DNA of 64,000 nucleotides. It comes from Haloplanus aerogenes (GTDB lineage Archaea > Halobacteriota > Halobacteria > Halobacteriales > Haloferacaceae). The stretch lies in assembly GCF_003856835.1 (NCBI RefSeq), contig NZ_CP034145.1, forward strand, positions 620,001 through 684,000, read 5' to 3'. How positions within the stretch are numbered: the first letter of the stretch is position 1; every line of letters starts with the position of its first letter. This document shows, piece by piece, positions 1 through 64,000 of this stretch. Below the pieces are notes generated by a model. It saw only the letters and a program-made list of their open reading frames with translations. It was not told the DNA's origin and did no database searches. The translations under genes were made by a program, and so were the position numbers.

Positions 1-1
1 G

Positions 2-721
2 ACGAACTTCGTGACCAACACCGAAGGGGGCTTCGTGATTCAGGAGGCGGTGTTGATGCCGGACAACCGCACCTGGTTGGCGTCTATCGGCCCATCACAG
101 CGACTGGTCGTGGAGACGCCAGAGGGGTATCAGGTGACCGACACGCGATTCGGCCTCGACAACGGGTCGGTCGTCATTCAGGGGCCGCACACCTTCCGGG
201 ACCCGCTCACCATCTCCTACCAGCAGACGGCCGTCGAGGAACCGGAGCCGGACCCCGGACCACCGTGGTCGCTGATCGCCGGGGTACTCCTCGTGGCGCT
301 CGCCATCGTCGCGGTCGTCGCGTACGTTCCCTGGCGTCGACCGACGACCTCTCCCTCGGAGTCCGGCCCGCCCGGGGACACGGCCACGTCGGACGAGGGA
401 GGGGCCGAGGCTGATGGCCCGCCAGATGGGGCGGCCGAGTCGGCAACCGGTACGGATGCGGCCGAGAGCGACGAGACGGCCCCCGACGAAGCCGACGAGG
501 CGGGCGGCATCGACCCGACCCTCCTGTCGGACGAGGAGCGGGTCGAACACCTCCTCGACCAGAACGGCGGCCGGATGAAGCAGGCCAAGATCGTTCAGGA
601 GACCGGGTGGTCCGACGCCAAGGTGTCCCAGTTGCTGTCGACGATGGCCGACGAAGGGAGAGTAGAAAAACTCCGGCTCGGGCGCGAGAACCTCATCTCC
701 CTGCCCGACGAGGAGCCCTGA
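2..721 (+). CDS. Membrane-anchored protein with C-terminal winged-helix domain (5' partial)
   Basis: The reading frame is open to the left edge, so the start lies outside the window; a GTG at 11 is probably internal. The visible part has an extracellular-looking beta-rich region (about residues 1-80), one transmembrane helix (LIAGVLLVALAIVAVVAYV), a long low-complexity acidic/Ala/Gly linker, and a C-terminal winged helix-turn-helix of about 60 residues (from RVEHLLDQNGG to the end). This layout, an external domain tethered to a cytoplasmic HTH, is common in haloarchaeal membrane-bound regulators of the DUF7343/DUF7345 type. The ligand and DNA target are unknown. It is followed 45 nt later by etfB, apparently in a separate transcript. 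Confidence 0.75.
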   Translation, partial: TNFVTNTEGGFVIQEAVLMPDNRTWLASIGPSQRLVVETPEGYQVTDTRFGLDNGSVVIQGPHTFRDPLTISYQQTAVEEPEPDPGPPWSLIAGVLLVALAIVAVVAYVPWRRPTTSPSESGPPGDTATSDEGGAEADGPPDGAAESATGTDAAESDETAPDEADEAGGIDPTLLSDEERVEHLLDQNGGRMKQAKIVQETGWSDAKVSQLLSTMADEGRVEKLRLGRENLISLPDEEP

Positions 722-766
722 CTCGCTTCGGAAAACGTTTACTCCCGGCCGGGGGAACGTGAGGCC

Positions 767-1558
767 ATGAAGATTCTCGTGACCGTCAAGGAGGTCGCCG
801 CAGTCGCCGACGACTTCGAGATCGAGGGGCTCGAAATCCCCGAGACGTATCTCGAGTACGACCTCAACGAGTGGGACGACTACGCCATCGAGGCGGCGGT
901 CCGCATCGCCGAGGACCGCGACGAGGAGGTAGAGGTCGTCGCCGTCACCCTCGGCCCCGAGCGAAGCGAGGAGACGATCCGCATGGCGCTGGCGAAAGGC
1001 GTCGACCGCGCGGTCCGCGTCTGGGACGACGCACTGGCCGAGGCGGACGTACTCGATCCGACCACGACCGCCCGAATCATCGCCGCCGTCGCGGAACGGG
1101 AGGACCCCGACCTCGTCCTCTCGGGCGTGCAGGCGGCCGACGACGGCTTCGGCGCGACCGGCGTCGCCCTCGCCGACCTGCTGGATATGGGATGGGCCGC
1201 GGTCGTGAACGACCTCGAACTCGGTGAGGGGGAAGCCTCGGTTCGGCGCGAACTCGAAGGCGGCGTCGAGGAACTCACGACGGTCGACCTGCCCGCCGTG
1301 CTGACGATTCAGACCGGCATCAACGAGCCCCGGTACGCCAGCCTGCGCGGTATCCGGCAGGCTCAGCGCAAGGAACTCGCCGTCCACTCGCTCGCCGATC
1401 TCGACCTCGATCCGGCGGTCGTCGACGACGCCCTGACGCTCACGAGGTTGGCGAAACCCGAGACCGAATCCGACGCCACCATCTTCGAGGGTGACCCCGG
1501 CGAGACGGCCGCGGAGTTAGAGACGGTCCTGCGGGACGCGGGGGTGGGTGCCGAATGA
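767..1558 (+). CDS. etfB: Electron transfer flavoprotein beta subunit
   Basis: This 263-residue protein matches the ETF beta/FixA family: it begins MKILVTVKEV, has the conserved VLSGVQAADDGFGATG segment and the TVDLPAVLTIQTGINEPRY region near residue 175. With EtfA it forms a heterodimer that carries electrons from acyl-CoA dehydrogenases or similar flavoenzymes to the quinone pool. An ATG preceded by a purine-rich stretch (ggggaacgtgagg) fixes the start. The stop overlaps the etfA start by 4 nt (ATGA), so the two are very likely translationally coupled. No ETF-quinone oxidoreductase or acyl-CoA dehydrogenase is adjacent. Confidence 0.95.
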   Translation: MKILVTVKEVAAVADDFEIEGLEIPETYLEYDLNEWDDYAIEAAVRIAEDRDEEVEVVAVTLGPERSEETIRMALAKGVDRAVRVWDDALAEADVLDPTTTARIIAAVAEREDPDLVLSGVQAADDGFGATGVALADLLDMGWAAVVNDLELGEGEASVRRELEGGVEELTTVDLPAVLTIQTGINEPRYASLRGIRQAQRKELAVHSLADLDLDPAVVDDALTLTRLAKPETESDATIFEGDPGETAAELETVLRDAGVGAE

Positions 1559-2511
1559 GCGACGTCCTCGCCGTCGCGGATCACCGCCGCGGCGAACTCC
1601 GGCCGGTGTCGTACGAACTCCTCACGGCGGGTCGAGAACTGGCCGACGCGCTCGACGGCGACCTGCACGCCGCCGTCGTCGGCGGCAACGTGGATCGGTT
1701 CGCGGACAAACTCGACTGCGAGGGCGTCGACGCCATCCACACCGTCGCAGAGGGGTCGGAGTTCAACCACGACGTGACCGTCGCCGCGGTGACGGCGCTG
1801 TTCGAGGCACTCGACCCCAGCGCGGTTGTGATGCCGAACAGCGTCAACGGGCTGGACTACGCCCCCGCGGTCGCGACGCGCCTGTCCCTCCCGCTGGTCA
1901 CCGACGCCGTCGCCCTCGACTACGACGACGGCCTGACCGTGACCCGGGAGATGTACGGGTCGAAGGTCGAGACGGCGGTCGCGGTGGACGAGGGGCCGGT
2001 CGCGCTGACGGTCCGCGGCGGCGAGTGGCCGGCCGCTGAGGGCGTCGGTGAGGCCGCCATCGAAGCGTTCGAGGTCGATATCGACGAGTCGTCGATCCGC
2101 TCGACCGTCCGCGGGTTCGAGGAAGTCGGGGCCGGCGACGTGGACATCAGCGAGGCGGAGTTCATCGTCTCGGTCGGCCGGGGCATCGAGGAGGAGGAGA
2201 ATCTCGAACTGGTCGAGGAGTTGGCCGATGCGCTGGACGCGACGCTCGCGGCGTCGCGACCTATCGTCGACAACGGCTGGCTGCCCAAGAACCGACAGGT
2301 CGGGCAGTCGGGGAAAGTCGTCACGCCGAAAGTGTACCTCGCGCTCGGCATCTCGGGGGCGGTCCAGCACGTCGCGGGCATGAAGGGCGCGGACACGATC
2401 ATCGCGGTCAACACCGATCCGGACGCGCCCATCTTCGACATCGCGGACTACGGCATCGTCGACGACCTGTTCGAGGTCGTTCCCGAACTGATCGAGCGAT
2501 TCGAATCGTAG
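1555..2511 (+). CDS. etfA: Electron transfer flavoprotein alpha subunit
   Basis: This 318-residue protein has the two-domain ETF alpha layout. The C-terminal FAD-binding domain (about residues 195-318) contains the family signature beginning SGKVVTPKVYLALGISGAVQ at about residue 252 and continuing to the NTDPDAPIFDIADYGIV segment. It binds FAD and pairs with EtfB to shuttle electrons to the membrane. It overlaps etfB by 4 nt. A GC-rich hairpin lies just after the stop and may end the two-gene transcript. The N-terminal domain is recognisable but less conserved, as usual. Confidence 0.95.
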   Translation: MSDVLAVADHRRGELRPVSYELLTAGRELADALDGDLHAAVVGGNVDRFADKLDCEGVDAIHTVAEGSEFNHDVTVAAVTALFEALDPSAVVMPNSVNGLDYAPAVATRLSLPLVTDAVALDYDDGLTVTREMYGSKVETAVAVDEGPVALTVRGGEWPAAEGVGEAAIEAFEVDIDESSIRSTVRGFEEVGAGDVDISEAEFIVSVGRGIEEEENLELVEELADALDATLAASRPIVDNGWLPKNRQVGQSGKVVTPKVYLALGISGAVQHVAGMKGADTIIAVNTDPDAPIFDIADYGIVDDLFEVVPELIERFES

Positions 2512-2527
2512 CGGTCGAACGTCATCG

Positions 2528-2553
2528 CACACCCGGCCGCGGAACCGGGTGTG
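2528..2553 (+). terminator. Hairpin downstream of etfA
   Basis: A perfect 9-bp inverted repeat (CACACCCGG at 2528-2536 with CCGGGTGTG at 2545-2553, 8-nt loop) lies 16 nt after the etfA stop. No T-run follows, so a role in termination or 3'-end stability is an inference. It also argues against starting the next gene at the GTG at 2551, which sits inside the stem. Confidence 0.4.
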
Positions 2554-2616
2554 GGGACAGTTTCACACGCTACTATAGCGTCACGTACTTGCCCCGCCCG
2601 CCCTTTGCCCCGGTCG

Positions 2617-3459
2617 ATGGAGTATCTGGATCGCCGCGTGGGGCTGGTGAACGACCGGCTGGAGTCGATCGTCGAGGCGGTCGAACCGCCGGAACTCGCG
2701 GCGGAGATGGATCACGTCGCGCTGTCGGGGGGCAAGCGGGTCCGCCCGGCGGTGACGGTACTCACGTGTGAGGCGGTCGGCGGGGCGCCGGACGACGCCG
2801 TGGATTTCGCAGTCGGGATCGAACTCGTCCACAACGCGTCGCTGGTGATCGACGACATCATCGACCGCTCCGCGGTCCGTCGCGGCACGCCGAGCGCGTG
2901 GGCCGAATTCGGCTACGGTCCGGCGATTCTTGCCAGCGACGGCCTCCTCGGCGAGGCCTTTGCCCTCTTTTCGGAGAACGAACGCGCGATGCGCATCGTC
3001 GCGGAGGCGATGGTGGAACTCGGCGAGGGCGAGGCGACGGAACTGGTCGCCCGCCCCGAGACGGAGGCGGAGTACATGGAACTCGCGCGCCGGAAGACGG
3101 GCGTGCTCTTCCGCGCGGCGGCGGAACTCGGCGCAGTGGCCGGCGGCGCCGACGCCTTCACCGTCGAGGCGCTGGGTGACTACGCCGAACGCGTCGGCGT
3201 CGCCTTCCAGATTCGCGACGACGTGTTGGACGCCACCGCCGACGCCGCGGACCTCGGCAAGCCGACGGGACAGGACGCGGAGATGGACCGCCCCTCGCTG
3301 GTGCAGGTGACGGATCTCTCGCCGGACGAGGCCAACGCCCGGGCTCAGCGCGCGTCGGACCGCGCGCTCGCGGCGCTCTCCACGGCGGAGACGAAGGACG
3401 TGGACGCCGTCGAGTATCTGCAGGACCTCGCGGAGTTCGTCGTGGTGCGGGAACGGTAG
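2617..3459 (+). CDS. Short-chain polyprenyl (geranylgeranyl/farnesyl) diphosphate synthase
   Basis: This 280-residue trans-isoprenyl diphosphate synthase carries the GGKRVRP substrate-binding motif (residues 38-44), the first Asp-rich motif DDIID (79-83) and the second, DDVLD (201-205), which together bind the diphosphate through Mg2+. The enzyme extends allylic diphosphates with IPP; in haloarchaea such enzymes supply the C20/C25 chains of ether lipids or quinone and carotenoid precursors. It is somewhat short for the family. I chose ATG 2617 because conserved sequence begins there and an upstream GTG at 2551 falls within a hairpin. It converges with the DUF373 gene, 15 nt away. Product chain length cannot be read safely. 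Confidence 0.9.
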   Translation: MEYLDRRVGLVNDRLESIVEAVEPPELAAEMDHVALSGGKRVRPAVTVLTCEAVGGAPDDAVDFAVGIELVHNASLVIDDIIDRSAVRRGTPSAWAEFGYGPAILASDGLLGEAFALFSENERAMRIVAEAMVELGEGEATELVARPETEAEYMELARRKTGVLFRAAAELGAVAGGADAFTVEALGDYAERVGVAFQIRDDVLDATADAADLGKPTGQDAEMDRPSLVQVTDLSPDEANARAQRASDRALAALSTAETKDVDAVEYLQDLAEFVVVRER

Positions 3460-3474
3460 GCGGGACGTCGCCGT

Positions 3475-4596
3475 CTACACCTCTGTCGGATCGGCCCCCG
3501 ACGGATACCGCGACTCCGCGATGGCGAAGGTGAGCGTGCTCAACACGCCGAGCAACGTCCCGACGGTGAGCGCTACCGCGAGGTCGGTGAGGGTGAGCGT
3601 CGTCACGCCCGGCACCGGCGGGAGCAGGAAGCCCGAGACGGCGTAGAGGACGATGGCGATGGCGACGACGTAGAAGGGCGCGTTCAGGTAGCGCCACCTG
3701 AACTCGTCGGACAGACACTCGTCGGTCACCTGCCCCAGACTGCTGGTGATGCCGGCGGCGGCGAACCAGCGGATAGCGCCGTTGACGAGCGCTGCCAGCA
3801 CTGTCACGGCGGAGGGGTCACCGGGAATGCCGGCGTCGACGGTCCGGAGCGTCTCCACCCCCTCCGCGCCGCCGACGATCAGCAACGCCGCGGCGACGAC
3901 GTACGTGATGATGGTCACCCGGCCGGCGTAGAGCAGGTTGCGCACCCGTTCGGCGGCCTCGTCGACCGCCGATTCGAGGCCGAGTCCCCGGAACAGCGTG
4001 TAGAGACCGAGGAGTGCGGAGATGAGGCCGAGGACGGCCGCGCCCGGCACGTCGAAGAACGTGGCGATGGTGACGAAGGGGTAGATGAGCAGGAGGATAC
4101 CGAGCGGAACGAGCAAGGTCCCCCGCGTTTCCGGGTCCGCGAGCACCTGCTTCATCGTGTAGTACATCGACTCCAGGTTCTGTGCCTGCCGGACGACGAC
4201 CCGGCGGACGCTGTCGACGGGCATCCGTGAGCGAATCACGGGGAGGACGGACTCGTCCTGCGCGCCGTCGGTGATGACGATGGCGCGCACGGATTCGCCG
4301 GTAGAGAGACCCGCCAGCACCGTATCCACCTCGTCGCCCACCTCCCGGGTTGCCCGCACCTCGCTTCCCTGTAACCCCGTGACTGCCGCCACCTCCACTT
4401 CCTCGTCCTCGGTGCGGCGGAGGTCGTCGCAGACGTGTATCCCTTGGAACATGACGTTCACGTCGGAGTCCTCGGGGTCCGCGGTGGCGAGGGCGACGGC
4501 GGCGTCCCTCACGGCGTCGCGGCCGACGACCGGCGTGGCGATGCCGGTCTTGCGGCCGAGGTCGTCGTCCAGGTCCACACAGAGCACCAGGAGCAC
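3475..4596 (-). CDS. DUF373 family membrane protein
   Basis: This 373-residue protein with a GTG start belongs to the archaeal DUF373 family: its first residues (LLVLCVDLDDDLGRKTGI) are the family hallmark. A soluble N-terminal half of about 155 residues, with an acidic DLDDD cluster and an ITDGAQDE segment, is followed by about six transmembrane helices from residue 160 on. The biochemical function is unknown. It lies 61 nt downstream of the DUF2070 gene on the same strand, and both families are nearly archaea-specific membrane proteins, so co-transcription and a shared role are plausible but unproven. Confidence 0.85.
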   Translation of the reverse strand: MLLVLCVDLDDDLGRKTGIATPVVGRDAVRDAAVALATADPEDSDVNVMFQGIHVCDDLRRTEDEEVEVAAVTGLQGSEVRATREVGDEVDTVLAGLSTGESVRAIVITDGAQDESVLPVIRSRMPVDSVRRVVVRQAQNLESMYYTMKQVLADPETRGTLLVPLGILLLIYPFVTIATFFDVPGAAVLGLISALLGLYTLFRGLGLESAVDEAAERVRNLLYAGRVTIITYVVAAALLIVGGAEGVETLRTVDAGIPGDPSAVTVLAALVNGAIRWFAAAGITSSLGQVTDECLSDEFRWRYLNAPFYVVAIAIVLYAVSGFLLPPVPGVTTLTLTDLAVALTVGTLLGVLSTLTFAIAESRYPSGADPTEV

Positions 4597-4657
4597 GTTC
4601 GGGGGTAGGCTGTCCGGCTATTTCTGCTTTCGGGCAGTCGGATCGTTGACGTGTTCC

Positions 4658-6565
4658 TCACGTCAGGAAAAAGATGAGGACGCTGACCGCCATCGCGCCG
4701 AGGATGATGACGGCGGCGAGCGCTCCACCCATCGAGACGACGGCGTTCGCGTGGCTGGCGAGCGTCTCCGTGCGGTCGTTGCCGAACACCGTCACCCTCG
4801 CGCGTTCGGTCGCCAGCCCCGCCGAGACGGGTTCGAGGTCGTCAGCCGCGGCGTCGACCAGTCGCTCGACCGTCGCGACGAACTCGTCGTGGTCGATGGC
4901 CGCGCCCACTTGGTTGTCCGCCTCGACGGTGTTGACGATGTGCGTGTCGGTCGTCATCACCTCGGCCACGTCGATGGGGCCACGGGCCGTCACGGCGTCG
5001 ACGACTCGACCCCGTAGACCGGGCACCATGTTGTTCCCGTCGACGAGGACGTACGCCGTGTGCTGGCCGTCGACTTCGACGACAGCGACGCGGATGCCGA
5101 GCGGGCCGATGCCGTCGAGCGCGTCCCACTCGGTCCGCTCCCACGCGACGCCGAGCTGGAGCGGGCCGGTCGGCGCCTCGCGCAACCGCTGTCCCGCCCG
5201 CTTCGCGGCGGTGATCATGTCGAACGCGCGCTGGCTACCGGGCGTGACGTGACCCAGATCCTCGCCCTCCAGCCCGTTGTTGGAGTTGTGGGCGTCGACG
5301 AGGAGGACGTCGTCGAGGCCGACCGTCCGGGCTTCCGCGGCCGCCGAGAGGCCGACGCCGTACTCCACGTCGTCCGCGAAGCCGGGCGCGTAGGTGGCGA
5401 CGAGGAGCGCGTCGTCACCGAACCCCTGTCCGAGCATCGACGCCTCGCCCGCCCGCGTGCGAACGCTCCGGGTCGCCTCGTCGGCGTACGTGAGTTTCGC
5501 CTGCGCGGCGTCGATGGCGTCCAGGATGGAGTCGACTTCGCGCTCGGTGACGAGGTTGAAGTCGTGGCCGGCGGTGGCGTGCGGTGGAAAGACGAGGCCG
5601 TCGGTGTGTTCCGCGACGCGGACGGGGAAGTTGCCGCCGCCGATTTCGCCCATCGGACCGGGGTGGATCATCGGCAGGACGAACCGTGCCTTCTGCGTGC
5701 CGTCGGGGCGCTGGAAGGCGAGGACCGTCACCGGGACGACGGCCTCCTCGCCCAGTTTCTCGAAGAAGTCCTCCAACTCCCGTGATCCTTCGGCGACGTG
5801 GCCGATGAACCCACGGATGAAGTCGAGGACGGAGACGCCGAGACTGCGCTGCCACGGGCGGTCGATAACGCGGATGAACGCGTAGACGGCGGCGGCGTAG
5901 ACGACGCAGGTGACGGCGAGCAGTTGGAAGTGGTTGGCGTCGATGATCCAGAGTTCCGGCGGCGCTTCCGACGCCCGCGAGAGGTAGGGCATCAGGTAGG
6001 CGTCGACGAGCGGGCCGCCGAGTTCGAGGTAGCGGACGGTCCCGCTGTAGATGAAGAGGAAGATGGCCGAAACAAGGGTCTGGAGGCTGGCGGGCACCGC
6101 GGCGATGAGAAGCGAGGACTGCGACACCGCCATGACGACCAGCAGGCGGAAGGCGAAGATGGAGGCGAGCGCGATCACTAGCGCGTCGTAGACGAACGTC
6201 TGACCGAGGGGGGTGAGCAGGGCGATGATGCCCGCCCCGATGACGATGGCGACGAGGATGAGTTCACAGAGCAGCGCCAACAGCGAGGAGCGGTTGGGTG
6301 TGAGTTTCCCGCCGACGAAGTGGTCGACGCCGGTCGTTCCGACCGACGCGATGACGGTCGGCAGGCCGATGAAGAAGATACCTTGCCACGCGTCCCGCCC
6401 GAGAATGAGCAGATTACGCCACGTCGGGTCGGTGCTGCCGGAGTCGAAGGCGGCGATGCCGGCCATGGCTGCGATGGCGAGCGCGAACCCGAGGCTGGCG
6501 TACCAGCTCGGGGCGGTGAAGATGTACCGCGACAGCCCGGCCAGATCCGACTGGGTCGCCGTCAT
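4658..6565 (-). CDS. DUF2070 family membrane protein
   Basis: This 635-residue archaeal DUF2070 protein has seven or so transmembrane helices in residues 20-265, a large soluble domain (about 290-600) and one C-terminal helix (about 612-634). The soluble domain has motifs rich in possible metal ligands: IHPGPMGEIGGG, HATAGHD and DAHNSNNG. These look like an enzyme active site, but no activity is established to my knowledge. A TATA-like gatttacg-type box (minus strand, around 6590) lies about 27 nt upstream of the ATG, which supports this start. It is the first gene of a likely two-gene operon with DUF373. Confidence 0.87.
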   Translation of the reverse strand: MTATQSDLAGLSRYIFTAPSWYASLGFALAIAAMAGIAAFDSGSTDPTWRNLLILGRDAWQGIFFIGLPTVIASVGTTGVDHFVGGKLTPNRSSLLALLCELILVAIVIGAGIIALLTPLGQTFVYDALVIALASIFAFRLLVVMAVSQSSLLIAAVPASLQTLVSAIFLFIYSGTVRYLELGGPLVDAYLMPYLSRASEAPPELWIIDANHFQLLAVTCVVYAAAVYAFIRVIDRPWQRSLGVSVLDFIRGFIGHVAEGSRELEDFFEKLGEEAVVPVTVLAFQRPDGTQKARFVLPMIHPGPMGEIGGGNFPVRVAEHTDGLVFPPHATAGHDFNLVTEREVDSILDAIDAAQAKLTYADEATRSVRTRAGEASMLGQGFGDDALLVATYAPGFADDVEYGVGLSAAAEARTVGLDDVLLVDAHNSNNGLEGEDLGHVTPGSQRAFDMITAAKRAGQRLREAPTGPLQLGVAWERTEWDALDGIGPLGIRVAVVEVDGQHTAYVLVDGNNMVPGLRGRVVDAVTARGPIDVAEVMTTDTHIVNTVEADNQVGAAIDHDEFVATVERLVDAAADDLEPVSAGLATERARVTVFGNDRTETLASHANAVVSMGGALAAVIILGAMAVSVLIFFLT

Positions 6566-6688
6566 TCAATCGCTCCGACGCGTCGGGGCGTCGTAAATCC
6601 CTCCCTTCAGAGTGATCGTCGTCTCCCTCCACTGGTGGATCGCCGGACCGTCACGGCGCCCACCGGCGACGACGGACGACTGCCCCCG

Positions 6689-7237
6689 TCACCGACAGCA
6701 GTCGATGAAGTTCGCGAACAGTTCGTCACCCTCCGCGGTGTGGGCGACTTCGGGGTGCCACTGGACACCGTAGAGGTCGCGGTCCGTATCGCTCATCGCC
6801 TCGATGTCACACACGTCGCTCGTCGCGGTGTGGGTAAAGCCCGTGGGGAGTTCGGTCACCTCGTCGGCGTGACTCGCCCACACGCGCGTCTCGGGGGCGA
6901 GCGATCCCACGACGGGGTCGTCCTCGTCGATGATGCGCACCGTCACGTCGGCGTAGCCGCCGTAGTCGCCGGCGCTCACCGCGCCGTCGAGTTGGGTCGC
7001 CATGATCTGCATGCCGAGACAGATGCCGAGGACGGGCACGTCCATCTCCAGATACTCCGCACAGCGGCCGATCCGATCCATGTCGGGCCCCCCCGAGAGC
7101 ACGAGGCCGTCCACGTCCAGTTCCTCCGGCGGCGTCGTGTTGTCGACGATGTCGGTGTCCACGCCCGCGTCCCGGAGCGCCCGGTGTTCCAAGTGCGTGA
7201 ACTGCCCGTGGTTGTCGACGACGACGATCCGAGTCAT
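6689..7237 (-). CDS. guaAA: GMP synthase (glutamine-hydrolysing) subunit A
   Basis: This 182-residue class I glutamine amidotransferase has its nucleophile Cys73 in GICLGMQ and the catalytic pair His161/Glu163 in QWHPE. It frees ammonia from glutamine for the separate ATP-pyrophosphatase subunit that converts XMP to GMP. The split of GMP synthase into two proteins is the archaeal arrangement; subunit B is not in the window. The length is as expected for a stand-alone amidotransferase subunit, and the N-terminus MTRIVVVDNHGQFTHL is typical. It seems to be transcribed on its own, 46 nt from the upstream Cys/His-rich gene. Confidence 0.93.
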   Translation of the reverse strand: MTRIVVVDNHGQFTHLEHRALRDAGVDTDIVDNTTPPEELDVDGLVLSGGPDMDRIGRCAEYLEMDVPVLGICLGMQIMATQLDGAVSAGDYGGYADVTVRIIDEDDPVVGSLAPETRVWASHADEVTELPTGFTHTATSDVCDIEAMSDTDRDLYGVQWHPEVAHTAEGDELFANFIDCCR

Positions 7238-7283
7238 TACGGCGTCGTAGTCCGGTAGCGCGTAAAAACGGATCGAATGCGAG

Positions 7284-7979
7284 TCAGCGGTCGTCGCGGC
7301 CGTCCCGCTCCGCCGCCGTCCGGAACCCGAACTCCGCCTGTTCCTTGCTCCGCCGCTCCTCCCGTGCCGCCAGCGCCTCCGCGTCGGGGTTCACGTCGTC
7401 GTCGATGCGCGCCCACCCCGCGTGGACCTTCGCGTGACACCAGCGACAGAGCGAGACGGTGATCTCGTGGGCGGGGTCGCCGTCGCCTCCCTCCCCACCG
7501 CAACCGTATGACAGGTGATGTTCTTCCAGCAACGGCCGCGCGTCCTCGTGAGCCATCCGGACCTCCGCCAGTCCACAGCGCCGACACTCGCGCCCGTCGG
7601 TCGTCGAGCGGTAGTGCGGGCAGTCGCACCAGTCGGCGTCGCCGGCGACGACGCAGTCGTAGCCGTCGGCGCGACGCGCGGCCGCGAATTCGGGGTCGTC
7701 GCCGGCCGACGGCCGGCTGTCGTCGGCCTCCGGCCGACTGCCCGAGGGACTGTGTCCCTCGCTGCTCGGGGGACGTCGTCCCCCGCTGTCGCCGGCTTCG
7801 CCGGCTTCCAGAGGGATCTCCGATCCCTCGCTGTCGCCGGCGCGTTCGAGCGCGAACCGACACCGACCGTCGGAGGTGAGGTGGTCACAGCGGTCGGCGT
7901 GGTCGTAGGGATCGTCCACCCCCACCGGCGTTCCCGTGGGCGTCCGCTCCATGCTGGGGCGGTCGGCTTCCACGGGCAT
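7284..7979 (-). CDS. Cys/His-rich HNH-like protein with palindrome-encoded insert
   Basis: This 231-residue haloarchaeal protein has two conserved parts. The N-terminus (1-45) contains a Cys pair (CDHLTSDGRC). The C-terminal part (about 105-195) has a zinc-ribbon/HNH-like pattern: CDCPHY, ECRRCGL, an EEHHLSYG motif and CRWCHAKVH, resembling HNH endonuclease-type metal-binding folds (inference). Between them, residues 50-93 are a Gly/Ser/Pro/Glu/Asp-rich linker encoded by six consecutive short palindromes (7701-7829), unlike the rest of the gene. An internal ATG at 7952 is an alternative start. The function is not known; it could bind or cut nucleic acid. Confidence 0.7.
   Translation of the reverse strand: MPVEADRPSMERTPTGTPVGVDDPYDHADRCDHLTSDGRCRFALERAGDSEGSEIPLEAGEAGDSGGRRPPSSEGHSPSGSRPEADDSRPSAGDDPEFAAARRADGYDCVVAGDADWCDCPHYRSTTDGRECRRCGLAEVRMAHEDARPLLEEHHLSYGCGGEGGDGDPAHEITVSLCRWCHAKVHAGWARIDDDVNPDAEALAAREERRSKEQAEFGFRTAAERDGRDDR
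7701..7829. repeat. Array of six in-frame palindromes with 3-nt loops
   Basis: There are six perfect stem-loops in 129 nt: GCCGGCC/GGCCGGC (7701-7717), GTCGGCC/GGCCGAC (7722-7738), GAGGGAC/GTCCCTC (7744-7760), GGGGGAC/GTCCCCC (7768-7784), GCCGGC/GCCGGC (7791-7805) and GAGGGATC/GATCCCTC (7811-7829). All have a 3-nt loop and stems of 6-8 bp, separated by 4-7 nt. The stems differ in sequence, so the conserved property is the structure. The array lies in frame inside the gene at 7284-7979. Confidence 0.85.
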
Positions 7980-7992
7980 GAATGTCCTGTCT

Positions 7993-9147
7993 TTACGGCT
8001 CGTACCCCGCGTACTCCATCAACTGCCCGAAGATGTCGGTGTCCATCACCGACTCGTAGACGATGGCACCGACCATCCCGCCGGGGTAGGAGTTGCCGTT
8101 CATCGCGTGGCTCACCTTGTGACAGTGCATGAGGTAGATGCCGGGGTCGGCGTCCGCCTCGAACTCAATGGTCTTGCGCTCCGCTGGCGCCAGATCGAGG
8201 ATGTCCTCCTCGTACTGGGCGGCCTCGGGAATCTTCGATCCGTCCTTCTCGACCACCCGGAACCGGTGATTGTGGGTGTGGATCGGGTGGTTCATGTAGC
8301 CGTTGTTGGCGAAGTGGATGCGGACGGTATCGCCCTGCGAGACGAGCACTGGCGACCCGTCCTCGGGATGCAGGGTCCGCGGCGCCGCCCGACCGTTGAT
8401 GGTGAACACGTCGGGCTGGCGGTTACGGGGGCTGTAGCTCACCGACTCGCCCGCCATCTGCCGGTTGAGCCGGGAGTCCCAGTCCTTGACGGTCATGAAC
8501 AGTTCCTGATCGGCCGGCTCGTACCCCTTCGGATCGACCCGGAAGATGCCGTACATCCCCATGTCGATGTGGCGGTGGGTCTGGTAGTGACAGTGATAGA
8601 GGTGGGTGCCGGGCACGTTCGCGGGAATCTCGTAGGTGTGTTTCTCGCCGGGCATCACGGTGATGCCCGTCGTCGTCGGGACGCCGTCGTTCTCCCACGT
8701 CTTGCGGACGCCGTGGAAGTGGACGGTGTGGGGCATGTCGGCGTCGGTGTTGTCGAGGGTCACCTCGATATCCTCGCCTTCCGTCGTCCGGATGATGGGA
8801 CCGGGTACGCTGGGGGCGCGGTCGTCGGCCTGCCACGCCCAGACCCGCGGCAACTCGACGGGCCCGCCCATCGAGTCGCCGGGGTGGACGGGGAGCGTCG
8901 AGGTGACTGCACGGAGCGTCACCTGGTTGCCTTGGTCGGTCACGTCGACCACCTGCGGCTTGGCCGCCTGCGGGAGCGATGCCGCCGATCCCGACTGCTG
9001 GGCCGCCGTCGCCGCCGCCGCACGCGAGGGGTCCGTGTTGGTCGGGGCGGCACAGCCCGCGAGGCCGAGCATACCCGCCGTACCGGTCGCCTTCATGAAC
9101 TGCCGCCGCGAGAGATTCGTTCCGGGTGCGCCAACTTGGTTCGTCAT
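7993..9147 (-). CDS. Tat-exported two-domain multicopper oxidase
   Basis: This 384-residue protein has a twin-arginine signal (SRRQFMKATG) followed by a lipobox-like LAGC at residues 29-32, so it is probably a Tat-exported lipoprotein. Two cupredoxin domains follow. Domain 1 has H140-x-x-H143-x-H145 and HCH at 185-187 with His191; domain 2 has H287-x-x-H290-x-H292 and HCH at 341-343 with His347. These supply the type 1, 2 and 3 copper ligands of laccase/nitrite-reductase-like enzymes. Both domains seem to keep a complete type-1 site. The substrate is unknown. ATG 9147 is preferred over an in-frame start at 9177 because it places the Tat motif normally. Confidence 0.9.
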   Translation of the reverse strand: MTNQVGAPGTNLSRRQFMKATGTAGMLGLAGCAAPTNTDPSRAAAATAAQQSGSAASLPQAAKPQVVDVTDQGNQVTLRAVTSTLPVHPGDSMGGPVELPRVWAWQADDRAPSVPGPIIRTTEGEDIEVTLDNTDADMPHTVHFHGVRKTWENDGVPTTTGITVMPGEKHTYEIPANVPGTHLYHCHYQTHRHIDMGMYGIFRVDPKGYEPADQELFMTVKDWDSRLNRQMAGESVSYSPRNRQPDVFTINGRAAPRTLHPEDGSPVLVSQGDTVRIHFANNGYMNHPIHTHNHRFRVVEKDGSKIPEAAQYEEDILDLAPAERKTIEFEADADPGIYLMHCHKVSHAMNGNSYPGGMVGAIVYESVMDTDIFGQLMEYAGYEP

Positions 9148-9222
9148 AACGAGTAGGCGTCTGGGGGGGATAGACAAGCCACGCTCGACGGTTCTCGGGG
9201 GTCGGCAACGACGCAGCGAATC

Positions 9223-9250
9223 CCCGAACCGGTTCGGGTGGTATAAATAC
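9223..9250 (-). promoter_or_regulatory. TATA box and 16-bp palindromic operator candidate
   Basis: On the minus strand a TATA-like tatttata (about 9243-9250) is followed at once by the perfect palindrome CCCGAACCGGTTCGGG (9223-9238). A palindrome placed between a TATA box and the expected transcription start is typical of an archaeal repressor site. The likely target is the multicopper oxidase gene starting at 9147, with a 5' leader of roughly 75 nt. No regulator gene is adjacent. Confidence 0.4.
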
Positions 9251-9308
9251 TCTCTGCGGCCGACGCGACGAACTGTCGAATATGTTCGGGTAAGATACGT
9301 CCCGGCCG

Positions 9309-9479
9309 TCAGCGGCGGTCGCGGTCGTCGGTGTCACGCCGCGCGGCGCGTTCGGCCGCGTCCCGATCCATCACCTCGCGGTTCTCGTGTTCGGCGCGGA
9401 CCAGCCAGTAGAGCAGGAGAGGACCGCCGACGCCGAGGAGGAGGAAGACCAGAACGAGGACTCCACCGCCGCCCGCCAT
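9309..9479 (-). CDS. Small single-pass membrane protein
   Basis: This 56-residue protein starts MAGGGGVLVLVFLLLG and has one transmembrane helix (about residues 6-26), then a highly charged Arg/Asp/Glu-rich tail ending RRDTDDRDRR. It is too short for most gene callers. Its ATG immediately follows the TAG stop of the zinc-ribbon gene at 9480-9689 with no intervening base, which suggests coupled translation. I do not recognise a family. Confidence 0.65.
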   Translation of the reverse strand: MAGGGGVLVLVFLLLGVGGPLLLYWLVRAEHENREVMDRDAAERAARRDTDDRDRR

Positions 9480-9689
9480 CTACCCGAGGAAGACGTCGAC
9501 GATGTCGCTCCCCGACGATCCCACGTCACGGTAGAGTTCCGAGTAGCCGCAGTTGGTACACGACACCACGCGGAAGGAGTTGGTCTGGATGTCGAACATC
9601 TTGCTGAGGCCGCCGCCGGTGGTGGAGATCGTCCCCACGTCGGTCTCGGTGTGGCCGCATTTGGGGCAGCCGCGGTCGTCTGACTCCAT
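9480..9689 (-). CDS. Small zinc-ribbon protein
   Basis: This 69-residue protein has two CxxC knuckles (CPKCGH near the N-terminus and CTNCGYSE near residue 45) separated by a short beta-rich segment, and ends with a hydrophobic tail (DIVDVFLG). This matches the haloarchaeal zinc-ribbon (zinc_ribbon_nucleic-acid-binding) group; a nucleic-acid or protein partner is not known. I chose ATG 9689 because the cysteine knuckle follows right after it; an in-frame start at 9713 would add eight unconserved residues. It abuts the next small membrane gene. Confidence 0.75.
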   Translation of the reverse strand: MESDDRGCPKCGHTETDVGTISTTGGGLSKMFDIQTNSFRVVSCTNCGYSELYRDVGSSGSDIVDVFLG

Positions 9690-9773
9690 AGCCGACCGAT
9701 CGACTGGCACCACCCAAAAGCCACCGGTAGCTCAAATCCGCGTTTGTGAGACGTGCTCACACGGGGCAGGCCG

Positions 9774-10730
9774 CTACGAGTTGCTGTCGTAGATGACCTC
9801 GGCTTCGGCGGCGCGACTCGACGCCAGATCCATCAGGTCGTCGGCGATGTCCTCGAAGGCCTCGGCGCGGTCCGGGAGATCCGACAGCCGGTCGTCGAGG
9901 CGGTCCTCCACGTCGGAGAGGAGTTCGTACGCCCGGTCGGCCGTGTCGGCGGCCTCGTCGTACCGGCCCTCGCCCTCTTCCTCGCGGGCCTCCTCGATCA
10001 GCGAGACGCCGTCGTGGATATCCGTGGCGTCGGTCCCGAGGTTCTCCAGCGTGCTCGCCTCGTCGGTCAGCTGCGTCACCTTCGCCTCGTACTCGTCGGC
10101 GTCGATGGCGTCGGTCACCGACGCGCTCTCGACGTCCATCTCCTCTTCGATCGTGGCCGTCGGCTCGTTCACCTCCTCGCTGGCCGTCTCGACCCGTTCG
10201 ATGTCGTCCGCGGCGTCGTCGAGTTCGCGCTCGTCGAGGTGGGTGTACACCTCCCTGAGAGCGCCGTGGCCGTCGACGAGCCACGACTGGGCGTCCGTCG
10301 CCAGCGTGAGGAACTGCTGCATCGTATCGAGCGACGCGATGGCCGCTCGCTGGTCCTCGGTCGTCGCCTCGGCTTCGGCCGCGTGGATGGCACGCTGAAC
10401 GCGGTCGAGTCGGAGGAGCACGTCACGCGCTCGGAACTCCTCGGTCTCGGCGGTCACCGACAGGAGGTCGTCGGTGACGCCGCCAGTGTAGACGTAGATC
10501 GCCTCGGTGAGGCGATCCTGTGCGTCGTCGATGTGCTGAGCCGCCTCCGGCGACGCCTCGGGTTCGGGCGTGGCGGTCGGTTCCGGCGTCTCGGTCGGAG
10601 TCGGTTCGGGCGTGGCGGTCGCGGTCGGTTCCGGTGTCTCGGTCGCCGTGGGGGTCGGCTGGCTTCGCTGGCCGCCGAAGCAACCGGCAACGAGGGGGGT
10701 CAGGGCAGCGAGGAACGCGCGTCGATCCAT
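9774..10730 (-). CDS. Secreted lipoprotein with Thr/Pro stalk and helical domain
   Basis: This 318-residue protein has a short signal with an Arg pair and lipobox (MDRRAFLAALTPLVAGCF), so Cys17 is the likely lipidated residue. A Pro/Thr/Glu repeat stalk (about residues 21-60, TPEPTATP-like units) leads to a long, very acidic helical domain (about 60-318) that looks coiled-coil-like. The role at the cell surface is unknown. A TATA-like box (cgttttaccc on the minus strand, about 10755-10764) lies about 27 nt before the ATG. It is divergent from the membrane protein at 10900, and the shared intergenic region contains repeated TCAGAC motifs. Confidence 0.8.
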   Translation of the reverse strand: MDRRAFLAALTPLVAGCFGGQRSQPTPTATETPEPTATATPEPTPTETPEPTATPEPEASPEAAQHIDDAQDRLTEAIYVYTGGVTDDLLSVTAETEEFRARDVLLRLDRVQRAIHAAEAEATTEDQRAAIASLDTMQQFLTLATDAQSWLVDGHGALREVYTHLDERELDDAADDIERVETASEEVNEPTATIEEEMDVESASVTDAIDADEYEAKVTQLTDEASTLENLGTDATDIHDGVSLIEEAREEEGEGRYDEAADTADRAYELLSDVEDRLDDRLSDLPDRAEAFEDIADDLMDLASSRAAEAEVIYDSNS

Positions 10731-10773
10731 ACGCCACGCCTACACGCCGATCGGGTAAAACGTATCGATACTG

Positions 10774-10843
10774 TCAGACGTGCGTTAGACGCCAACACGA
10801 CGAAAATAGATGTTTCAGACAGTCTGTGCGACGCGCGTCAGAC
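10774..10843. promoter_or_regulatory. Repeated TCAGAC motifs between divergent genes
   Basis: TCAGAC occurs at 10774-10779, 10815-10820 and 10838-10843. The second is part of an 11-nt palindrome CAGACAGTCTG (10816-10826), and GTCTG (10822-10826) also pairs with CAGAC (10839-10843). The cluster sits between the divergent promoters of the lipoprotein and membrane-protein genes and could bind a regulator. This is inference from pattern only. Confidence 0.3.
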
Positions 10844-10899
10844 ATATATCAGATTTCGATGAAAACATATAGGTCGTCGTCGCTGCACAGGTGGACACG

Positions 10900-11625
10900 A
10901 TGACCCTCCTTGCGTCCGACGCCGCTCGCTCGCGGGCGGCCGCGCTCGTGGTCGCGCTGTTCGCCGTCACTGCCACGTGGAACGTATCGCTCAACACCGT
11001 CCTCGCCCGCTCCGGGGTGGCCGAGGCCGTCCGGGTCACGTACGACCTGACGCTCCCGCTCTCGATGACCGAAGCGGGGGCCGTCCTCGCCGTGTCGACC
11101 GTCGCCGTCGTCGTGGTCCTCGCTGCACTGGCGCGCACGTTCGCGCCCGAAGTCGATGCCCTCGGCGGCAGCGAGACGCCCGCCGAGACCGCCGCCGCCT
11201 TCGCGCGGGCCGTCGTCGTCGCCGTCGGCGGCCTCCTCGCCGCCGCGATCGGCCTCGCCGTCTTCGTCGTCCCCGGCCTCGTCGTTCTCGTCCACCTGCC
11301 GCTGGTGTTCGTCGCCGTCGCGGCCGACGGCGAGTCCATCGGCCGGGCGGTCGACCGAACGTGGACGCGAGCCCGCGGCTCTCGCGCCCGCGTCGCGGCC
11401 GTCGGCCTCGCCGTCGTCGCCGTCCCCCTCGCCACCGCCGTGGTCGCCACGCTCACGGCCCTGCTCCTGCCGGTCGTCGAACTCGCTCTCGGCACCGCCG
11501 TGACCACCGTCGCGGCCGCGGCCGGCGTCGCCGCGTTCACCGCCATCGCCGACTCGATCAACGGGACCGGAACCGACCGGTCGCGGACCGACCGGGTCGC
11601 GCCGACCACCTCCCGTCAACTCTAA
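10900..11625 (+). CDS. Haloarchaeal multi-pass membrane protein
   Basis: This protein of about 241 residues has some five or six hydrophobic segments, for example VVVAVGGLLAAAIGLAVFVV and LATAVVATLTALLLPVVEL. It resembles the haloarchaeal membrane proteins labelled DUF7847-like, but I cannot assign it firmly. A TATA-like aaaacatata (10862-10871) precedes it by 28-38 nt, in keeping with ATG 10900 or a GTG at 10891 as start. No catalytic motif is visible. It is followed 30 nt later by a DUF192 gene on the same strand. Confidence 0.7.
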   Translation: MTLLASDAARSRAAALVVALFAVTATWNVSLNTVLARSGVAEAVRVTYDLTLPLSMTEAGAVLAVSTVAVVVVLAALARTFAPEVDALGGSETPAETAAAFARAVVVAVGGLLAAAIGLAVFVVPGLVVLVHLPLVFVAVAADGESIGRAVDRTWTRARGSRARVAAVGLAVVAVPLATAVVATLTALLLPVVELALGTAVTTVAAAAGVAAFTAIADSINGTGTDRSRTDRVAPTTSRQL

Positions 11626-11655
11626 CGTTTTCCCGCCCGCGTCCCACATGTCGGT

Positions 11656-12000
11656 ATGACACGCATCGTCCACGACGGCGACCACGTCCTCGCGACCGAC
11701 GCGACCGTCGCCGACTCCTTTCTCGCCAAGGCACGGGGCCTCATGTTTCGCCGTTCCTTTCCGGACGGCTCGGCCCTCGTCTTTCCCTTCGGCGGCGCCG
11801 CATCCCGGACGCTCCACATGGTCGGCGTGCCCTTCGATATCGACGCCATCTGGCTCCGTGAGGGGCGCGTCGAACGCGTCGCGCGCCTGTCGGCGTGGAC
11901 CGGCCTCGGCCGCGCGACGGCCGACACGGTGATCGAACTCCCCGCCGGCGCCGCCAATGGGGTCGACGAGGGGGACGTGGTTCGGGTGGACGAGGCGTGA
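11656..12000 (+). CDS. DUF192 family protein
   Basis: This 114-residue protein matches DUF192: the ADSFLAKARGLMFRRSF region, the FPFGGAASRTLHMVGVPFDIDAIW core and the VIELPAGAA segment near the C-terminus are characteristic. Bacterial homologues usually have a signal peptide; this one does not, as is common for haloarchaeal members. The function is unknown. It probably shares a transcript with the membrane protein upstream. Confidence 0.88.
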   Translation: MTRIVHDGDHVLATDATVADSFLAKARGLMFRRSFPDGSALVFPFGGAASRTLHMVGVPFDIDAIWLREGRVERVARLSAWTGLGRATADTVIELPAGAANGVDEGDVVRVDEA

Positions 12001-12034
12001 GGAGATTTATCATCTCCCGCTCTCCCCTACCTGT

Positions 12035-12373
12035 ATGGACATCCGTTCGAACGACGAGGTGGAGATAATCGAAGCGGTGCCGGACGTACACCTCTCGCAA
12101 CTGGCTTCGGGCGAGAAGATGAGCGTGCAAGGCTACACCATCGACGCCGGGGCGTCGGTGCCCGAGCATAGCCACCCACACGAACAGGCGGGCTACGCGT
12201 GGCGCGGCGAGGCCGTCTTCATCATCGACGGCGAGGAACACGTCGTCTCCGCGGGCGACTCCTACGTCATCCCCGGCGGCGACCCCCACCGGGTCGAGAA
12301 CCGCGGCGACGAACCCTTCGAGGGCGTCGACATCTTCAGCCCGCCGCGGACCGACCCGGACTGGAAGGACTGA
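12035..12373 (+). CDS. Cupin-domain protein
   Basis: This 112-residue single-domain cupin has the two family motifs: metal-ligand histidines in PEHSHPHEQAGY with the following Glu-containing RGEAVF segment, and PGGDPHRVENRG near residue 88. It likely binds a metal ion, but substrate and reaction cannot be predicted. ATG 12035 is chosen because the conserved fold begins there, and TTTATCATC lies about 25-30 nt upstream as a TATA-like box. Confidence 0.88.
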   Translation: MDIRSNDEVEIIEAVPDVHLSQLASGEKMSVQGYTIDAGASVPEHSHPHEQAGYAWRGEAVFIIDGEEHVVSAGDSYVIPGGDPHRVENRGDEPFEGVDIFSPPRTDPDWKD

Positions 12374-12406
12374 TACGCCCGCTCGAAACGAGGGCGGGAC
12401 GACCGA

Positions 12407-12432
12407 CCGGGAGGCGCCGACAGCCCTCCCGG
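12407..12432. terminator. Hairpin between convergent cupin and lysS genes
   Basis: An 8-bp perfect stem, CCGGGAGG (12407-12414) with CCTCCCGG (12425-12432), lies in the 72-nt gap between two convergent genes. Placement suggests a bidirectional 3'-end structure. No strong T-run is present, so termination activity is uncertain. Confidence 0.35.
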
Positions 12433-12445
12433 GTTTCGACCGCGC

Positions 12446-14053
12446 CTACCCCTCTCGCCGCAGCCGTTTCACCACGAACGACTCGTCGAGTTCGCCGAGG
12501 AACTCGCCCAGCCGCGGCCCCTCGGTGTCGTCGAAAAAGAGGCGGTAGCCGGCGGCGAAGAAGTCACCCACCTCGATCCCGTGTTCGCGGGGAATCTCGT
12601 ACATCTGCCCCTGAATCGCCTCGCCGTCGTGGCCCTCGGCGACGAAGTCGGCGAGGTCGGAAAGCGCCGCGGCCACGTCGGCGTCGAAATCCGTCTCGGG
12701 GAGGTCGGCCTGCAGGCGGTAGTTGTAGGCGTTGTCCATGCGCTCCGCCCAGGTGCGCGCGCGTTCGACCCGTTCCAGCGCCGCCTCGACCGCCCACGCC
12801 GGCGTGTCGTCGTCGATGAAGTCCTGATTGTGCGCCATCCGCACCCGCAGGTCCCGGTCGTCGGTCATCCCCAACACCGCCGCGAAGGTGTACGGCAGGC
12901 GCACCCGTTCCTCGCGCACCTCGTCGACGAGGAAGGGATACGCGCGGTCCGCGAGGGGTTGCAGATCCTCGTCGTCCTCCTCGCCGAAGTAGACGCGTTC
13001 GAATCGGTCGAACTCGTCGACGAGGAGGTCGATGCGCTCCATATCGAAGTCCTTCGCGCGCTTCGGGTTGCGGACGAAGAAGTAGCGCAGGACTTCGGGT
13101 TCCAGCAGGGCAAGCACCTCGTCGACGGTGACGACGTTGCCGGCGGAGGAGGAGAGGGGTTCGCCGTTGAGTGTGAACCACTCGTAGGTCATCGGCACCG
13201 GGGGTTCGATGTCGAGGACGCGCCGGGCGATTTCCTCGCCGCTCGGCCACGACCCCTCCGCGTGGTCCTTGCCGAAGGGTTCGAAGTCGACGCCGAGCAC
13301 CTTCCACTGGGCCGGCCACTCGAAGCGCCACGGGAGTTTGCCCTCCCGGAGCGTGGCCGTCCCTTCGTGGCCACAGCCCTCGATGTGGTCGCCGCCGGCC
13401 TCGAGGCCGGAACACCGGTAGTCGACCGTGCCCGCCTCCAGATCCACGTCGCGCACGTCCTGGGTCAGCTTCCCGCACTCGGAACACTGGGGCATGAAGG
13501 GGACGTAGTCGGCGTCGACGCCGTCCTGATACTCCGCGAGAACCTCGCGGGCGAGATCACGTTTCTCCAGGACTTCGCGCGTGACGGCCTCGAACTCGCC
13601 GGAGGCGTAGAGGTCGGTGTTGGAGACCATCTCCACCTCGACGCCGACGGCCTCGGCGCTCCGCGCGAGGAGGTCGGTGAAGTGTGCGCCGTAGGAGTCG
13701 CTCTCGCCGAAGGGGTCGGGGATGTCCGTGTAGGGCGTGCCGAGGTTGCGACCCAGTGCCCCGGCGTCCACCTCGCCGAGACCGACGAGGTTCCAGTCCG
13801 AGTCCGCGAGCGTCCGGGGGACGCTCCGCAGGGCGTCGCGGTCGTCGCTCGTGAACACCTGGCGGACCTCGTGGCCGCGTTCGCGGAGCGTCGCGGCGAC
13901 GAAGTAGCCACGCATGATCTCGTTGAAGTGGCCGAGATGGGGGACGCCGGAGGGGGAGACGCCGCCCTTGATCACGATGGGGTCGTCGGGGTTGCGCGCC
14001 TCGATTTCGTCCGCGATGTCGTCGGCCCAGAAGGCGTTGTGTCCGTCGCTCAT
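12446..14053 (-). CDS. lysS: Lysyl-tRNA synthetase, class I
   Basis: This 535-residue class I LysRS, the archaeal form, attaches lysine to tRNA-Lys. The HIGH-type motif is HLGH (about residues 39-42) and the KMSKS-type loop is LSSSAGN (about 300-306). A Cys cluster around residues 190-227 (CSECGK, CSGLE, CGHEG) probably binds zinc. The ATG at 14053 overlaps the pyrH stop by 4 nt (ATGA), supporting coupled translation; the GTG two codons earlier is less likely. The length is normal for the family. Confidence 0.95.
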   Translation of the reverse strand: MSDGHNAFWADDIADEIEARNPDDPIVIKGGVSPSGVPHLGHFNEIMRGYFVAATLRERGHEVRQVFTSDDRDALRSVPRTLADSDWNLVGLGEVDAGALGRNLGTPYTDIPDPFGESDSYGAHFTDLLARSAEAVGVEVEMVSNTDLYASGEFEAVTREVLEKRDLAREVLAEYQDGVDADYVPFMPQCSECGKLTQDVRDVDLEAGTVDYRCSGLEAGGDHIEGCGHEGTATLREGKLPWRFEWPAQWKVLGVDFEPFGKDHAEGSWPSGEEIARRVLDIEPPVPMTYEWFTLNGEPLSSSAGNVVTVDEVLALLEPEVLRYFFVRNPKRAKDFDMERIDLLVDEFDRFERVYFGEEDDEDLQPLADRAYPFLVDEVREERVRLPYTFAAVLGMTDDRDLRVRMAHNQDFIDDDTPAWAVEAALERVERARTWAERMDNAYNYRLQADLPETDFDADVAAALSDLADFVAEGHDGEAIQGQMYEIPREHGIEVGDFFAAGYRLFFDDTEGPRLGEFLGELDESFVVKRLRREG

Positions 14054-14754
14054 GGCCACGCGGACTCACAGCCGTCGGGCACCACGTCGGTGCCGGAGTG
14101 GTCGCCGTCGAGGACGGCGCTGGCGATGCGCTCGGGGTCGGTCCCGTCGAGGACGATGGTTCGCATCTTCGAGCGCTCGATGAGTTTCGCCGCCAGCAGA
14201 TCGACGGGGGCGGAGGCACCGGCGCCGCGACTCATCGGCGCCACGAGGTCGACGAGTTCCGTCCCTGTGAGCCGGCCGTACTGCTCGGCGTCGGGGTCGC
14301 TGTCAGGGTCGGCGCTGAACACGCCGTCGACGCTCGTCGCGTAGACGAGGAGGTCGGCGTCGACGTACTCCGCCAGCGCCGCGGCGACGGCGTCGGTGGT
14401 CTGGCCGGGCATGACGCCACCCATGACGGGCACGTCGCCGCGGCGGAGCGCCTCGCCCGCTTCCTCGTACTCGTGGGCGGGTGAGGGGGCGGCGCGGTCG
14501 TCGAGCGCCGCGATCAGCAGGCGCGCGTTGATCCGCGTCACGTCGATGCCGATCTGATCCAACTGTACCTCGTTGGCGCCGAGCTGGCGCGCCGTTCCGA
14601 TGTAGTCGCGGGCGGTGCCGCCGCCCCCGACCACCGCGCCGACCTCGCAGCCCTCGTCGAGAAGGCGTTCGACCGCCGCCGCGTGGCCTGCGACGCGGTC
14701 GGCGTCGAGGTCGGGCGCGAGGACGCTCCCGCCGATAGAGATCACGACTCGCAT
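14050..14754 (-). CDS. pyrH: UMP kinase, archaeal type
   Basis: This 234-residue amino-acid-kinase-fold enzyme begins MRVVISIGGSVLAPDLD, with the nucleotide-binding GGGGTARDYIG segment near residue 43 and the Asp-containing YATSVDGVFSADPD near residue 138. It phosphorylates UMP to UDP using ATP. It precedes lysS with a 4-nt overlap, an arrangement seen in other haloarchaea. A CTTAAG-containing TATA-like box about 27 nt upstream supports a leaderless transcript starting at this ATG. Confidence 0.93.
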   Translation of the reverse strand: MRVVISIGGSVLAPDLDADRVAGHAAAVERLLDEGCEVGAVVGGGGTARDYIGTARQLGANEVQLDQIGIDVTRINARLLIAALDDRAAPSPAHEYEEAGEALRRGDVPVMGGVMPGQTTDAVAAALAEYVDADLLVYATSVDGVFSADPDSDPDAEQYGRLTGTELVDLVAPMSRGAGASAPVDLLAAKLIERSKMRTIVLDGTDPERIASAVLDGDHSGTDVVPDGCESAWP

Positions 14755-14810
14755 TGCCGAGGCGTAGCCACGAGGCGGGCTTAAGGGTTGTCAAGCGAAT
14801 ATCGTGCGTC

Positions 14811-14888
14811 ATACTGTCGGCTGTAAGTCAATCAAGATATTCGCCATTTACGTTGCGAACAGCTTGAAACAGTTACAGCCGGCAGTAT
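14811..14888. repeat. 78-nt inverted-repeat element
   Basis: ATACTGTCGGCTGTAA (14811-14826) pairs with TTACAGCCGGCAGTAT (14873-14888), 15 of 16 positions. The inner 18 nt on each side also pair at about 12 of 18 positions, so the whole element can fold into one long hairpin. It lies between the divergent pyrH and moaE promoters. It resembles a small non-autonomous mobile element or a structured RNA; no target-site duplication is obvious. Confidence 0.7.
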
Positions 14889-14944
14889 CACTCGTTCTCG
14901 CCCCGTCGAGACACAGTTAAGGGTCCGCGTCCGCTTTTCCGGGT

Positions 14945-15724
14945 ATGAAGACGCTCAACCTCGTCGGCCCGGACGCCGTGGATCTGGCCGACCGACTCGT
15001 CCCCCGACTCGACGGCCGGGTCGCTACCGTGGAGACCCTCCCGGAGACGGCCGCCCGCGACACCGACGCCGGCGCCGCCTACGGCCTCTCGGCCGACGGA
15101 TCGTGGATCGGCGCGGGCGACGGACAGACCCTCCCCGCCCTGCTCGACTCGCTCGTCCCCGACTACGACCACGCCCTCACCGTCGGCTTCGAGGACGCTC
15201 GCCTCCCGACTGTCGTCATCGGCGACGCCGACCCCGTCGGCGACGTGGTCGCGACGCTCCCGAACGCTGAGGCCGACCTCGACCCGATTCTCGACGCCGT
15301 GGCCGACTTCGAACCCCGCGTCACGCTCGAGTCGCTCGTCGAACGCGCGAAGGCGTCTCCGCTCGCGGAACGCTCCGGCGCCATCGCGACGTTCACCGGG
15401 CGCGTCCGGGTGAAAGACTCCGACGACGACACCCCGACCACCCAACTGGAGTTCGAGAAGTACGAGGGCGTCGCCGCCGACCGGATGCGCACCATCCGCG
15501 CCGAACTGGAGGAACGGGAGGGCGTGTTCGAGGTGCTGATGCACCACCGCACCGGCGTCATCCGCGAAGGCGAGGATATCGTGTTCGTCGTCGTCCTCGC
15601 CGGCCACCGCGAGGAAGCCTTCTGCACCGTCGAGGACGGCATCAACCGCCTCAAAGACGAGGTGCCCATCTTCAAGAAGGAGTCGACGACCGAGGAAGAG
15701 TTCTGGATCCACGAACGGACCTGA
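14945..15724 (+). CDS. moaE: MobB-like/MoaE fusion: molybdopterin synthase catalytic subunit
   Basis: This 259-residue protein has two parts. The C-terminal MoaE domain (about 118-259) has the RSGAIATFTGRVR entry, the MHHRTGVIREGEDIVFVVVLAGHREEAF core and the KDEVPIFKKE motif holding the catalytic lysines; with MoaD it inserts the dithiolene sulfurs into precursor Z. The N-terminal roughly 110 residues look like MobB, but the usual P-loop (GxxxxGKT/S) is absent: the equivalent is VGPDAVDLADRL. A MoaD/SAMP-like gene lies at 59112-59381 and MobA at 21797-22411, so cofactor genes are scattered in this window. Confidence 0.88.
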   Translation: MKTLNLVGPDAVDLADRLVPRLDGRVATVETLPETAARDTDAGAAYGLSADGSWIGAGDGQTLPALLDSLVPDYDHALTVGFEDARLPTVVIGDADPVGDVVATLPNAEADLDPILDAVADFEPRVTLESLVERAKASPLAERSGAIATFTGRVRVKDSDDDTPTTQLEFEKYEGVAADRMRTIRAELEEREGVFEVLMHHRTGVIREGEDIVFVVVLAGHREEAFCTVEDGINRLKDEVPIFKKESTTEEEFWIHERT

Positions 15725-16034
15725 CGACGATCCTCGGCCGATAGCGCCTACCCCCGGCCCGTCGCGCGCCCCGTATTCTCCGGTTCTGTGGACGACGAAA
15801 TGCGCCCGATTCACCGGATTCACCCCCGAAATCCCGGTTTTCGACCCGAATTTAATTCTTGAAAAAGAAAAAGAAACAAATTCTCAAAACGGTCTGTGAA
15901 ATGTCTAAGCAGTTCGTGAAACGTCTTGAAGATTTCACGAAACCGGGTAAATCGATAAAACTGCCCGAACTGCTCCGAACGTTCCTCCCTTTATAACATC
16001 CTCCGGGCTATACGATGGATCGAGGCGACAACAA
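15725..16034 (+). other. AT-rich structured intergenic region with promoter
   Basis: This 310-nt gap has no convincing ORF. From about 15840 it becomes strikingly AT-rich, with an A/G-only tract (gaaaaagaaaaagaaa). A 9-bp inverted repeat, AGCAGTTCG (15908-15916) with CGAACTGCT (15966-15974), encloses a 7-bp one, CGTGAAA (15915-15921) with TTTCACG (15933-15939). GTGAAAYGTCT occurs twice in direct repeat. A TATA-like tttataac (15990-15997) and ctatacg (about 16008) precede the DUF7123 gene. Confidence 0.6.
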
Positions 16035-16289
16035 ATGAGCGCAACCGCAGATCCCTCCACCGAGACCGACGACAGTGCGTCCAAAGAGGAGCGTCTGAAG
16101 GAGTACCTGCTCTCGAAGGCGCAAGACGGTGAACTCTACTTCAAGAGCAAGTTCATCGCGGACGAGGTCGGCCTCTCGCCCAAAGAGATCGGTGCCCTGA
16201 TGGTCAAGCTCCGCGACTCCGCGACCGAGCTCTCCGTCGAGAAGTGGTCGTACACGAGTGCGACCACGTGGCGCATCGAACCCGCATAA
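16035..16289 (+). CDS. DUF7123 family small protein
   Basis: This 84-residue protein, conserved in haloarchaea, has an acidic N-terminal tail (about 1-18) followed by a compact domain with a winged-helix flavour (YLLSKAQDGELYFKSKFIADEVGLSPKEIGALMVKLRD) and a C-terminal strand ending TTWRIEPA. DNA or RNA binding is plausible from the predicted HTH but not shown. Its strong TATA boxes and long AT-rich upstream region suggest high or regulated expression. Confidence 0.82.
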   Translation: MSATADPSTETDDSASKEERLKEYLLSKAQDGELYFKSKFIADEVGLSPKEIGALMVKLRDSATELSVEKWSYTSATTWRIEPA

Positions 16290-16342
16290 CCCGGTCGCCG
16301 CTGGTCCCCGCCGCGCGCGTACCGTAACAAACGCTTCACGGG

Positions 16343-16350
16343 TTTTATAC
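16343..16350 (+). promoter_or_regulatory. TATA box of site-2 protease gene
   Basis: The sequence tttatac is centred about 28 nt before the ATG at 16375, the standard haloarchaeal distance for a leaderless transcript, and supports that start. Confidence 0.55.
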
Positions 16351-16374
16351 TGCTGAGCGACGTACCGAATACTG

Positions 16375-17502
16375 ATGGACGGAGCCGATGGACCGCCGTC
16401 TGGCGCCCTCGATGCGGTGTTTTACGTCCGTGAGACCGAACGCGACGGCGACCGGTTTCGGTACTACGGCGAGCCGCTCGTCCCGCGCAGTGCGCTGGCC
16501 GACGAACTCCGGGAGCCGTTTCGCCGCGCCGGCTACCGTCTCGACCTCGAAGCGGGACGGGAGCCCTACGAGACGGCCGTGGTCGCGACCCCCGCCGACG
16601 GGCGGATCGACGGGATTCCGTGGACGAATCTCGCGCTCTTCGTCGCAACGATCCTCTCCACGCTGCTCGTTGGCGCCGTGGCGTGGTATTACATTCCGCC
16701 GGGCGACCTCGCGTCGAACCCCTTCCTCGCCCTGCGAGCGTGGCCTTTCACCGCCGCCGTTCTCGGCGTCCTCACGGCGCACGAACTCGGCCACTACCTC
16801 GCCGGCCGCTACCACGGCGTCGACGTCTCCCTCCCCTACCTCATCCCCTTCGTCGTCCCCTTCGGAACGCTCGGGGCGATCATCCGCATGCGCGGCAAGA
16901 TGCCCGACCGCAAGACGCTGTTCGACATCGGCGTCGCCGGCCCGCTGTCGGGCCTCGTCGCCACCGTCGTCGTGACCGCTATCGGCCTCTCGCTCGACCC
17001 CATGACGATCCCTGCGCGCGTCGTCAACTCCCCCGGGCAGATCATCATCTTCAACAACCCGCCGTTGCTCGACCTCATCGCGACGGCGCTCGGGCAACCC
17101 ACGAGCTACGCCGACCCCACGAAGACCGTCCACCCCGTCATCATCGGCGGGTGGGTGGGGATGTTCTTCACCGTCCTCAACCTGCTCCCGGTCGGTCAAC
17201 TCGACGGCGGGCACATGGTGCGAGCGATGCTCGGCCGCCGACAGGAAACTGTCGCGTCGCTCGTCCCTCTCGCGCTGTTCGCCCTCGCGGCCTACCTCTA
17301 CTACGTGCGAAACCTCGCGTTCAACGAGTCGGTCGGGCTGTGGGCCGTCTGGGGACTGTTCGCCACCATCATCGCGTACAACGGCCCGGCCAACCCCGCC
17401 GACGAGACGCCGCTCGGCTGGAAACGCCAGCTCGTCGGCCTCGTCACCTTCGCCCTCGGCGCGCTCTGTTTCCTGCTCGTGCCCATCCAGCTGTTAGGTT
17501 AG
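16375..17502 (+). CDS. Site-2 protease family (M50) intramembrane metalloprotease
   Basis: This 375-residue membrane protease has HELGH at residues 136-140, the zinc-binding active site, and the second signature LPVGQLDGGH around residue 275. About 90 soluble N-terminal residues precede the first helix; there are roughly eight transmembrane segments and no PDZ or CBS domain. Members cut membrane-anchored substrates such as regulators; the substrate here is unknown. It converges with thiL, sharing 4 nt (TTAG) in which both stop codons lie. Confidence 0.9.
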   Translation: MDGADGPPSGALDAVFYVRETERDGDRFRYYGEPLVPRSALADELREPFRRAGYRLDLEAGREPYETAVVATPADGRIDGIPWTNLALFVATILSTLLVGAVAWYYIPPGDLASNPFLALRAWPFTAAVLGVLTAHELGHYLAGRYHGVDVSLPYLIPFVVPFGTLGAIIRMRGKMPDRKTLFDIGVAGPLSGLVATVVVTAIGLSLDPMTIPARVVNSPGQIIIFNNPPLLDLIATALGQPTSYADPTKTVHPVIIGGWVGMFFTVLNLLPVGQLDGGHMVRAMLGRRQETVASLVPLALFALAAYLYYVRNLAFNESVGLWAVWGLFATIIAYNGPANPADETPLGWKRQLVGLVTFALGALCFLLVPIQLLG

Positions 17503-18368
17503 TGGGTGTAGCCACGGTCGGGAAGGGGCTCGCCGTCCGCGAGTACCTCGCTGTCCGTCACCGTTCCGAGTCTGGTGAGCGACACGCCCACCGCGTCGCG
17601 CACTCCGTCGACGGCCGCCGGCGACGCCGTGAACACGAGTTCGAAGTCCTCGCCGAAGTACGTCGAGAGTTCGCGTCGCTCCGCCTCGTTGGCGGCGACG
17701 GCGTCGACGCTCGGATCGACCGGGAGGCGGTCCCACTCGACGTGGAAGCCGCAGTCGCTCGCCGCCGCGAGCTGGTGAAGCGAGCGTGCGAGGCCGTCCG
17801 AGGAGTCCATCATCGCGGTGGCGACGGACGCGAGTTGTCGGCCCGCCGCGACCCGCGGCTCGAACTGAAAGAGCTCGTTCCCCCGGCCGACGTTCCCGCG
17901 GTCGAACTCGCGGACGGCCGCACCCGTCCGTCCGAGCGTCCCGGTGACGTAGATGGCCTCGCCAGGTGACGCGCCCGAGCGGTAGACGGGGTCCTCGGCC
18001 TTCCCGACGACGGTGCCGGCGACCGTGAACTCGTCGTGGTTGTCGAGATCGCCACCGACGTATTCGGCACCCGTCAGGGCGCACACGTCGCTCGCGCCGT
18101 CGACGAACGCCCGGATTTCGTCGGGGTCGAACGTCGGCGCGCCGTAGGCGGCGACCGCCGCCGTGGCCGCCCCACCCATCGCCGCCACGTCCGAGAGCGA
18201 CGCGCCGATGGTTCGCCACCCCGCGGTGTACCGGGTCGTTCCCGGCGGGAAGTCCGTCCGTTCGTGGAGCATGTCGGTCGTCACCACCAGCCCGTCGATC
18301 ACCGCCGCGTCGTCGCCCGCCGGACCGAGTTCGTCGGCGAGCATCCCCAGCGCGCTCCGTTCGTCCAT
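17499..18368 (-). CDS. thiL: Thiamine-monophosphate kinase
   Basis: This 289-residue ThiL phosphorylates thiamine monophosphate to the diphosphate cofactor. Family features include the early DDAAVID metal-binding motif, VTTDMLHERTDF, TIGASLSDVAAMGG and MMDSSDGLARSLHQLA around residue 188. The N-terminus is slightly short compared with bacterial ThiL. A TTTTTACC box about 27 nt upstream supports the ATG. It overlaps the convergent protease gene by 4 nt. Confidence 0.93.
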   Translation of the reverse strand: MDERSALGMLADELGPAGDDAAVIDGLVVTTDMLHERTDFPPGTTRYTAGWRTIGASLSDVAAMGGAATAAVAAYGAPTFDPDEIRAFVDGASDVCALTGAEYVGGDLDNHDEFTVAGTVVGKAEDPVYRSGASPGEAIYVTGTLGRTGAAVREFDRGNVGRGNELFQFEPRVAAGRQLASVATAMMDSSDGLARSLHQLAAASDCGFHVEWDRLPVDPSVDAVAANEAERRELSTYFGEDFELVFTASPAAVDGVRDAVGVSLTRLGTVTDSEVLADGEPLPDRGYTH

Positions 18369-18455
18369 GGACGGCGTTCGCGGGGACAGGGTAAAAAGGC
18401 CCGACGAGTCACGTGAGTCGGAGGCTTAATCCGTCGGCTTCCCCTCCGCAGACAC

Positions 18456-19499
18456 ATGGCAGGCGGACGGATTCGAGCGACGATACTCGGGTTCGCTGCC
18501 GCGCTCGTCGTCTTCGCCGTCCTCTTCTCGCTCGCGGGCGTCGACGACCTCGTCTCGCAACTCACGAACGCCGACCTCCGCCTCGTCGCGCTGGTCTTTC
18601 TCGTGACGCTCGGCTGGCTGGCGGCGTGGGGCTTCTCGTTGCGGACCGTCCTCGACGTCCTCGGCGTCTCGCTCTCGGTCCCGCAGGCCTTCCTCGTGTT
18701 CACCGGTGCGATGTTCGCGAACAACGTCACGCCGTTCGGGCAGGCCGGCGGCGAACCCATCACCGCCCTCCTCATCTCGCGCGTGGCGGACACGGAGTAC
18801 GAGAAGGGCCTCGCCGCCATCGCCAGCGTCGACACGCTCAACTTCGTCCCCTCCATCACCATCGCCGTCATCGGCGTCGGCTACTACGTCACCGAGGTCA
18901 CGCTGGGCACGAACCGCCGACTCGAACTCGCGCTGGTCGCGGTCGCGATTCTCGCCGTCGGCGTCCCCACGCTCGTCTATCTCGGCTGGCAGCGCCGCTA
19001 CCGGCTCGAATCGAAGGTCGTGGGCGTCGTGACGCCTCTCATCCGCCGGGTCGCGACGCACCTTCCCCGCGTTCCCGTTCCGACGGCCGGTGGCATCGAA
19101 CGCCGGATCAACGGCTTCTTCCGCGCCATCGAGCGAGTGGCGACCAACCCCCGCGGCCTCGCGCTCGCGCTCGGGCTGTCAGCTATCGGCTGGTTCTGCC
19201 AGATGCTGGGCCTCTGGCTCGCCTTTCGCGCCATCGGGACGCCGATTCCGCTCTCCGTCGCACTCTTCGTCGTCCCCATCGGCGCCATCGCGGGCGTGAC
19301 GCCGCTCCCCGGCGGCGCCGGCGGCATCGAGAGCGTCCTCGTCGTCCTCCTCGTCGCTGCGCCGCTCCCGTCAGTCACCGAACCCATCGCCCTCGCCGCA
19401 GTCGTCGTGTTCCGGGGCGCGGTCTACTGGACGCCGACGGTGCTCGGCGGCCTCGTGACCGGCGTCGTCGGCCTCCGGTCGCGCCGCTCACGCACCTAA
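18456..19499 (+). CDS. Flippase-like (LPG_synthase_TM/UPF0104) membrane protein
   Basis: This 347-residue protein has about eight transmembrane helices and two hallmarks of the lysylphosphatidylglycerol-synthetase transmembrane/AglD-tail family: the MFANNVTPFGQAGGEP motif near residue 88 and TPLPGGAGGIES near residue 282. Such proteins are thought to move lipids or lipid-linked sugars across the membrane. No glycosyltransferase domain is fused and no glycosylation gene is adjacent, so the substrate is open. TTAAT about 28 nt upstream serves as a TATA-like box. Confidence 0.85.
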   Translation: MAGGRIRATILGFAAALVVFAVLFSLAGVDDLVSQLTNADLRLVALVFLVTLGWLAAWGFSLRTVLDVLGVSLSVPQAFLVFTGAMFANNVTPFGQAGGEPITALLISRVADTEYEKGLAAIASVDTLNFVPSITIAVIGVGYYVTEVTLGTNRRLELALVAVAILAVGVPTLVYLGWQRRYRLESKVVGVVTPLIRRVATHLPRVPVPTAGGIERRINGFFRAIERVATNPRGLALALGLSAIGWFCQMLGLWLAFRAIGTPIPLSVALFVVPIGAIAGVTPLPGGAGGIESVLVVLLVAAPLPSVTEPIALAAVVVFRGAVYWTPTVLGGLVTGVVGLRSRRSRT

Positions 19500-19539
19500 T
19501 ACGATGGGTTTAAACGCCGTCCGCGGGAACCCTGCGCCA

Positions 19540-19995
19540 ATGGTAACCCTCTACGACGTGCCGGCGGACGCGCTCATCGAGGAGCTCGCGACCCGGCTCG
19601 AGGACCGCATCGACGCGCCCGACTGGGCCAACTACACCAAGACCGGTGTCAGCAAGGAACTCCCGCCCCAGCAGGACGACTTCTGGTCGGTTCGCGCCGC
19701 CAGCCTCCTGCGGAAAGTCGCCGTCGACGGCCCCGTCGGCGTCGACCGCCTCTCGACGGCCTACGGCGACCGCAATCAGGGTTCGACCCGCTACCGTGTC
19801 GCCGCCCCGCACGCCGACGCCGGCAGCAAGAAGATCATCCGCACGATCCTCCAGCAACTGGCGGACGAGGACCTCGTCTCCACCGCGCAGGGCGAGGGCC
19901 GCGTCGTCACGCCAGACGGCCAGAGCCTCCTCGACGAGGTGGCCGCCGACGTGCTCGACGACCTCGACCGCCCCGAACTCGAGAAGTACGCCTAA
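19540..19995 (+). CDS. rps19e: 30S ribosomal protein S19e
   Basis: This 151-residue S19e is specific to archaea and eukaryotes. Conserved segments include TLYDVPADALIEELA, WANYTKTGVSKELPPQQDDFWSVRAAS and the winged-helix part ending with GRVVTPDGQSLLD. ATG 19540 is chosen because the family begins there and tttaaac (19509-19515) is centred 28 nt upstream; an ATG at 19504 overlaps that promoter. PDCD5 follows 57 nt later, a conserved archaeal neighbour. Confidence 0.96.
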   Translation: MVTLYDVPADALIEELATRLEDRIDAPDWANYTKTGVSKELPPQQDDFWSVRAASLLRKVAVDGPVGVDRLSTAYGDRNQGSTRYRVAAPHADAGSKKIIRTILQQLADEDLVSTAQGEGRVVTPDGQSLLDEVAADVLDDLDRPELEKYA

Positions 19996-20052
19996 CGGTC
20001 GACCGCCACGACCTCCGAAATCGTTTTCACCGTTTCGACGGAATTCATACCC

Positions 20053-20412
20053 ATGAGTGGAAACCCCGACGACGACCGACTCGAAGAGCTCCGCCAGGAG
20101 AAGATGCAGGAACTGAAAGAGCAGGCTCAACAGGGCGGTGCCGGCGGTGAGCGCGGCGAGGCCCAGCAGGCCGCTCGCGAACAGGCCGAAGCCCAGAAAC
20201 AGGCGCTCCTGAAACAGCACCTCACCGACGGCGCACGCCAGCGCCTCAACGCCGTCCAGATGTCGAAACCCGAAGTGGCCGAACAGGTCGAACAGCAGGT
20301 CGTCGCGCTCGCCCGCAGCGGCCGCATTCAGGACCGCATCGACGAGGAGCAGATGCGGAAACTGCTCAAGGAACTCACCCCGGACAAGAGCTTCGACATC
20401 CGTCGGCGCTGA
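20053..20412 (+). CDS. DNA-binding protein, PDCD5/TFAR19 family
   Basis: This 119-residue protein is the archaeal relative of human PDCD5: a charged, Gln-rich N-terminal helix ([18 protein letters not shown]), an Ala/Gln-rich middle, and the conserved three-helix core [24 protein letters not shown] followed by [20 protein letters not shown]. Proposed to bind DNA or chaperonin in other organisms; the archaeal role is unsettled. A CGTTTTCACC box lies about 30 nt upstream. Its stop codon is immediately followed by the ATG of the PP-loop gene, indicating an operon. Confidence 0.92.
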
Positions 20413-21057
20413 ATGGACGTCGCCCTCCTCTACAGCGGCGGCAAGGACTCCACGCTCGCGGCGCTTCTCCTCGACCGATTCTACGACGTGACCCTCGTCA
20501 CCGGTACCTTCGGGGTCACGGACGACTGGCGGCACGCCGAACGGGCCGCAGAGCGCCTCGACTATCCCTTTTCACACCTCGAACTCGACCCCGCCGTCGC
20601 CGCCGACGCCGTCGACCGCATGCTCGACGACGGCTACCCCCGCAACGGCATCCAGATGGTCCACGAACACGCGCTCGAACGCGCCGCCGAACTCGACGCT
20701 ACCGCCGTCGCCGACGGCACCCGCCGCGACGACCGGGCGCCGACGATTCCCCGCTCGACCGCCCAGAGCCTCGAAGACCGCCACGGTGTCGACTACCTCG
20801 CCCCCCTCGCCGGCTTCGGCCGTGGAGCCGTCGACCGCCTCGTCGAGGCCACCCTCGACGTGGAGACGGGGCCGAGCGAGGCCATCCCGCGGGCCGATTA
20901 CGAGGCCGAGTTGCGGGCGCTTCTGGTCGAACGTGGTGAGGTGGTCGAGCGCGTGTTCCCGCCCCACGACCAGACGCACGTCCGCGGAATCCGTCGTCCG
21001 TCGGACGACGCCGACTCCCGTGATCCGTCGGATCACGCCCCCGACACGCCGAAGTAA
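20413..21057 (+). CDS. PP-loop ATPase (adenine nucleotide alpha-hydrolase superfamily)
   Basis: This 214-residue protein has the PP-loop YSGGKDS at residues 7-13, which binds ATP in enzymes that adenylate a substrate (tRNA thiolation, NAD synthetase, diphthamide ammonia ligase and relatives). The DGTRRDDRAPTIPRS segment near residue 100 is typical of the archaeal subgroup. The exact substrate is unknown. It starts directly after the PDCD5 stop. The last roughly 20 residues (from IRRPSDDADSRD on) form an extension encoded by two consecutive palindromes of the kind seen at 7701-7829. Confidence 0.82.
   Translation: MDVALLYSGGKDSTLAALLLDRFYDVTLVTGTFGVTDDWRHAERAAERLDYPFSHLELDPAVAADAVDRMLDDGYPRNGIQMVHEHALERAAELDATAVADGTRRDDRAPTIPRSTAQSLEDRHGVDYLAPLAGFGRGAVDRLVEATLDVETGPSEAIPRADYEAELRALLVERGEVVERVFPPHDQTHVRGIRRPSDDADSRDPSDHAPDTPK
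20993..21037. repeat. Two in-frame palindromes with 3-nt GTC loops
   Basis: GTCGTCC-GTC-GGACGAC (20993-21009) and CGTGATCC-GTC-GGATCACG (21019-21037) are perfect stem-loops of 7 and 8 bp with identical loops, 9 nt apart. They encode the C-terminal extension of the PP-loop protein. The architecture matches the array in the gene at 7284-7979. Confidence 0.8.
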
Positions 21058-21077
21058 CTGGACGCGAAAGCGGCGCT

Positions 21078-21800
21078 ATGGATCTCATCGAGGCGCTGTC
21101 GGCCGACGTGCCCCTCGTCTGCGTCGTCGGCGCCGGCGGCAAGAAGACGACGTTGTACGCACTCGCCAACCAGCTCGACCGCGCGGTCGTCACCGCGACC
21201 GTCCGCATCCCCATCTTCGACGAGCAGGTCGCGGCCGTCCGCGTCACCCGCGACCCCGTCGGCGCGCTCCGCGACAACGACGACTGGCCGCTCGGACTCG
21301 TCCCCGAACAGGAACGCGACGACCGCTACCTCGGCTACGACCGCGAGACGGTCACCGCCATCCGCGCGACGCCCGGCCACGGCCCGGTGCTGGTCAAGGC
21401 CGACGGTGCGCGCACCCGCCTCCTGAAGGCGCCAGACGAGCGCGAACCGCAGATTCCCGCCACCGCCGACACCGTGATCCCCATCGCCAGCGCCCGCGTC
21501 GTCGGCGAACCGCTCGACGACGATCACGTCCACCGACCCGAGCGCGTCGCGGAATTGACGGGGCTGGACCTCGGTGACCCAATTCGCCCCGAAGACGTGG
21601 CCACCGTCCTCGCCAGCCGTCAGGGCGGCCGCAAGCGCGTCCCCCCGAGCGCGACGGTCGTGCCGCTGATCAACATGGTCGACGACGACGAGTTGGCGGA
21701 GACGGGGCGACGGATTGCCGCGGCCATCCACGACCGCGCCGACGTGCCGCGAGTGGTCCTCGCACGAATGATCGAGCCGACGGTCGTCGACGTGATCTAA
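21078..21800 (+). CDS. yqeC: YqeC-like molybdenum-hydroxylase maturation protein
   Basis: This 240-residue protein has a P-loop-like VVGAGGKKTT (residues 16-25) and the YqeC-family segments VLVKADGARTRLLKAP and INMVDDDELAE. YqeC is known from bacterial genomes as an accessory factor of selenium-dependent molybdenum hydroxylases; its reaction is not established. Here the convergent neighbour is MobA, which attaches nucleotides to molybdopterin, supporting a molybdenum-cofactor role. No selenium gene is visible. The stop overlaps the mobA stop by 4 nt (CTAA). Confidence 0.8.
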   Translation: MDLIEALSADVPLVCVVGAGGKKTTLYALANQLDRAVVTATVRIPIFDEQVAAVRVTRDPVGALRDNDDWPLGLVPEQERDDRYLGYDRETVTAIRATPGHGPVLVKADGARTRLLKAPDEREPQIPATADTVIPIASARVVGEPLDDDHVHRPERVAELTGLDLGDPIRPEDVATVLASRQGGRKRVPPSATVVPLINMVDDDELAETGRRIAAAIHDRADVPRVVLARMIEPTVVDVI

Positions 21801-22411
21801 CGCAGTCGCTCCGCCGCGTCCGCGAAATCCGTCTTCGTGTTGCAGTTCTCGAACGTGTCTGGGTGGCCGTGTTCGCGCACCTCCGCGGCGTCGACGACGA
21901 CGAAATCGAGATCGAACAGCGGTGCGACGATGCGCTCTTTCCCCGCGTCCAGCGCCGCCTCGCAGGCGTCGGCCATCGCTGCCGCCCGGTAGACGGCGTG
22001 GGTGGTTTCGAACCACTGGTCCGGGCGAGGCACGGCGGCCTCGTGGCCCTCGGCACGCTCGAACAGGTAATCCACGAAGTCGGCGTCGACGAAGGGCATG
22101 TCGCAGGCGACGACGAAGGCGTACTCCCCCGCCACCGCTCGGAGCCCCGTCGCCATCCCCGCCATCGGCCCCTCGTCGGGGTAGTCGTCCTCCGCGAACG
22201 TGACGGGGACGGCCACGCCGTCGAGGGCGTCCTCGATGGCCGCTCGTTGGGCGGCGCGACAGTTGATCACGACGGCGTCGACGACGGGTGCGACCCGGTC
22301 GACCACCCGCCGGATCATCGGCGTCCCCGCGAGGTCGGCCACGGCCTTGTCTTCGTCGCCGAATCGCGTCGACCGCCCCCCGGCGAGCACGACGGCAGTG
22401 CGCTCGGACAT
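21797..22411 (-). CDS. mobA: Molybdenum cofactor guanylyltransferase
   Basis: This 204-residue nucleotidyltransferase has the N-terminal LAGGRSTRFGDEDKA signature, the DEGPMAGMATGL segment and the metal-binding CDMPFVD motif near residue 101. It transfers GMP (or another nucleotide) from NTP to molybdopterin. I chose ATG 22411, where the family begins; the frame stays open upstream only because it lies across truA. It is convergent with yqeC and shares 4 nt with it. Confidence 0.9.
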   Translation of the reverse strand: MSERTAVVLAGGRSTRFGDEDKAVADLAGTPMIRRVVDRVAPVVDAVVINCRAAQRAAIEDALDGVAVPVTFAEDDYPDEGPMAGMATGLRAVAGEYAFVVACDMPFVDADFVDYLFERAEGHEAAVPRPDQWFETTHAVYRAAAMADACEAALDAGKERIVAPLFDLDFVVVDAAEVREHGHPDTFENCNTKTDFADAAERLR

Positions 22412-22479
22412 GGCGACGGCTACACGCCCCCTCCATTTTACGTCGTCGGGTCGTGCTCTGTGCGACCGCACCGCTTCGG

Positions 22480-23277
22480 TCACTCGACGCCGCGCCACAG
22501 GTCGTCGACGACCCGCGCAGCCGTCTGTGCCTCCACGCGCCGCTCGCCGAACGCCTCGCGGGCGCTCGCGACGGCGTCGGGGTCGGGATCGAACGTGAGG
22601 TCGGGATACGTCACCGCGGCGAGGACGAGCGGTGTCGCCGGTGCCGTCGGGACGCCCTCGCCGCCGTCGAGCGGATCGGGGCCGAGGACGCGCTCGACCC
22701 GGTCGAGGTCGCTCGCGCCGCTCCCCACGGCCTGTACCAGCGCGACGATGCGGCGGACCATGTGCCGGACGAACCCGTCGGCCGCGAACGTGAGCACGAG
22801 AAAGTCGCCGTCGCGGACGTACTGGGTTTCGAGCTCCCGGACCGTCCCCTCCGTGTCCGTGGTGAGGTTGTGGAAGTCGTGTTCGCCCGCCAGCGCTTCG
22901 AGTGCCTCGCGGACGCGCTCGTCGTCGCAGTCCGGGGCGTAGCAGTGATAGCGATAGATCCGCCGGGTCGCGTCGAGGGTGGCGTGGAAGTCGTCGGGCA
23001 CGTCGGCGCTGGCCCACGCCCGGATGGACCCGGGGAGGTCCCCGTTCAGCGCGGCGGGCGTGAGCCACTCCGGCGCCTCGAAGGCGACAGTCTGGGCCAG
23101 CGCCGAGACGCCCGCGTCGGTTCGCCCGGCGGCCGCGTAGCCCGACGGCTTGGCCCCGTCGAGGACGCCGAGATCACGGAGCGCGTCGAACAGAACGTCT
23201 TCGACGGTCGGCACGTCGGGCTGGCGCTGGAAGCCCGAGTAGGGGCGGCCGTCGTACGCGAGGCGGAAGGCGCGCAT
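22480..23277 (-). CDS. truA: tRNA pseudouridine(38-40) synthase
   Basis: This 265-residue TruA has its catalytic Asp54 in AAAGRTDAGVSA, the RIYRYHCYAP strand and the FVRHMVRRIVALVQAVG motif near residue 170. It isomerises uridines in the anticodon arm of tRNAs. ATG 23277 is preferred over the GTG one codon earlier. It lies 84 nt downstream of hisS on the same strand and 68 nt upstream of mobA. Confidence 0.94.
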   Translation of the reverse strand: MRAFRLAYDGRPYSGFQRQPDVPTVEDVLFDALRDLGVLDGAKPSGYAAAGRTDAGVSALAQTVAFEAPEWLTPAALNGDLPGSIRAWASADVPDDFHATLDATRRIYRYHCYAPDCDDERVREALEALAGEHDFHNLTTDTEGTVRELETQYVRDGDFLVLTFAADGFVRHMVRRIVALVQAVGSGASDLDRVERVLGPDPLDGGEGVPTAPATPLVLAAVTYPDLTFDPDPDAVASAREAFGERRVEAQTAARVVDDLWRGVE

Positions 23278-23361
23278 CACGCGACGATGGGGCCGCCCGG
23301 AAAATAAAGGCGGTCAGATCAGGCCGGGACGGCCGCGTCGTCGACGTCCGTCACACCGTTA

Positions 23362-24660
23362 TCAGGCGAAGTCGCCGTAGGTCGGGCGCTCCCGGTCGCC
23401 CGGGAAGTCGTCGACGGGCGCGGTAGTCTGGTCGCCGCTTTCCATCGCCTTGATCGTCACCTCGCCGTTCTCCAGGTCACGCTCGCCGACGATGACGACC
23501 GTCTCGGCGTTGACGCCGTCGGCGTAGGACATCTGTGCGCCGAAGCTCCGCCCCGCGAGGTCCGTCTCGACGACGTGGCCCCGGTCGCGCAGGTCGCGCG
23601 CCACCCGCGCCGCCGTGGCACGCGTGTCGCCCACCGAGAGGACGTAGTAGTCCGTCGAGAGCGCCTCCTCGGGCCAGACGCCCGCCCGCTGGAGGAGCAA
23701 GGAGAGCGTGGCGTGGCCGGGGGCGACGCCGACGGCGGGGGTGGGCTGGCCGCCGTAGCTCTCGATCAGGTCGTCGTACCGCCCGCCGCCGAAGACGGCG
23801 CGGGACACCTCGCCCTGCGTGTCGAAACACTCGAAGACGGTGCCCGTGTAGTAGTCGAGTCCGCGGGCCGTCTCCAGCGAAACGGTGCAGTAGTCGCGGA
23901 CGCCGAAGTCGTCGGCGGCGTCGAGGACGTTCTGGAGGTTGGTCACCGCCGTCGCTACCTCGTCGGTGCCCGCGAAATCCGTCAGTTCGCTCAAGTCATC
24001 GGTTGTCAGCAGGTTATCGAACTGCTCGGCCTGATCGTAGGCGAGGCCAGCCTCGTGGAGCAGGTCGTAATACTGGGCGGGGTCGATCTTCTCGGACTTG
24101 TCGACGGCACGGATCGCGTCTCGAACACTCACGTCCGTGTCGAACGCCCGCAGGAGGCCGCCGAGGATGTCGCGGTGGGAGACGCGGAACTCGAAGTCCG
24201 AGCCCTCCAGCCCGAGTGCCGTCAGCGCGTCCGCCGCGTAGGCCAGAATCTCGGCGTCAGCCTCGGGTTCCGCGGACCCGAACACGTCGACGTTGGTCTG
24301 GTAGAACTCGCGGAAGCGCCCCTGCTGGACCTGCTCGTACCGCCAGAACGGCCGGGTCGACATCCACTTGATCGGCTTCTGGAGTTCCTGCCCCTTCGCG
24401 ACGACCATCCGCGCCACCGTCGGCGTCAGTTCCGGCGTCATGGCGACGTGGCGGCCGCCCTTGTCCTCGAAGGCGTACAGTTCCTCGACGATCTCCTCGC
24501 CGCTCTTGTCCGTGTAGAGGTCGACGGCCTCCAGCGCCGGCGTTCCGATCTCTCGGAAGCCGTACTGCCGGGCCGTCTCCTCCAGTACGTCGGCCACGGC
24601 CCGCCGAGCGGCCATCTCCTCGGGGTAGAAGTCGCGGAACCCCTTGAGTCGGTCGTACAT
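23362..24660 (-). CDS. hisS: Histidyl-tRNA synthetase
   Basis: This 432-residue class II synthetase starts MYDRLKGFRDFYPEEM. It has class II motif 2 (FRYEQ-like FWRYEQVQQGRFREFYQ near residue 110), the histidine-specific LETARGLDYYTGTVFE segment near residue 265 and motif 3 (GVAPGHATL-like, near 325), followed by the anticodon-binding domain. The frame is open for 54 codons upstream of ATG 24660, but that stretch is Arg-rich and unconserved. Confidence 0.95.
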   Translation of the reverse strand: MYDRLKGFRDFYPEEMAARRAVADVLEETARQYGFREIGTPALEAVDLYTDKSGEEIVEELYAFEDKGGRHVAMTPELTPTVARMVVAKGQELQKPIKWMSTRPFWRYEQVQQGRFREFYQTNVDVFGSAEPEADAEILAYAADALTALGLEGSDFEFRVSHRDILGGLLRAFDTDVSVRDAIRAVDKSEKIDPAQYYDLLHEAGLAYDQAEQFDNLLTTDDLSELTDFAGTDEVATAVTNLQNVLDAADDFGVRDYCTVSLETARGLDYYTGTVFECFDTQGEVSRAVFGGGRYDDLIESYGGQPTPAVGVAPGHATLSLLLQRAGVWPEEALSTDYYVLSVGDTRATAARVARDLRDRGHVVETDLAGRSFGAQMSYADGVNAETVVIVGERDLENGEVTIKAMESGDQTTAPVDDFPGDRERPTYGDFA

Positions 24661-24769
24661 ACCGCGTCGTCGGCGCCGGCCGCGCTTGAAACCTGCCCTT
24701 TCAGTATCGCTACCGGAAGCCCTTGCTCCCACACGGAGATTGAGACACTTCCCCGGTGATTCGTCCGGC

Positions 24770-25726
24770 ATGTCCCTCGTTTCGGCGTTCACCTCGGCCA
24801 TCCTTCCCATCGTGTCGGTCATGGCTCTGGGCTATCTCCTCGCCTCGGTCCTCGACGTGGCGGTCGACCCCCTGAACACCGTCGCGCTCTATCTGTTCCT
24901 CCCCGCGCTCATCTTCCACAGCATCGTCACGACGACGCTCTCCGGCGGCACCGTCGCGCGCATCTTCGCCGGCGTCGGCCTCTTCGTCGTCGCCACGATG
25001 GGCCTCACCGAACTCGTCGACCGGTTGCTGGGCGTTCCCGAACCCTACCGGAGCGCAGACGTGTTGGCGGGGGCGCTCCCCAACGCCGGCTTCTACGGCA
25101 TCCCGCTCGCCGAGTTCGCGTTCGGTGACGTGGGGCGGACGACCGCCGTCATCTACATCACCGCACAGGCGTTTCTGATGTACACCCTCGGCATCTACGT
25201 CGCCTCCCGCGGCGGCGGCGAGGCGGGCATCGGCGCCGTGAAGGAGATTTTCCGCCTGCCACTGGTGTACGCCATCTTCGCCGCCGGCATCGTCCGCTTT
25301 CTCGGCGTCGCACCCCCGACCGACGGCACCTTCATGTCCACTACCCGCCTCGTCGGCGACGCCTCCATCCCCCTGATGCTCGTCATCGTCGGGATTCAGC
25401 TCTACGGGCTGGAGTACGGCAACGTCAGCCGGGTGATCCGGCCGTCAGCCGTCAAACTCGTCCTCGCGCCGCTCGCCGGTCTCGCCGTCGCCCTCGGCCT
25501 CGGGAAGTTCGGCGACCCCGCCGTCGCTCGCGTGTTCGTCCTGCTCTGTGCGACGCCCGTCGCGCTCATCCCCCTCGCGCTCACCCTCTCCTACAGCGAC
25601 GTCGCGGCGCGCGAGGGCCTCTCCGCCTCGGAGTATCTCACCATGACCATCTTCGTGACGACCATCGCGAGCGTGCCCGTGCTGACCGTCCTGATCACGC
25701 TGCTTCGGAACGGCGCCGTGTTGTGA
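24770..25726 (+). CDS. AEC family (auxin efflux carrier-like) transporter
   Basis: This 318-residue membrane protein has about ten transmembrane helices and the AEC-family signatures LYLFLPALIFHSI near residue 42 and LAGALPNAGFYGIPL near residue 100. Archaeal and bacterial members export organic acids or unknown anions. The substrate cannot be inferred. It is divergent from hisS; ATG 24770 follows an unconserved Arg-rich open stretch that overlaps the hisS start. Confidence 0.85.
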   Translation: MSLVSAFTSAILPIVSVMALGYLLASVLDVAVDPLNTVALYLFLPALIFHSIVTTTLSGGTVARIFAGVGLFVVATMGLTELVDRLLGVPEPYRSADVLAGALPNAGFYGIPLAEFAFGDVGRTTAVIYITAQAFLMYTLGIYVASRGGGEAGIGAVKEIFRLPLVYAIFAAGIVRFLGVAPPTDGTFMSTTRLVGDASIPLMLVIVGIQLYGLEYGNVSRVIRPSAVKLVLAPLAGLAVALGLGKFGDPAVARVFVLLCATPVALIPLALTLSYSDVAAREGLSASEYLTMTIFVTTIASVPVLTVLITLLRNGAVL

Positions 25727-25766
25727 TGGGTGAACGTTTTTGCCCGTCCGGTCACCTTCGACGTAC

Positions 25767-26522
25767 ATGGCTACGTCGAGGGCGACCGTCCGCGGGTCGA
25801 TCAGGGGTATGGGCCAGCGAGCCAATCCGGCCTTCGCCGTCGGCGCCGTCGCCGTCCCCGCTGCCGCCCTCGTCTACGCCCTCCTCTTCGCCCCCGTCGT
25901 CCACCACATCTACGTTCACGTGATGGCCGGGGTGCTGTGGACGGGCATCGACCTCTTCATGGCCATCGTCCTCGGGCCAGTTCTCGGCGGCCTGTCCGTC
26001 GAGGAACGCGCCAGCGTCTTCCAGCGTTTCACGCCGAAGATGGCCTTCCTCATGCCGTCGCTCGCCCTCGTGACCATCGTCGGCGGCGTCACTCTCGCCG
26101 AGCGACTGGGCGTCTTCCCCCACGCCCAGCCCTGGATCGCCCTCCTCACGCTCGCGACGACCGTTCCCGCGCTCCTCCTCATCGGCTGGCAGTTCGACGC
26201 GCTCGACGATCCGCGGTGGCTGGCCGCCTTCGCCATCGCCCTTCTCGGCGGCGGCGCCTACCTCGCCGTCACCGCCAACGCCTTCGGGATGACGAGTCCG
26301 ACTATCCTCCTCGCGCTCGCCATCGTCACCGTCCTCTCGGTCCTCGGGTTCGGCGTCCTCCTCCCCGGCGAGGTGCGTATCTACCGCCAGTTGGCGGCCG
26401 GCGACCCCGACCCCAACGTGATCAGCCGGATCGGGATGCGAAACGCGCGGCTGAGCGGCCTGCAGGGCCTGTTCCAGCTCGCCATCGTCGTCGTGATGGT
26501 GTATCTGCGGTGGGGGGCGTAG
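25767..26522 (+). CDS. Multi-pass membrane protein of unknown function
   Basis: This protein of about 251 residues has roughly seven hydrophobic helices, with a conserved-looking HHIYVHVMAGVLWTGIDLFMAIVLGPVLG in the second and third (shown only in part elsewhere), reminiscent of small haem- or copper-associated membrane proteins (DUF2269/CopD-like), but that is a weak likeness. A CGTTTTTGCC box is centred about 28 nt before ATG 25767, supporting this start; ATG 25809 is an alternative. It converges with the DUF3592 gene 10 nt away. Confidence 0.65.
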   Translation: MATSRATVRGSIRGMGQRANPAFAVGAVAVPAAALVYALLFAPVVHHIYVHVMAGVLWTGIDLFMAIVLGPVLGGLSVEERASVFQRFTPKMAFLMPSLALVTIVGGVTLAERLGVFPHAQPWIALLTLATTVPALLLIGWQFDALDDPRWLAAFAIALLGGGAYLAVTANAFGMTSPTILLALAIVTVLSVLGFGVLLPGEVRIYRQLAAGDPDPNVISRIGMRNARLSGLQGLFQLAIVVVMVYLRWGA

Positions 26523-26532
26523 GGCCGCGCGG

Positions 26533-26991
26533 TCACGTGAGCGCCGACCGTCCCCCGGCCACGACGAACAGCGCGCCGACGCCGATCAGCAGGAACGGCT
26601 TGTTGGAGCTCTCGCGCTGGAGATACCCCTTCGCCGGCGAGTCGGTCGGAACGTACACCGTCACGGTGTCGCCCGCGTCGTACCCCTCCAGTTCGGCTCT
26701 GGCCGCGCTCTCGGTGTCGAACTCTCTCGCGAGCGTCCCGGGATACACGTTCGAGGCGGTGTAGGTCTCCCCCTCGTAGGTGTAGTTGAACGTCGCCTGC
26801 GGGGTGTAGGAGACGCCTTTCGTCGAGTGTTTCTCGATGGACGTTGACGTAATGGTCCCCTCGACCGTCTCGGCGGAGGAGAGCGCTGCCGACTGCGTAC
26901 TGTAACTGTACGCGCCGAAGCCGATCGACGCGAGACCGATCAACAGCGTGAGGGCGATGCCGACTCGCCCGGAGGGCCCGTTGATCTCCAT
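26533..26991 (-). CDS. DUF3592 domain membrane protein
   Basis: This 152-residue protein has one N-terminal helix (VGIALTLLIGLASIGFGAYSY), an extracellular DUF3592 domain (about 35-125) with the typical TYTASNVYPG and GDTVTVYVPTDSPAKGYL segments, and a C-terminal helix (PFLLIGVGALFVVAGG). Members of this family are found widely at cell surfaces, with no known activity. The gene is divergent from pgi. Confidence 0.82.
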   Translation of the reverse strand: MEINGPSGRVGIALTLLIGLASIGFGAYSYSTQSAALSSAETVEGTITSTSIEKHSTKGVSYTPQATFNYTYEGETYTASNVYPGTLAREFDTESAARAELEGYDAGDTVTVYVPTDSPAKGYLQRESSNKPFLLIGVGALFVVAGGRSALT

Positions 26992-27107
26992 ACGCGACGC
27001 GAACCACGCCGCCCCTGTTAAAACCCGGTCCAGCGCGTCGCGTGCGGACGCCGGCTGCCAGCGACGAACGGGAAACCGTTTTGCCGGCGCGCGTCCCCGC
27101 TCTCCCC

Positions 27108-28394
27108 ATGTACGTCGACCTCGGCAACGCGCTCGACGCCGAACCGCGCCTCACCCGCGAGGCGCTGGATCGTCTGGACGAGCGCGTCGCCGACGCCCAC
27201 GAACGCATCGCTCGCGGCCGCGCCGACGCCGACCACGGCTACGCGGCGCTGAACCTCCCCGACACCGCCGACCCCGACGCCGTCTACGCGGCGGTCGACC
27301 CCTTCGACGATCCACAGGCCGTCCTCACCGTCGGCATCGGCGGCAGCGCCCTCGGCGCCGCGACGCTCACGGAGGCGGTCGGGTCGGGTATCGACCACTA
27401 CATCCTCGACAACGTCGACCCCGCGCACGTCGACGCCCTCCTCGACTCCCTGCCGCTCGCCGACACCGTCGTTCACGTCGTCTCCCGGTCGGGGACGACG
27501 GCGGAGACGCTGGCGAACTTCCTCGTCGTCCGCGACGCGATGGATCGGGCTGGGGTCGACTGGACCGAGCGGACGCTGGTCACGACGGGCGAGTCGGGCA
27601 ACCTCCGGAACCTCGCGGACCGCCACGACCTGCCCGCCCTCGACGTGCCCGCGGGCGTCCCCGGCCGCTTCTCCGCCCTCTCGACCGTCGCGCTCCCCGT
27701 CGCCGCGCTCGCCGGCGCCGACCTCGACGCCCTCCTCGACGGTGCTCGGTCCGAGGCCGACGCGCTCGCCGGGTCGCTGTTCGAGTCGCCAGCCTACGCC
27801 TACGGCGCCGCCTGCTACGCGCTCGAACGCCGCGGTGCCGGCGTCAACGCCGTCATGCCCTACGCCGAGTCGCTCGAATACTTCGCGGAGTGGTTCGCGC
27901 AACTGTGGGCCGAGAGTCTGGGCAAGGACGCCGTCGGCCAGACGCCGGCCCGCGCGCTCGGCGCGACGGACCAGCACTCCCAGCTCCAGCTCTACCGCGC
28001 CGGCCCGCGCGACAAACTCGTGACGCTCGTCCGGCCGCGCGAGCGCCCCGACGTGTCCATCCCCGAGACGGCCCTCGACGGTCTCGCCTACCTCGGCGGC
28101 GGGAGCCTCGGTGAACTACTGGACGCGGAGTTCGAGGCGACGGAGGCCAGCCTCGCCGCCGCGAACTGCCCGAACGTCCGTATCGAAGTCGACCGGATCG
28201 ACGAGCGTGGCGTTGGCGAACTCCTCTACGGGATGGAGGCTGCCTGCGTGCTGTACGGCGAACTCGCCGGCGTCGAGACGTTCACCCAGCCCGCGGTGGA
28301 GTGGGGCAAACGCGCCGCACGCGGCCTGCTCGGCGGCGGCGACTTCGAGGAGGCCGAGGCGGTGGGCGAGAAACGGCGCTTGCTCATCGACTGA
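27108..28394 (+). CDS. pgi: Glucose-6-phosphate isomerase
   Basis: This 428-residue PGI interconverts glucose 6-phosphate and fructose 6-phosphate. Family motifs include VLTVGIGGSALGAATL, VSRSGTTAETLANF for phosphate binding, QLWAESLGKDAVGQTPARALGATDQHSQLQLY, and a C-terminal catalytic-lysine region (QPAVEWGKRAAR). The start at ATG 27108 (MYVDLGNAL) fits haloarchaeal homologues. The CPBP protease gene follows 29 nt later and may be co-transcribed. Confidence 0.94.
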   Translation: MYVDLGNALDAEPRLTREALDRLDERVADAHERIARGRADADHGYAALNLPDTADPDAVYAAVDPFDDPQAVLTVGIGGSALGAATLTEAVGSGIDHYILDNVDPAHVDALLDSLPLADTVVHVVSRSGTTAETLANFLVVRDAMDRAGVDWTERTLVTTGESGNLRNLADRHDLPALDVPAGVPGRFSALSTVALPVAALAGADLDALLDGARSEADALAGSLFESPAYAYGAACYALERRGAGVNAVMPYAESLEYFAEWFAQLWAESLGKDAVGQTPARALGATDQHSQLQLYRAGPRDKLVTLVRPRERPDVSIPETALDGLAYLGGGSLGELLDAEFEATEASLAAANCPNVRIEVDRIDERGVGELLYGMEAACVLYGELAGVETFTQPAVEWGKRAARGLLGGGDFEEAEAVGEKRRLLID

Positions 28395-28423
28395 TACTTA
28401 CTTCCGGGGCGACTCCCTCCCGT

Positions 28424-29359
28424 ATGGTCAACGAACTCGCCGCCGCGGCGATGCTCCACCTGCTCGGTGGGATGGTCCTCGCGACCCTCGTCCACCAGGA
28501 CGCGTCGCTCCGGGGCCACGACCAGCCGATGGCGCTCGCCGCCGGGACGCTCGTCCTCGGCCTCGTCGGCGCCATCGGTTACTACGTCTTCCGGGAGCGA
28601 ATCGGTGATCTGCCCCCGGACGCCGACCGGGTTCGGGCGCCGATCGGCACTCGGCTGTGGGACCTCCTCCGGGGTATCCTCCTGATCGTCGGTGCCTTCC
28701 TCTCTGCGGTCGCCATCGTCGGCCTCGGAGTGAACGCGCTCGTTGGTGTGGGCGTCCTCGAACGCGGCACCCTCCAGTACCGGGTCGTGGCGTCGGTCCT
28801 CCAGTTCGTCGGCTTCGGCGTCGCCGTCGCCGCCTACCTCGCCATCACTCGCGACTGGGACCTCGTGCAGATCCGGCTCCCGACGCTCCGGAGCCTCGGC
28901 CTGATCGTCGTCGGCGTCGTCGCCCTCGTCCTCGCGCAACTGGCTATCGCTCGTCTGCTGGCCGTCCTCGGCATCACGGTCGCTCAGAATCAGGTCGTCG
29001 TCACCGGGCAGCAGGACCCGCGGTACTTCCTCTATATGATCCCCGTCGCCATCCTGCTGGTCGGGCCGTTCGAGGAACTGGTCTTCCGCGGCGGCGTGCA
29101 GGGCATCCTCCGGCGGACCTGGGGCCCCTCGGTCGCCATCGTCGTCGCGAGCGTCCTGTTCGGCCTCGTCCACTGGGTCGCGCTCACGGGTGGCGGCGGC
29201 TCTCGAATCCCCTACGTCACCGTCGCGGCGACGCTCGGTCTCGTCCTCGGTTACCTCTACGAGCGGAGCCGCAACCTCGTCGTTCCCGCGGTGGTCCACG
29301 GTCTCTACAACACCGTCCTCTTCGGCGCGCAGTACCTCACGGCGACGGGGATGGTCTAA
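28424..29359 (+). CDS. CPBP family intramembrane metalloprotease
   Basis: This 311-residue protein has about eight transmembrane helices and the three CPBP (CAAX protease/Abi) motifs: EELVFRGG (near residue 217), FGLVHW (near 246) and HGLYNT near the C-terminus. Homologues process prenylated proteins or confer bacteriocin immunity; haloarchaeal substrates are unknown. It shares 4 nt (CTAA) with the stop of the convergent coiled-coil gene. Confidence 0.88.
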   Translation: MVNELAAAAMLHLLGGMVLATLVHQDASLRGHDQPMALAAGTLVLGLVGAIGYYVFRERIGDLPPDADRVRAPIGTRLWDLLRGILLIVGAFLSAVAIVGLGVNALVGVGVLERGTLQYRVVASVLQFVGFGVAVAAYLAITRDWDLVQIRLPTLRSLGLIVVGVVALVLAQLAIARLLAVLGITVAQNQVVVTGQQDPRYFLYMIPVAILLVGPFEELVFRGGVQGILRRTWGPSVAIVVASVLFGLVHWVALTGGGGSRIPYVTVAATLGLVLGYLYERSRNLVVPAVVHGLYNTVLFGAQYLTATGMV

Positions 29360-30330
29360 CGAACCTCGATCCCGAGTTCGTCGAACTGCGACTGCACGAG
29401 GCCCTCGACGGCGGCCCAGTCGACGGGCGGTTCGTGCTCGTCCAACGTCGACTCGAAGTCGTCGAGCGAGTCGGCCACCGCCTCGCGTTTCCGCTCGAAC
29501 CCTTCCACCTCGACCGTGGCGGCGTCGAGTCGCTTCGAACACTCCTCGTGGCGTTCCTCCAGCGCGTCGAGTTGGTCGCGGAGGGCGGTCAGTTCGGCCT
29601 CGTAGTCACCCTCCTGTCGCTCCAGCCACGTTTCGAGTTCCGCGATGTCCGACCGGAGTTCGTCGAAGACGAGCGTCATCATGCGCTGGAGGTGGTACGC
29701 CGCGAGCCACGCGTCGAACGGGTCGGTCGTGCCGGTCCGTCCCGTTTCGAGACGCGCGAGGAGCCCGTCCGTGTTGTCGAGATACCGTTCGAACCCCTCG
29801 ATTTCCTCGTCGAGGTCGTCGATCCGCGCCGCAGGGTCGTCCAGCCACGTCTCGAACATGTCGAACTCCTCGTCGAGGTGGTGGAGGCCGTGTGCGACTT
29901 CGTGGATCTGCCCCTGCGACTGCCGCAGTCGTTCGGCGGCCTCGTAGCACGCGACGGGCGAATTGGGTCGCTTCGCCGTCTCGTCCAGCCGATCGGCTGC
30001 GGCCGAGAGATCCGACCGCATGCCGTCGAGGTGGCCCTCGTACTCGTCGAATCTGGCCTGAACCTGATTCCCCTCGCGGTCGACCGGATCGAGCGACGCA
30101 CGAATCTCGTCGAGACGGGTGGCCGCCGCGTCGACGTCCTCGACCGTCGACCGGTGCGTCTCCCGACACGTCCGGTGCCAGTCGACGATGGCGTCGACCG
30201 TGAGCCGTCCGTCCTCGGCGTGGTCTTCGATGGCGGCCAGTACGTGTTCGGCGGCGTCGATGTCGTCGCGTGCCGCGACCCGTTCGCGGACGGTCGCGAC
30301 CTCGAACGCCCGGTCTCGTTCGTCGCTCAT
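29356..30330 (-). CDS. Soluble coiled-coil protein, haloarchaeal, unknown function
   Basis: This 324-residue acidic protein is almost wholly helical, with heptad-like Leu/Ala spacing through residues 60-300 (for example LDDLDEEIEGFERYLDNTDGLL-like segments) and no transmembrane helix. It recalls cytoplasmic signalling or scaffold coiled coils; related haloarchaeal proteins are sometimes labelled halo transducer protein, but I see no MCP signalling tip or HAMP domain. ATG 30330 is chosen; the open frame upstream overlaps the divergent idi promoter and is unconserved. Confidence 0.65.
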   Translation of the reverse strand: MSDERDRAFEVATVRERVAARDDIDAAEHVLAAIEDHAEDGRLTVDAIVDWHRTCRETHRSTVEDVDAAATRLDEIRASLDPVDREGNQVQARFDEYEGHLDGMRSDLSAAADRLDETAKRPNSPVACYEAAERLRQSQGQIHEVAHGLHHLDEEFDMFETWLDDPAARIDDLDEEIEGFERYLDNTDGLLARLETGRTGTTDPFDAWLAAYHLQRMMTLVFDELRSDIAELETWLERQEGDYEAELTALRDQLDALEERHEECSKRLDAATVEVEGFERKREAVADSLDDFESTLDEHEPPVDWAAVEGLVQSQFDELGIEVR

Positions 30331-30427
30331 TGCCGGCCGTTCGAGCGACACGGGTTTAGTCGATTCGAACGCCGCCGTCGGCGCACGCATCGAAGACACC
30401 ATTAGTCTCCCCTCCGACACGCCGGAC

Positions 30428-30991
30428 ATGAGTCCGAATCAGGGGGATGCTGGGGCCCATCCCAACGTCGAACAGGAGGTCATCGCCGTCGACGCCGACG
30501 ACCAAGAGCAGGACACCGTCAACCGCCTCGACGCCCACACGGGCGACGGCATCCGCCACCGTGCCTTCACCGCACTCGTCTTCGACGGCGAGGGGCGTAT
30601 CCTCCTCGGCCAGCGCGCGCCCAACAAACGTCTCTGGGACACCCACTGGGACGGGACCGTCGCCTCCCATCCCCGCCCGGGCCAGACCCAGAAGGAGGCC
30701 ACCCGCGAGCGACTGGTGGACGAACTCGGCGTCACGTCCGACCAGTACAGCGACCTCCGCGTCACGGACAAGTTCGAATACAAGCGCTACTACGAGAACG
30801 CGGGGCTGGAGTGGGAGGTGTGTGCCGTGCTGAAGGTGACGCTCGACGACACGACGCTCGACCCCAATCCGGAGGAAATCGACGGCCGGCTCTGGGTGGA
30901 CTACGATCACCTCCACGAGCATCCGAAGGCGTACCGCCAGCTCCGCCTCTGTCCGTGGTTCGAAATCGCGATGCGTCGGGACTTCGACTGA
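30428..30991 (+). CDS. idi: Isopentenyl-diphosphate delta-isomerase, type I (catalytic Cys missing)
   Basis: This 187-residue Nudix-fold type I IDI interconverts IPP and DMAPP for isoprenoid lipids. By comparison with the E. coli enzyme from memory, the metal ligands are kept (His37, His44, His81, Glu128, Glu130), as are RxxxK residues near 63-68. The catalytic Cys67 of E. coli aligns with Ala79 (VASHP instead of VCGHP). Either the chemistry differs or a type II enzyme elsewhere does the main work. JAMM-protease gene follows 6 nt later, probably co-transcribed. Confidence 0.87.
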   Translation: MSPNQGDAGAHPNVEQEVIAVDADDQEQDTVNRLDAHTGDGIRHRAFTALVFDGEGRILLGQRAPNKRLWDTHWDGTVASHPRPGQTQKEATRERLVDELGVTSDQYSDLRVTDKFEYKRYYENAGLEWEVCAVLKVTLDDTTLDPNPEEIDGRLWVDYDHLHEHPKAYRQLRLCPWFEIAMRRDFD

Positions 30992-30997
30992 TCGGTC

Positions 30998-31432
30998 GTG
31001 ACTTCCGACGACACGCTTCGTCTCGCCGCCGGGGTCCGTGACGCCCTCCTCGACCACGCCCGGGAAGGGGCCGACCGGGAGCCACCGGAAGAGATCTGTG
31101 GCGTCCTCGCCGGCGAACGCGGCCCCCCGGACCGCGTGACCGGTGCCCGGCGCGTCCCGAACGTCGCCGGCCATCCCCGCACCGAGTACGAACTCGACCC
31201 CGCGGCGACGATGGACGCCATCGACCGGATCGAGGACGCACGCGGTGACGCCGTCGGCTTCTATCACTCCCATCCCGAGAGCGAACCGGTGCCGAGCGCG
31301 ACGGACCGCGCCCGCGCGACGTGGGAGGGCTACGTCTATCTCATCGTCTCGCCGCCAGACTCGCTCCGCGCCTACCGCTACACCGGCGCTGGCTTCACCG
31401 AGATGCCGATTCAGGTCGAGAGTTCGGAGTAG
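30998..31432 (+). CDS. JAMM/MPN+ metalloprotease, desampylase-like
   Basis: This 144-residue protein with a GTG start has a complete JAMM zinc site: Glu near 31-32, H90-x-H92, then Ser100-x-x-Asp103. Size and sequence resemble the haloarchaeal desampylase HvJAMM1, which removes ubiquitin-like SAMP modifiers from proteins. The gene follows idi by 6 nt. Its 3' end overlaps the stop of the convergent AIR-synthase-like gene by 22 nt. A candidate SAMP-like substrate lies at 59112-59381. Confidence 0.85.
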   Translation: MTSDDTLRLAAGVRDALLDHAREGADREPPEEICGVLAGERGPPDRVTGARRVPNVAGHPRTEYELDPAATMDAIDRIEDARGDAVGFYHSHPESEPVPSATDRARATWEGYVYLIVSPPDSLRAYRYTGAGFTEMPIQVESSE

Positions 31433-32415
31433 GCCGCCCACGCCGCATCCACGTCGGGCGCCTCGATTCGCTCGCCGTCGACGACGACGCCCTCGCCCTC
31501 GGTGACGCGGCCGACGCGAGCAACCGCTGTGCCCCGATCCTCGAGTGCCGACAGTACCGCGTCGGTCCCCGCCGGATCGACCGTCAGTACGAGCGTCCCC
31601 GATGCCGTGGCGGTCCACGGGTCGATGTCGAGAGCCGAACACGTCGCCGCGACGCCGGGGCGCATCGGCACCCGATCCTGCTCCACCTCGAACCGGACGC
31701 CCGCGCCGGTCGCCATCTCGACGAACGCGCCGTAGAGGCCGCCCTCGGTGGCGTCGTGCATCGCCCTTACCGGCCCCGCGGCCGCTGCCGTCATCGCGTC
31801 GCGGACGCAACTCGCCTCGTCGAGGCGGGCCTGTGCGGTCCGGAGGGTGTCGGCGTCGAGGTCGGTCCGGTCGGGAAAGAGCGTCGTCAACAGGCCCGTC
31901 GTCTCGACGGCCGGCCCGTTCGTCACCAGCAGGTCGTCGCCGGGGCGGGCACCGTCGGGCCGGATCACGTCCGCGGGGTCGCCCACGGCGAGCGCCGTCG
32001 CGCCACCCACCCACGGGAACGAACACCCCTCGTAGCGGGCGGTGTGACCGGTGACGACGCTCACGCCCAGATCGGCGGCTTCGGCGTGCAACCCCTCCCA
32101 CACCGCCGCGAACTCGTCGTCCTCCATCTCCGGTGGCAGCGAGAAGGAGACGGCGAGATGCGAGGGTGGCAGGCCGCTGACCGCCACGTCCGCGAGGACG
32201 ACGTCGAGTGCGAAGCGGCCGGCGCGCTCGAAGCCGAGCGCGGGGAGGACGGAGACGGGGTCGGTGGCGATGGCGACGGCGCGACCGCCCACGTCGAGGA
32301 GGCCGAAGTCGACGCCGGGCGTCGGGCCGAGACGCACGTCGTCGCGGCCGGCGCCCAGTCGCGGGCGGACGTACGTCTCGAAGAACTCCCGGTCGATCTT
32401 TCCGAGGCGTGGCAT
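31411..32415 (-). CDS. AIR-synthase/HypE-like ATP-binding protein
   Basis: This 334-residue protein of the PurM/HypE/ThiL/SelD superfamily begins MPRLGKIDREFFETYV. It has TPGVDFGLLDVGG, a VVTGHTARYEGC segment and MHDATEGGLYGA near residue 222, all typical of the ATP-binding core. HypE ends with a PRxC cysteine used for carbamoyl transfer; this protein ends in YSELST without Cys, and no hydrogenase genes are near, so it is probably not a hydrogenase factor. The reaction is unknown. Confidence 0.8.
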   Translation of the reverse strand: MPRLGKIDREFFETYVRPRLGAGRDDVRLGPTPGVDFGLLDVGGRAVAIATDPVSVLPALGFERAGRFALDVVLADVAVSGLPPSHLAVSFSLPPEMEDDEFAAVWEGLHAEAADLGVSVVTGHTARYEGCSFPWVGGATALAVGDPADVIRPDGARPGDDLLVTNGPAVETTGLLTTLFPDRTDLDADTLRTAQARLDEASCVRDAMTAAAAGPVRAMHDATEGGLYGAFVEMATGAGVRFEVEQDRVPMRPGVAATCSALDIDPWTATASGTLVLTVDPAGTDAVLSALEDRGTAVARVGRVTEGEGVVVDGERIEAPDVDAAWAAYSELST

Positions 32416-32476
32416 ACCGTCGCTCGCCGCCCGCGGGTGAAAGGCGTGGCGAACGAACCGGCGATCCTCGCCGGTC

Positions 32477-33703
32477 TCAGTCGGCCAGCGTCGCCCGCCG
32501 GTCCGCGAGGACGATGGCGACGACGCCGACGGCGACAGCCCCGCCGACGACGGCGAGGAGCGTCCCCCGGACCGCAGCCTCGAAGCCGTAGCGCGGCGTC
32601 GCGACGGCGACGGCGGCGCCCATGACGATAGGGGTGAGCGTACTGCCGAGCCGGCCAGCGGACTCGCCGACGCTGACGAGCGAGCCCCGGAGTCCATCCG
32701 GCGCGAGCGTCGAGATGGTGCTCCGGTAGAGCGTCAACACGATACCGAAGCCGGCACCGATGACGACGGCGCCGACGCCCGCCACCGCGAGCGACGGTGC
32801 GAGGGCGATGCCGCCGAGGCCGAGTCCCGAGGCGGCCGTCCCGACGAGGAGGGGAACCCGACGCGTCTCGAAGGCGGCCGTCAGGCGGCCCACCTGCGTG
32901 CCGCCGACCGAACTCGCCACGCTGGCGACGCCGACGAGGGCGCCGGCCGCCCCGGGCGTTCCGTCCAGAAATCGAACGACGACGATGGAGTTGTAGGTCA
33001 GGAAGCCGAACCAGAGGACGGAGGGGACGGGTCGCCCGAGCAACACGAGCGCGATGCGCGGTCTGCGGAGGACGGCGGCCAGTCGGTGCCAGTCGAGGCC
33101 ACCGTCCGCGTCGGCCGTCTCGGGTTCCTCGAACCACAGGTGGACGACGAGCGCCGCCGGGATGCCGAGCGCGAAGAGGGCGAAGGGGAACTGCCAGGCG
33201 AGCGCGACGAGGAGGCCTGCGAGGGCGGGAAAGAGGGCGAGCGAGAGACCGACGGTCGTGAAGCGAAGGCCCTGTGCGGTCGCCTCCCGGTCACCCGTAA
33301 AGAGGTCGCCCGTGGCGGCGATGAGCACCGGTGCGATGCCAGTGAACCCGACGCCTTGCAGGAGCCGGAGCGCGACGACGGCCCGGAAGTCGGTGGTGAA
33401 GGCGAGCGCAGCGCCCGCGGCGCCGAAGATGGCCAACCCCACCGTGAGGACGGGTTTGCGCCCGTAGCGATCCGACACCAGCCCGACCAGCGGGATGGCG
33501 ACGATGGCGGGCGCAGTGAAGGCGGCCATCACGAGGCCGATACGCGCCTCGCTCACGCCGTAGACGCCGACGAGCGAGTCGAGGAGCGGCGAGACGAGCG
33601 ACGACCCCATCGGAGAGACGACGCTCCCGAGCAGGATCACCCGAAAGCGCGGGTCGGCCAACACGTCCGCGTCGTCGCCGGCGAGTCGCGATACGAGGCC
33701 CAC
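32477..33703 (-). CDS. MFS transporter
   Basis: This 408-residue protein has 12 predicted transmembrane helices in two halves and the major-facilitator loop motif LVSDRYGRKPVL between helices 2 and 3. The N-terminus (MGLVSRLAGDDADVLADPRFRV) is typical of a haloarchaeal drug/metabolite-efflux-like group. The substrate is not predictable. It lies between the AIR-synthase-like and alpha/beta-hydrolase genes, 25-61 nt from each, all on the minus strand. Confidence 0.88.
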   Translation of the reverse strand: MGLVSRLAGDDADVLADPRFRVILLGSVVSPMGSSLVSPLLDSLVGVYGVSEARIGLVMAAFTAPAIVAIPLVGLVSDRYGRKPVLTVGLAIFGAAGAALAFTTDFRAVVALRLLQGVGFTGIAPVLIAATGDLFTGDREATAQGLRFTTVGLSLALFPALAGLLVALAWQFPFALFALGIPAALVVHLWFEEPETADADGGLDWHRLAAVLRRPRIALVLLGRPVPSVLWFGFLTYNSIVVVRFLDGTPGAAGALVGVASVASSVGGTQVGRLTAAFETRRVPLLVGTAASGLGLGGIALAPSLAVAGVGAVVIGAGFGIVLTLYRSTISTLAPDGLRGSLVSVGESAGRLGSTLTPIVMGAAVAVATPRYGFEAAVRGTLLAVVGGAVAVGVVAIVLADRRATLAD

Positions 33704-33728
33704 GGTGATCGCAGCGGGCGGGCAGATT

Positions 33729-34625
33729 TCAGGGCATCGGTCCGCGTTCGAACGCCTCGCGCAGGTGGACGGCCACCCGGTCCGGGTGTTCGTGGTGGAC
33801 CCAGTGGGTGCCGTCGTCGATCAGTATCGCTCGGCCGTCCCGACAGTAGGCGACGCTCTCCCGCGCCATCTCCGTGCGCAGGAACTCGTCGCCCGTGCCC
33901 CAGAGAACGAGCGTCGGCGGATCGACCGGTGCCGTCCGATCCGGCAGGCGATACCGCGCCGCGGCCCGGTACCAGTTCACCATTCCCCCGATTGCGCCGG
34001 GCTTCTCCCACGCCGCCCGGTAGCGCTCGAAATCCTCGGCGTCGAACGTCCCCGGTCGGCTCGATTCGCGCATCGTCCGCTCGAACAGCCGCCAGTTGCC
34101 GGCGCGGGCGACGCGTTCGGGCAGGCGCGGCAGTTGAAAGAAGCCCATGTACCAGCTCCGTCGCCGCTGGTCCCACGACCGACGGAGCGTCCGCTGCATG
34201 ACGGTCGGGTGCGGAACGTTCACCGCCGTCAGCGTCGTCACGCGCTCGGGGTGGTCGAGCGCCAGCCACCACGCCACGGCGGCGCCCCAGTCGTGGCCGA
34301 CGACGTGCGCCGCGTCGTGGCCCGTCGCTTCGATCAGCCCCGCTACATCGGCCGCGAGCGTCGGCAGGCGGTACGCGCCGACGCCGGCGGGCTTCGTGCT
34401 CTCGTTGTACCCACGCTGGTCGGGAACGAGGACGCGGTAGCCAGCGTCGGCGAGATTCCGGGCGACGGGGAGCCAGCCGTACCAGAACTCGGGGAAGCCG
34501 TGAAGCAGGACGACCGGCGGGCCGTCGTCGGGGCCGAGGCGGACGACGTGGAGGCGAACGCCGTTAGTCTCGACCGTGGTCGATTCGCCCTCCGACGGAC
34601 GGGGGCGTGCGGGGTCGGTAGGCAC
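33729..34625 (-). CDS. Alpha/beta hydrolase, epoxide-hydrolase-like
   Basis: This 298-residue enzyme has the oxyanion HGFPEFWYGW motif, the nucleophile motif GHDWGAAVAW (nucleophile Asp, as in epoxide hydrolases and haloalkane dehalogenases) and the C-terminal catalytic His in DDGTHWVHHEHPD. The cap domain contains the tyrosines usual for epoxide hydrolases (for example WYMGF). A GTG start at 34625 is chosen because a catattttg TATA-like box (34650-34657) lies about 29 nt upstream; the frame is open to 34649. Confidence 0.85.
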   Translation of the reverse strand: MPTDPARPRPSEGESTTVETNGVRLHVVRLGPDDGPPVVLLHGFPEFWYGWLPVARNLADAGYRVLVPDQRGYNESTKPAGVGAYRLPTLAADVAGLIEATGHDAAHVVGHDWGAAVAWWLALDHPERVTTLTAVNVPHPTVMQRTLRRSWDQRRRSWYMGFFQLPRLPERVARAGNWRLFERTMRESSRPGTFDAEDFERYRAAWEKPGAIGGMVNWYRAAARYRLPDRTAPVDPPTLVLWGTGDEFLRTEMARESVAYCRDGRAILIDDGTHWVHHEHPDRVAVHLREAFERGPMP

Positions 34626-34663
34626 GTCCGGACGTACGGCCACGAACACAAAATATGCTGGCG

Positions 34664-35137
34664 TCAGCTCATGAGTTTCTTCCCGTGGCCCCGTTCGACG
34701 AGGAGCAGTCCGCCCAGTCCGAGGATGAGGGTGGTGTACGCCACCGCGGCCAACAGGGCGTCCTGTGTGGTCGCGTACTCGCCGGTCCGGAAGATGATCG
34801 TCTTTCGAACCATCGCGATGACGCCGGTGTAGATGACCAGCCGGACGATCCGTCTCGTTTCGCTCTCCTCGGTGTACGCGATGACCGTCTCGTACACCTC
34901 GACGATGATGAGCAGGAGGAGGCCGGTGTCGATGAAGCCGATGACGACGAGCGGGTCGGTGATCCGACCGCTCTGGACCGCCTGTACGATCTGGATGATG
35001 AGGTCGACGACGCCGATGGCGAACAGTAGCGCGAACACCGCGGCGGCGACGAGTTCGGCCGCGTGGATGAACCGGTTGGTTACGTTGGTGACGCGCCCCG
35101 GCGATGGTCTGTCGCGCCCCTCCGGTTCGTCGGTCAT
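34664..35137 (-). CDS. PsiE-like phosphate-starvation-inducible membrane protein
   Basis: This 157-residue protein has four transmembrane helices and the PsiE-family core (DLIIQIVQAV, VVIGFIDTGLLLLIIVEVYETVIAY and MVRKTIIF). The family is named for induction by low phosphate in E. coli, and its function is unknown. The N-terminal 20 residues are polar and cytoplasmic. It heads a run of minus-strand genes and is divergent from the MoxR operon. Confidence 0.85.
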   Translation of the reverse strand: MTDEPEGRDRPSPGRVTNVTNRFIHAAELVAAAVFALLFAIGVVDLIIQIVQAVQSGRITDPLVVIGFIDTGLLLLIIVEVYETVIAYTEESETRRIVRLVIYTGVIAMVRKTIIFRTGEYATTQDALLAAVAYTTLILGLGGLLLVERGHGKKLMS

Positions 35138-35322
35138 ACGATCACGCCTCCGCTTCGATTCCGAGACACGTAATAGCGTACGTGAGCGCGGGGTAAAAGT
35201 CGGCGGTCGGTCACGGCATCGACTGGCCGAAAGTATAGGTGCGTCGGGACGTTAGACACGGCAACTCGCCGTCGGTCGGTCGCCCGGACGACCGGGAATT
35301 GCCGTCGGCCCGACTCCTATCC

Positions 35323-36291
35323 ATGACGGACGCAGGGACCCCGAAACCGGAATCCGACGACGTAGCCGGCCACGACCCGCTGTCGGTGTCGGCGGCCGCG
35401 ACGCTCACCGACCGCATCATCGAGAACGTCGAGGAGGTGATCGTCGGCCAGCACGACGCCATCGAACACATCCTCGTGGCGATGCTCGCGCGCGGGCACC
35501 TCCTGTTAGAGGACGTGCCCGGCGTCGGCAAGACCGTCCTCGGTCGCGCCGTCGCCACCTCCGTCGATTGCTCGTTCAAGCGCGTCCAGTTCACGCCCGA
35601 CCTCCTCCCCTCGGACGTGACCGGCGTCAACGTGTTCAACCAGAAGACCCGGGAGTTCGAGTTCCGCCCCGGCCCCGTCTTCGCCAACGTCGTCCTCGGC
35701 GACGAGATCAACCGCGCGCCGCCGAAGACACAGGCTGCCCTGCTGGAGGCGATGGCCGAAGAACAGGTGACGGTCGACGGCGAAACGCGCACGCTCCCGA
35801 ACCCGTTCACCGTCATCGCGACACAGAACGACGTTGAGCCCGGCCGCACCTACGACCTACCGATGGCCGAAATCGACCGGTTCATGAAGAAACTCCGCTT
35901 GGGCTACCCGAGCGAGGACGAGGAGACGGCGCTCCTCCAGCGCGTCGCGGGCGACCACCCCATCGACTCGCTGGAACCCGTGGCGACGCTCGACGACCTG
36001 CGCGGCGCCCGCGCGACGGTCGCGAACGTCACGCTGAGCGAACCCGTCCGCCGCTACGTCTCGCGGCTGGCGACACACACCCGGAACAACGCCACGCTCG
36101 GCGTCAGTCCGCGTGGTGCTATCGCACTCGTTCGCGCCGCGCAGGCGCGGGCCATCCTCGACGGCCGCGACTACGTCATCCCGGACGACGTACAGACCGA
36201 GGCACCGAGCGTCTGGAGCCATCGCATCGACGCCGACCGACCGGGCGAGGCCGTCGTCGACGCCGCGCTCGAATCGGTTCCGGTCGAGTGA
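35323..36291 (+). CDS. MoxR family AAA+ ATPase
   Basis: This 322-residue AAA+ protein has Walker A DVPGVGKT (near residue 68), Walker B VVLGDEINRAPPKTQAALLEAM (near 125, written here in part) and the C-terminal lid with GVSPRGAIALVRAAQARA. MoxR ATPases act as chaperones that assemble or activate partner complexes, usually encoded with DUF58 proteins. Here DUF58 begins one base after the stop, and a transglutaminase-like membrane protein overlaps that gene, giving the classic MoxR-DUF58-TgpA operon. Confidence 0.93.
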   Translation: MTDAGTPKPESDDVAGHDPLSVSAAATLTDRIIENVEEVIVGQHDAIEHILVAMLARGHLLLEDVPGVGKTVLGRAVATSVDCSFKRVQFTPDLLPSDVTGVNVFNQKTREFEFRPGPVFANVVLGDEINRAPPKTQAALLEAMAEEQVTVDGETRTLPNPFTVIATQNDVEPGRTYDLPMAEIDRFMKKLRLGYPSEDEETALLQRVAGDHPIDSLEPVATLDDLRGARATVANVTLSEPVRRYVSRLATHTRNNATLGVSPRGAIALVRAAQARAILDGRDYVIPDDVQTEAPSVWSHRIDADRPGEAVVDAALESVPVE

Positions 36292-36292
36292 G

Positions 36293-37330
36293 ATGCGCCG
36301 CATTCGCCCGACTCGACGGGGGTTCGCCGTCGTCCTGATCGTCGCCGTCGCCGCGGGCATGAGCACGACGTTCGGTTCCCGGTCGCTCGACGCGATGATC
36401 CTGCCGGCCGTCGTCGCGCTCGGTGGTGCCGTCGTCCAGCTCCTCCTCCTCGACGCGCCGACGGTAACCCGCGGGACGCCACCGGCCGGCGATCCGGGCA
36501 CGACGGGGACCGTCTCGCTCGCCGTCGACGCCGACACGTCCGCCACGGCAACCGTCCGCGACCGCCTCCCGCCGGGGCTCGACGGCGACGCGCGCGGGAC
36601 GGTCCTCGTCGGCGGCGAGCCCCTAACCTACGACGTGACTTACCGCGAGCGCGGCGTCCACGACCTCGGCCCCGCGGTCGTTCACGCACGGGACGTGCTC
36701 GGGCTGGCCCGACGCGAGTTCGTCACGGCGGGGCGTGACTCGGTGGTGGTGTATCCGCGCGTCTTCGACCCCTCGCCCGCGGTGGCGGAGCGCCTGCGCG
36801 GCCTCTCGACCCCTGCGGACACCGCGGAACGTGGCGCCTTCGACCACCTCCGGGAGTACACCCGGAGCGACTCCCTCCGCGACGTACACTGGAAATCGAG
36901 CGCCAAGCGGGACGACCTCGTCGTGCAGGAGTTCGTCGACGACGGGGACGGACCGACGGTGACGGTGGCGGCGAGCGCCGAGGCCGGCCGCGCCGACCGG
37001 ATGGCCGAGGCGGCCGCCACCGTCGGCTACACCCTCCTCGCGGAGGGGGCGGGTGTGGTGCTCACGACGCCGAGCGGCCGAGTGACGCTGGCGCCGGGTG
37101 AGACCGGCCGCCTGCTCGCCCACCTCGCCCGCGTCGGCGACGGGGCGGTCCCCGACCGCGACGCCGACGTGATCGTCCGCGCGGCCGCCGACGGGACGAC
37201 GGTCCGTATCGACGGCGCGTCACTACCGTTCGATCCGGAGCGTCGGCGGTCGGTGGCGAGCGGGAGTGACGACGAGAGTGACGGTGGCGTGCCGGTCGAC
37301 ACCGACCGCGCCGTGGAGGTGTCGGCGTGA
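36293..37330 (+). CDS. DUF58 domain membrane protein
   Basis: This 345-residue protein has two N-terminal transmembrane helices (residues 12-50), a beta-rich segment, then the DUF58 core with the diagnostic LREYTRSDSLRDVHWKSSAKRDDLVVQEF near residue 185 (given here in part as the family hallmark). DUF58 proteins are usual partners of MoxR ATPases and may adopt a vWA-like fold. The C-terminus is acidic. The downstream gene starts at a GTG that overlaps this stop by 4 nt. Confidence 0.9.
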   Translation: MRRIRPTRRGFAVVLIVAVAAGMSTTFGSRSLDAMILPAVVALGGAVVQLLLLDAPTVTRGTPPAGDPGTTGTVSLAVDADTSATATVRDRLPPGLDGDARGTVLVGGEPLTYDVTYRERGVHDLGPAVVHARDVLGLARREFVTAGRDSVVVYPRVFDPSPAVAERLRGLSTPADTAERGAFDHLREYTRSDSLRDVHWKSSAKRDDLVVQEFVDDGDGPTVTVAASAEAGRADRMAEAAATVGYTLLAEGAGVVLTTPSGRVTLAPGETGRLLAHLARVGDGAVPDRDADVIVRAAADGTTVRIDGASLPFDPERRRSVASGSDDESDGGVPVDTDRAVEVSA

Positions 37331-39510
37331 GCGTCGACACCGCGGACCGGTCGGGGGTTCTCCCGATCCAGCCGGATTTCCGCCTCGTCGCGTTCGCCGC
37401 ACTCGTCGTCCTGACCGCCTCGTACGGGAGCATCCTCTATCACGTGACCGACGTGGTCGGCGGGGCGCGGCTCATGCTGGTGGTCCTGATCGGCTGTGCG
37501 ACCCTCGCCGTCGTCGTCGGGCGTATTCTCCGGGTGCGGACGGCGCTCTTTCTCACCTGCCTGTTCGTCGGCGGCGGCGTCGTGGTCTACTTCCTCTCGG
37601 TGCCGGCGAGTCAGCGCGCGCTCCTCTCGCCCGCTCGCGTCCTCACCGACACCGTGGCCCTGCTCACCGGGCTGTCGGTGCTCCGACTGACGCAGGCGAA
37701 CGTCTGGGCGCTGTCGGTCGCGCCCACCCCCGTCTTCCTCTCGTGGTATCTGGCCGTCCGCCGGCGGTACGTCGGGAGCGTCGTCGTCGGCGGGGCGGCG
37801 CTCTCCCTCCTCGTCCTCACCGGCGACGCGGGGACGCTCACGACGCTCGCGGGCGTCGTCGGCGCGGCGGGCGTCGTCGGGTTCGGTACGCTGGATCGCT
37901 ACGGCGGGACGGCGGCGCAGGTCGACACGCTCGTCATCCTCTTCGTGGTGATGGTCGTCGCGGCGTCGACGCTGTCGCTGGCGGCGCCGACGCGGGCGGG
38001 GCCCGTCCTCCCCGACCGTACCTCGCCAACCGGCGTGACCAGCTTCGTCGATTCGGGCGACAACGTTCAGGTCGTCGGGACGATTCGCCTCTCGCCGCAG
38101 GTGCAGTTCACCGTCGAGAGCTCCGGGGAGGCGTACTGGGCGACGGCGACGTACGACCGCTACACCGGGTCGGGGTGGGTCCGCACGGGCGATACCGACC
38201 CGTACGTCGGACGGTTGGGCCAGCCACCGGGCGGTGGGCGCGAACTCCAGCAGACCGTCACGGCCGAGACGGAACTGGGGGCGATGCCGGCAGCGTGGCG
38301 TCCGACGGCCGTCGAGGGCCTTCCGAACTCGCGCATTCGTGTCACGCCGCAGGGAACGCTCCGTCCGGCGACGACCATCGACGCCGGCGAGTCGTACACC
38401 GTGACGAGTCGGGTGCCCGACGCCCCGCCGGCCGAACTCCAGTCGGCGGGCACCGACTACCCGGACGACGTGGTCGAGACGTACACCCGTCTCCCCGCGT
38501 CGACGCCCGACCGCGTCGCTGAACGGGCGGCGAACGTGACGGCCGACGCCGAGACTCCCTACGAGAAAGCCGTCGCCATCGAGTCGTATCTGGAGTCGAG
38601 CAAGCGCTACTCGCTGACCGTCGAGCGCCCCGAGGGCGACGTGGCCGACGCCTTCCTCTTCGAGATGGACGCCGGCTACTGCACCTACTTCGCGACGACG
38701 ATGGTGACGATGCTTCGCGCCGAGGGTGTGCCCGCCCGGTTCGTCACGGGCTACACCCCCGGCGAACGCGTCGGCGAGGACGAGTGGGTGGTGCGCGGCC
38801 TCGACTCCCACGCGTGGGTGCAGGTGTACGTTCCGGACGAGGGCTGGGTCCGGTTCGACCCCACGCCGGCGAACCCCCGTGAATCCGCGGAACGGGCCCG
38901 GATCACTGACGCCCGCCAGAGCGGCGAGGCGGGCGTCGACACCGAGAACTCCGGACAGTCGACGCCGACGCCGACGCCCACCGGCGGCGGCGACGACGGG
39001 GGGTCGGACACCGACACGACGCCGACGCCCACCGGCAACGCCTCCGTGGGCACCGGCGATCCGGGCGCCATCGGCGACACCGACCCCACATCGACGACGA
39101 GCGACGACGGGTTCGAACTCCCGTCGACGGAGACGCTGGCGCTCTGGGGAGTCGTCCTCGTCGGCGTGGGCGCGGTCGTTCGTCGCACGGGTGCCGGCAG
39201 GCGGGCGATCCGGGCGGTGTGGCTCCGGCGACGCGGGCCACGCCGCGACCCCGATGCCGACGCGGTGCGGGCGTTCGAGCGCCTCGCCTACCTGCTCGAA
39301 CGACAGGAGCGCCCCCGGCGACCGAGCGAGACGCCGCGGGCGTACATCCGGCACGTGACGAGCGACGACCGAGCGAGGCGGGTGCTCCGGGCGTACGAAC
39401 GCGCCCGGTACGGCGGCGGGGTGGACCGGGCCGAGGCGGACGCCGCGGCCGACGCCGTGGGCGAACTCGTCCGGGAGCGGACGCTCCCGACGCGGCCGTT
39501 CGCCCGGTGA
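37327..39510 (+). CDS. TgpA-like transmembrane transglutaminase-domain protein
   Basis: This 727-residue protein has about six N-terminal transmembrane helices (residues 20-225), an external transglutaminase/protease-like domain (about 400-520) with catalytic Cys in MDAGYCTYFATTMV, His in DSHAWVQVYV and Asp in RFDPTPANPR, a Thr/Pro/Gly/Asp stalk with a repeated TPTPTGG motif, one more helix (near 602-617) and a C-terminal cytoplasmic DUF4129-like domain. It is the third gene of the MoxR-DUF58 operon; start GTG 37327 overlaps DUF58 by 4 nt. Substrate unknown. Confidence 0.9.
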   Translation: MSVDTADRSGVLPIQPDFRLVAFAALVVLTASYGSILYHVTDVVGGARLMLVVLIGCATLAVVVGRILRVRTALFLTCLFVGGGVVVYFLSVPASQRALLSPARVLTDTVALLTGLSVLRLTQANVWALSVAPTPVFLSWYLAVRRRYVGSVVVGGAALSLLVLTGDAGTLTTLAGVVGAAGVVGFGTLDRYGGTAAQVDTLVILFVVMVVAASTLSLAAPTRAGPVLPDRTSPTGVTSFVDSGDNVQVVGTIRLSPQVQFTVESSGEAYWATATYDRYTGSGWVRTGDTDPYVGRLGQPPGGGRELQQTVTAETELGAMPAAWRPTAVEGLPNSRIRVTPQGTLRPATTIDAGESYTVTSRVPDAPPAELQSAGTDYPDDVVETYTRLPASTPDRVAERAANVTADAETPYEKAVAIESYLESSKRYSLTVERPEGDVADAFLFEMDAGYCTYFATTMVTMLRAEGVPARFVTGYTPGERVGEDEWVVRGLDSHAWVQVYVPDEGWVRFDPTPANPRESAERARITDARQSGEAGVDTENSGQSTPTPTPTGGGDDGGSDTDTTPTPTGNASVGTGDPGAIGDTDPTSTTSDDGFELPSTETLALWGVVLVGVGAVVRRTGAGRRAIRAVWLRRRGPRRDPDADAVRAFERLAYLLERQERPRRPSETPRAYIRHVTSDDRARRVLRAYERARYGGGVDRAEADAAADAVGELVRERTLPTRPFAR

Positions 39511-39589
39511 TAGGGAGTATCGTAACTGACCATGGATTCTCGCCAGAGCGTCCCGGCGAGAATCCATGATGACTTCCGATACACCCTAT
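39510..39589. repeat. 80-nt nested palindromic element
   Basis: The inner arms CATGGATTCTCGCC (39531-39544) and GGCGAGAATCCATG (39555-39568) pair perfectly over 14 bp with a 10-nt loop. The outer arms ATAGGGAGTATCG (39510-39522) and CGATACACCCTAT (39577-39589) pair at 12 of 13 positions. It begins at the last base of the stop codon of the upstream gene. It may be a 3'-end structure, a small mobile element or a structured RNA. Confidence 0.75.
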
Positions 39590-39643
39590 GACGTGTCGCC
39601 GACCGCCTGCCGAACCGCTATCCGGTGGGGCGTCCCGACACTG

Positions 39644-39650
39644 TTTAATA
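39644..39650 (+). promoter_or_regulatory. TATA box of aIF1 gene
   Basis: The sequence tttaata is centred 30 nt before ATG 39677, at the usual distance for a haloarchaeal leaderless or short-leader transcript. Confidence 0.5.
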
Positions 39651-39664
39651 GCCCCATCCAGTAG

Positions 39665-39970
<306 letters not shown>

Positions 39971-39986
39971 TCGCAATCTAACCGCC

Positions 39987-40004
39987 CGCTCGTCGAGCGT
40001 TTTT
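39987..40004 (+). terminator. Hairpin plus T-run after aIF1
   Basis: CGCTCG (39987-39992) and CGAGCG (39994-39999) form a 6-bp stem with a very short loop, followed at once by five Ts (40000-40004), 17 nt after the aIF1 stop. This is the best intrinsic-type terminator in the window; T-runs on the coding strand end transcription in archaea. Confidence 0.6.
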
Positions 40005-40053
40005 CATCTGTCCTCGTCACCGCGAGCAGCGGCACCGCCAGCCTGCCAGCCGC

Positions 40054-40407
40054 TCAGAACGGGGATTCGGGTGTCTCGCCGCTCGTCTCCGCGTCCATCT
40101 CCAGGTTGCCGTCCCACGCCTCCAGCCCGCCGGCCATGCTCTCGATCCGCGCGTCGTTCGTCCCCTCGTAGGAGCCGATGAGCCGTGCGGCCTGCACGCT
40201 GGCTTTGCCGTGCGGGCAGACGGTGACGATGTGGTCGGCGCCGGCGAACTCCCCGATCCGATTCGGCAACTGGTCGAAGGGGACGTTCTCGCTCCCCGGG
40301 ATGTGGCCGCGGGCGAACTCGCCCGGCGACCGGATGTCGATGATGCGCGGCCGGTCCTCGCTGTCGAGCAACGCTGCCACCTCGTCGGTGCTAATCTCGC
40401 CGTCCAT
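40054..40407 (-). CDS. Rhodanese-like domain protein
   Basis: This 117-residue single rhodanese domain has the IIDIRSPGEFARGHIPGS entry motif and active-site Cys64 in the loop CPHGKAS, so it may transfer sulfane sulfur. The loop is seven residues long, as in sulfurtransferases rather than phosphatases. The C-terminal tail is polar. It converges with aIF1 and is followed by an unknown gene 38 nt upstream on the same strand. Confidence 0.88.
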   Translation of the reverse strand: MDGEISTDEVAALLDSEDRPRIIDIRSPGEFARGHIPGSENVPFDQLPNRIGEFAGADHIVTVCPHGKASVQAARLIGSYEGTNDARIESMAGGLEAWDGNLEMDAETSGETPESPF

Positions 40408-40445
40408 ACCCGTGCAAGGAGCGTCGACTCAATAAGCGCCCGGGT

Positions 40446-41624
40446 CTACCCCGTCCGCAGCACCGCCGTCGGCAACCGATCCCGCCGCTCGACCGGATCG
40501 TCGGGCAGGGCTCGCGTCTCGTCGAGGCCGGCGTCGGGCGCCGTCCACAGCAGCGTCGTCCCGGCCGAATCGTACTCGTCGACCGTCGGGGTCGTCACCC
40601 GTTCGACGGCCAGCGTCCGGTCGACGAGGAGGAGACGGTCGAGATGGGAGAACAGGTCGTCGGGTGCGCCCACGGCCAGCAGGTGACAGCCGGCGCCCAC
40701 TGGCTGATCCCCGACGGCGAGCGCCGCCGCGCCCGCCGCTTCGGCCCGGTCGACGAGTTCGGGGAGCGTCGCCTCGACGCTCGCGAGCGCCTCGCGGAGG
40801 TGATCGACGCCCGTCTCGGGGTCGACCTCTCCATCCGCCCACAGCGTCAGCATCGACCCCGTGCCCGTGTCCACGGCGCGTTCTTCGATGCTGAACGGGA
40901 GGGTGCGGTCACCGACGCGGACCACCTCGGCGTCCGCGACGGGCGTCGCCCCGGCGTTCGGTTCCGGGACGTGGACCGACAGCGGCAGGTTGCGGTCCCA
41001 GTCGGGGCGGACGGTCTGGACGCCGACGTACACGGCGTCGCGCTCGTCGCGGAGGCGGTCGAGGAGCGTCGCCAGCGGCACCGCCGCCGTCGTCTCGTCG
41101 AGGAGGCGGTCGAGCGTGTCGCTGATGCCCTCCGACTCCTCGCGCCGGCGGGCGAGGCGTTCGGCCACCCGGCCCTCGACCCACAGCATCGTCGGCTCGT
41201 CGAAGAGGTCGTCGGGGTACGGCGGCGGCTGGGTGTACTTCACCGTCGCCTCGGCGTCGTCGAGTTTCTCCCGAGCGCGGTCGTGGTAGTCCGCGACGAT
41301 GGTCCGGGAGAGTGGGTCGCCGTCGGCCGAGCGGCCGATGGCCCAGACGTAGAGGCCGATGGCGTCGAACGTGAGCCGATCCGCGCCCTCGTGGACGAGG
41401 TTGCGCAACACCCAGGTCTGGGCCTCGCGCTGGGAGAGGACCGTCTCGCCGGCTATCCGTTCGATGTAGGAGCCGTACAACTGTTCGAGCGTGTAGCAGT
41501 ACTCCTCGATCTCGTCGCGTGCGACGTTCTCGGGGAGCGGGTCGACGCGCGTGAAATCCAGCGCCGCTCCGACGACGTTCAGCTTCGTCGAGGGGTGCCA
41601 ACTGTCCTCGAACTCGGCGCGCAT
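40446..41624 (-). CDS. Haloarchaeal conserved protein of unknown function (DUF7095-like)
   Basis: This 392-residue soluble acidic protein starts MRAEFEDSWHPSTKLN. I do not recognise a domain with confidence; the best label is the haloarchaeal DUF7095 group. The N-terminal half is largely helical and contains SQREAQTWVLRNLVHEG; the C-terminal half looks like alternating strands and helices. It has no signal peptide or transmembrane helix. It lies between the rhodanese gene and the livK gene on the same strand. Confidence 0.6.
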   Translation of the reverse strand: MRAEFEDSWHPSTKLNVVGAALDFTRVDPLPENVARDEIEEYCYTLEQLYGSYIERIAGETVLSQREAQTWVLRNLVHEGADRLTFDAIGLYVWAIGRSADGDPLSRTIVADYHDRAREKLDDAEATVKYTQPPPYPDDLFDEPTMLWVEGRVAERLARRREESEGISDTLDRLLDETTAAVPLATLLDRLRDERDAVYVGVQTVRPDWDRNLPLSVHVPEPNAGATPVADAEVVRVGDRTLPFSIEERAVDTGTGSMLTLWADGEVDPETGVDHLREALASVEATLPELVDRAEAAGAAALAVGDQPVGAGCHLLAVGAPDDLFSHLDRLLLVDRTLAVERVTTPTVDEYDSAGTTLLWTAPDAGLDETRALPDDPVERRDRLPTAVLRTG

Positions 41625-41669
41625 GGCGGCGCTACGGGGGGCGCCGGGTTAAACGCCGTGCCCGGGTCG

Positions 41670-43007
<1,338 letters not shown>

Positions 43008-43269
43008 GACGTATGTTGTGTTATAACTTGCCACAAATTAATCTATTGTCTGATATAACCGTGGCGTAGGGTGGAACGGAAACACTGTGCTGGCTTCCCC
43101 GACGACTCGACCTTCGAGCGCCGAAATTCACACGACACGTCCATCATTATCAATGTGATAGATGGGGCACCCGTACCACCGTCGGGGCGGCGACGACGTG
43201 CCGCCGGAACCTACATCATCGTTCCAACGTAACCGAAATGATATTAGTCCTCGTGTGTCATTCCCAGAC
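43008..43269. promoter_or_regulatory. Divergent livK-livH promoter region
   Basis: This 262-nt gap holds no gene. On the minus strand, ttataacac about 20-25 nt before the livK ATG and ttatatc further out are TATA-like. On the plus strand, gatatta (43238-43244) lies about 29 nt before livH ATG 43270. A TATCA-ATG-TGATA inverted repeat (43148-43160) sits between them and might bind a shared regulator. Confidence 0.4.
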
Positions 43270-44697
43270 ATGGCACCCGAGACGGGCTTGTTGAACGCAG
43301 TCACGACGGGCGTCGTCACCGGAAGCATCGTCGCACTCGGTGCCACCGGACTCGCACTGGTGTACGACATCGCGGAGGTTCCGAACTTCGCACACGGCGA
43401 CCTGTTGACGCTGGGGGCGTACACGGCACTGCTCGTCAACAAACCGGACACGGTTCCGCTGTTCAATATCCTCTCGACCGGGCCACAGCAGGTGGGTGTC
43501 GCCGGCGCCGGCGTCCTCTTTACGCTCTCGGCCGCGGGCGTCCTCGGGACCGTCTATCACCTCGGAGGCGTCCCCGCGTTGAAGGGGAGTTGGTGGGGCG
43601 TCGACGTCCCCGACGCGGCGGCGCTCGGCGTCCACGCGGGCATCGCGGCGCTCGTGGGCGCGGGCGTCGTCCTCGGCGCCCCATCCTTCGAGGCGGCGCT
43701 CCTCTTCTCGTTCGTGTTGCTCGGGGCGATCGTCCCATTGCTGGAGTCGCTCGTCTTCCGCAAGTTCCGCGAGAAGGACGTGGAACTCGCCCTGATGCTC
43801 ATCGTCTCGCTGGCGGTGGCGTTCATCGTCCGTTTCGGCATCCAGACCATCTTCGGCGGCGAGATTCGGTTCTACACCGTCGAGACGACGGTTCCCTTCC
43901 TCGGCGGCGAACTCGACGTGACGCTCGCGAAGTTCTTCGACTTCTTCGTCGCGTCCGACGGCCTCACCGTCAGCATCCAGGAGACACGCGGCGGCACCAC
44001 CAACCAGTTGCTCGTGATGGGGTACTCGTGGCTGGAACTCGCCGTCGTCGCCATCGCCGTCGTGGCGGTGGCGTACGGCGCCTACCGCTGGCGCCGGGGA
44101 ACGGCGGGCGTCGTCGGCCCGCGTCTCGCCGCCGCCCTCGGCGGCGTCTGCGTCCTCGCTCTCGGCGGCGCCGTCTTCTGGGGCGGCGCCGGCGGCACAG
44201 TCCCCGACACCTCGATTTACGCGACCCGCATCCGCACTTCGCCGCTCCGGATGGGGATCATCGTCCTCGCGCTCCTCATGATGTCCGGCCTCCACTACCT
44301 CCTGCAGGCGACGACGCTCGGGAAGGCCATGCGCGCCACCAGCGACAATCGCGAGTTGGCGATGGTGCGCGGCATCAACACCCGACGAGTGATGATGACC
44401 GTCTGGATCGTATCCGGCCTGTTCGCCGCCATCGGCGGCGTCATGCTCGGCTTCCTGTTCAGTTCCATCACGATCAACCTCGGCTTCAACCTCCTGCTCG
44501 CCATGTTCGCGGGCGTCATCCTCGGCGGCATCAGCGTCTACGGCGCCATCCTCGGGAGCTACGTCGTCGGCCTCGCGATGGAGGTGGGCATCTTCGCCAT
44601 CCCCGGCCTCAGCGCCACCTACCGCATCCCCGTCGCGTTCGTCGTCCTCCTGGCCGTCCTGCTGATCAAACCCGAAGGCCTCGTGGGGGGGAGCTAG
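43270..44697 (+). CDS. livH: Branched-chain amino-acid-type ABC transporter permease LivH (enlarged)
   Basis: This 475-residue permease is much longer than typical LivH (about 290-310). Conserved parts are the N-terminal GSIVALGATGLALVYDIAEVPNFAHGD and the C-terminal GKAMRATSDNRELAMVRGIN loop, the EAA-like contact to the ATPases. Extra hydrophobic stretches lie at about residues 75-150 and 270-350, adding several helices. The start at ATG 43270 is supported by a TATA box about 29 nt upstream. It is the first gene of livHMGF; livM starts two bases after its stop. Confidence 0.9.
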   Translation: MAPETGLLNAVTTGVVTGSIVALGATGLALVYDIAEVPNFAHGDLLTLGAYTALLVNKPDTVPLFNILSTGPQQVGVAGAGVLFTLSAAGVLGTVYHLGGVPALKGSWWGVDVPDAAALGVHAGIAALVGAGVVLGAPSFEAALLFSFVLLGAIVPLLESLVFRKFREKDVELALMLIVSLAVAFIVRFGIQTIFGGEIRFYTVETTVPFLGGELDVTLAKFFDFFVASDGLTVSIQETRGGTTNQLLVMGYSWLELAVVAIAVVAVAYGAYRWRRGTAGVVGPRLAAALGGVCVLALGGAVFWGGAGGTVPDTSIYATRIRTSPLRMGIIVLALLMMSGLHYLLQATTLGKAMRATSDNRELAMVRGINTRRVMMTVWIVSGLFAAIGGVMLGFLFSSITINLGFNLLLAMFAGVILGGISVYGAILGSYVVGLAMEVGIFAIPGLSATYRIPVAFVVLLAVLLIKPEGLVGGS

Positions 44698-44698
44698 C

Positions 44699-46384
44699 AT
44701 GGCGGCCTCCGACGTCGTCATCTCGTTCATGCTCCTCGTCTCCATCTACGGCATCCTCTCCCTCGGGCTGAACATCAAGTACGGCCACACCGGCCTCCTC
44801 GATTTCGGCCACGTGGGCTTCTACCTCATCGGCGCCTACACCGCGGCGCTGTTCGTCCTCGGCCCCGACGACCCGACCGACTTCACCACCTACGTCGTCG
44901 GCCTCGGCGACGTGCCCGTGATCGGGACGTGGGCCGTCGCCATCCTCGCGGCGACGCTGCTGGCCGGCCTGATCGGCGGCCTCGTCGCCCTCCCGACGAT
45001 CCGGTTACGCGAGGACTACCTCGCCATCACCGTCCTCGGCGTCTCCGTCATCTTCCAGCGGGTCGTCCAGTCTGAGACGTGGCTGGCGAACGGTCCCGAC
45101 GCGCTCCGAGGGTACAGCCCGCCGCTTCAGGGACTGTTCCCGCTGGCGATGGACACGCTCGTCGGCCCGGCGATGTTCGGCCTCATCGTCGCCGTCGTGT
45201 GGGCCATCGCAACGGGCGCCCTCGGACAGTTGCGCGACGGGTCGCGGTGGCCGCTGGACCGCGTCTACGCCCTCACCACCTTCAGCCTGTCGCGCCTCCG
45301 CCGCCGGACTGACGCCCTCGGCTCGCAGTCGAGCGTCGCCGCGGGCGCCGGCGCCGTCGCGGGCGTCGTCGTCGCCGTCGCGCTGGCGGCGTTCGATCCC
45401 CTCCTAGCCGTCGGCGTCCTCGTCTCCCTCTACACCTGGTTCGTCGCGCTGATCGCCGTCGCCCACCGCTACGGCGACCTCGGCCGCCGGGAGTGGGGCG
45501 TCGGCGTCGGTCTCGGGACCGGTCTGCTCGTCGCCCTCCTGCCCCTGCCCGTCCTCGACGCGGTCAGCCTCAAGATCGCGGTGACGCTCGGTCTGCTCGC
45601 CGTTCTCGTCGCCGCGTACTACTACGGCGTCACCCGGGTCGCGTGGATGGCGGACGTGAAACTCACCGTCGTCGCCGTCGGGTCGCTCTGGTTCGTCTCG
45701 CTGTGGTACTTCCTCCTCCCACTCCTCGGCCCCCTCGGCCAGGGCGACGTGTCCGGCGCGCTCAACGTCCTGTTCCAGAACGTCGTCTGGGTCCTCCAGT
45801 TCGGCGGCGACGTGGGCATCGACTACTATGTCGCCGGTATCGGGACGCTGACGACCAAAGTGGACTACTCCCGTTTCCAACTCGCCGGCTTCGTCCTCTT
45901 TCTCGCCGGCCTGTACTACGTCCTCGAACTCACCGTCCAGTCGCCGTTCGGGCGCGTCCTCCGCGCCGTCCGCAACGACGAGACGGTGGTGCAGTCGCTC
46001 GGGAAGGACCCGTTCGTCTACAAGGTCCAGAGCATGGTCATCGGATCGGCGCTCGGCGGGTTCGCTGGCGCGCTCTGGGCCATGTACGCCCAGGGACTCA
46101 CCTTCACCACCTTCGCGCCCCGCGTGACGTTCATCGCCCTGCTGATCATGTTCGTCGGCGGCGCCGGCAACAACAAGGGGATGCTCCTCGGCGCGGGCAT
46201 CTTCTGGGCGTTCCAGCAGGCGACGACGCAACTGGCCGCCTACTTCCCGCCAGCCATCCGCGTCAACATTCAGGCGTTCAGGCTGGTGGTCGTCGGCGTC
46301 CTCTTCCTCCTCGTGCTCTACTACGTGCCCGAGGGCTTGCTGGGAGGGACGACCGGTTCGACGGGCGAGGAGGTGGACGGATGA
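44699..46384 (+). CDS. livM: Branched-chain amino-acid-type ABC transporter permease LivM (enlarged)
   Basis: This 561-residue permease is far longer than typical LivM (about 320-430). The conserved N-terminus SLGLNIKYGHTGLLDFGHVGFY and the C-terminal GRVLRAVRNDETVVQSLGKD contact loop are intact, so the core is functional in appearance. Residues about 155-375 are extra, with five or six additional hydrophobic helices and an Arg-rich loop. livG overlaps the stop by 4 nt (ATGA). Confidence 0.9.
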   Translation: MAASDVVISFMLLVSIYGILSLGLNIKYGHTGLLDFGHVGFYLIGAYTAALFVLGPDDPTDFTTYVVGLGDVPVIGTWAVAILAATLLAGLIGGLVALPTIRLREDYLAITVLGVSVIFQRVVQSETWLANGPDALRGYSPPLQGLFPLAMDTLVGPAMFGLIVAVVWAIATGALGQLRDGSRWPLDRVYALTTFSLSRLRRRTDALGSQSSVAAGAGAVAGVVVAVALAAFDPLLAVGVLVSLYTWFVALIAVAHRYGDLGRREWGVGVGLGTGLLVALLPLPVLDAVSLKIAVTLGLLAVLVAAYYYGVTRVAWMADVKLTVVAVGSLWFVSLWYFLLPLLGPLGQGDVSGALNVLFQNVVWVLQFGGDVGIDYYVAGIGTLTTKVDYSRFQLAGFVLFLAGLYYVLELTVQSPFGRVLRAVRNDETVVQSLGKDPFVYKVQSMVIGSALGGFAGALWAMYAQGLTFTTFAPRVTFIALLIMFVGGAGNNKGMLLGAGIFWAFQQATTQLAAYFPPAIRVNIQAFRLVVVGVLFLLVLYYVPEGLLGGTTGSTGEEVDG

Positions 46385-47352
46385 GCGACCCGATCCTCGA
46401 AGTCGAGGACCTGCGCAAGACCTTCGGCGGCATCGTCGCCGTCGACGGCGCCACCTTCGACATCGAACGCGGGTCGATCACGGGGCTCATCGGCCCGAAC
46501 GGCGCCGGTAAGACGACGACGTTCAACCTCATCAGCGGCTTCTACGAACCCGACGGCGGCACCGTCCGGTACGACGGGCGCAACCTCCAGGAGATCATGC
46601 GCCCCCACCGCGACGAGACGGTCATCTGGGGCGGCGCTAGCGGCATCACCATCGGCGCCCTCGGCGGTATCGTCGGCCTCGGACCGCTCGGCCTGTCCGC
46701 CCTGCCCGCGCTCGGTGCCACCGTCGCCGGCACCGCCGTCGGCGTCGGCGGCTACCTCGCCCAGCAGAAGGCGACCCAGCGCCGCCCCGGCCACACCAAC
46801 AGCCGGCCCTACATGCTCGCCCGCGAGGGCCTCGTCCGAACCTTCCAGCTCACCCGCGAACTCGGCGAGATGACGGCGCTGGAGAACCTGATGCTCGCGC
46901 CGCAGGGGCAGGCCGGCGAGAATCTGGCGAACACGTGGTTCCGCCGCGACGCCGTTCACGAGGAGGAAGGACGGGTGCGCGAACGCGCCGAGGAGATGCT
47001 CGAACTCCTCGAAATCGACCACGTCCGCGACGAACCCGCGGGCAACCTCTCCGGCGGCCAGCGCAAACTTCTCGAACTGGGCCGGGTGTTGATGCTCGAA
47101 CCGCGCGTCATCCTGCTCGACGAACCGGTCGCGGGCGTCAACCCCTCGCTCACTCAGAAACTGATGGAACGCATCGAGACGCTCCGCGACGAGGGGTACA
47201 CGTTCTGCATCGTCGAACACGACATGGAAGTGATCATGGAACTCTCGGATACGATCATCGTGATGAACGAAGGCAAGCGACTGGTCGAAGGACCGCCGGA
47301 AGAGATCAGAAACGACGAGGCCGTCATCGACGCCTACCTGGGGGTGGGGTAG
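46381..47352 (+). CDS. livG: Branched-chain amino-acid-type ABC transporter ATPase LivG with hydrophobic insert
   Basis: This 323-residue ABC ATPase has Walker A GPNGAGKT (38-45), Q-loop Gln156 in VRTFQ, signature LSGGQRK, Walker B VILLDEP and the LivG-specific AGVNPSLTQKLMERI. LivG proteins are usually about 250 residues; here the Q-loop is displaced by an insert of roughly 65 residues (about 72-145), of which 83-126 are Gly/Ala/Leu-rich and could span or touch the membrane. It energises transport with LivF. livF begins right after the stop. Confidence 0.92.
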   Translation: MSDPILEVEDLRKTFGGIVAVDGATFDIERGSITGLIGPNGAGKTTTFNLISGFYEPDGGTVRYDGRNLQEIMRPHRDETVIWGGASGITIGALGGIVGLGPLGLSALPALGATVAGTAVGVGGYLAQQKATQRRPGHTNSRPYMLAREGLVRTFQLTRELGEMTALENLMLAPQGQAGENLANTWFRRDAVHEEEGRVRERAEEMLELLEIDHVRDEPAGNLSGGQRKLLELGRVLMLEPRVILLDEPVAGVNPSLTQKLMERIETLRDEGYTFCIVEHDMEVIMELSDTIIVMNEGKRLVEGPPEEIRNDEAVIDAYLGVG

Positions 47353-48060
47353 ATGGCGCTACTCGAAGCCCGCGACGTGGTGTCCGGGTACGGCGACGCG
47401 GAGATCCTCCACGGCGTCGACCTCGACGTGGAGGGGCGGGAGATCGTCACGATCATCGGCCCGAACGGCGCCGGCAAGTCGACGATGATGAAGGCCATCT
47501 ACGGCCTCATCGACTGCTGGGCGGGGTCGGTCACCTTCGACGGCGACGACATCACCGACCTCCGGGCCGACAGGGTGACCGAGCGCGGCATGTGTTACGT
47601 CCCCCAGCGCGAGAACGTCTTTCCGACCCTCACCGTCCGCGAGAATCTGGAGATGGGGGCGTACATCAAAACGGAGGTGACCGAGACCGACTTCCAGGAC
47701 GTGTGGGAGCGGTTCCCCATTCTGGAGGAGCGCCAGAACCAGCGCGCGAGTTCCATGTCCGGCGGCCAACAGCAGATGCTCGCGCTCTCCTCGGCGCTGA
47801 TGATCGACCCCGACCTCCTCCTCGTGGACGAACCCTCGGCCGGCCTCGCCCCGGACCTCGTCGACGACATGTTCGACCGCCTCGTCGAGATCCGCGACGA
47901 GACGGACACGGCCATCCTGATGGTCGAACAGAACGCTCGCAAGGCGCTCTCGGTCTCGGATCGGGGCTACGTCCTCGACATGGGCGAGAACAAGTTCGAG
48001 GGCTCCGGCGAGGAGTTGCTGGAGAGCGAGGAAGTGGCCGAACTGTATCTCGGTGGGTAG
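47353..48060 (+). CDS. livF: Branched-chain amino-acid-type ABC transporter ATPase LivF
   Basis: This 235-residue ABC ATPase has Walker A GPNGAGKS, YVPQRENVFPTLTVREN for the Q-loop, signature MSGGQQQMLAL, Walker B LLLVDEPSAGLAPDL and the H-loop replaced by Gln (MVEQNARKAL), all usual for LivF. The length is normal, unlike the other components. The start codon follows the livG stop without a gap. Confidence 0.94.
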   Translation: MALLEARDVVSGYGDAEILHGVDLDVEGREIVTIIGPNGAGKSTMMKAIYGLIDCWAGSVTFDGDDITDLRADRVTERGMCYVPQRENVFPTLTVRENLEMGAYIKTEVTETDFQDVWERFPILEERQNQRASSMSGGQQQMLALSSALMIDPDLLLVDEPSAGLAPDLVDDMFDRLVEIRDETDTAILMVEQNARKALSVSDRGYVLDMGENKFEGSGEELLESEEVAELYLGG

Positions 48061-48179
48061 CGCCCCCGTTTCGATTCTGAAACTGTTGCAGTCGGCGACG
48101 GGATCGCCACGTCGACGCCATTCCTACGATGTGATAATTGGCTACGGATTTGTTCACCCTGTACTGCATCCGATCAGCT

Positions 48180-49844
48180 ATGGACCGGATTCCCGACCTG
48201 TATCGACGTGCCCTCTGGGGGTCGATGGAGCGTCTCGGCGTCACCGAGTCGATCGAGCGCAAGATCGTCGCCGCGGTGACGATCCAGTTCGGCGTCGCGG
48301 CCTTCCTCGCCGTCGTCCCGTTCGTCCTGACGGGGATAGTCAGGGCTGCCGTGACCGTGACACTTCTCGGCGGCGCTGCCGTCGCCCTCGGCAACACGCT
48401 GCTGATCGCGCGGCGCGACTTCGTCGGTCCCATCCGGGATCTGGAGGATGCCGCGACGACCATCGCCGCCGGCGAACTCGACGCGGCCGAGGTAACGACC
48501 CACGATCAGCACGACGAGATCGGCAGCCTCGTCCGTGCGTTCGACGGTATGCGCACGTCACTGGAGACGATTTCGGCGCAGGCCGACGCCCTCGCCAACG
48601 CGGAGTTCGACGCCGCCATCCTCGACGAGGACGTGCCGGGCTCGTTCGGTGACGACCTCGACCGGATGACCGACAACCTCCGTCAGAACACCCGCGAACT
48701 GGAGGCGCTGACCGAACACCTCGAACGGACCGCCGACGAGTACGGCGAAGTCATGGCCGCCGCGGCCGACAACGACCTCTCGGTACGGATGGAGCCCGAC
48801 CCCGAGAGCGAGGCCATGGCCGCCATCGCTCGCTCGTTCAACCGGATGCTCGACGATCTGGAGGAGACGGTCGCGGAGGTGTACGCCTTCGCGGACACCG
48901 TCTCGGATCGCACCGTCGACACCTCCGCCAATCTCGACGAGGTGGCGCAGGCGAGCGAGGAGATCAGCGACGCCACCGGCGACATCGCCGTCGACGCCGA
49001 AAAGCAGCGCGACCAACTCCAGCGGATCGTGAGCGAGATGAGCGACCTCTCGGCCACCATCGAGGAGATTGCGGCCTCGGCCGACAGCGTCGCGGAGGTG
49101 GCGACCAGTACGGCCGAAAAGGGCGACGAGGGCCAGCAGGCCGCCGTCGACGCCCTCGACAAGATGGACGCCATCGAGACGCGGGCGACCGAGACGATGA
49201 CCCAGCTCCGCGAACTCGACGACCGGATGGACCGCATGGGCGACATCGTCGCCACCATCTCCGACATCGCGGAGCGGACGAACCTCCTCGCGCTCAACGC
49301 CTCCATCGAGGCCGCACACTCGGGCGACGACGCCGATGGCTTCGCCGTCGTCGCGGACGAGGTGAAGTCGCTGGCCGAGGAGGCACAGGCCGAAGCGACG
49401 GACGTACAGGAGATCATCGACGGCGTGCAGAGCCAGACGACCGCCGCCGTCGAGGAGATGCGCCGGACGACCGACGAAGTCGCCGACGCCGTCGAGACGG
49501 TCGAGGCCGCCATCGACTCGCTCGACCAGATCGCGGAACTCGCCCACGAGACCGACGAGGGGATGCGAGAGATCACCGACGCGACCGACCAGCAGGCCGC
49601 CTCGACCGAGGAGACCGTCTCCATGATCGAGGGGATCGAGGCGACGAGCGAGGAGACAGCCACCGGCGCCACGGCCGTCGCCGACGCCGCCCGCGACCAG
49701 ACCGAGTCGCTCGACGACGTGGCGACGCGCGTCGACGAGTTGGCCGAGCAGGCCGATACGCTGCTGGGGCTGTTGGAGGCGTTCGACCTGTCGGCGCGAG
49801 ACGGCACGGCCGCTCCGTCCTCGGCGGCTGCTGGAGCGGACTGA
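48180..49844 (+). CDS. Methyl-accepting chemotaxis-type transducer without extracellular domain
   Basis: This transducer of about 554 residues has two adjacent transmembrane helices (about 30-75) with almost no loop between them, then HAMP-like segments (about 76-130 and 190-240) and the coiled-coil signalling domain with the tip [20 protein letters not shown] (near residue 360). It should control CheA. The lack of an external sensor suggests it senses membrane state or a partner protein. It lies 119 nt after livF; ATG 48180 is chosen over an open extension of 14 codons. Confidence 0.9.
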
Positions 49845-49915
49845 GGACGACGGCCTTCTTCCCGTCGGGCCAGCGTCGCCCTCGAATTTTTCCGATGGCG
49901 GTCGACACGTGGCCC

Positions 49916-51502
49916 ATGGATCTCGTGTCGATCCGTCGAGTCCTCGACTCGCCGGCGCCGCTCCTCGGTGGATCGGCGCTCGTCGACCTCGTCGTTCGGC
50001 TCCCCGAGGACGTTCTCGCCCCGCTCGTCTCCGTCACCGGCGGCTTCCTCGGCTCTCCCGCCGTCGGATTCGTCACGACGTGGGTCATGTTCGCCGTCGC
50101 GCTCTACACCTTCTGTCATCTCGCCTACGACCACGTCGACGTCCTCCCGGCCGACGCCGTCGGATTCCGAACCGTCTTCACCGCGTGTGCCGTCGCCCTC
50201 GCCGTCGGCATTCTGCGTGTCGATCGCTTCGTCGTCCTGTTTCTCCTCTTTCTGCCGGGGCTGTTTCTCTCCGGCGGCGCCCTTCTCGGCTATCTCGTCC
50301 GGTATCACGAGTGGGACGTGACCGACGACGCTGGGCGAGGGGTTTCCCTGATTCAGTTCGTCACGCCCCACGCCGACGACACCGCGTCGGAACTCGCGAC
50401 CGACCTCGCGTACGACGGCTGGCTCGGCCGTCTCGCCGCCACCTGCTACGTCCTCGCGCTGACGGCGATACTCGGCCTCCCGATCCTCTTTGCGGCGTTC
50501 GCGACACACGTGCTGCTCTACGCCTTCCCGATTCCCGACCTCCTCTTTCTGGGCTGGGCGAGCGCCGTTCGGGTCCTGCCCCGACTCGACATCGGCCCGA
50601 ACCGCCCCCGCGTGTTACGGCTGGAGTTCGCCTTCGACCGGTTTCTCATCGACACGATCGAGCACGCGACCCGGTGTATTCAGGGGATGATCGTCACCGG
50701 GTTCGTCTTCTTCGGACTGCTGTTTGCGGCGGGCTATCTCTTCGTCGCGGTCACGGCCATCGGACCGGTCGCCGTCGAGATGGTCGGCTTCGTCGTCGGT
50801 ATCGAGGGTACCCTCCTGCTCTGGGCGTGGGGCGGCGCGCTACTCACGACGACGTTCGCGGGCTGTCACGGCCTCTGGGTCTGGATTCGTGAACTCCGTC
50901 GCCTCCCGCAGTTCCTCGACATCTGGGAGGGGCGCACGCTCGCGGCCGACGACCGAACCCCCTCGCGAGTGACCGGGTTCGTCGCCGTCTCGCTCGTCTG
51001 CTGGCTGTCGACGGCCGCGTTCGTCGTCGACGGGGTGCTCGGATATCGCCAGTACGCCGTCCTGTGGCCCGCGCTCGTCCTCGTGGGCATCTGGACGATT
51101 CACCACACGGTCCGACGGTCCGCTCAACCCGTCACGGTCGAACACGGCTGGATCACCGCCGGACTCGTCGTGCAGCCCGTGGCGTTCGTCGCCGGCACCA
51201 GCGCGGGCAGCGTCGCCGCCGCGCTGTCCGACCCCGACGCACTGCTGTCGGTGTTGACGCCCCCGATTGCGGTCGCTATCCTCCTCCTGATCGTGGCGGC
51301 CATCCCCGTCGTCACCCGTTACGACGACGCCGGCGACGGCACACGCTACGGGATCGTCGGTCTGCTGTTCGTCCTCGGGTGTCTCGCTGCGGGGGGATCG
51401 ACCGTCGTTCCGCCACCCTACCGATTCGCGGCGCTGGTCCTTTGGGCGATGGGCTGGGGATTCGCCGTCTTCCTCGGTGCCGTCCGCTACTTCGACCTCT
51501 AA
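49916..51502 (+). CDS. Multi-pass membrane protein of unknown function
   Basis: This protein of about 528 residues has roughly 12 hydrophobic helices and short loops; I recognise no family. A conserved-looking cytoplasmic segment HDWTD-type motif is absent, and no catalytic pattern stands out apart from a few Asp/Arg in loops (RYHEWDVTDDAGRG, FDRFLIDTIEHATR). The gaattttt box (49885-49892) is centred about 28 nt before ATG 49916, favouring this start over ATG 49895. It lies upstream of a small membrane protein and a secretion ATPase on the same strand. Confidence 0.6.
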   Translation: MDLVSIRRVLDSPAPLLGGSALVDLVVRLPEDVLAPLVSVTGGFLGSPAVGFVTTWVMFAVALYTFCHLAYDHVDVLPADAVGFRTVFTACAVALAVGILRVDRFVVLFLLFLPGLFLSGGALLGYLVRYHEWDVTDDAGRGVSLIQFVTPHADDTASELATDLAYDGWLGRLAATCYVLALTAILGLPILFAAFATHVLLYAFPIPDLLFLGWASAVRVLPRLDIGPNRPRVLRLEFAFDRFLIDTIEHATRCIQGMIVTGFVFFGLLFAAGYLFVAVTAIGPVAVEMVGFVVGIEGTLLLWAWGGALLTTTFAGCHGLWVWIRELRRLPQFLDIWEGRTLAADDRTPSRVTGFVAVSLVCWLSTAAFVVDGVLGYRQYAVLWPALVLVGIWTIHHTVRRSAQPVTVEHGWITAGLVVQPVAFVAGTSAGSVAAALSDPDALLSVLTPPIAVAILLLIVAAIPVVTRYDDAGDGTRYGIVGLLFVLGCLAAGGSTVVPPPYRFAALVLWAMGWGFAVFLGAVRYFDL

Positions 51503-51543
51503 CCGTGCAATACCTTTTCGTACCGACGGACGAAGGGCTACCC

Positions 51544-52002
51544 GTGACCGACGACGGCCCTACCGTCTCCGGCGTCTTGCTCCCGGCCGACCGCGCCGTG
51601 TCGCTCCGGGTCGTCGTCTTCGTGATCGCGCTCGCCCTCCTCGCGTTCGTGACGCAGGGGTTCGTCTGGTTCTCCGCGACGCTCCTCGACGGGTTGGGAC
51701 CCTCCGGCGAGGGGATCGCCCTCTTCCTGTGCGGCGTCGCCGTCGTCGCCGCGGCGCTCAACGGCTACGCGAACGACGACCTGCTAGTGAGCGTCCTCGT
51801 CTCGGCGGCCCCGCTCGTCGGCTTCGCCGCGTTCACCCTCGCCGTCGCGGCGCTCGGCACCGTCTCGGGGCCGGGAAGCGCCACCCGAACCGCGCTGATA
51901 CGGGGTGGTCTCACCCTCCCCCTCGGATCGCTTCTCGGCCTCCTCGGCGTCTGGCTCGGTCGCCGGTCCGGCGGCGGCCGCGAACCGCCGATGCCGGACT
52001 GA
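51544..52002 (+). CDS. Small multi-pass membrane protein of unknown function
   Basis: This protein of about 152 residues has four transmembrane helices (from RVVVFVIALALLAFVTQGF to LGSLLGLLGVWLG) and a polar C-terminus. No family is recognised. A TACCTTTT box (51511-51518) lies about 30 nt before the GTG at 51544, supporting this start; a GTG at 51505 would overlap the promoter. The gene sits between two larger genes on the same strand, with 72 nt to the secretion ATPase. Confidence 0.55.
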   Translation: MTDDGPTVSGVLLPADRAVSLRVVVFVIALALLAFVTQGFVWFSATLLDGLGPSGEGIALFLCGVAVVAAALNGYANDDLLVSVLVSAAPLVGFAAFTLAVAALGTVSGPGSATRTALIRGGLTLPLGSLLGLLGVWLGRRSGGGREPPMPD

Positions 52003-52016
52003 GTCGCCCCCGGATA

Positions 52017-52029
52017 TTATCACTGATAA
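52017..52029. promoter_or_regulatory. TTATCA-C-TGATAA palindrome upstream of secretion ATPase
   Basis: A perfect 6+6 palindrome with a 1-nt centre lies 46 nt before ATG 52075. It may be an operator or part of the promoter. A further 6-bp stem (CCTCCC/GGGAGG, 52051-52064) follows. Function is inferred only from position. Confidence 0.3.
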
Positions 52030-52074
52030 CGAGCCACCAAGGGCTATGTTCCTCCCCCGGGAGGCGTGGCACGA

Positions 52075-54297
52075 ATGAGTGACGGACCGACGCTTTCGGT
52101 CGGCGGCGCGGAGTCGTGCGCCGACGACGGGCCAGTGCCGACGCCACGCGCGCCGGATGACGCCGACGCGTGGTACGCCCCGGACGTGGTCGCGCAGTAC
52201 GAGGTGTCGCCGGGCGTCGTGGCGACGATCCGCGAGACCGAGACCGACGAGTTCGCGTACGCGATCCGGGAACCCGGTCTCGGGCCACAGGATCGGAACG
52301 CGATGGAGCGCATCCGCGACCACTTCACGGTCGTCAACCGTCGCCGTCCGCTGACGCGGGAGGGGACGGCCGAACGCGCCGCCGCGGGTTTCGAACCCAA
52401 GTATCGCCGGGCGCTCGACCGCCTGATCGACGCCTCGCCGTCGGCGTGGCGCCGGCTCACCTACCACGCGCTCTGTGAGTTGCGCCTGCTGGAGGATCCG
52501 ACGCCACTGGCGCTCGACGACCGGATCGAGGTGGTCGACGTGGGCCGCGAGGACGACGACGTGGTCGTCCACACCGAGAACTACGCCCCCGCCCGCACCG
52601 ACTTCGATGCCGACACACGCTTTGTCGACCGGGTGGCCGGCGAACGCCTCCGGCAGTACACCGTCGACTTCGCGGGCTTCGACGTGGACGTGGTCGTCTA
52701 CCGCGAACACCTCCTCGGGAGCGACCAGTTCTCGACGAAGTACGCCGTCCTCGAACCCGACCTGCTCCCCGGCGACGAGCAACTCATCGAGGAGTGCAAG
52801 GAGCGCATCTGGGAGGCCAACGTCGAGGACGTGGTCGAGGACCGCCACACCTTCGTCCGGGAGCGCGCCCGACAGTTCCTCTCCCGACGGCTCACCGCCC
52901 GCAACACGCGAGCGTGGGTCGCGGCGACGAAGTACCGCCTGACGACCGCCCTCGCGGAGTACGGCCTCGCCGTCCCGCCCGTGGACAGCCGCTACGCCAC
53001 CGACCGTCTCGACGACCTCGTCTACTACGTCCTCCGCGACTACGTGGGCCACGGCGTCCTCACCATCCCCATCCGCGATCCGTATCTGGAGGACGTGGAG
53101 GCCAACCGCGTCGACGAGCGCGTGAAGGTGATCCCGCGGGCGGACGAACTCCCGGTCGGGCGCGTGCCGACGAACCTCGCCTTCGACGACGAGACGGCGT
53201 TCGTCAACGTCGTCACCCAACTCGCCGCGAGTGACGGGACGGAACTCAGCGCGAGTCGGCCGAGCGCGAAGGTGAACCTCGACCTGCCGGGGGTCGCGGA
53301 GACGATTCGCTGCGCCGTCGCCCTCCCCGTCATCTCCGAGGACGGCCCGCACGTCTCCATCCGCAAGCAAGCCGCCGACGCCATGACGCCCGTCGACCTG
53401 ATCGACCGCGACGCCATCTCGACCGAACTCGTCACCCTGCTGTGGATGCTGTACGAGCAACACGGCGTCGTCCTCTTCTCCGGGCCGACAGGGGTGGGGA
53501 AGACGACGTTGATGAACGCCCACATGCCCTTCGTCCCCTACGACGACCGCCCCGTCTCCATCGACGAGGGGAGCCGCGAGGTGCGCCTCCCCCACGAGAC
53601 GGGCATCTCGCTGACGACGCGCGACCACGAGAACGAGTACAAGCGCGTGACGATGGCGCGCCTGATGACCGAGACCAACTACCTGAACCCCGACGTGGAG
53701 GTGATCGCGGAGATCAACACGCCCGCCTCCTTCGAGACGTTCGGCGAGACGCTCAACACCGGCCACGGCGTCATCGGCACCACCCACGCCGAGGACGTGG
53801 AGACGCTCATCAATCGCGTCATCGAGCAGGGACTCGCACCCTACCTCCTCCGCGAGATCGACCTCGTGGTCTTCCCGCACCACGTCGACGGCGACCGCTA
53901 CGTCGCGGAGGCGGTCGAGATCCTGAGCGAACGGGAGTACGAAGCCCTCGACCGCGGGACGCTCCCCTCGGGCGTCGTCGAGAAGGGTGGCCGCACGCTC
54001 TACTGGAACGTGATCGCCCGCCGCGACACCGAGGGACAGTTCAGCCTCGACTACGCGCACCCGCACCTCGACGACGGCCACCGCGCGCTCGGCTTCCGGC
54101 TCTTTCACCGCCTCGCCGACGCGACCGACCGCGAGGTCGAGGACGTGGAGGCGGAGTTCCACCGCAAACACCGCTACGTCCAGTATCTCGTGCAGGAGGA
54201 GATCACCGACTTCGAGGCGCTGTTCGGCTTCGTCTCCGATCTGCGGACGGACGAGGCGGCGACGGTGGAACGGGCACGGAGCGAGGCGGACGACTGA
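52075..54297 (+). CDS. Type II/IV secretion system ATPase (PilB/ArlI/GspE superfamily)
   Basis: This 740-residue protein has a long N-terminal region (about 1-330) and a C-terminal motor with Walker A GPTGVGKTT (residues 470-478), an Asp/Glu-rich box, Walker B-like PDVEVIAEI (near 541) and the His box GTTHAEDVETL. Such ATPases drive archaella, pili or secretion. The usual partner, a TadC/ArlJ-type membrane platform, is not beside it; the preceding two genes encode other membrane proteins. No pilin-like gene is visible nearby. ATG 52075 is favoured over a GTG three codons earlier. Confidence 0.88.
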   Translation: MSDGPTLSVGGAESCADDGPVPTPRAPDDADAWYAPDVVAQYEVSPGVVATIRETETDEFAYAIREPGLGPQDRNAMERIRDHFTVVNRRRPLTREGTAERAAAGFEPKYRRALDRLIDASPSAWRRLTYHALCELRLLEDPTPLALDDRIEVVDVGREDDDVVVHTENYAPARTDFDADTRFVDRVAGERLRQYTVDFAGFDVDVVVYREHLLGSDQFSTKYAVLEPDLLPGDEQLIEECKERIWEANVEDVVEDRHTFVRERARQFLSRRLTARNTRAWVAATKYRLTTALAEYGLAVPPVDSRYATDRLDDLVYYVLRDYVGHGVLTIPIRDPYLEDVEANRVDERVKVIPRADELPVGRVPTNLAFDDETAFVNVVTQLAASDGTELSASRPSAKVNLDLPGVAETIRCAVALPVISEDGPHVSIRKQAADAMTPVDLIDRDAISTELVTLLWMLYEQHGVVLFSGPTGVGKTTLMNAHMPFVPYDDRPVSIDEGSREVRLPHETGISLTTRDHENEYKRVTMARLMTETNYLNPDVEVIAEINTPASFETFGETLNTGHGVIGTTHAEDVETLINRVIEQGLAPYLLREIDLVVFPHHVDGDRYVAEAVEILSEREYEALDRGTLPSGVVEKGGRTLYWNVIARRDTEGQFSLDYAHPHLDDGHRALGFRLFHRLADATDREVEDVEAEFHRKHRYVQYLVQEEITDFEALFGFVSDLRTDEAATVERARSEADD

Positions 54298-54473
54298 CTG
54301 CGCTGGCTCTCGTCCGTCGGTTCCGGCGGCCGCGCCGTTGCGGGCGACACGAAGCCACAGCTTCCGGACTGGCCAGCGCCACGTCGGTGTGGACGGCTCC
54401 GTACTCGCCGTTCCAGTGGATTCGTGCTAGCTGTCCACGCCGTTTTTCACCGGCTTCGCCGCGGTCGGGACGC

Positions 54474-56138
54474 TCAGCGTTCCTCCACCCAGATCGGCCC
54501 CACCCACGCCACGCCCGGATACGGATCGTTACTCGCCTGCGTGACCCGCGCCACGTACACGTCGCCGTCGGTACCGCGTGTCTCGTCCCAGCGCATCCCC
54601 GTGATCGGGTCGTCGTCCACCCACTCGCCGGTAACGGTGTAGGCGTCGAGGCCGGCGTCGGGGTTGTCGGTGCCGTCGAGCGTCCGCCAGACCGAATTGT
54701 TCTTGACGATTTCGACGGTTTCGACCGGTGCCGTGCCCGCCACCTCGACGCGCACCGTCCGCGTCGACGCGCCGGTGTCGACGACGGCGTCGTCCTGATC
54801 GGCCACGTCGACGCCGTTCACACGGAAGTCGACGAGGATGCGATCCGGCTGGGTCGTCGCGTAGACGGAGCGCGCACGGAGCGCGGACATGATCGACTCG
54901 CGGGTAAGTTCGGACGCGAGAAAGGCCGTCAGCCCGCCGGGGTAGCTCTGCTCGTTCCACACGCGCCAGATGTTCCCCCACCCGAGGCCGGCGTCTCGCC
55001 ACTCGCGGAGCGCGGGAAGGTGCGGACGCGTGTGGATGATCGAGTGACCCGGGTACGGGCCGTGGAAGTCCGCGCTTCCGATCATACCGACTCGATAGCC
55101 CATGCGGTGTGCGTCTTGGACGTAGTGGCCGTCCTCGTCGATCTCGCCCTGGCCCATCGCCAGCGGGAACGGATTGCCCTCGCTCCCCGGTCGCTCGCTC
55201 GATCCCCACTGGGAGTACACCTCGACGACGGGGGCGAGGTCGTCGTCGTAGTCGACGCTCGCGAAGTCGAAGGGGTACATCGCCTCAGCCGGGTGGTGTG
55301 GCACCGTCACGACCCGGGAGTCGTGATCGCGGTCCCACTCCCGGAGTCGCGCCCAGACCCGTTCGTAGGTGTCGGCGTCGTCGGCGAGCGAGTCGATCAG
55401 CGCCGCGTCCCCGCTGTCCTCGAAGTAGACGTTGAGATGTCCGCCCATGTTGGGCTGTTTCGTCCACTCGTAGGCAGGGAGCGTGACGAACTCGCCCGGG
55501 TCGTCGAAGTCGTCGGCGAGGGCACAGAGGTCGTCGAAGTACGTGCGGTGCATCCGGCGGCGTTGCCAACTGGGCGGGATGAAAAACCCCATCGTGTCGT
55601 GGTCGGTGTACGCGGCCACGTCGAGGTCCATCACGTCGCGTCCGAACCGGTAGCCGGCCTCGGCGTCGCCAGCGCCGTCCGAGCGGATGGAGTGGAGGTG
55701 AATGTCGCCCCAGTACACCCGCCGGTCGTGGTCGTGGGCGACACGCACGGGGTTGGAGACGAACCGCTCGCCGGTTCGATCCTCCGTCAGCGTGAGGTAA
55801 TGGATGCCGGGCGTGTCGAACCGGATACCGTCGGTTCGGACGACGCCACCGTTCCCGGACTCGAACGTGAGCGTCCGGGGGTAGGTTGCCTCGGCGTCCG
55901 TCGACGACAGCGTCACCGTCGCATCGAAGTCCCGGTGGAGGCGTTCGCACTGATCCCACGCCTGCACGGTGAGCGTGAGGGAGTCGCCCGGCGTCGCCGT
56001 CGAGGGGAGAATTGCGTGCAGGCGGTCGAACCGCTGGCGTCGGTTCGCGAGCAACGCCCGCGGCGAGGGGGCGCTCGTGGCGAAGACTTTCAGCGTCTCG
56101 ACGGCCTTGATCAGCGGTCCTATGGCGGTCCGATTCAT
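54474..56138 (-). CDS. DUF3604 (PHP-like) family protein
   Basis: This 554-residue protein has the DUF3604 hallmark YWGDIHLHS (near residue 142) and YTDHDTMGFF (near 180), reminiscent of PHP-type metal-dependent phosphoesterases, followed by EFVTLPAYEWTKQPNMGGH, VTVPHHPAE and a GSADFHG motif. It probably binds several metal ions. The C-terminal 130 residues look like a beta-sandwich. There is no signal peptide. Substrate unknown; DUF3604 proteins occur in diverse bacteria and archaea. The 176-nt gap to the convergent ATPase gene contains nothing I can recognise. Confidence 0.85.
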   Translation of the reverse strand: MNRTAIGPLIKAVETLKVFATSAPSPRALLANRRQRFDRLHAILPSTATPGDSLTLTVQAWDQCERLHRDFDATVTLSSTDAEATYPRTLTFESGNGGVVRTDGIRFDTPGIHYLTLTEDRTGERFVSNPVRVAHDHDRRVYWGDIHLHSIRSDGAGDAEAGYRFGRDVMDLDVAAYTDHDTMGFFIPPSWQRRRMHRTYFDDLCALADDFDDPGEFVTLPAYEWTKQPNMGGHLNVYFEDSGDAALIDSLADDADTYERVWARLREWDRDHDSRVVTVPHHPAEAMYPFDFASVDYDDDLAPVVEVYSQWGSSERPGSEGNPFPLAMGQGEIDEDGHYVQDAHRMGYRVGMIGSADFHGPYPGHSIIHTRPHLPALREWRDAGLGWGNIWRVWNEQSYPGGLTAFLASELTRESIMSALRARSVYATTQPDRILVDFRVNGVDVADQDDAVVDTGASTRTVRVEVAGTAPVETVEIVKNNSVWRTLDGTDNPDAGLDAYTVTGEWVDDDPITGMRWDETRGTDGDVYVARVTQASNDPYPGVAWVGPIWVEER

Positions 56139-56216
56139 CGTGTCGTTCCTACCGTGGCGCGTCGCCTATAGGTACTGGGAGATACGGTTACCACGGCGCC
56201 ACGCGTACGGCCACGT

Positions 56217-56537
56217 ATGGCCAACTCGAACGACGGAGTGGATGCCGACGCTGTCTACGAGGCGATGGACCCGCTCGAACCGTACACGACGGGTGAGCTT
56301 GCGGCCCGTTTCGCCGCGTCACGGGCGGCGATCCGGCGACTGCTGGATTCCCTCGCGGGCGACGAGCGCATCCGGAAGAAGGAGCCGGAGCCGGACCGAA
56401 CCATCTGGATTCGGGAACCGCCGACGCACGAGTGCCCGTCGTGTGACGAGCGGTTCGAGGTGAAACACTTCCACCCGACGTTTCAGGCCGTCCAGTACTG
56501 CCCGGCCTGCGGGACCCGGCTCCGACGACGCGCGTAG
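56217..56537 (+). CDS. Winged-helix/zinc-ribbon protein
   Basis: This 106-residue protein joins an N-terminal winged helix-turn-helix (about 10-65, TTGELAARFAASRAAIRRLLDSL) to a C-terminal zinc ribbon (CPSCDERF and CPACGTRL). The pairing is typical of small haloarchaeal transcription regulators or transcription-associated proteins. No ligand-binding domain is present. It is divergent from the DUF3604 gene (78 nt) and could regulate it or the protease gene downstream; this is inference. Confidence 0.8.
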   Translation: MANSNDGVDADAVYEAMDPLEPYTTGELAARFAASRAAIRRLLDSLAGDERIRKKEPEPDRTIWIREPPTHECPSCDERFEVKHFHPTFQAVQYCPACGTRLRRRA

Positions 56538-56587
56538 GACGACCTGATCCCCGCCCCTACTAAGTGCCGCCCTGTCAATCTGCGTGT

Positions 56588-57727
56588 ATGCGAAGCTATA
56601 CGATCACGAACATCTGGGGAATCCCGATTCGAGTCAACACCTCGCTTCTGATCTTCCTCCCGATCCTCGCGTGGCTGATCGGCAGCGGTCAGCAGATCGA
56701 ACTGTACGCGGGCCTCATCGGCGGCCTGACGGGCACTGGCTTCGACCTCGCCACCCTCCGGGCCGGGTCGACGCCGTGGCTCATTGGACTGCTGGCGGCG
56801 GTCGGCCTGTTCGTCAGCGTCACGATCCACGAACTCGGGCACTCGTGGGTGGCGATGCGCTACGGTCTCGAAATCGAGTCGATCACGCTCTGGATCCTCG
56901 GCGGGCTGGCGGCGCTGAAGACGTTCCCGAAGGAGTGGAACCGGGAGTTCTGGATCGCCATCGCCGGGCCGATCACGAGCATCCTCGTCGCGGCCGTCTG
57001 TTACGGCGCCGTCCTCGTCGCTCCGAACTCGCTGCAGGTGTCGCGGTTCGTCCTCGGCTGGCTCGCGGTCACGAACGTCGTCCTCGCGGGCTTCAACCTC
57101 CTCCCCGCCTTCCCGATGGACGGCGGACGTATCCTGCGGGCGCTTCTCGCGCGCTCCCGGCCGTACGGCACCGCGACGCGTCTCGCCGCCCGCGTGGGCG
57201 TCCTCTTCGCGTTCCTCTTTGCCATCGTCGCCGTCCTCAACTTCCAGATCATCCTCCTGCTCCTCGCCTTCTTCATCTACGGCGCGGCGACGACCGAGTC
57301 GAAGGCGGTCCTGCTGGACGAACTCCTCGAAGGGCTCACGGTCGGCGATATCATGACTCAAGCGCCGGCGACGGTCGACGCGACGGCGACGATAGAGGCG
57401 TTCGGCTCGCAGTTGCTCCGCGACCGCACCCCCGTCCACCTTGTCCTCGACGAGGCCGGCTCGCCCGTCGGTGTCGTCACGCTCGACGATCTGAAAACCG
57501 CCAGTCGTCGCGACCACGCGACGACGACGGTCGGTGAGATTATGCGCGACGTACCGCGCATCGGCCCCAGCGACGACGCCTTCGACACGCTCGTGGCGCT
57601 TCAGGGGTCGGGCAATCTCGACGCCATCGTCCAGCGCGACGGCGAACTCGTCGGCCTCCTCTCCGAGGCCGACTACGCCCACGCCATGACGATCCAGCGC
57701 GGGTTCCGGAGCGGAATCGGCGGATAG
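56588..57727 (+). CDS. Site-2 protease with C-terminal CBS domains
   Basis: This 379-residue M50 protease has HELGH at residues 81-85 and the second motif NLLPAFPMDGGR at 170-181, in about six transmembrane helices, then two cytoplasmic CBS domains (about 245-370: GDIMTQAPATVDA and VGEIMRDVPRIGP). CBS pairs usually bind adenine nucleotides, so protease activity may respond to cell energy. It is the second M50 enzyme in the window; the one at 16375 lacks CBS. ATG 56588 begins the conserved MRSYTITNIWGIPIRV. Confidence 0.92.
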   Translation: MRSYTITNIWGIPIRVNTSLLIFLPILAWLIGSGQQIELYAGLIGGLTGTGFDLATLRAGSTPWLIGLLAAVGLFVSVTIHELGHSWVAMRYGLEIESITLWILGGLAALKTFPKEWNREFWIAIAGPITSILVAAVCYGAVLVAPNSLQVSRFVLGWLAVTNVVLAGFNLLPAFPMDGGRILRALLARSRPYGTATRLAARVGVLFAFLFAIVAVLNFQIILLLLAFFIYGAATTESKAVLLDELLEGLTVGDIMTQAPATVDATATIEAFGSQLLRDRTPVHLVLDEAGSPVGVVTLDDLKTASRRDHATTTVGEIMRDVPRIGPSDDAFDTLVALQGSGNLDAIVQRDGELVGLLSEADYAHAMTIQRGFRSGIGG

Positions 57728-57810
57728 GGGTCGTATCGAGCGGCCGGGAGCGCCGCTCAGCCTTTCATCGTGGCAACAATTATCACGGTACGCATCCCAC
57801 ATTCGACCGT

Positions 57811-59115
57811 ATGTCTCAGCAGATTCAACAGGAACTCGACGTGGATCGGTACACGCTCGGCCTCGTCGGACCGGACCAGGAGTGGGCGGGTACGGTCGCG
57901 GACGGCGGCACGGTCCGAACCCACACGCCGCCGGCGTGTTGGGGGCCGATGATCACCCCCGAATTCCGCGGCGGGCACGAGGTAACCCGCCCGATTCGAG
58001 TGGAGAACGCCGAACCCGGCGACGCGCTGGTCGTCCGCATCAACGAGGTGGAGGTGACGAGTATCGCCACGAGCACCGGAAGCATGGCCGAACGCGAGGG
58101 GGCGTTCGGCGACGACCCGTTCGTCGACCACCGCTGTCCCGAGTGCGGCACCGAGTGGCCCGAGAGCGTCGTCGACGGCATCGGCGAGGAGTCGATCAAG
58201 TGCGCCGACTGTGGCGCCAACGCCTCCTCCTTCGGCTTCGAGTTCGGCTACACCGTCGCCTTCGACGACGACCGGTCGGTCGGCCTCACGGTCGGCGAGG
58301 AGGGGGCGACCGACCTCGCGGAACGGGCGGACGAGGCGATGGCGCTCCCCGAGCACTCCCGTCAGCACCCCATCCTCCTCTACAAGCCCGACGAGATTCC
58401 GGGGACGCTCGGTCACCTCCAGCCCTTCATCGGCAATATCGGCACGACGCCACCACGTGAACTCCCCGACTCCCACAACGCCGGCGACTTCGGGCAGTTC
58501 CTGATCGGCGCGGGGCACGACTGGGGCCTGCCGGACGAGGAGGCCTTGGAGGATCGCACGGACGGCCACATGGACTCCAACGACGTGCGCCCCGGTGCGA
58601 CGCTGATCTGCCCGGTGAAAATCGAGGGTGCCGGCCTCTACGTCGGCGACCTGCACGCGAATCAGGGCGACGGCGAACTCTCCCTCCACACGACGGACGT
58701 GAGCGGACGGACGGAGCTGGAGGTGGAGGTCATCAAGGGCCTCGACATCGACGGCCCACTGCTCCTCCCCAACGAGGAAGACCTGCCCGACATCGCGAAG
58801 CCGTACACCGACGCCGAACGCGAGGCGGGTGCCGACCTCGCCGCGCAGTACGGCGTCGACGAGGTGGTCGACGCGGCGCCGATCCAGGTGATCGGGTCAG
58901 GCGCGACCATCAACGACGCCACCGACAACGCGTTCGACCGGGCGGGATCTCTGCTGGATATGAGCGAGGGCGAGGTGCGCGCCCGGTGTACGTTCAGTGG
59001 CGGCGTCGAAATCGCGCGCCTACCGGGTGTCGTCCAGTTGTCGATGCTCGCGCCGATGGCAAAACTGGAGGACGTGGGACTCGCCGATGCGGTGCGGGCG
59101 CAGTACGGGCTCTAG
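57811..59115 (+). CDS. Acetamidase/formamidase family protein with zinc-ribbon insert
   Basis: This 434-residue protein belongs to the FmdA/AmdA family, which hydrolyses formamide or acetamide to ammonia and the acid. Conserved segments include GPMITPEFRGGHEVTRPIRVENAEPGDAL-type early motif, HNAGDFGQFLIGAG, CPVKIEGAGLYVGDLHANQGDGEL and GVVQLSMLAP near the end. Four cysteines in two CxxC pairs (C109, C112, C131, C134) form a zinc-ribbon-like insert. It converges with the MoaD-like gene, sharing CTAG. Confidence 0.87.
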   Translation: MSQQIQQELDVDRYTLGLVGPDQEWAGTVADGGTVRTHTPPACWGPMITPEFRGGHEVTRPIRVENAEPGDALVVRINEVEVTSIATSTGSMAEREGAFGDDPFVDHRCPECGTEWPESVVDGIGEESIKCADCGANASSFGFEFGYTVAFDDDRSVGLTVGEEGATDLAERADEAMALPEHSRQHPILLYKPDEIPGTLGHLQPFIGNIGTTPPRELPDSHNAGDFGQFLIGAGHDWGLPDEEALEDRTDGHMDSNDVRPGATLICPVKIEGAGLYVGDLHANQGDGELSLHTTDVSGRTELEVEVIKGLDIDGPLLLPNEEDLPDIAKPYTDAEREAGADLAAQYGVDEVVDAAPIQVIGSGATINDATDNAFDRAGSLLDMSEGEVRARCTFSGGVEIARLPGVVQLSMLAPMAKLEDVGLADAVRAQYGL

Positions 59116-59381
59116 GCCCCGTTGCCGCCACGCATCGCCGGGAACAGCGCTACCTCGGCGTCGGCCGGACAGTCGTCGTCGAGGGCCGCCCGCTCGCCGT
59201 CGACCGTGACGCGGACGCTCGGTCGGAGCGCCCCGTCGTCGTCGACGAGGTGAGATTCGGCGCGCGGGTAGGCGTCGACGAACGCGTCGATCACTCCCGC
59301 GACCGTCTCCTCTGCCGGGTCGACGCTGACCCGTTTCTCGCCCGTCGCGGAGCGGAGTGGTCCGTACACGGTCAGATCCAT
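59112..59381 (-). CDS. MoaD/SAMP-like ubiquitin-fold protein with C-terminal extension after Gly-Gly
   Basis: This 89-residue protein has the MoaD/ThiS/SAMP beta-grasp pattern: MDLTVYGPLRSATG at the start, TVAGVIDAFVDAYP, a VRVTVDGERAALDD strand and ALFPAMRGG near the end. Active family members end in Gly-Gly; here three residues (Asn-Gly-Ala) follow Gly85-Gly86, so trimming would be needed before activation. ATG 59381 is preferred over an upstream start. It shares a 4-nt CTAG with the convergent amidase stop. Confidence 0.82.
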   Translation of the reverse strand: MDLTVYGPLRSATGEKRVSVDPAEETVAGVIDAFVDAYPRAESHLVDDDGALRPSVRVTVDGERAALDDDCPADAEVALFPAMRGGNGA

Positions 59382-59428
59382 ACCTCGTCTCCGCACTCGG
59401 CCGGCGTAACTGTGTGGCCCGGTTGTCG

Positions 59429-60751
59429 TCAGTCGGCGTACTGGGGCTGGGCCGTCCGCTCGAACCGCTGGCTGACGACGCGCCGCACCTGGCTCGCCAG
59501 CCGGACGACGGCGTCACGCCGGGCGACGAACAGCGCCGTCGCGAGGACGACGTAGACGGCGCTGAAGCCGAGGAGCACCTCGAACTCCGAGAACGGCAAG
59601 TCGAGCACGCCCCGGATGGTCAGGAATTCGATCGCCACCTGCGTGACGAACAGGACGAGGAGGACAACCGCCTCCCGGATGCTGATCTCGAAGTCGACGA
59701 TCAACGCGATGGCAAAGAGCGACTGCGCGGCGGTCAGCCAGATTTCACCCGCCTGCTTCTGGTCGAACGGGAGCGCACCGTACTGTCCGAGCGCGAGGGA
59801 GTAGACGGCGACGAGCGTCCCGATGAGGAGCGTCCACTGGTTGAGCTTCGAGGAGATGAGCGCGTTGAAGCCGGCCGTCGACCGCGCCTTGTTCACGAGG
59901 ACGAGAACGACGATCAGTTCCGGCGACTCCGAGGCCAGCGGGGCGATCCACTGGATCATGAAGAAGGCGGGAATCCCCATCTGCGTCCCGAGCGATTCGA
60001 GGCCGTGGGCGAACGGTTTGACCGCGGTGAAGATGATGAATCCGGAGAACGCGAAGAGTGTGAGGACGCTCGCGATCCGGACGGGGCGAGCGAGTTGTTG
60101 GAGGGCGCCCGGCACGCCGCCGTGGTCCGACTCGCCGTCCGGTTCGCCTCGAATCACGATCAGCAGGTACGCGACGTAGATTCCCACGAGGACGACGAAG
60201 TCGATGGCACCGATGCCGCCGCCGAGCGGGACGGCGAAGGCCCACACCGTCGCCGCGAAGAGGAAGACGATTTCGAGGCCGATGTCGCGGTCGAGGGTCA
60301 CGGCATCGGCGAAAAAGCCGTCGCGGCTCTCGACCGCCGGGTCGGACGCCGCGCCGGCACGGAGGATGGTGAACAGCGCGATGCCGGCCCACCCGATGCC
60401 GATGAGGATGCGGTTCGCGCCGGTCATGTTGGCGACGGCGAGGTTCCCCGCCTCTGCCCCCTGTGCGGTGCCGGCGAAGGCGCCAGCGTTCCACGCGTAG
60501 AGCGCGTCCACTGCGTACTCGGGGGCGACGGCCAACACCGCGAGGACGGCGATAGCGAACGCTCGTGGGACGTCCTTCTCCGCCGTCTCCGCGCCCCACG
60601 TGAGGAGAAACGCCGCGCCGAGAATGCCGATGCCGCTCACTGCTACCGTCGCGACCGTCGAGAAGTTGGCGCCGAGGGGGAGCCAGTTCCACAGCCACGG
60701 CACGGTCAGGAGAGTTGCTACACCGATCGCGGAGAATGCCTTGCGCGTCAT
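59429..60751 (-). CDS. Sodium/calcium exchanger family membrane protein
   Basis: This 440-residue protein has about 11-12 transmembrane helices in two homologous halves. The alpha repeats are APEYAVDALYAW (first, with a Pro-Glu pair) and APLASESPELIVVLV (second), as in CaCA cation antiporters. The first repeat is degenerate compared with the consensus GTSxPE. Ion selectivity is unclear. The C-terminal tail is basic and cytoplasmic. A 199-nt AT-richer gap upstream probably holds its promoter. Confidence 0.86.
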   Translation of the reverse strand: MTRKAFSAIGVATLLTVPWLWNWLPLGANFSTVATVAVSGIGILGAAFLLTWGAETAEKDVPRAFAIAVLAVLAVAPEYAVDALYAWNAGAFAGTAQGAEAGNLAVANMTGANRILIGIGWAGIALFTILRAGAASDPAVESRDGFFADAVTLDRDIGLEIVFLFAATVWAFAVPLGGGIGAIDFVVLVGIYVAYLLIVIRGEPDGESDHGGVPGALQQLARPVRIASVLTLFAFSGFIIFTAVKPFAHGLESLGTQMGIPAFFMIQWIAPLASESPELIVVLVLVNKARSTAGFNALISSKLNQWTLLIGTLVAVYSLALGQYGALPFDQKQAGEIWLTAAQSLFAIALIVDFEISIREAVVLLVLFVTQVAIEFLTIRGVLDLPFSEFEVLLGFSAVYVVLATALFVARRDAVVRLASQVRRVVSQRFERTAQPQYAD

Positions 60752-60950
60752 GTTTCACACCGAGGTCGTGGAGGATTCGACGGCACTCCATCACAAAAAC
60801 CACAAGATAAGTCCAAATCCCTCGTTTTCTGGATATCTGAGTGTTCTGTGGGCGAAATTCGCTCGTTGGCACCCTTGTCCAAGAAATCGGGCTATTCGGG
60901 CTGCTATCCCTCGAAAACAGTCGATTCAGCCACTACGTGCCGGGTGCCGG

Positions 60951-61136
60951 CTACGGCTCCTGCACCTCGGCGTCGGGAGCGATCCGTTTGACGCTCCGAA
61001 TCCCGCGTTTTGCCCCCTGTTTCGACGCGTATCCTTCCGCGCTGTCCGCGACGATGTTGCCGTTCGAGGCGACGAGTCGCCACCGCCACTCCGAACTCCT
61101 GTCCTGATACAACTCGAAGACCGGTTGGGCTGCCAT
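60951..61136 (-). CDS. DUF1508 (YegP-like) family protein
   Basis: This 61-residue protein has a single DUF1508 repeat: FELYQDRSSEWRWRLVASNGNIVADSAEGYASKQGAKRGIRSVKR is the family core (cited in part). It is close to a haloarchaeal protein, HVO_2922, known as a small dimer. The function is unknown. It is divergent from the small zinc-ribbon genes at 61223 and ends 199 nt before the exchanger start. Confidence 0.85.
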   Translation of the reverse strand: MAAQPVFELYQDRSSEWRWRLVASNGNIVADSAEGYASKQGAKRGIRSVKRIAPDAEVQEP

Positions 61137-61222
61137 GGGCGCCGTTCGGCCGAGACGAACTTACGCGTTCCGTCGGACGCGGCGACGAAATCCTTACGTA
61201 CTGGTTCGTGGTAACACGATAC

Positions 61223-61369
61223 ATGGCCCTCACCGCCGACTGCCAGCGATGTAGCGAATCGTTCGACTACCGACAGGACGCCTGTCCGAACTGTGGCTGG
61301 AAGCCCGAGACGTGGCGACAGGGTGGGCGATACGGCCTCGGCCGTGCCGGTATCGGGGAGCGGGACTGA
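61223..61369 (+). CDS. Small zinc-ribbon protein, first of a tandem pair
   Basis: This 48-residue protein has two CxxC motifs (CQRCSESFDYRQDACPNCGW) and a GGRYGLGR tail. It is short enough to be missed by gene callers. It shares its pattern and the GRYGL motif with the next gene, and its stop overlaps that gene's ATG by one base (TGATG), so the pair looks like an ancient tandem duplication that is co-translated. Its role is unknown. Confidence 0.75.
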   Translation: MALTADCQRCSESFDYRQDACPNCGWKPETWRQGGRYGLGRAGIGERD

Positions 61370-61584
61370 TGGGCGCCGACAACGAGTGTCTCGGCTGTGG
61401 CGTCGACTTCGACTACGACGAGGAGGCGTGCCCCGAGTGCGGGTGGGACCCCGCGGAGTTCGCCGCGCGCGGCCGCTACGGGCTAGCGAAACCCGGCCAC
61501 GGCGAACCCGAGGACGACGGCGACGGCGACCGTGACGGACCGAGTGGCCCACCGCCGGGCCTGGACGGGCTGATCGGATTTTAG
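61369..61584 (+). CDS. Small zinc-ribbon protein, second of a tandem pair
   Basis: This 71-residue protein has CLGCGVDFDYDEEACPECGW, nearly the same layout as its neighbour, then GRYGLAKPG and an acidic Gly/Pro-rich tail ending GLDGLIGF. The start ATG 61369 overlaps the previous stop. The 3' end shares TTAG with the convergent DUF59 gene. Confidence 0.78.
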   Translation: MGADNECLGCGVDFDYDEEACPECGWDPAEFAARGRYGLAKPGHGEPEDDGDGDRDGPSGPPPGLDGLIGF

Positions 61585-62372
61585 TCCGACCGCGACGACA
61601 ACGGCGGCCGATCCGCCGCCCGACGCGCCTCGTGAAGCGCGTCACACACCGATCCCTGCCCGCTCATGTTGACGCCGGCCGATCGCGTCCGGTGACGGAC
61701 CAGTTCGAACGACTCGGGGTCGATCGGGTCGCCCTCCGGGGTTCGGAACAGTTCGGGGTGGTCGTCGTCGACGAGGCCCGTCGCGCGCGCCTTCTCCAGA
61801 TACCGCTCCAGTGGGTCGGCGTCGACGCTCACCGCGAGAGCGCCGTCGCGGACCCAGACGCGGGCCTGGTCGTCGTCGAACTCGATGTCGTCGTGGACGA
61901 CGGTGACGATCTGTTTGCCGTCGAGGCCTGCGTCGAGGAGCGCCCCGGTGGCGTCGTGCTGACGGGCGAGTCGCGCCTTCTCGTCGAGTTCGGCGCGGAC
62001 GGGTGCCACGTCGCCGTCGGCGTCGGGAAACGCGGCTCCGAACGACAGGCGCTCGTTGACGCCGCGGTTGATCTCCGCGTCGTGCATGTGTTCGCGGAGT
62101 TCGACCGTCGCGCGGGTGACGCCGGGCAACGCTTCGACCTCGTCGCGGGCGTCGGTCGCCATCATCCACGCGAAGGCGGGCGAACACCACGCCGTCGGGA
62201 GCGTGAAGGCGACGTGAATCTCGCCGTCGTCGATCCCGATTTCGTCGATGTACTCCAGTTCGACGATGGAAGTGTCGAGTTCGGGATCGGTGACGCGGTC
62301 GAGCCGGTCGCGGACCTGCCGCTCGGTCACCGCCCCGTCGTCGCCACCGCCGTCGAGCGAATCCGTCGACAT
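61581..62372 (-). CDS. DUF59/MIP18-family iron-sulfur assembly-like protein
   Basis: This 263-residue protein has an N-terminal DUF59 domain (about 15-100: VRDRLDRVTDPELDTSIVELEY and TLPTAWCSPAF with a Cys) and a long C-terminal half of about 160 residues without a known domain. DUF59 proteins help build Fe-S or metal centres. It overlaps the amidohydrolase stop by one base (TGATG) and is probably co-transcribed with it. Its presence beside an amidohydrolase and Zn-ADH recalls the accessory genes of diiron monooxygenase clusters. Confidence 0.82.
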   Translation of the reverse strand: MSTDSLDGGGDDGAVTERQVRDRLDRVTDPELDTSIVELEYIDEIGIDDGEIHVAFTLPTAWCSPAFAWMMATDARDEVEALPGVTRATVELREHMHDAEINRGVNERLSFGAAFPDADGDVAPVRAELDEKARLARQHDATGALLDAGLDGKQIVTVVHDDIEFDDDQARVWVRDGALAVSVDADPLERYLEKARATGLVDDDHPELFRTPEGDPIDPESFELVRHRTRSAGVNMSGQGSVCDALHEARRAADRPPLSSRSD

Positions 62373-63433
62373 CAGTCGTCCGCGGGCGCCGTGCTCGTTC
62401 CGTAGTGGTCTTCGAGGCCGAACTCCGCCGTGATGGCGTCCGACTGGAACTCGCGTTTCTTCTCCTCGATGTCGATGTCGTACAGTTCGGCGGCGTTCTC
62501 GCCCATGATCTTCTTTTTCGTCTCCAGATCCAACTCGACGCCGTACTCGTCGCGTTGCTCGTCGGTCAACTCGGCGTTCATCACCACGTCGACCAGCCAG
62601 TCGGGGTTCCAGAGCGCGTAGTCGGAGCCGAAGAGGAGGCGATCCTCTCCCAGCCAGAAGAGGAGTTCGTCCATGATCTCACCGAACTTCCGGGGCCGGT
62701 GGACGGCCATCGGTGCGGCGACGGCGAGGCCGCCGTAGACGTTCGGCTCCTGCGCGGCGATCCAGCAGAAGTCGTCGAGACGCGGCAGGCCGACGTGTTC
62801 GACCACGAAGTTCAACTCGGGGAAGGAGGTGGCGGCGTCGTCCACGTCCGCCACGTCGAACGCGTCGCGGTTGAGCGGCCGGATCGTCGGCCCCTTGTGC
62901 GGGTGGATGTTCCGAATCCCGAGTTCGGCACACTTCTCCAGGAATTTGAACGACTCCTCGCTGTCGAGGCGCCACCCCTTCGAGTCGCCGCGCCACTCCG
63001 CCGTGTAGAGTTTGACGCCCTGCAGGTCGTATTTGTCGTTCAGTTCCTCCAGATACTCCAGCCCCTCCTCGCCGTCACGCGGATCGAACGTGCCGTTGAG
63101 GACGAACCGCTCGGGGTACTCCTCCGCGAGTTCGGCGTTCTGCTCGGTCGTGTTGAACCCCTCGTCGTAGAAGTCGGTGAGGTAGGTGGGCTGGAAGATG
63201 CCCATGTCCACCGCGCCGTTCCCGAACAGATCCTGTTTCATCCGATCCGCACCGTACTTGCGATACTCCTCCAGCGACCACTGACGCTCCTCCGGCGTGA
63301 ACGCCGTGTGGTAGTCGTAGAAACACTGGATGAACTGCTCGCCCCCCTCGTGGACGATGTTCTCCTCGGTCGCATCCCACAGGTGGAGATGCGAGTCGAT
63401 GATGAACACGTCCTCGCCCTCGTACTCGTACAT
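62372..63433 (-). CDS. Amidohydrolase family (TIM-barrel metal-dependent) protein
   Basis: This 353-residue amidohydrolase_2-type enzyme starts MYEYEGEDVFIIDSHLHLWD, where HLH provides metal ligands. Further ligands are likely in NIHPHKGPT, VVEHVGLPRLDD and the C-terminal FGSDYALWNP Asp. Homologues in actinobacterial propane-monooxygenase clusters are thought to assist the enzyme or later steps; the substrate is uncertain. A TATA-like tatttgatacc (minus, about 63455-63466) precedes ATG 63433 by about 27 nt. It is divergent from the ADH gene. Confidence 0.86.
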   Translation of the reverse strand: MYEYEGEDVFIIDSHLHLWDATEENIVHEGGEQFIQCFYDYHTAFTPEERQWSLEEYRKYGADRMKQDLFGNGAVDMGIFQPTYLTDFYDEGFNTTEQNAELAEEYPERFVLNGTFDPRDGEEGLEYLEELNDKYDLQGVKLYTAEWRGDSKGWRLDSEESFKFLEKCAELGIRNIHPHKGPTIRPLNRDAFDVADVDDAATSFPELNFVVEHVGLPRLDDFCWIAAQEPNVYGGLAVAAPMAVHRPRKFGEIMDELLFWLGEDRLLFGSDYALWNPDWLVDVVMNAELTDEQRDEYGVELDLETKKKIMGENAAELYDIDIEEKKREFQSDAITAEFGLEDHYGTSTAPADD

Positions 63434-63488
63434 GCTACGACAACTCGTGGGTATTGGTATCAAATAACCATTATGGTCGTTCGTGACT

Positions 63489-63514
63489 GTCGGCGGAGCA
63501 ATATTTTTGCCGAC
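63489..63514 (+). promoter_or_regulatory. TATA box of ADH gene bracketed by inverted repeat
   Basis: A TATA-like aatattttt (63500-63508) is centred about 29 nt before ATG 63533. It is enclosed by GTCGGC (63489-63494) and GCCGAC (63509-63514). An inverted repeat around the TATA box is typical of a repressor operator in archaea. Confidence 0.5.
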
Positions 63515-63532
63515 GGGGGTGAACCTCCCCAT

Positions 63533-64000
63533 ATGCTCGCCGCACGACTCCACGAGTACACGGAGGAGATGAGCGAGGCACTCGCCATCGACGAGGTGGA
63601 CCGACCGACCGCCGACGGCCCCGACGACGTGATCGTCGAGGTGGAAGGCGCCGGCTGGTGCCAGACGGACAACCACATCATCGAGGGGATGTGGACCGAG
63701 TACGTCCCGCAGGAGTTGCCGATGACGCTCGGGCACGAGAACGCGGGCACCGTCGTCGAAGTTGGCGACAACGTCGACATCGTCGAGGCCGGGGAGCAGG
63801 TGATCTGTCACCCGCACATGACCTGTGGCACCTGCCGCCCCTGTCGACTCGGGGAGGATATGTACTGCGAGAACGCGCAGTTCCCCGGGCTGACGACCGA
63901 CGGCGGCTTCGCGGAGTATCTCCACACGAACGACCGCGCCGTCATCCCGCTCCCGGGCGGCGTCGACCCGGCAGACATCGCACCCCACGCCGACGCCGGC
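63533..64000 (+). CDS. Zinc-dependent alcohol dehydrogenase (3' partial)
   Basis: The visible 156 codons encode the N-terminal catalytic domain of a medium-chain Zn alcohol dehydrogenase: catalytic Cys43, His68 and Glu69 in LGHENAG, and the structural-zinc cysteines C98, C101, C104 and C112. The gene runs off the right edge before the NAD(P)-binding Rossmann domain. It would oxidise an alcohol with NAD(P)+. It is divergent from the amidohydrolase-DUF59 pair, with a 99-nt shared promoter region. Confidence 0.9.
   Translation, partial: MLAARLHEYTEEMSEALAIDEVDRPTADGPDDVIVEVEGAGWCQTDNHIIEGMWTEYVPQELPMTLGHENAGTVVEVGDNVDIVEAGEQVICHPHMTCGTCRPCRLGEDMYCENAQFPGLTTDGGFAEYLHTNDRAVIPLPGGVDPADIAPHADAG

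Follow-up and report, generated by a model that had tools for sequence, protein, structure and literature searches.

The linker that interrupts a DUF7097-family gene is a stack of three copies of a 45-nt insertion unit, each copy consisting of two small hairpins with 3-nt loops. In our opinion, the three copies are likely to represent a family of short, non-autonomous, dispersing palindromic elements that extends across the class Halobacteria, with selection at the protein level acting as a filter. The direct observations are that the unit is present or absent as a whole, that it lies next to or nested within older units, that it is dispersed in unrelated genes and in noncoding DNA, and that its frame and orientation are biased.

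Hairpin array in the DUF7097 gene

Six perfect stems with 3-nt loops, spaced by 4-5 nt, lie inside the minus-strand ORF at 7284-7979 of the window, the term used here for the whole stretch of 64,000 nt that was analysed. The first-pass annotation had placed six such stems back to back within a coding region at 7701-7829, and the hairpins are confirmed there; the extent of the array, for its part, requires correction, the inserted stretch being 7701-7835, or 135 nt, which is exactly three steps of 45 nt. The features are as follows.

7284..7979, minus strand: host gene of the DUF7097 family (PF23382), 231 aa including a 45-residue insertion; based on the ORF, the Pfam match (E=9e-81), and insertion-free orthologues
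7701..7835, minus strand: inserted stretch, 135 nt = 3 x 45 nt, missing in orthologues; empty site GCCGGC/GACGAC (the slash marks the junction)
7767..7790, minus strand: unit 1, first half; GACAG followed by hairpin A, CGGGGGAC gac GTCCCCCG (7767-7785)
7701..7718, minus strand: unit 1, second half; hairpin B, GCCGGCC gtc GGCCGGC (7701-7717)
7719..7766, minus strand: unit 2, nested within the linker of unit 1; AGCAG, hairpin CGAGGGAC aca GTCCCTCG (7743-7761), GGCA, hairpin GTCGGCC gga GGCCGAC (7722-7738), GAC
7791..7835, minus strand: unit 3, roughly GACAGC, hairpin GAGGGATC gga GATCCCTC (7811-7829), TGGAA, hairpin GCCGGC gaa GCCGGC (7791-7805)
7701-7717: hairpin 1, 7 bp stem, 3-nt loop
7722-7738: hairpin 2, 7 bp stem, 3-nt loop
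7743-7761: hairpin 3, 8 bp stem, 3-nt loop
7767-7785: hairpin 4, 8 bp stem, 3-nt loop
7791-7805: hairpin 5, 6 bp stem, 3-nt loop
7811-7829: hairpin 6, 8 bp stem, 3-nt loop

The array contains more palindromes than codon-shuffled sequence, as the original reading of this region required. None of 5,000 protein-preserving shuffles with the codon usage of the genome produced more than three hairpins of this kind, against six observed, and 5,000 shuffles of the region's own codons produced at most four. Five stems of at least 7 bp are present, versus a maximum of three in codon shuffles. As single-stranded DNA, the array strand folds into the same six hairpins (z = -6.7). Single hairpins of such size are not in excess across the 64,000-nt window; the exceptional feature is the tandem arrangement of the hairpins, not the frequency of single ones.

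Stepwise occupancy of one junction

None of the 25 other-genus orthologues examined (Halobellus, Halorubrum, Natronomonas, and others) has the array, and 5 of 12 congeners lack it too; in all of these the protein reads ...RAG/DDPEF... or similar, without a linker. The remaining congeners, including this genome, carry inserts of 45, 45, 45, 90, 90, 114, and 135 nt at exactly the same junction. Since insert lengths step by 45 nt at a single junction, with no insert in other genomes, the linker was built from 45-nt insertions. The expectation of the first-pass annotation that an alignment of orthologues might find the array present or absent as a unit was thus met.

The composition of the inserts shows nesting. 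Two congeners (G004 and G007) have unit 1 in its unsplit form, with hairpin types GGGGGAC and GCCGGCC. In two others (G006 and G009, 90 nt), the linker of unit 1 contains unit 2 (GAGGGAC and GTCGGCC), and unit 3 is missing; the latter is unique to this genome (G000) and lies in front of units 1 and 2. The 114-nt insert of G003, judged from its sequence, looks like the 135-nt form less a 21-nt collapse between two B hairpins. It should be noted that unit 2, which scores 69.4 bits against the covariance model R1 described below, is found alone in G005, so that a simple order of unit 1, unit 2, unit 3 leaves this congener unexplained.

The unit and its distribution

The unit can be written as GACAG, hairpin A (8 bp), GGCA, hairpin B (7 bp), GAC, with 3-nt loops; A and B hairpins alternate head to tail (A-B-A-B) with a period of 45 nt. 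Hairpin pairs and reading frames were counted in a 1.264-Mb sample of this genome rather than in the whole. The sample contains 21 adjacent pairs of hairpins with 3-nt loops, where fifth-order Markov controls have 0-2; adjacent pairs with loops of 4-8 nt are in no similar excess. A genome-wide excess of single hairpins was also considered and set aside as weak; only the adjacent pairs with 3-nt loops stand out. The largest array found comprises ten hairpins, within a response-regulator/PAS/histidine-kinase-like ORF.

A covariance model was built from 19 units chosen for perfect stems. It has at least 59 matches in this genome at E <= 0.1, matches in all 12 congeners and, at E <= 0.001, matches in 251 of 292 haloarchaeal genomes, representing 64 of 77 genera. 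Linkers and unit period are alike across genera, and identical modules (e.g., CGAGGAGCcacGCTCCTCG) occur in unrelated genes of one genome. Together with the orthologue steps and the codon shuffles, this genome- and class-wide spread supports the earlier suggestion of a haloarchaeal counterpart of the Rickettsia coding palindromes that inserts in frame into genes. No haloarchaeal description of a 45-nt unit was found in open-access papers, the subscription literature being outside the search.

In a sample of about 240 genomes of the phylum from outside the order, a single genome matched, and marginally (G428, 7 matches, best E = 3e-4). Its assembly is 1.9 Mb long and 84% complete.

Host genes, reading frame, and noncoding copies

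The units reside within genes for photolyase, a DHH-family phosphoesterase, a TrxB-like protein, PhzF, an Mre11-like phosphoesterase, MutS domain V, Kae1 (TsaD), Ham1, IS200 TnpA, and many histidine kinases, as well as in an annotated merA on a Natrinema zhouii plasmid, where the unit peptide is DSEGRGPSGNRTQSGD. Thus, small palindromic repeats have repeatedly remodelled conserved proteins, including MutS, Mre11-like, Kae1, MerA, and histidine kinases, across an archaeal class, as RPEs (Rickettsia palindromic elements) have in Rickettsia. Each insertion adds a ready-made acidic loop of 15 residues to a working protein.

In histidine kinases (loci L021, L024, L060, L072, L169, L189, and others), the stretch coding for the conserved kinase motif N-S-V-E-H-G-S-T already contains an A-type hairpin, GTGGAGCacgGCTCCAC, with arrays immediately after it, and this motif may be where the module arose.

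The same sense frame (frame 0) is used by 25 of 32 matches in the 1.26-Mb sample of this genome and by 48 of 51 scored cross-genus loci, where it was read on the minus strand for minus-strand matches; the three exceptions are of low confidence. Of the six frames, this alone encodes a peptide that is acidic and strongly hydrophilic (charge -2, GRAVY -2.1); the other frames and orientations yield basic or hydrophobic peptides. For this reason, purifying selection on the protein suffices to account for the bias in frame and orientation. Most copies in the sampled part of the genome are intragenic. Intergenic copies are not obviously enriched there, contrary to the simple prediction that insertion followed by filtering would leave them in unfiltered sites.

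Noncoding copies do exist. An intergenic array in G006 has an apparent period of 43 nt, and in the genomes of genus g2, which is probably Halorubrum (an inference, not a demonstrated identity), the same hairpins and linkers are abundant in apparently noncoding repeats. In G049, G017, and G022 (L254-L261, L266-L269, L271-L273), such repeats are high-copy, hold the same hairpin arrays, and have common flanks, cacctcacgcctccccagcctcg... and ...ctcgcgcgtgc...cacgcgccaccgc. They are possibly a source of units.

The first-pass annotation had also entertained selection at the RNA level. More generally, the arrays might be kept for a nucleic-acid function, either mRNA structure or DNA-binding sites, the protein linker being a by-product. 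The strong folding of the array would agree with this, as would the fact that stems in a few shared arrays have changed far less than their flanks. However, presence and absence vary between congeners in the same gene, the hosts are functionally unrelated, decayed stems persist in some orthologous copies (G009 and G007), and a search of Rfam at permissive thresholds returned no family at its gathering score. We therefore regard a nucleic-acid function as very improbable. RNA-level selection on the DUF7097 gene in particular finds no support as the cause, given arrays in unrelated genes and in noncoding DNA and the stem decay in these two congeners.

Covariation of stems and of the encoded residues

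The proposal that stem sequences differ while the structure is kept holds well: stems vary yet stay complementary, and residues of the unit peptide covary as the pairing dictates. In the set used for the model, 19 of 19 stems are paired and 8 of 15 pairs have changed on both sides; this set was chosen for perfect stems and is not independent. A peptide-pattern search, which does not require pairing, is more independent, yet some of its loci were fetched with the covariance model. In that search, residues 3 and 8 are V-T (15), E-S (13), or A-A (10) in 38 of 41 peptides, with no cross-combinations among these types, and the rest look like chance matches. Analogously, residues 4 and 7 are E-S or G-P in 38 of 41. 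The paired codons covary in the protein because the stems covary, i.e., complementarity of the DNA dictates which residues can be combined. Base pairing in DNA thus forces covariation of amino acids, which could mislead protein coevolution methods.

These data bear directly on the possibility of an ordinary protein-level repeat, in which a useful acidic peptide of 15 residues was spread by recombination and the palindromes are an accident of codon usage. Recurrence of the same peptide type in one frame would be expected of such a repeat. Nevertheless, synonymous shuffles fail to give the hairpins, and residues 3 and 8, like residues 4 and 7, covary solely as pairing dictates; these two results refute the explanation as stated. 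Noncoding arrays with the same hairpins, among them the intergenic one with the apparent 43-nt period, also speak against it, and virtually no weight remains on its side.

Within aligned array positions, compensatory changes on both sides of a stem (111) are about as numerous as one-sided changes (115). Several shared orthologous units are nearly identical while their flanks differ by 8-18%. This pattern points to homogenisation or to repeat insertion rather than to plain inheritance; its cause may be gene conversion between copies, separate insertions of one and the same unit, or constraint. A given stem can carry its loop in either orientation (GGA/TCC), and in one orthologous noncoding hairpin the inner stem and loop are swapped on both arms (ACCAGAACGCttcGCG.. 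vs ACCAGAAGCCgacGGC..). The latter pair, at G000:C1:963795-963844 and its G009 orthologue, is apparently noncoding and lies beside GGGACTGAAAGGGGC (or its complement). Template switching within hairpins would explain both the two loop orientations and the swapped inner stem, and may keep stems perfect.

Hairpin-templated mutation could even be proposed as the whole explanation. In that case acidic linkers would arise normally, and template switching at quasi-palindromes, in the course of replication, would perfect the hairpins and duplicate them locally, with no movement between loci. The reverse-complementary loops on the same stem, the swapped noncoding hairpin, and the frequency of two-sided changes all fit this model. 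What it does not accommodate is the occurrence of identical modules in unrelated genes of one genome, the clean 45-nt steps at the empty sites, and the sameness of linkers and unit period across genera. We find it quite improbable as a replacement for dispersal of an element, although the same process could maintain stem perfection after insertion.

Insertion anatomy and candidate movers

The DUF7097 junction is not an isolated case. Single 45-nt presence/absence sites also distinguish G000, G006, and G009 in the TrxB-like gene, photolyase, PhzF, Ham1, and others, and longer arrays differ as well. These genomes are distinct species with about 85% DNA identity, and no recent transposition at the level of strains was seen among them.

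The cleanest insertion is in an IS200 tnpA gene of this genome (G000:C1:690550-690590). It places 45 extra nt, in which TGTC borders the hairpins on either side, between the VWC and PKYR codons. The exact empty site, GTGG/TGTCC, is found in tnpA of three relatives (Halorientalis, Haloterrigena, and Natrinema). The insert consists of a 41-nt double hairpin and a 4-nt direct repeat, making 45 nt; it is AT-rich and lies in antisense orientation, so that TGTC corresponds to GACA, the array linker, in the sense orientation. The direct repeat could be a duplication or a part of the element. A tnpA homologue of Natronorubrum daqingense has a different two-hairpin insertion of about 51 nt a few bases away. 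The idea that the unit in the tnpA of this genome is a transposon end was rejected, as reading of the gene identified it as another insertion inside tnpA.

Elsewhere, the evidence for a target is weaker. Units are flanked by GAC on the left in 42 of 67 cases and on the right in 59 of 67, a feature partly built into the model. Left and right flanking tetramers agree in 24 cases versus 17.4 after shuffling (p about 0.02), which is only a slight excess. An exact 4-nt duplication is seen at one site only, divergence blurring the boundaries of others.

The following mechanism is inferred from this one exact site and from the 45-nt steps. Insertion would occur into GAC(A)-like sites, the normal product being 41+4 nt, and the reading frame would be kept because one unit adds 45 nt. 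Copies in other frames or orientations would presumably be removed by purifying selection, so that the survivors would be acidic loops of the type D-S-x-E-x-R-S-x-G-S-R-x-x-x-D, with 15 residues per unit. Arrays may grow because each unit brings new target-like linkers. The catalyst could be a nuclease or recombinase, as yet unidentified, with a specificity for hairpin structure; alternatively, the replication and repair machinery of the host could act through template switching, mediated by microhomology, at hairpins.

No enzyme that mobilises the units was identified. A reverse transcriptase was rejected as the mover, being present in only 1 of 12 congeners. Neither did a limited search for carriage by phages or viruses return anything: one array had no matches in annotated phages, and one exact module pattern had none in viral contigs.

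In a special case of the favoured explanation, a hairpin-recognising Y1 (HUH) transposase would move the units in trans, the units being non-autonomous, PATE-like relatives of IS200/IS605 elements or REPs. The anatomy of hairpin plus tetranucleotide resembles that of REP/RAYT substrates and of the 52-bp terminal-only PATEs of Haloquadratum (PMC3119063, PMC3733652), and 9 of 12 congeners carry genes of the IS200 type. However, G007, G010, and G011 have no Y1_Tnp match but carry 43, 17, and 9 units, respectively (G010 is incomplete), and a 4-nt direct repeat, which may be a target duplication, accompanies the cleanest insertion; PATEs and IS605-type elements, in contrast, produce no such duplication (PMC3119063). 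With no correlation within the genus, the IS200 Y1 transposase was rejected as a necessary mover, and the special case as a whole appears unlikely. It is possible, although less likely than not, that haloarchaea carry a mobile system, so far undescribed, which detects hairpins by their structure and not by their sequence, whose product length (a 41-nt core plus a 4-nt duplication, 45 nt) preserves the frame, and whose element acts as a natural generator of acidic protein loops throughout the class.

Relation to known palindromic elements

The RPEs, of about 150 bp, are inserted in frame in unrelated protein genes (PMC10969869). The haloarchaeal units are like them in being short palindromic elements that lie in frame within unrelated protein genes and add a peptide tolerated by the host (PMC10969869), but they are 45-nt double hairpins with variable, covarying stems, form tandem arrays, and are spread over a whole archaeal class.

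Like the units, GTAG- and CGTC-tagged REPs consist of a small hairpin next to a short conserved sequence, with stems of varied sequence and some intragenic copies (PMC3733652). The haloarchaeal linkers GACA and GGCA, which may or may not correspond to the REP tag, read TGTC and TGCC in reverse complement, and TGTC has been reported among the variants of CGTC (PMC3733652). In contrast, these REPs are mainly extragenic, the CGTC type has loops of 4-5 nt, and head-to-tail dimers are negligible (PMC3733652), whereas haloarchaeal copies are mostly intragenic (in the sampled genome), have 3-nt loops, and are arranged head to tail as A-B-A-B. Thus, the expectation of head-to-head or tail-to-tail dimers is not met, nor is that of a RAYT (Y1 transposase) in the genome, as for GTAG REPs, given the three unit-bearing congeners without a Y1_Tnp match. 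The 45-nt unit works like REPs, and especially like RPEs, but fails their features of size, location, loop, and dimer orientation, and is therefore a variant rather than a member.

The PATEs of Haloquadratum are likewise haloarchaeal and short, with two near-terminal palindromes; they are related to IS605 ends, and their 52-bp terminal-only forms may be mobile (PMC3119063). Unlike the units, they have not been reported to insert in frame into proteins at a period of 45 nt. The unit is also unlike a MITE, as hairpins A and B differ and aligned units have no terminal inverted repeat. The double-hairpin elements of mitochondrial genomes are similar in consisting of two adjacent small hairpins that disperse, but they are mitochondrial. 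With the 45-nt unit, experiments in tractable haloarchaea could address directly how short palindromes move and why they stay in frame.

One further hairpin pair is present in the window, at 20992-21037, near the C-terminal end of the plus-strand ORF 20413-21057. Its two adjacent 8-bp hairpins share the 3-nt loop GTC; with a weak score of 21.7 bits against the unit model, it is a divergent match.
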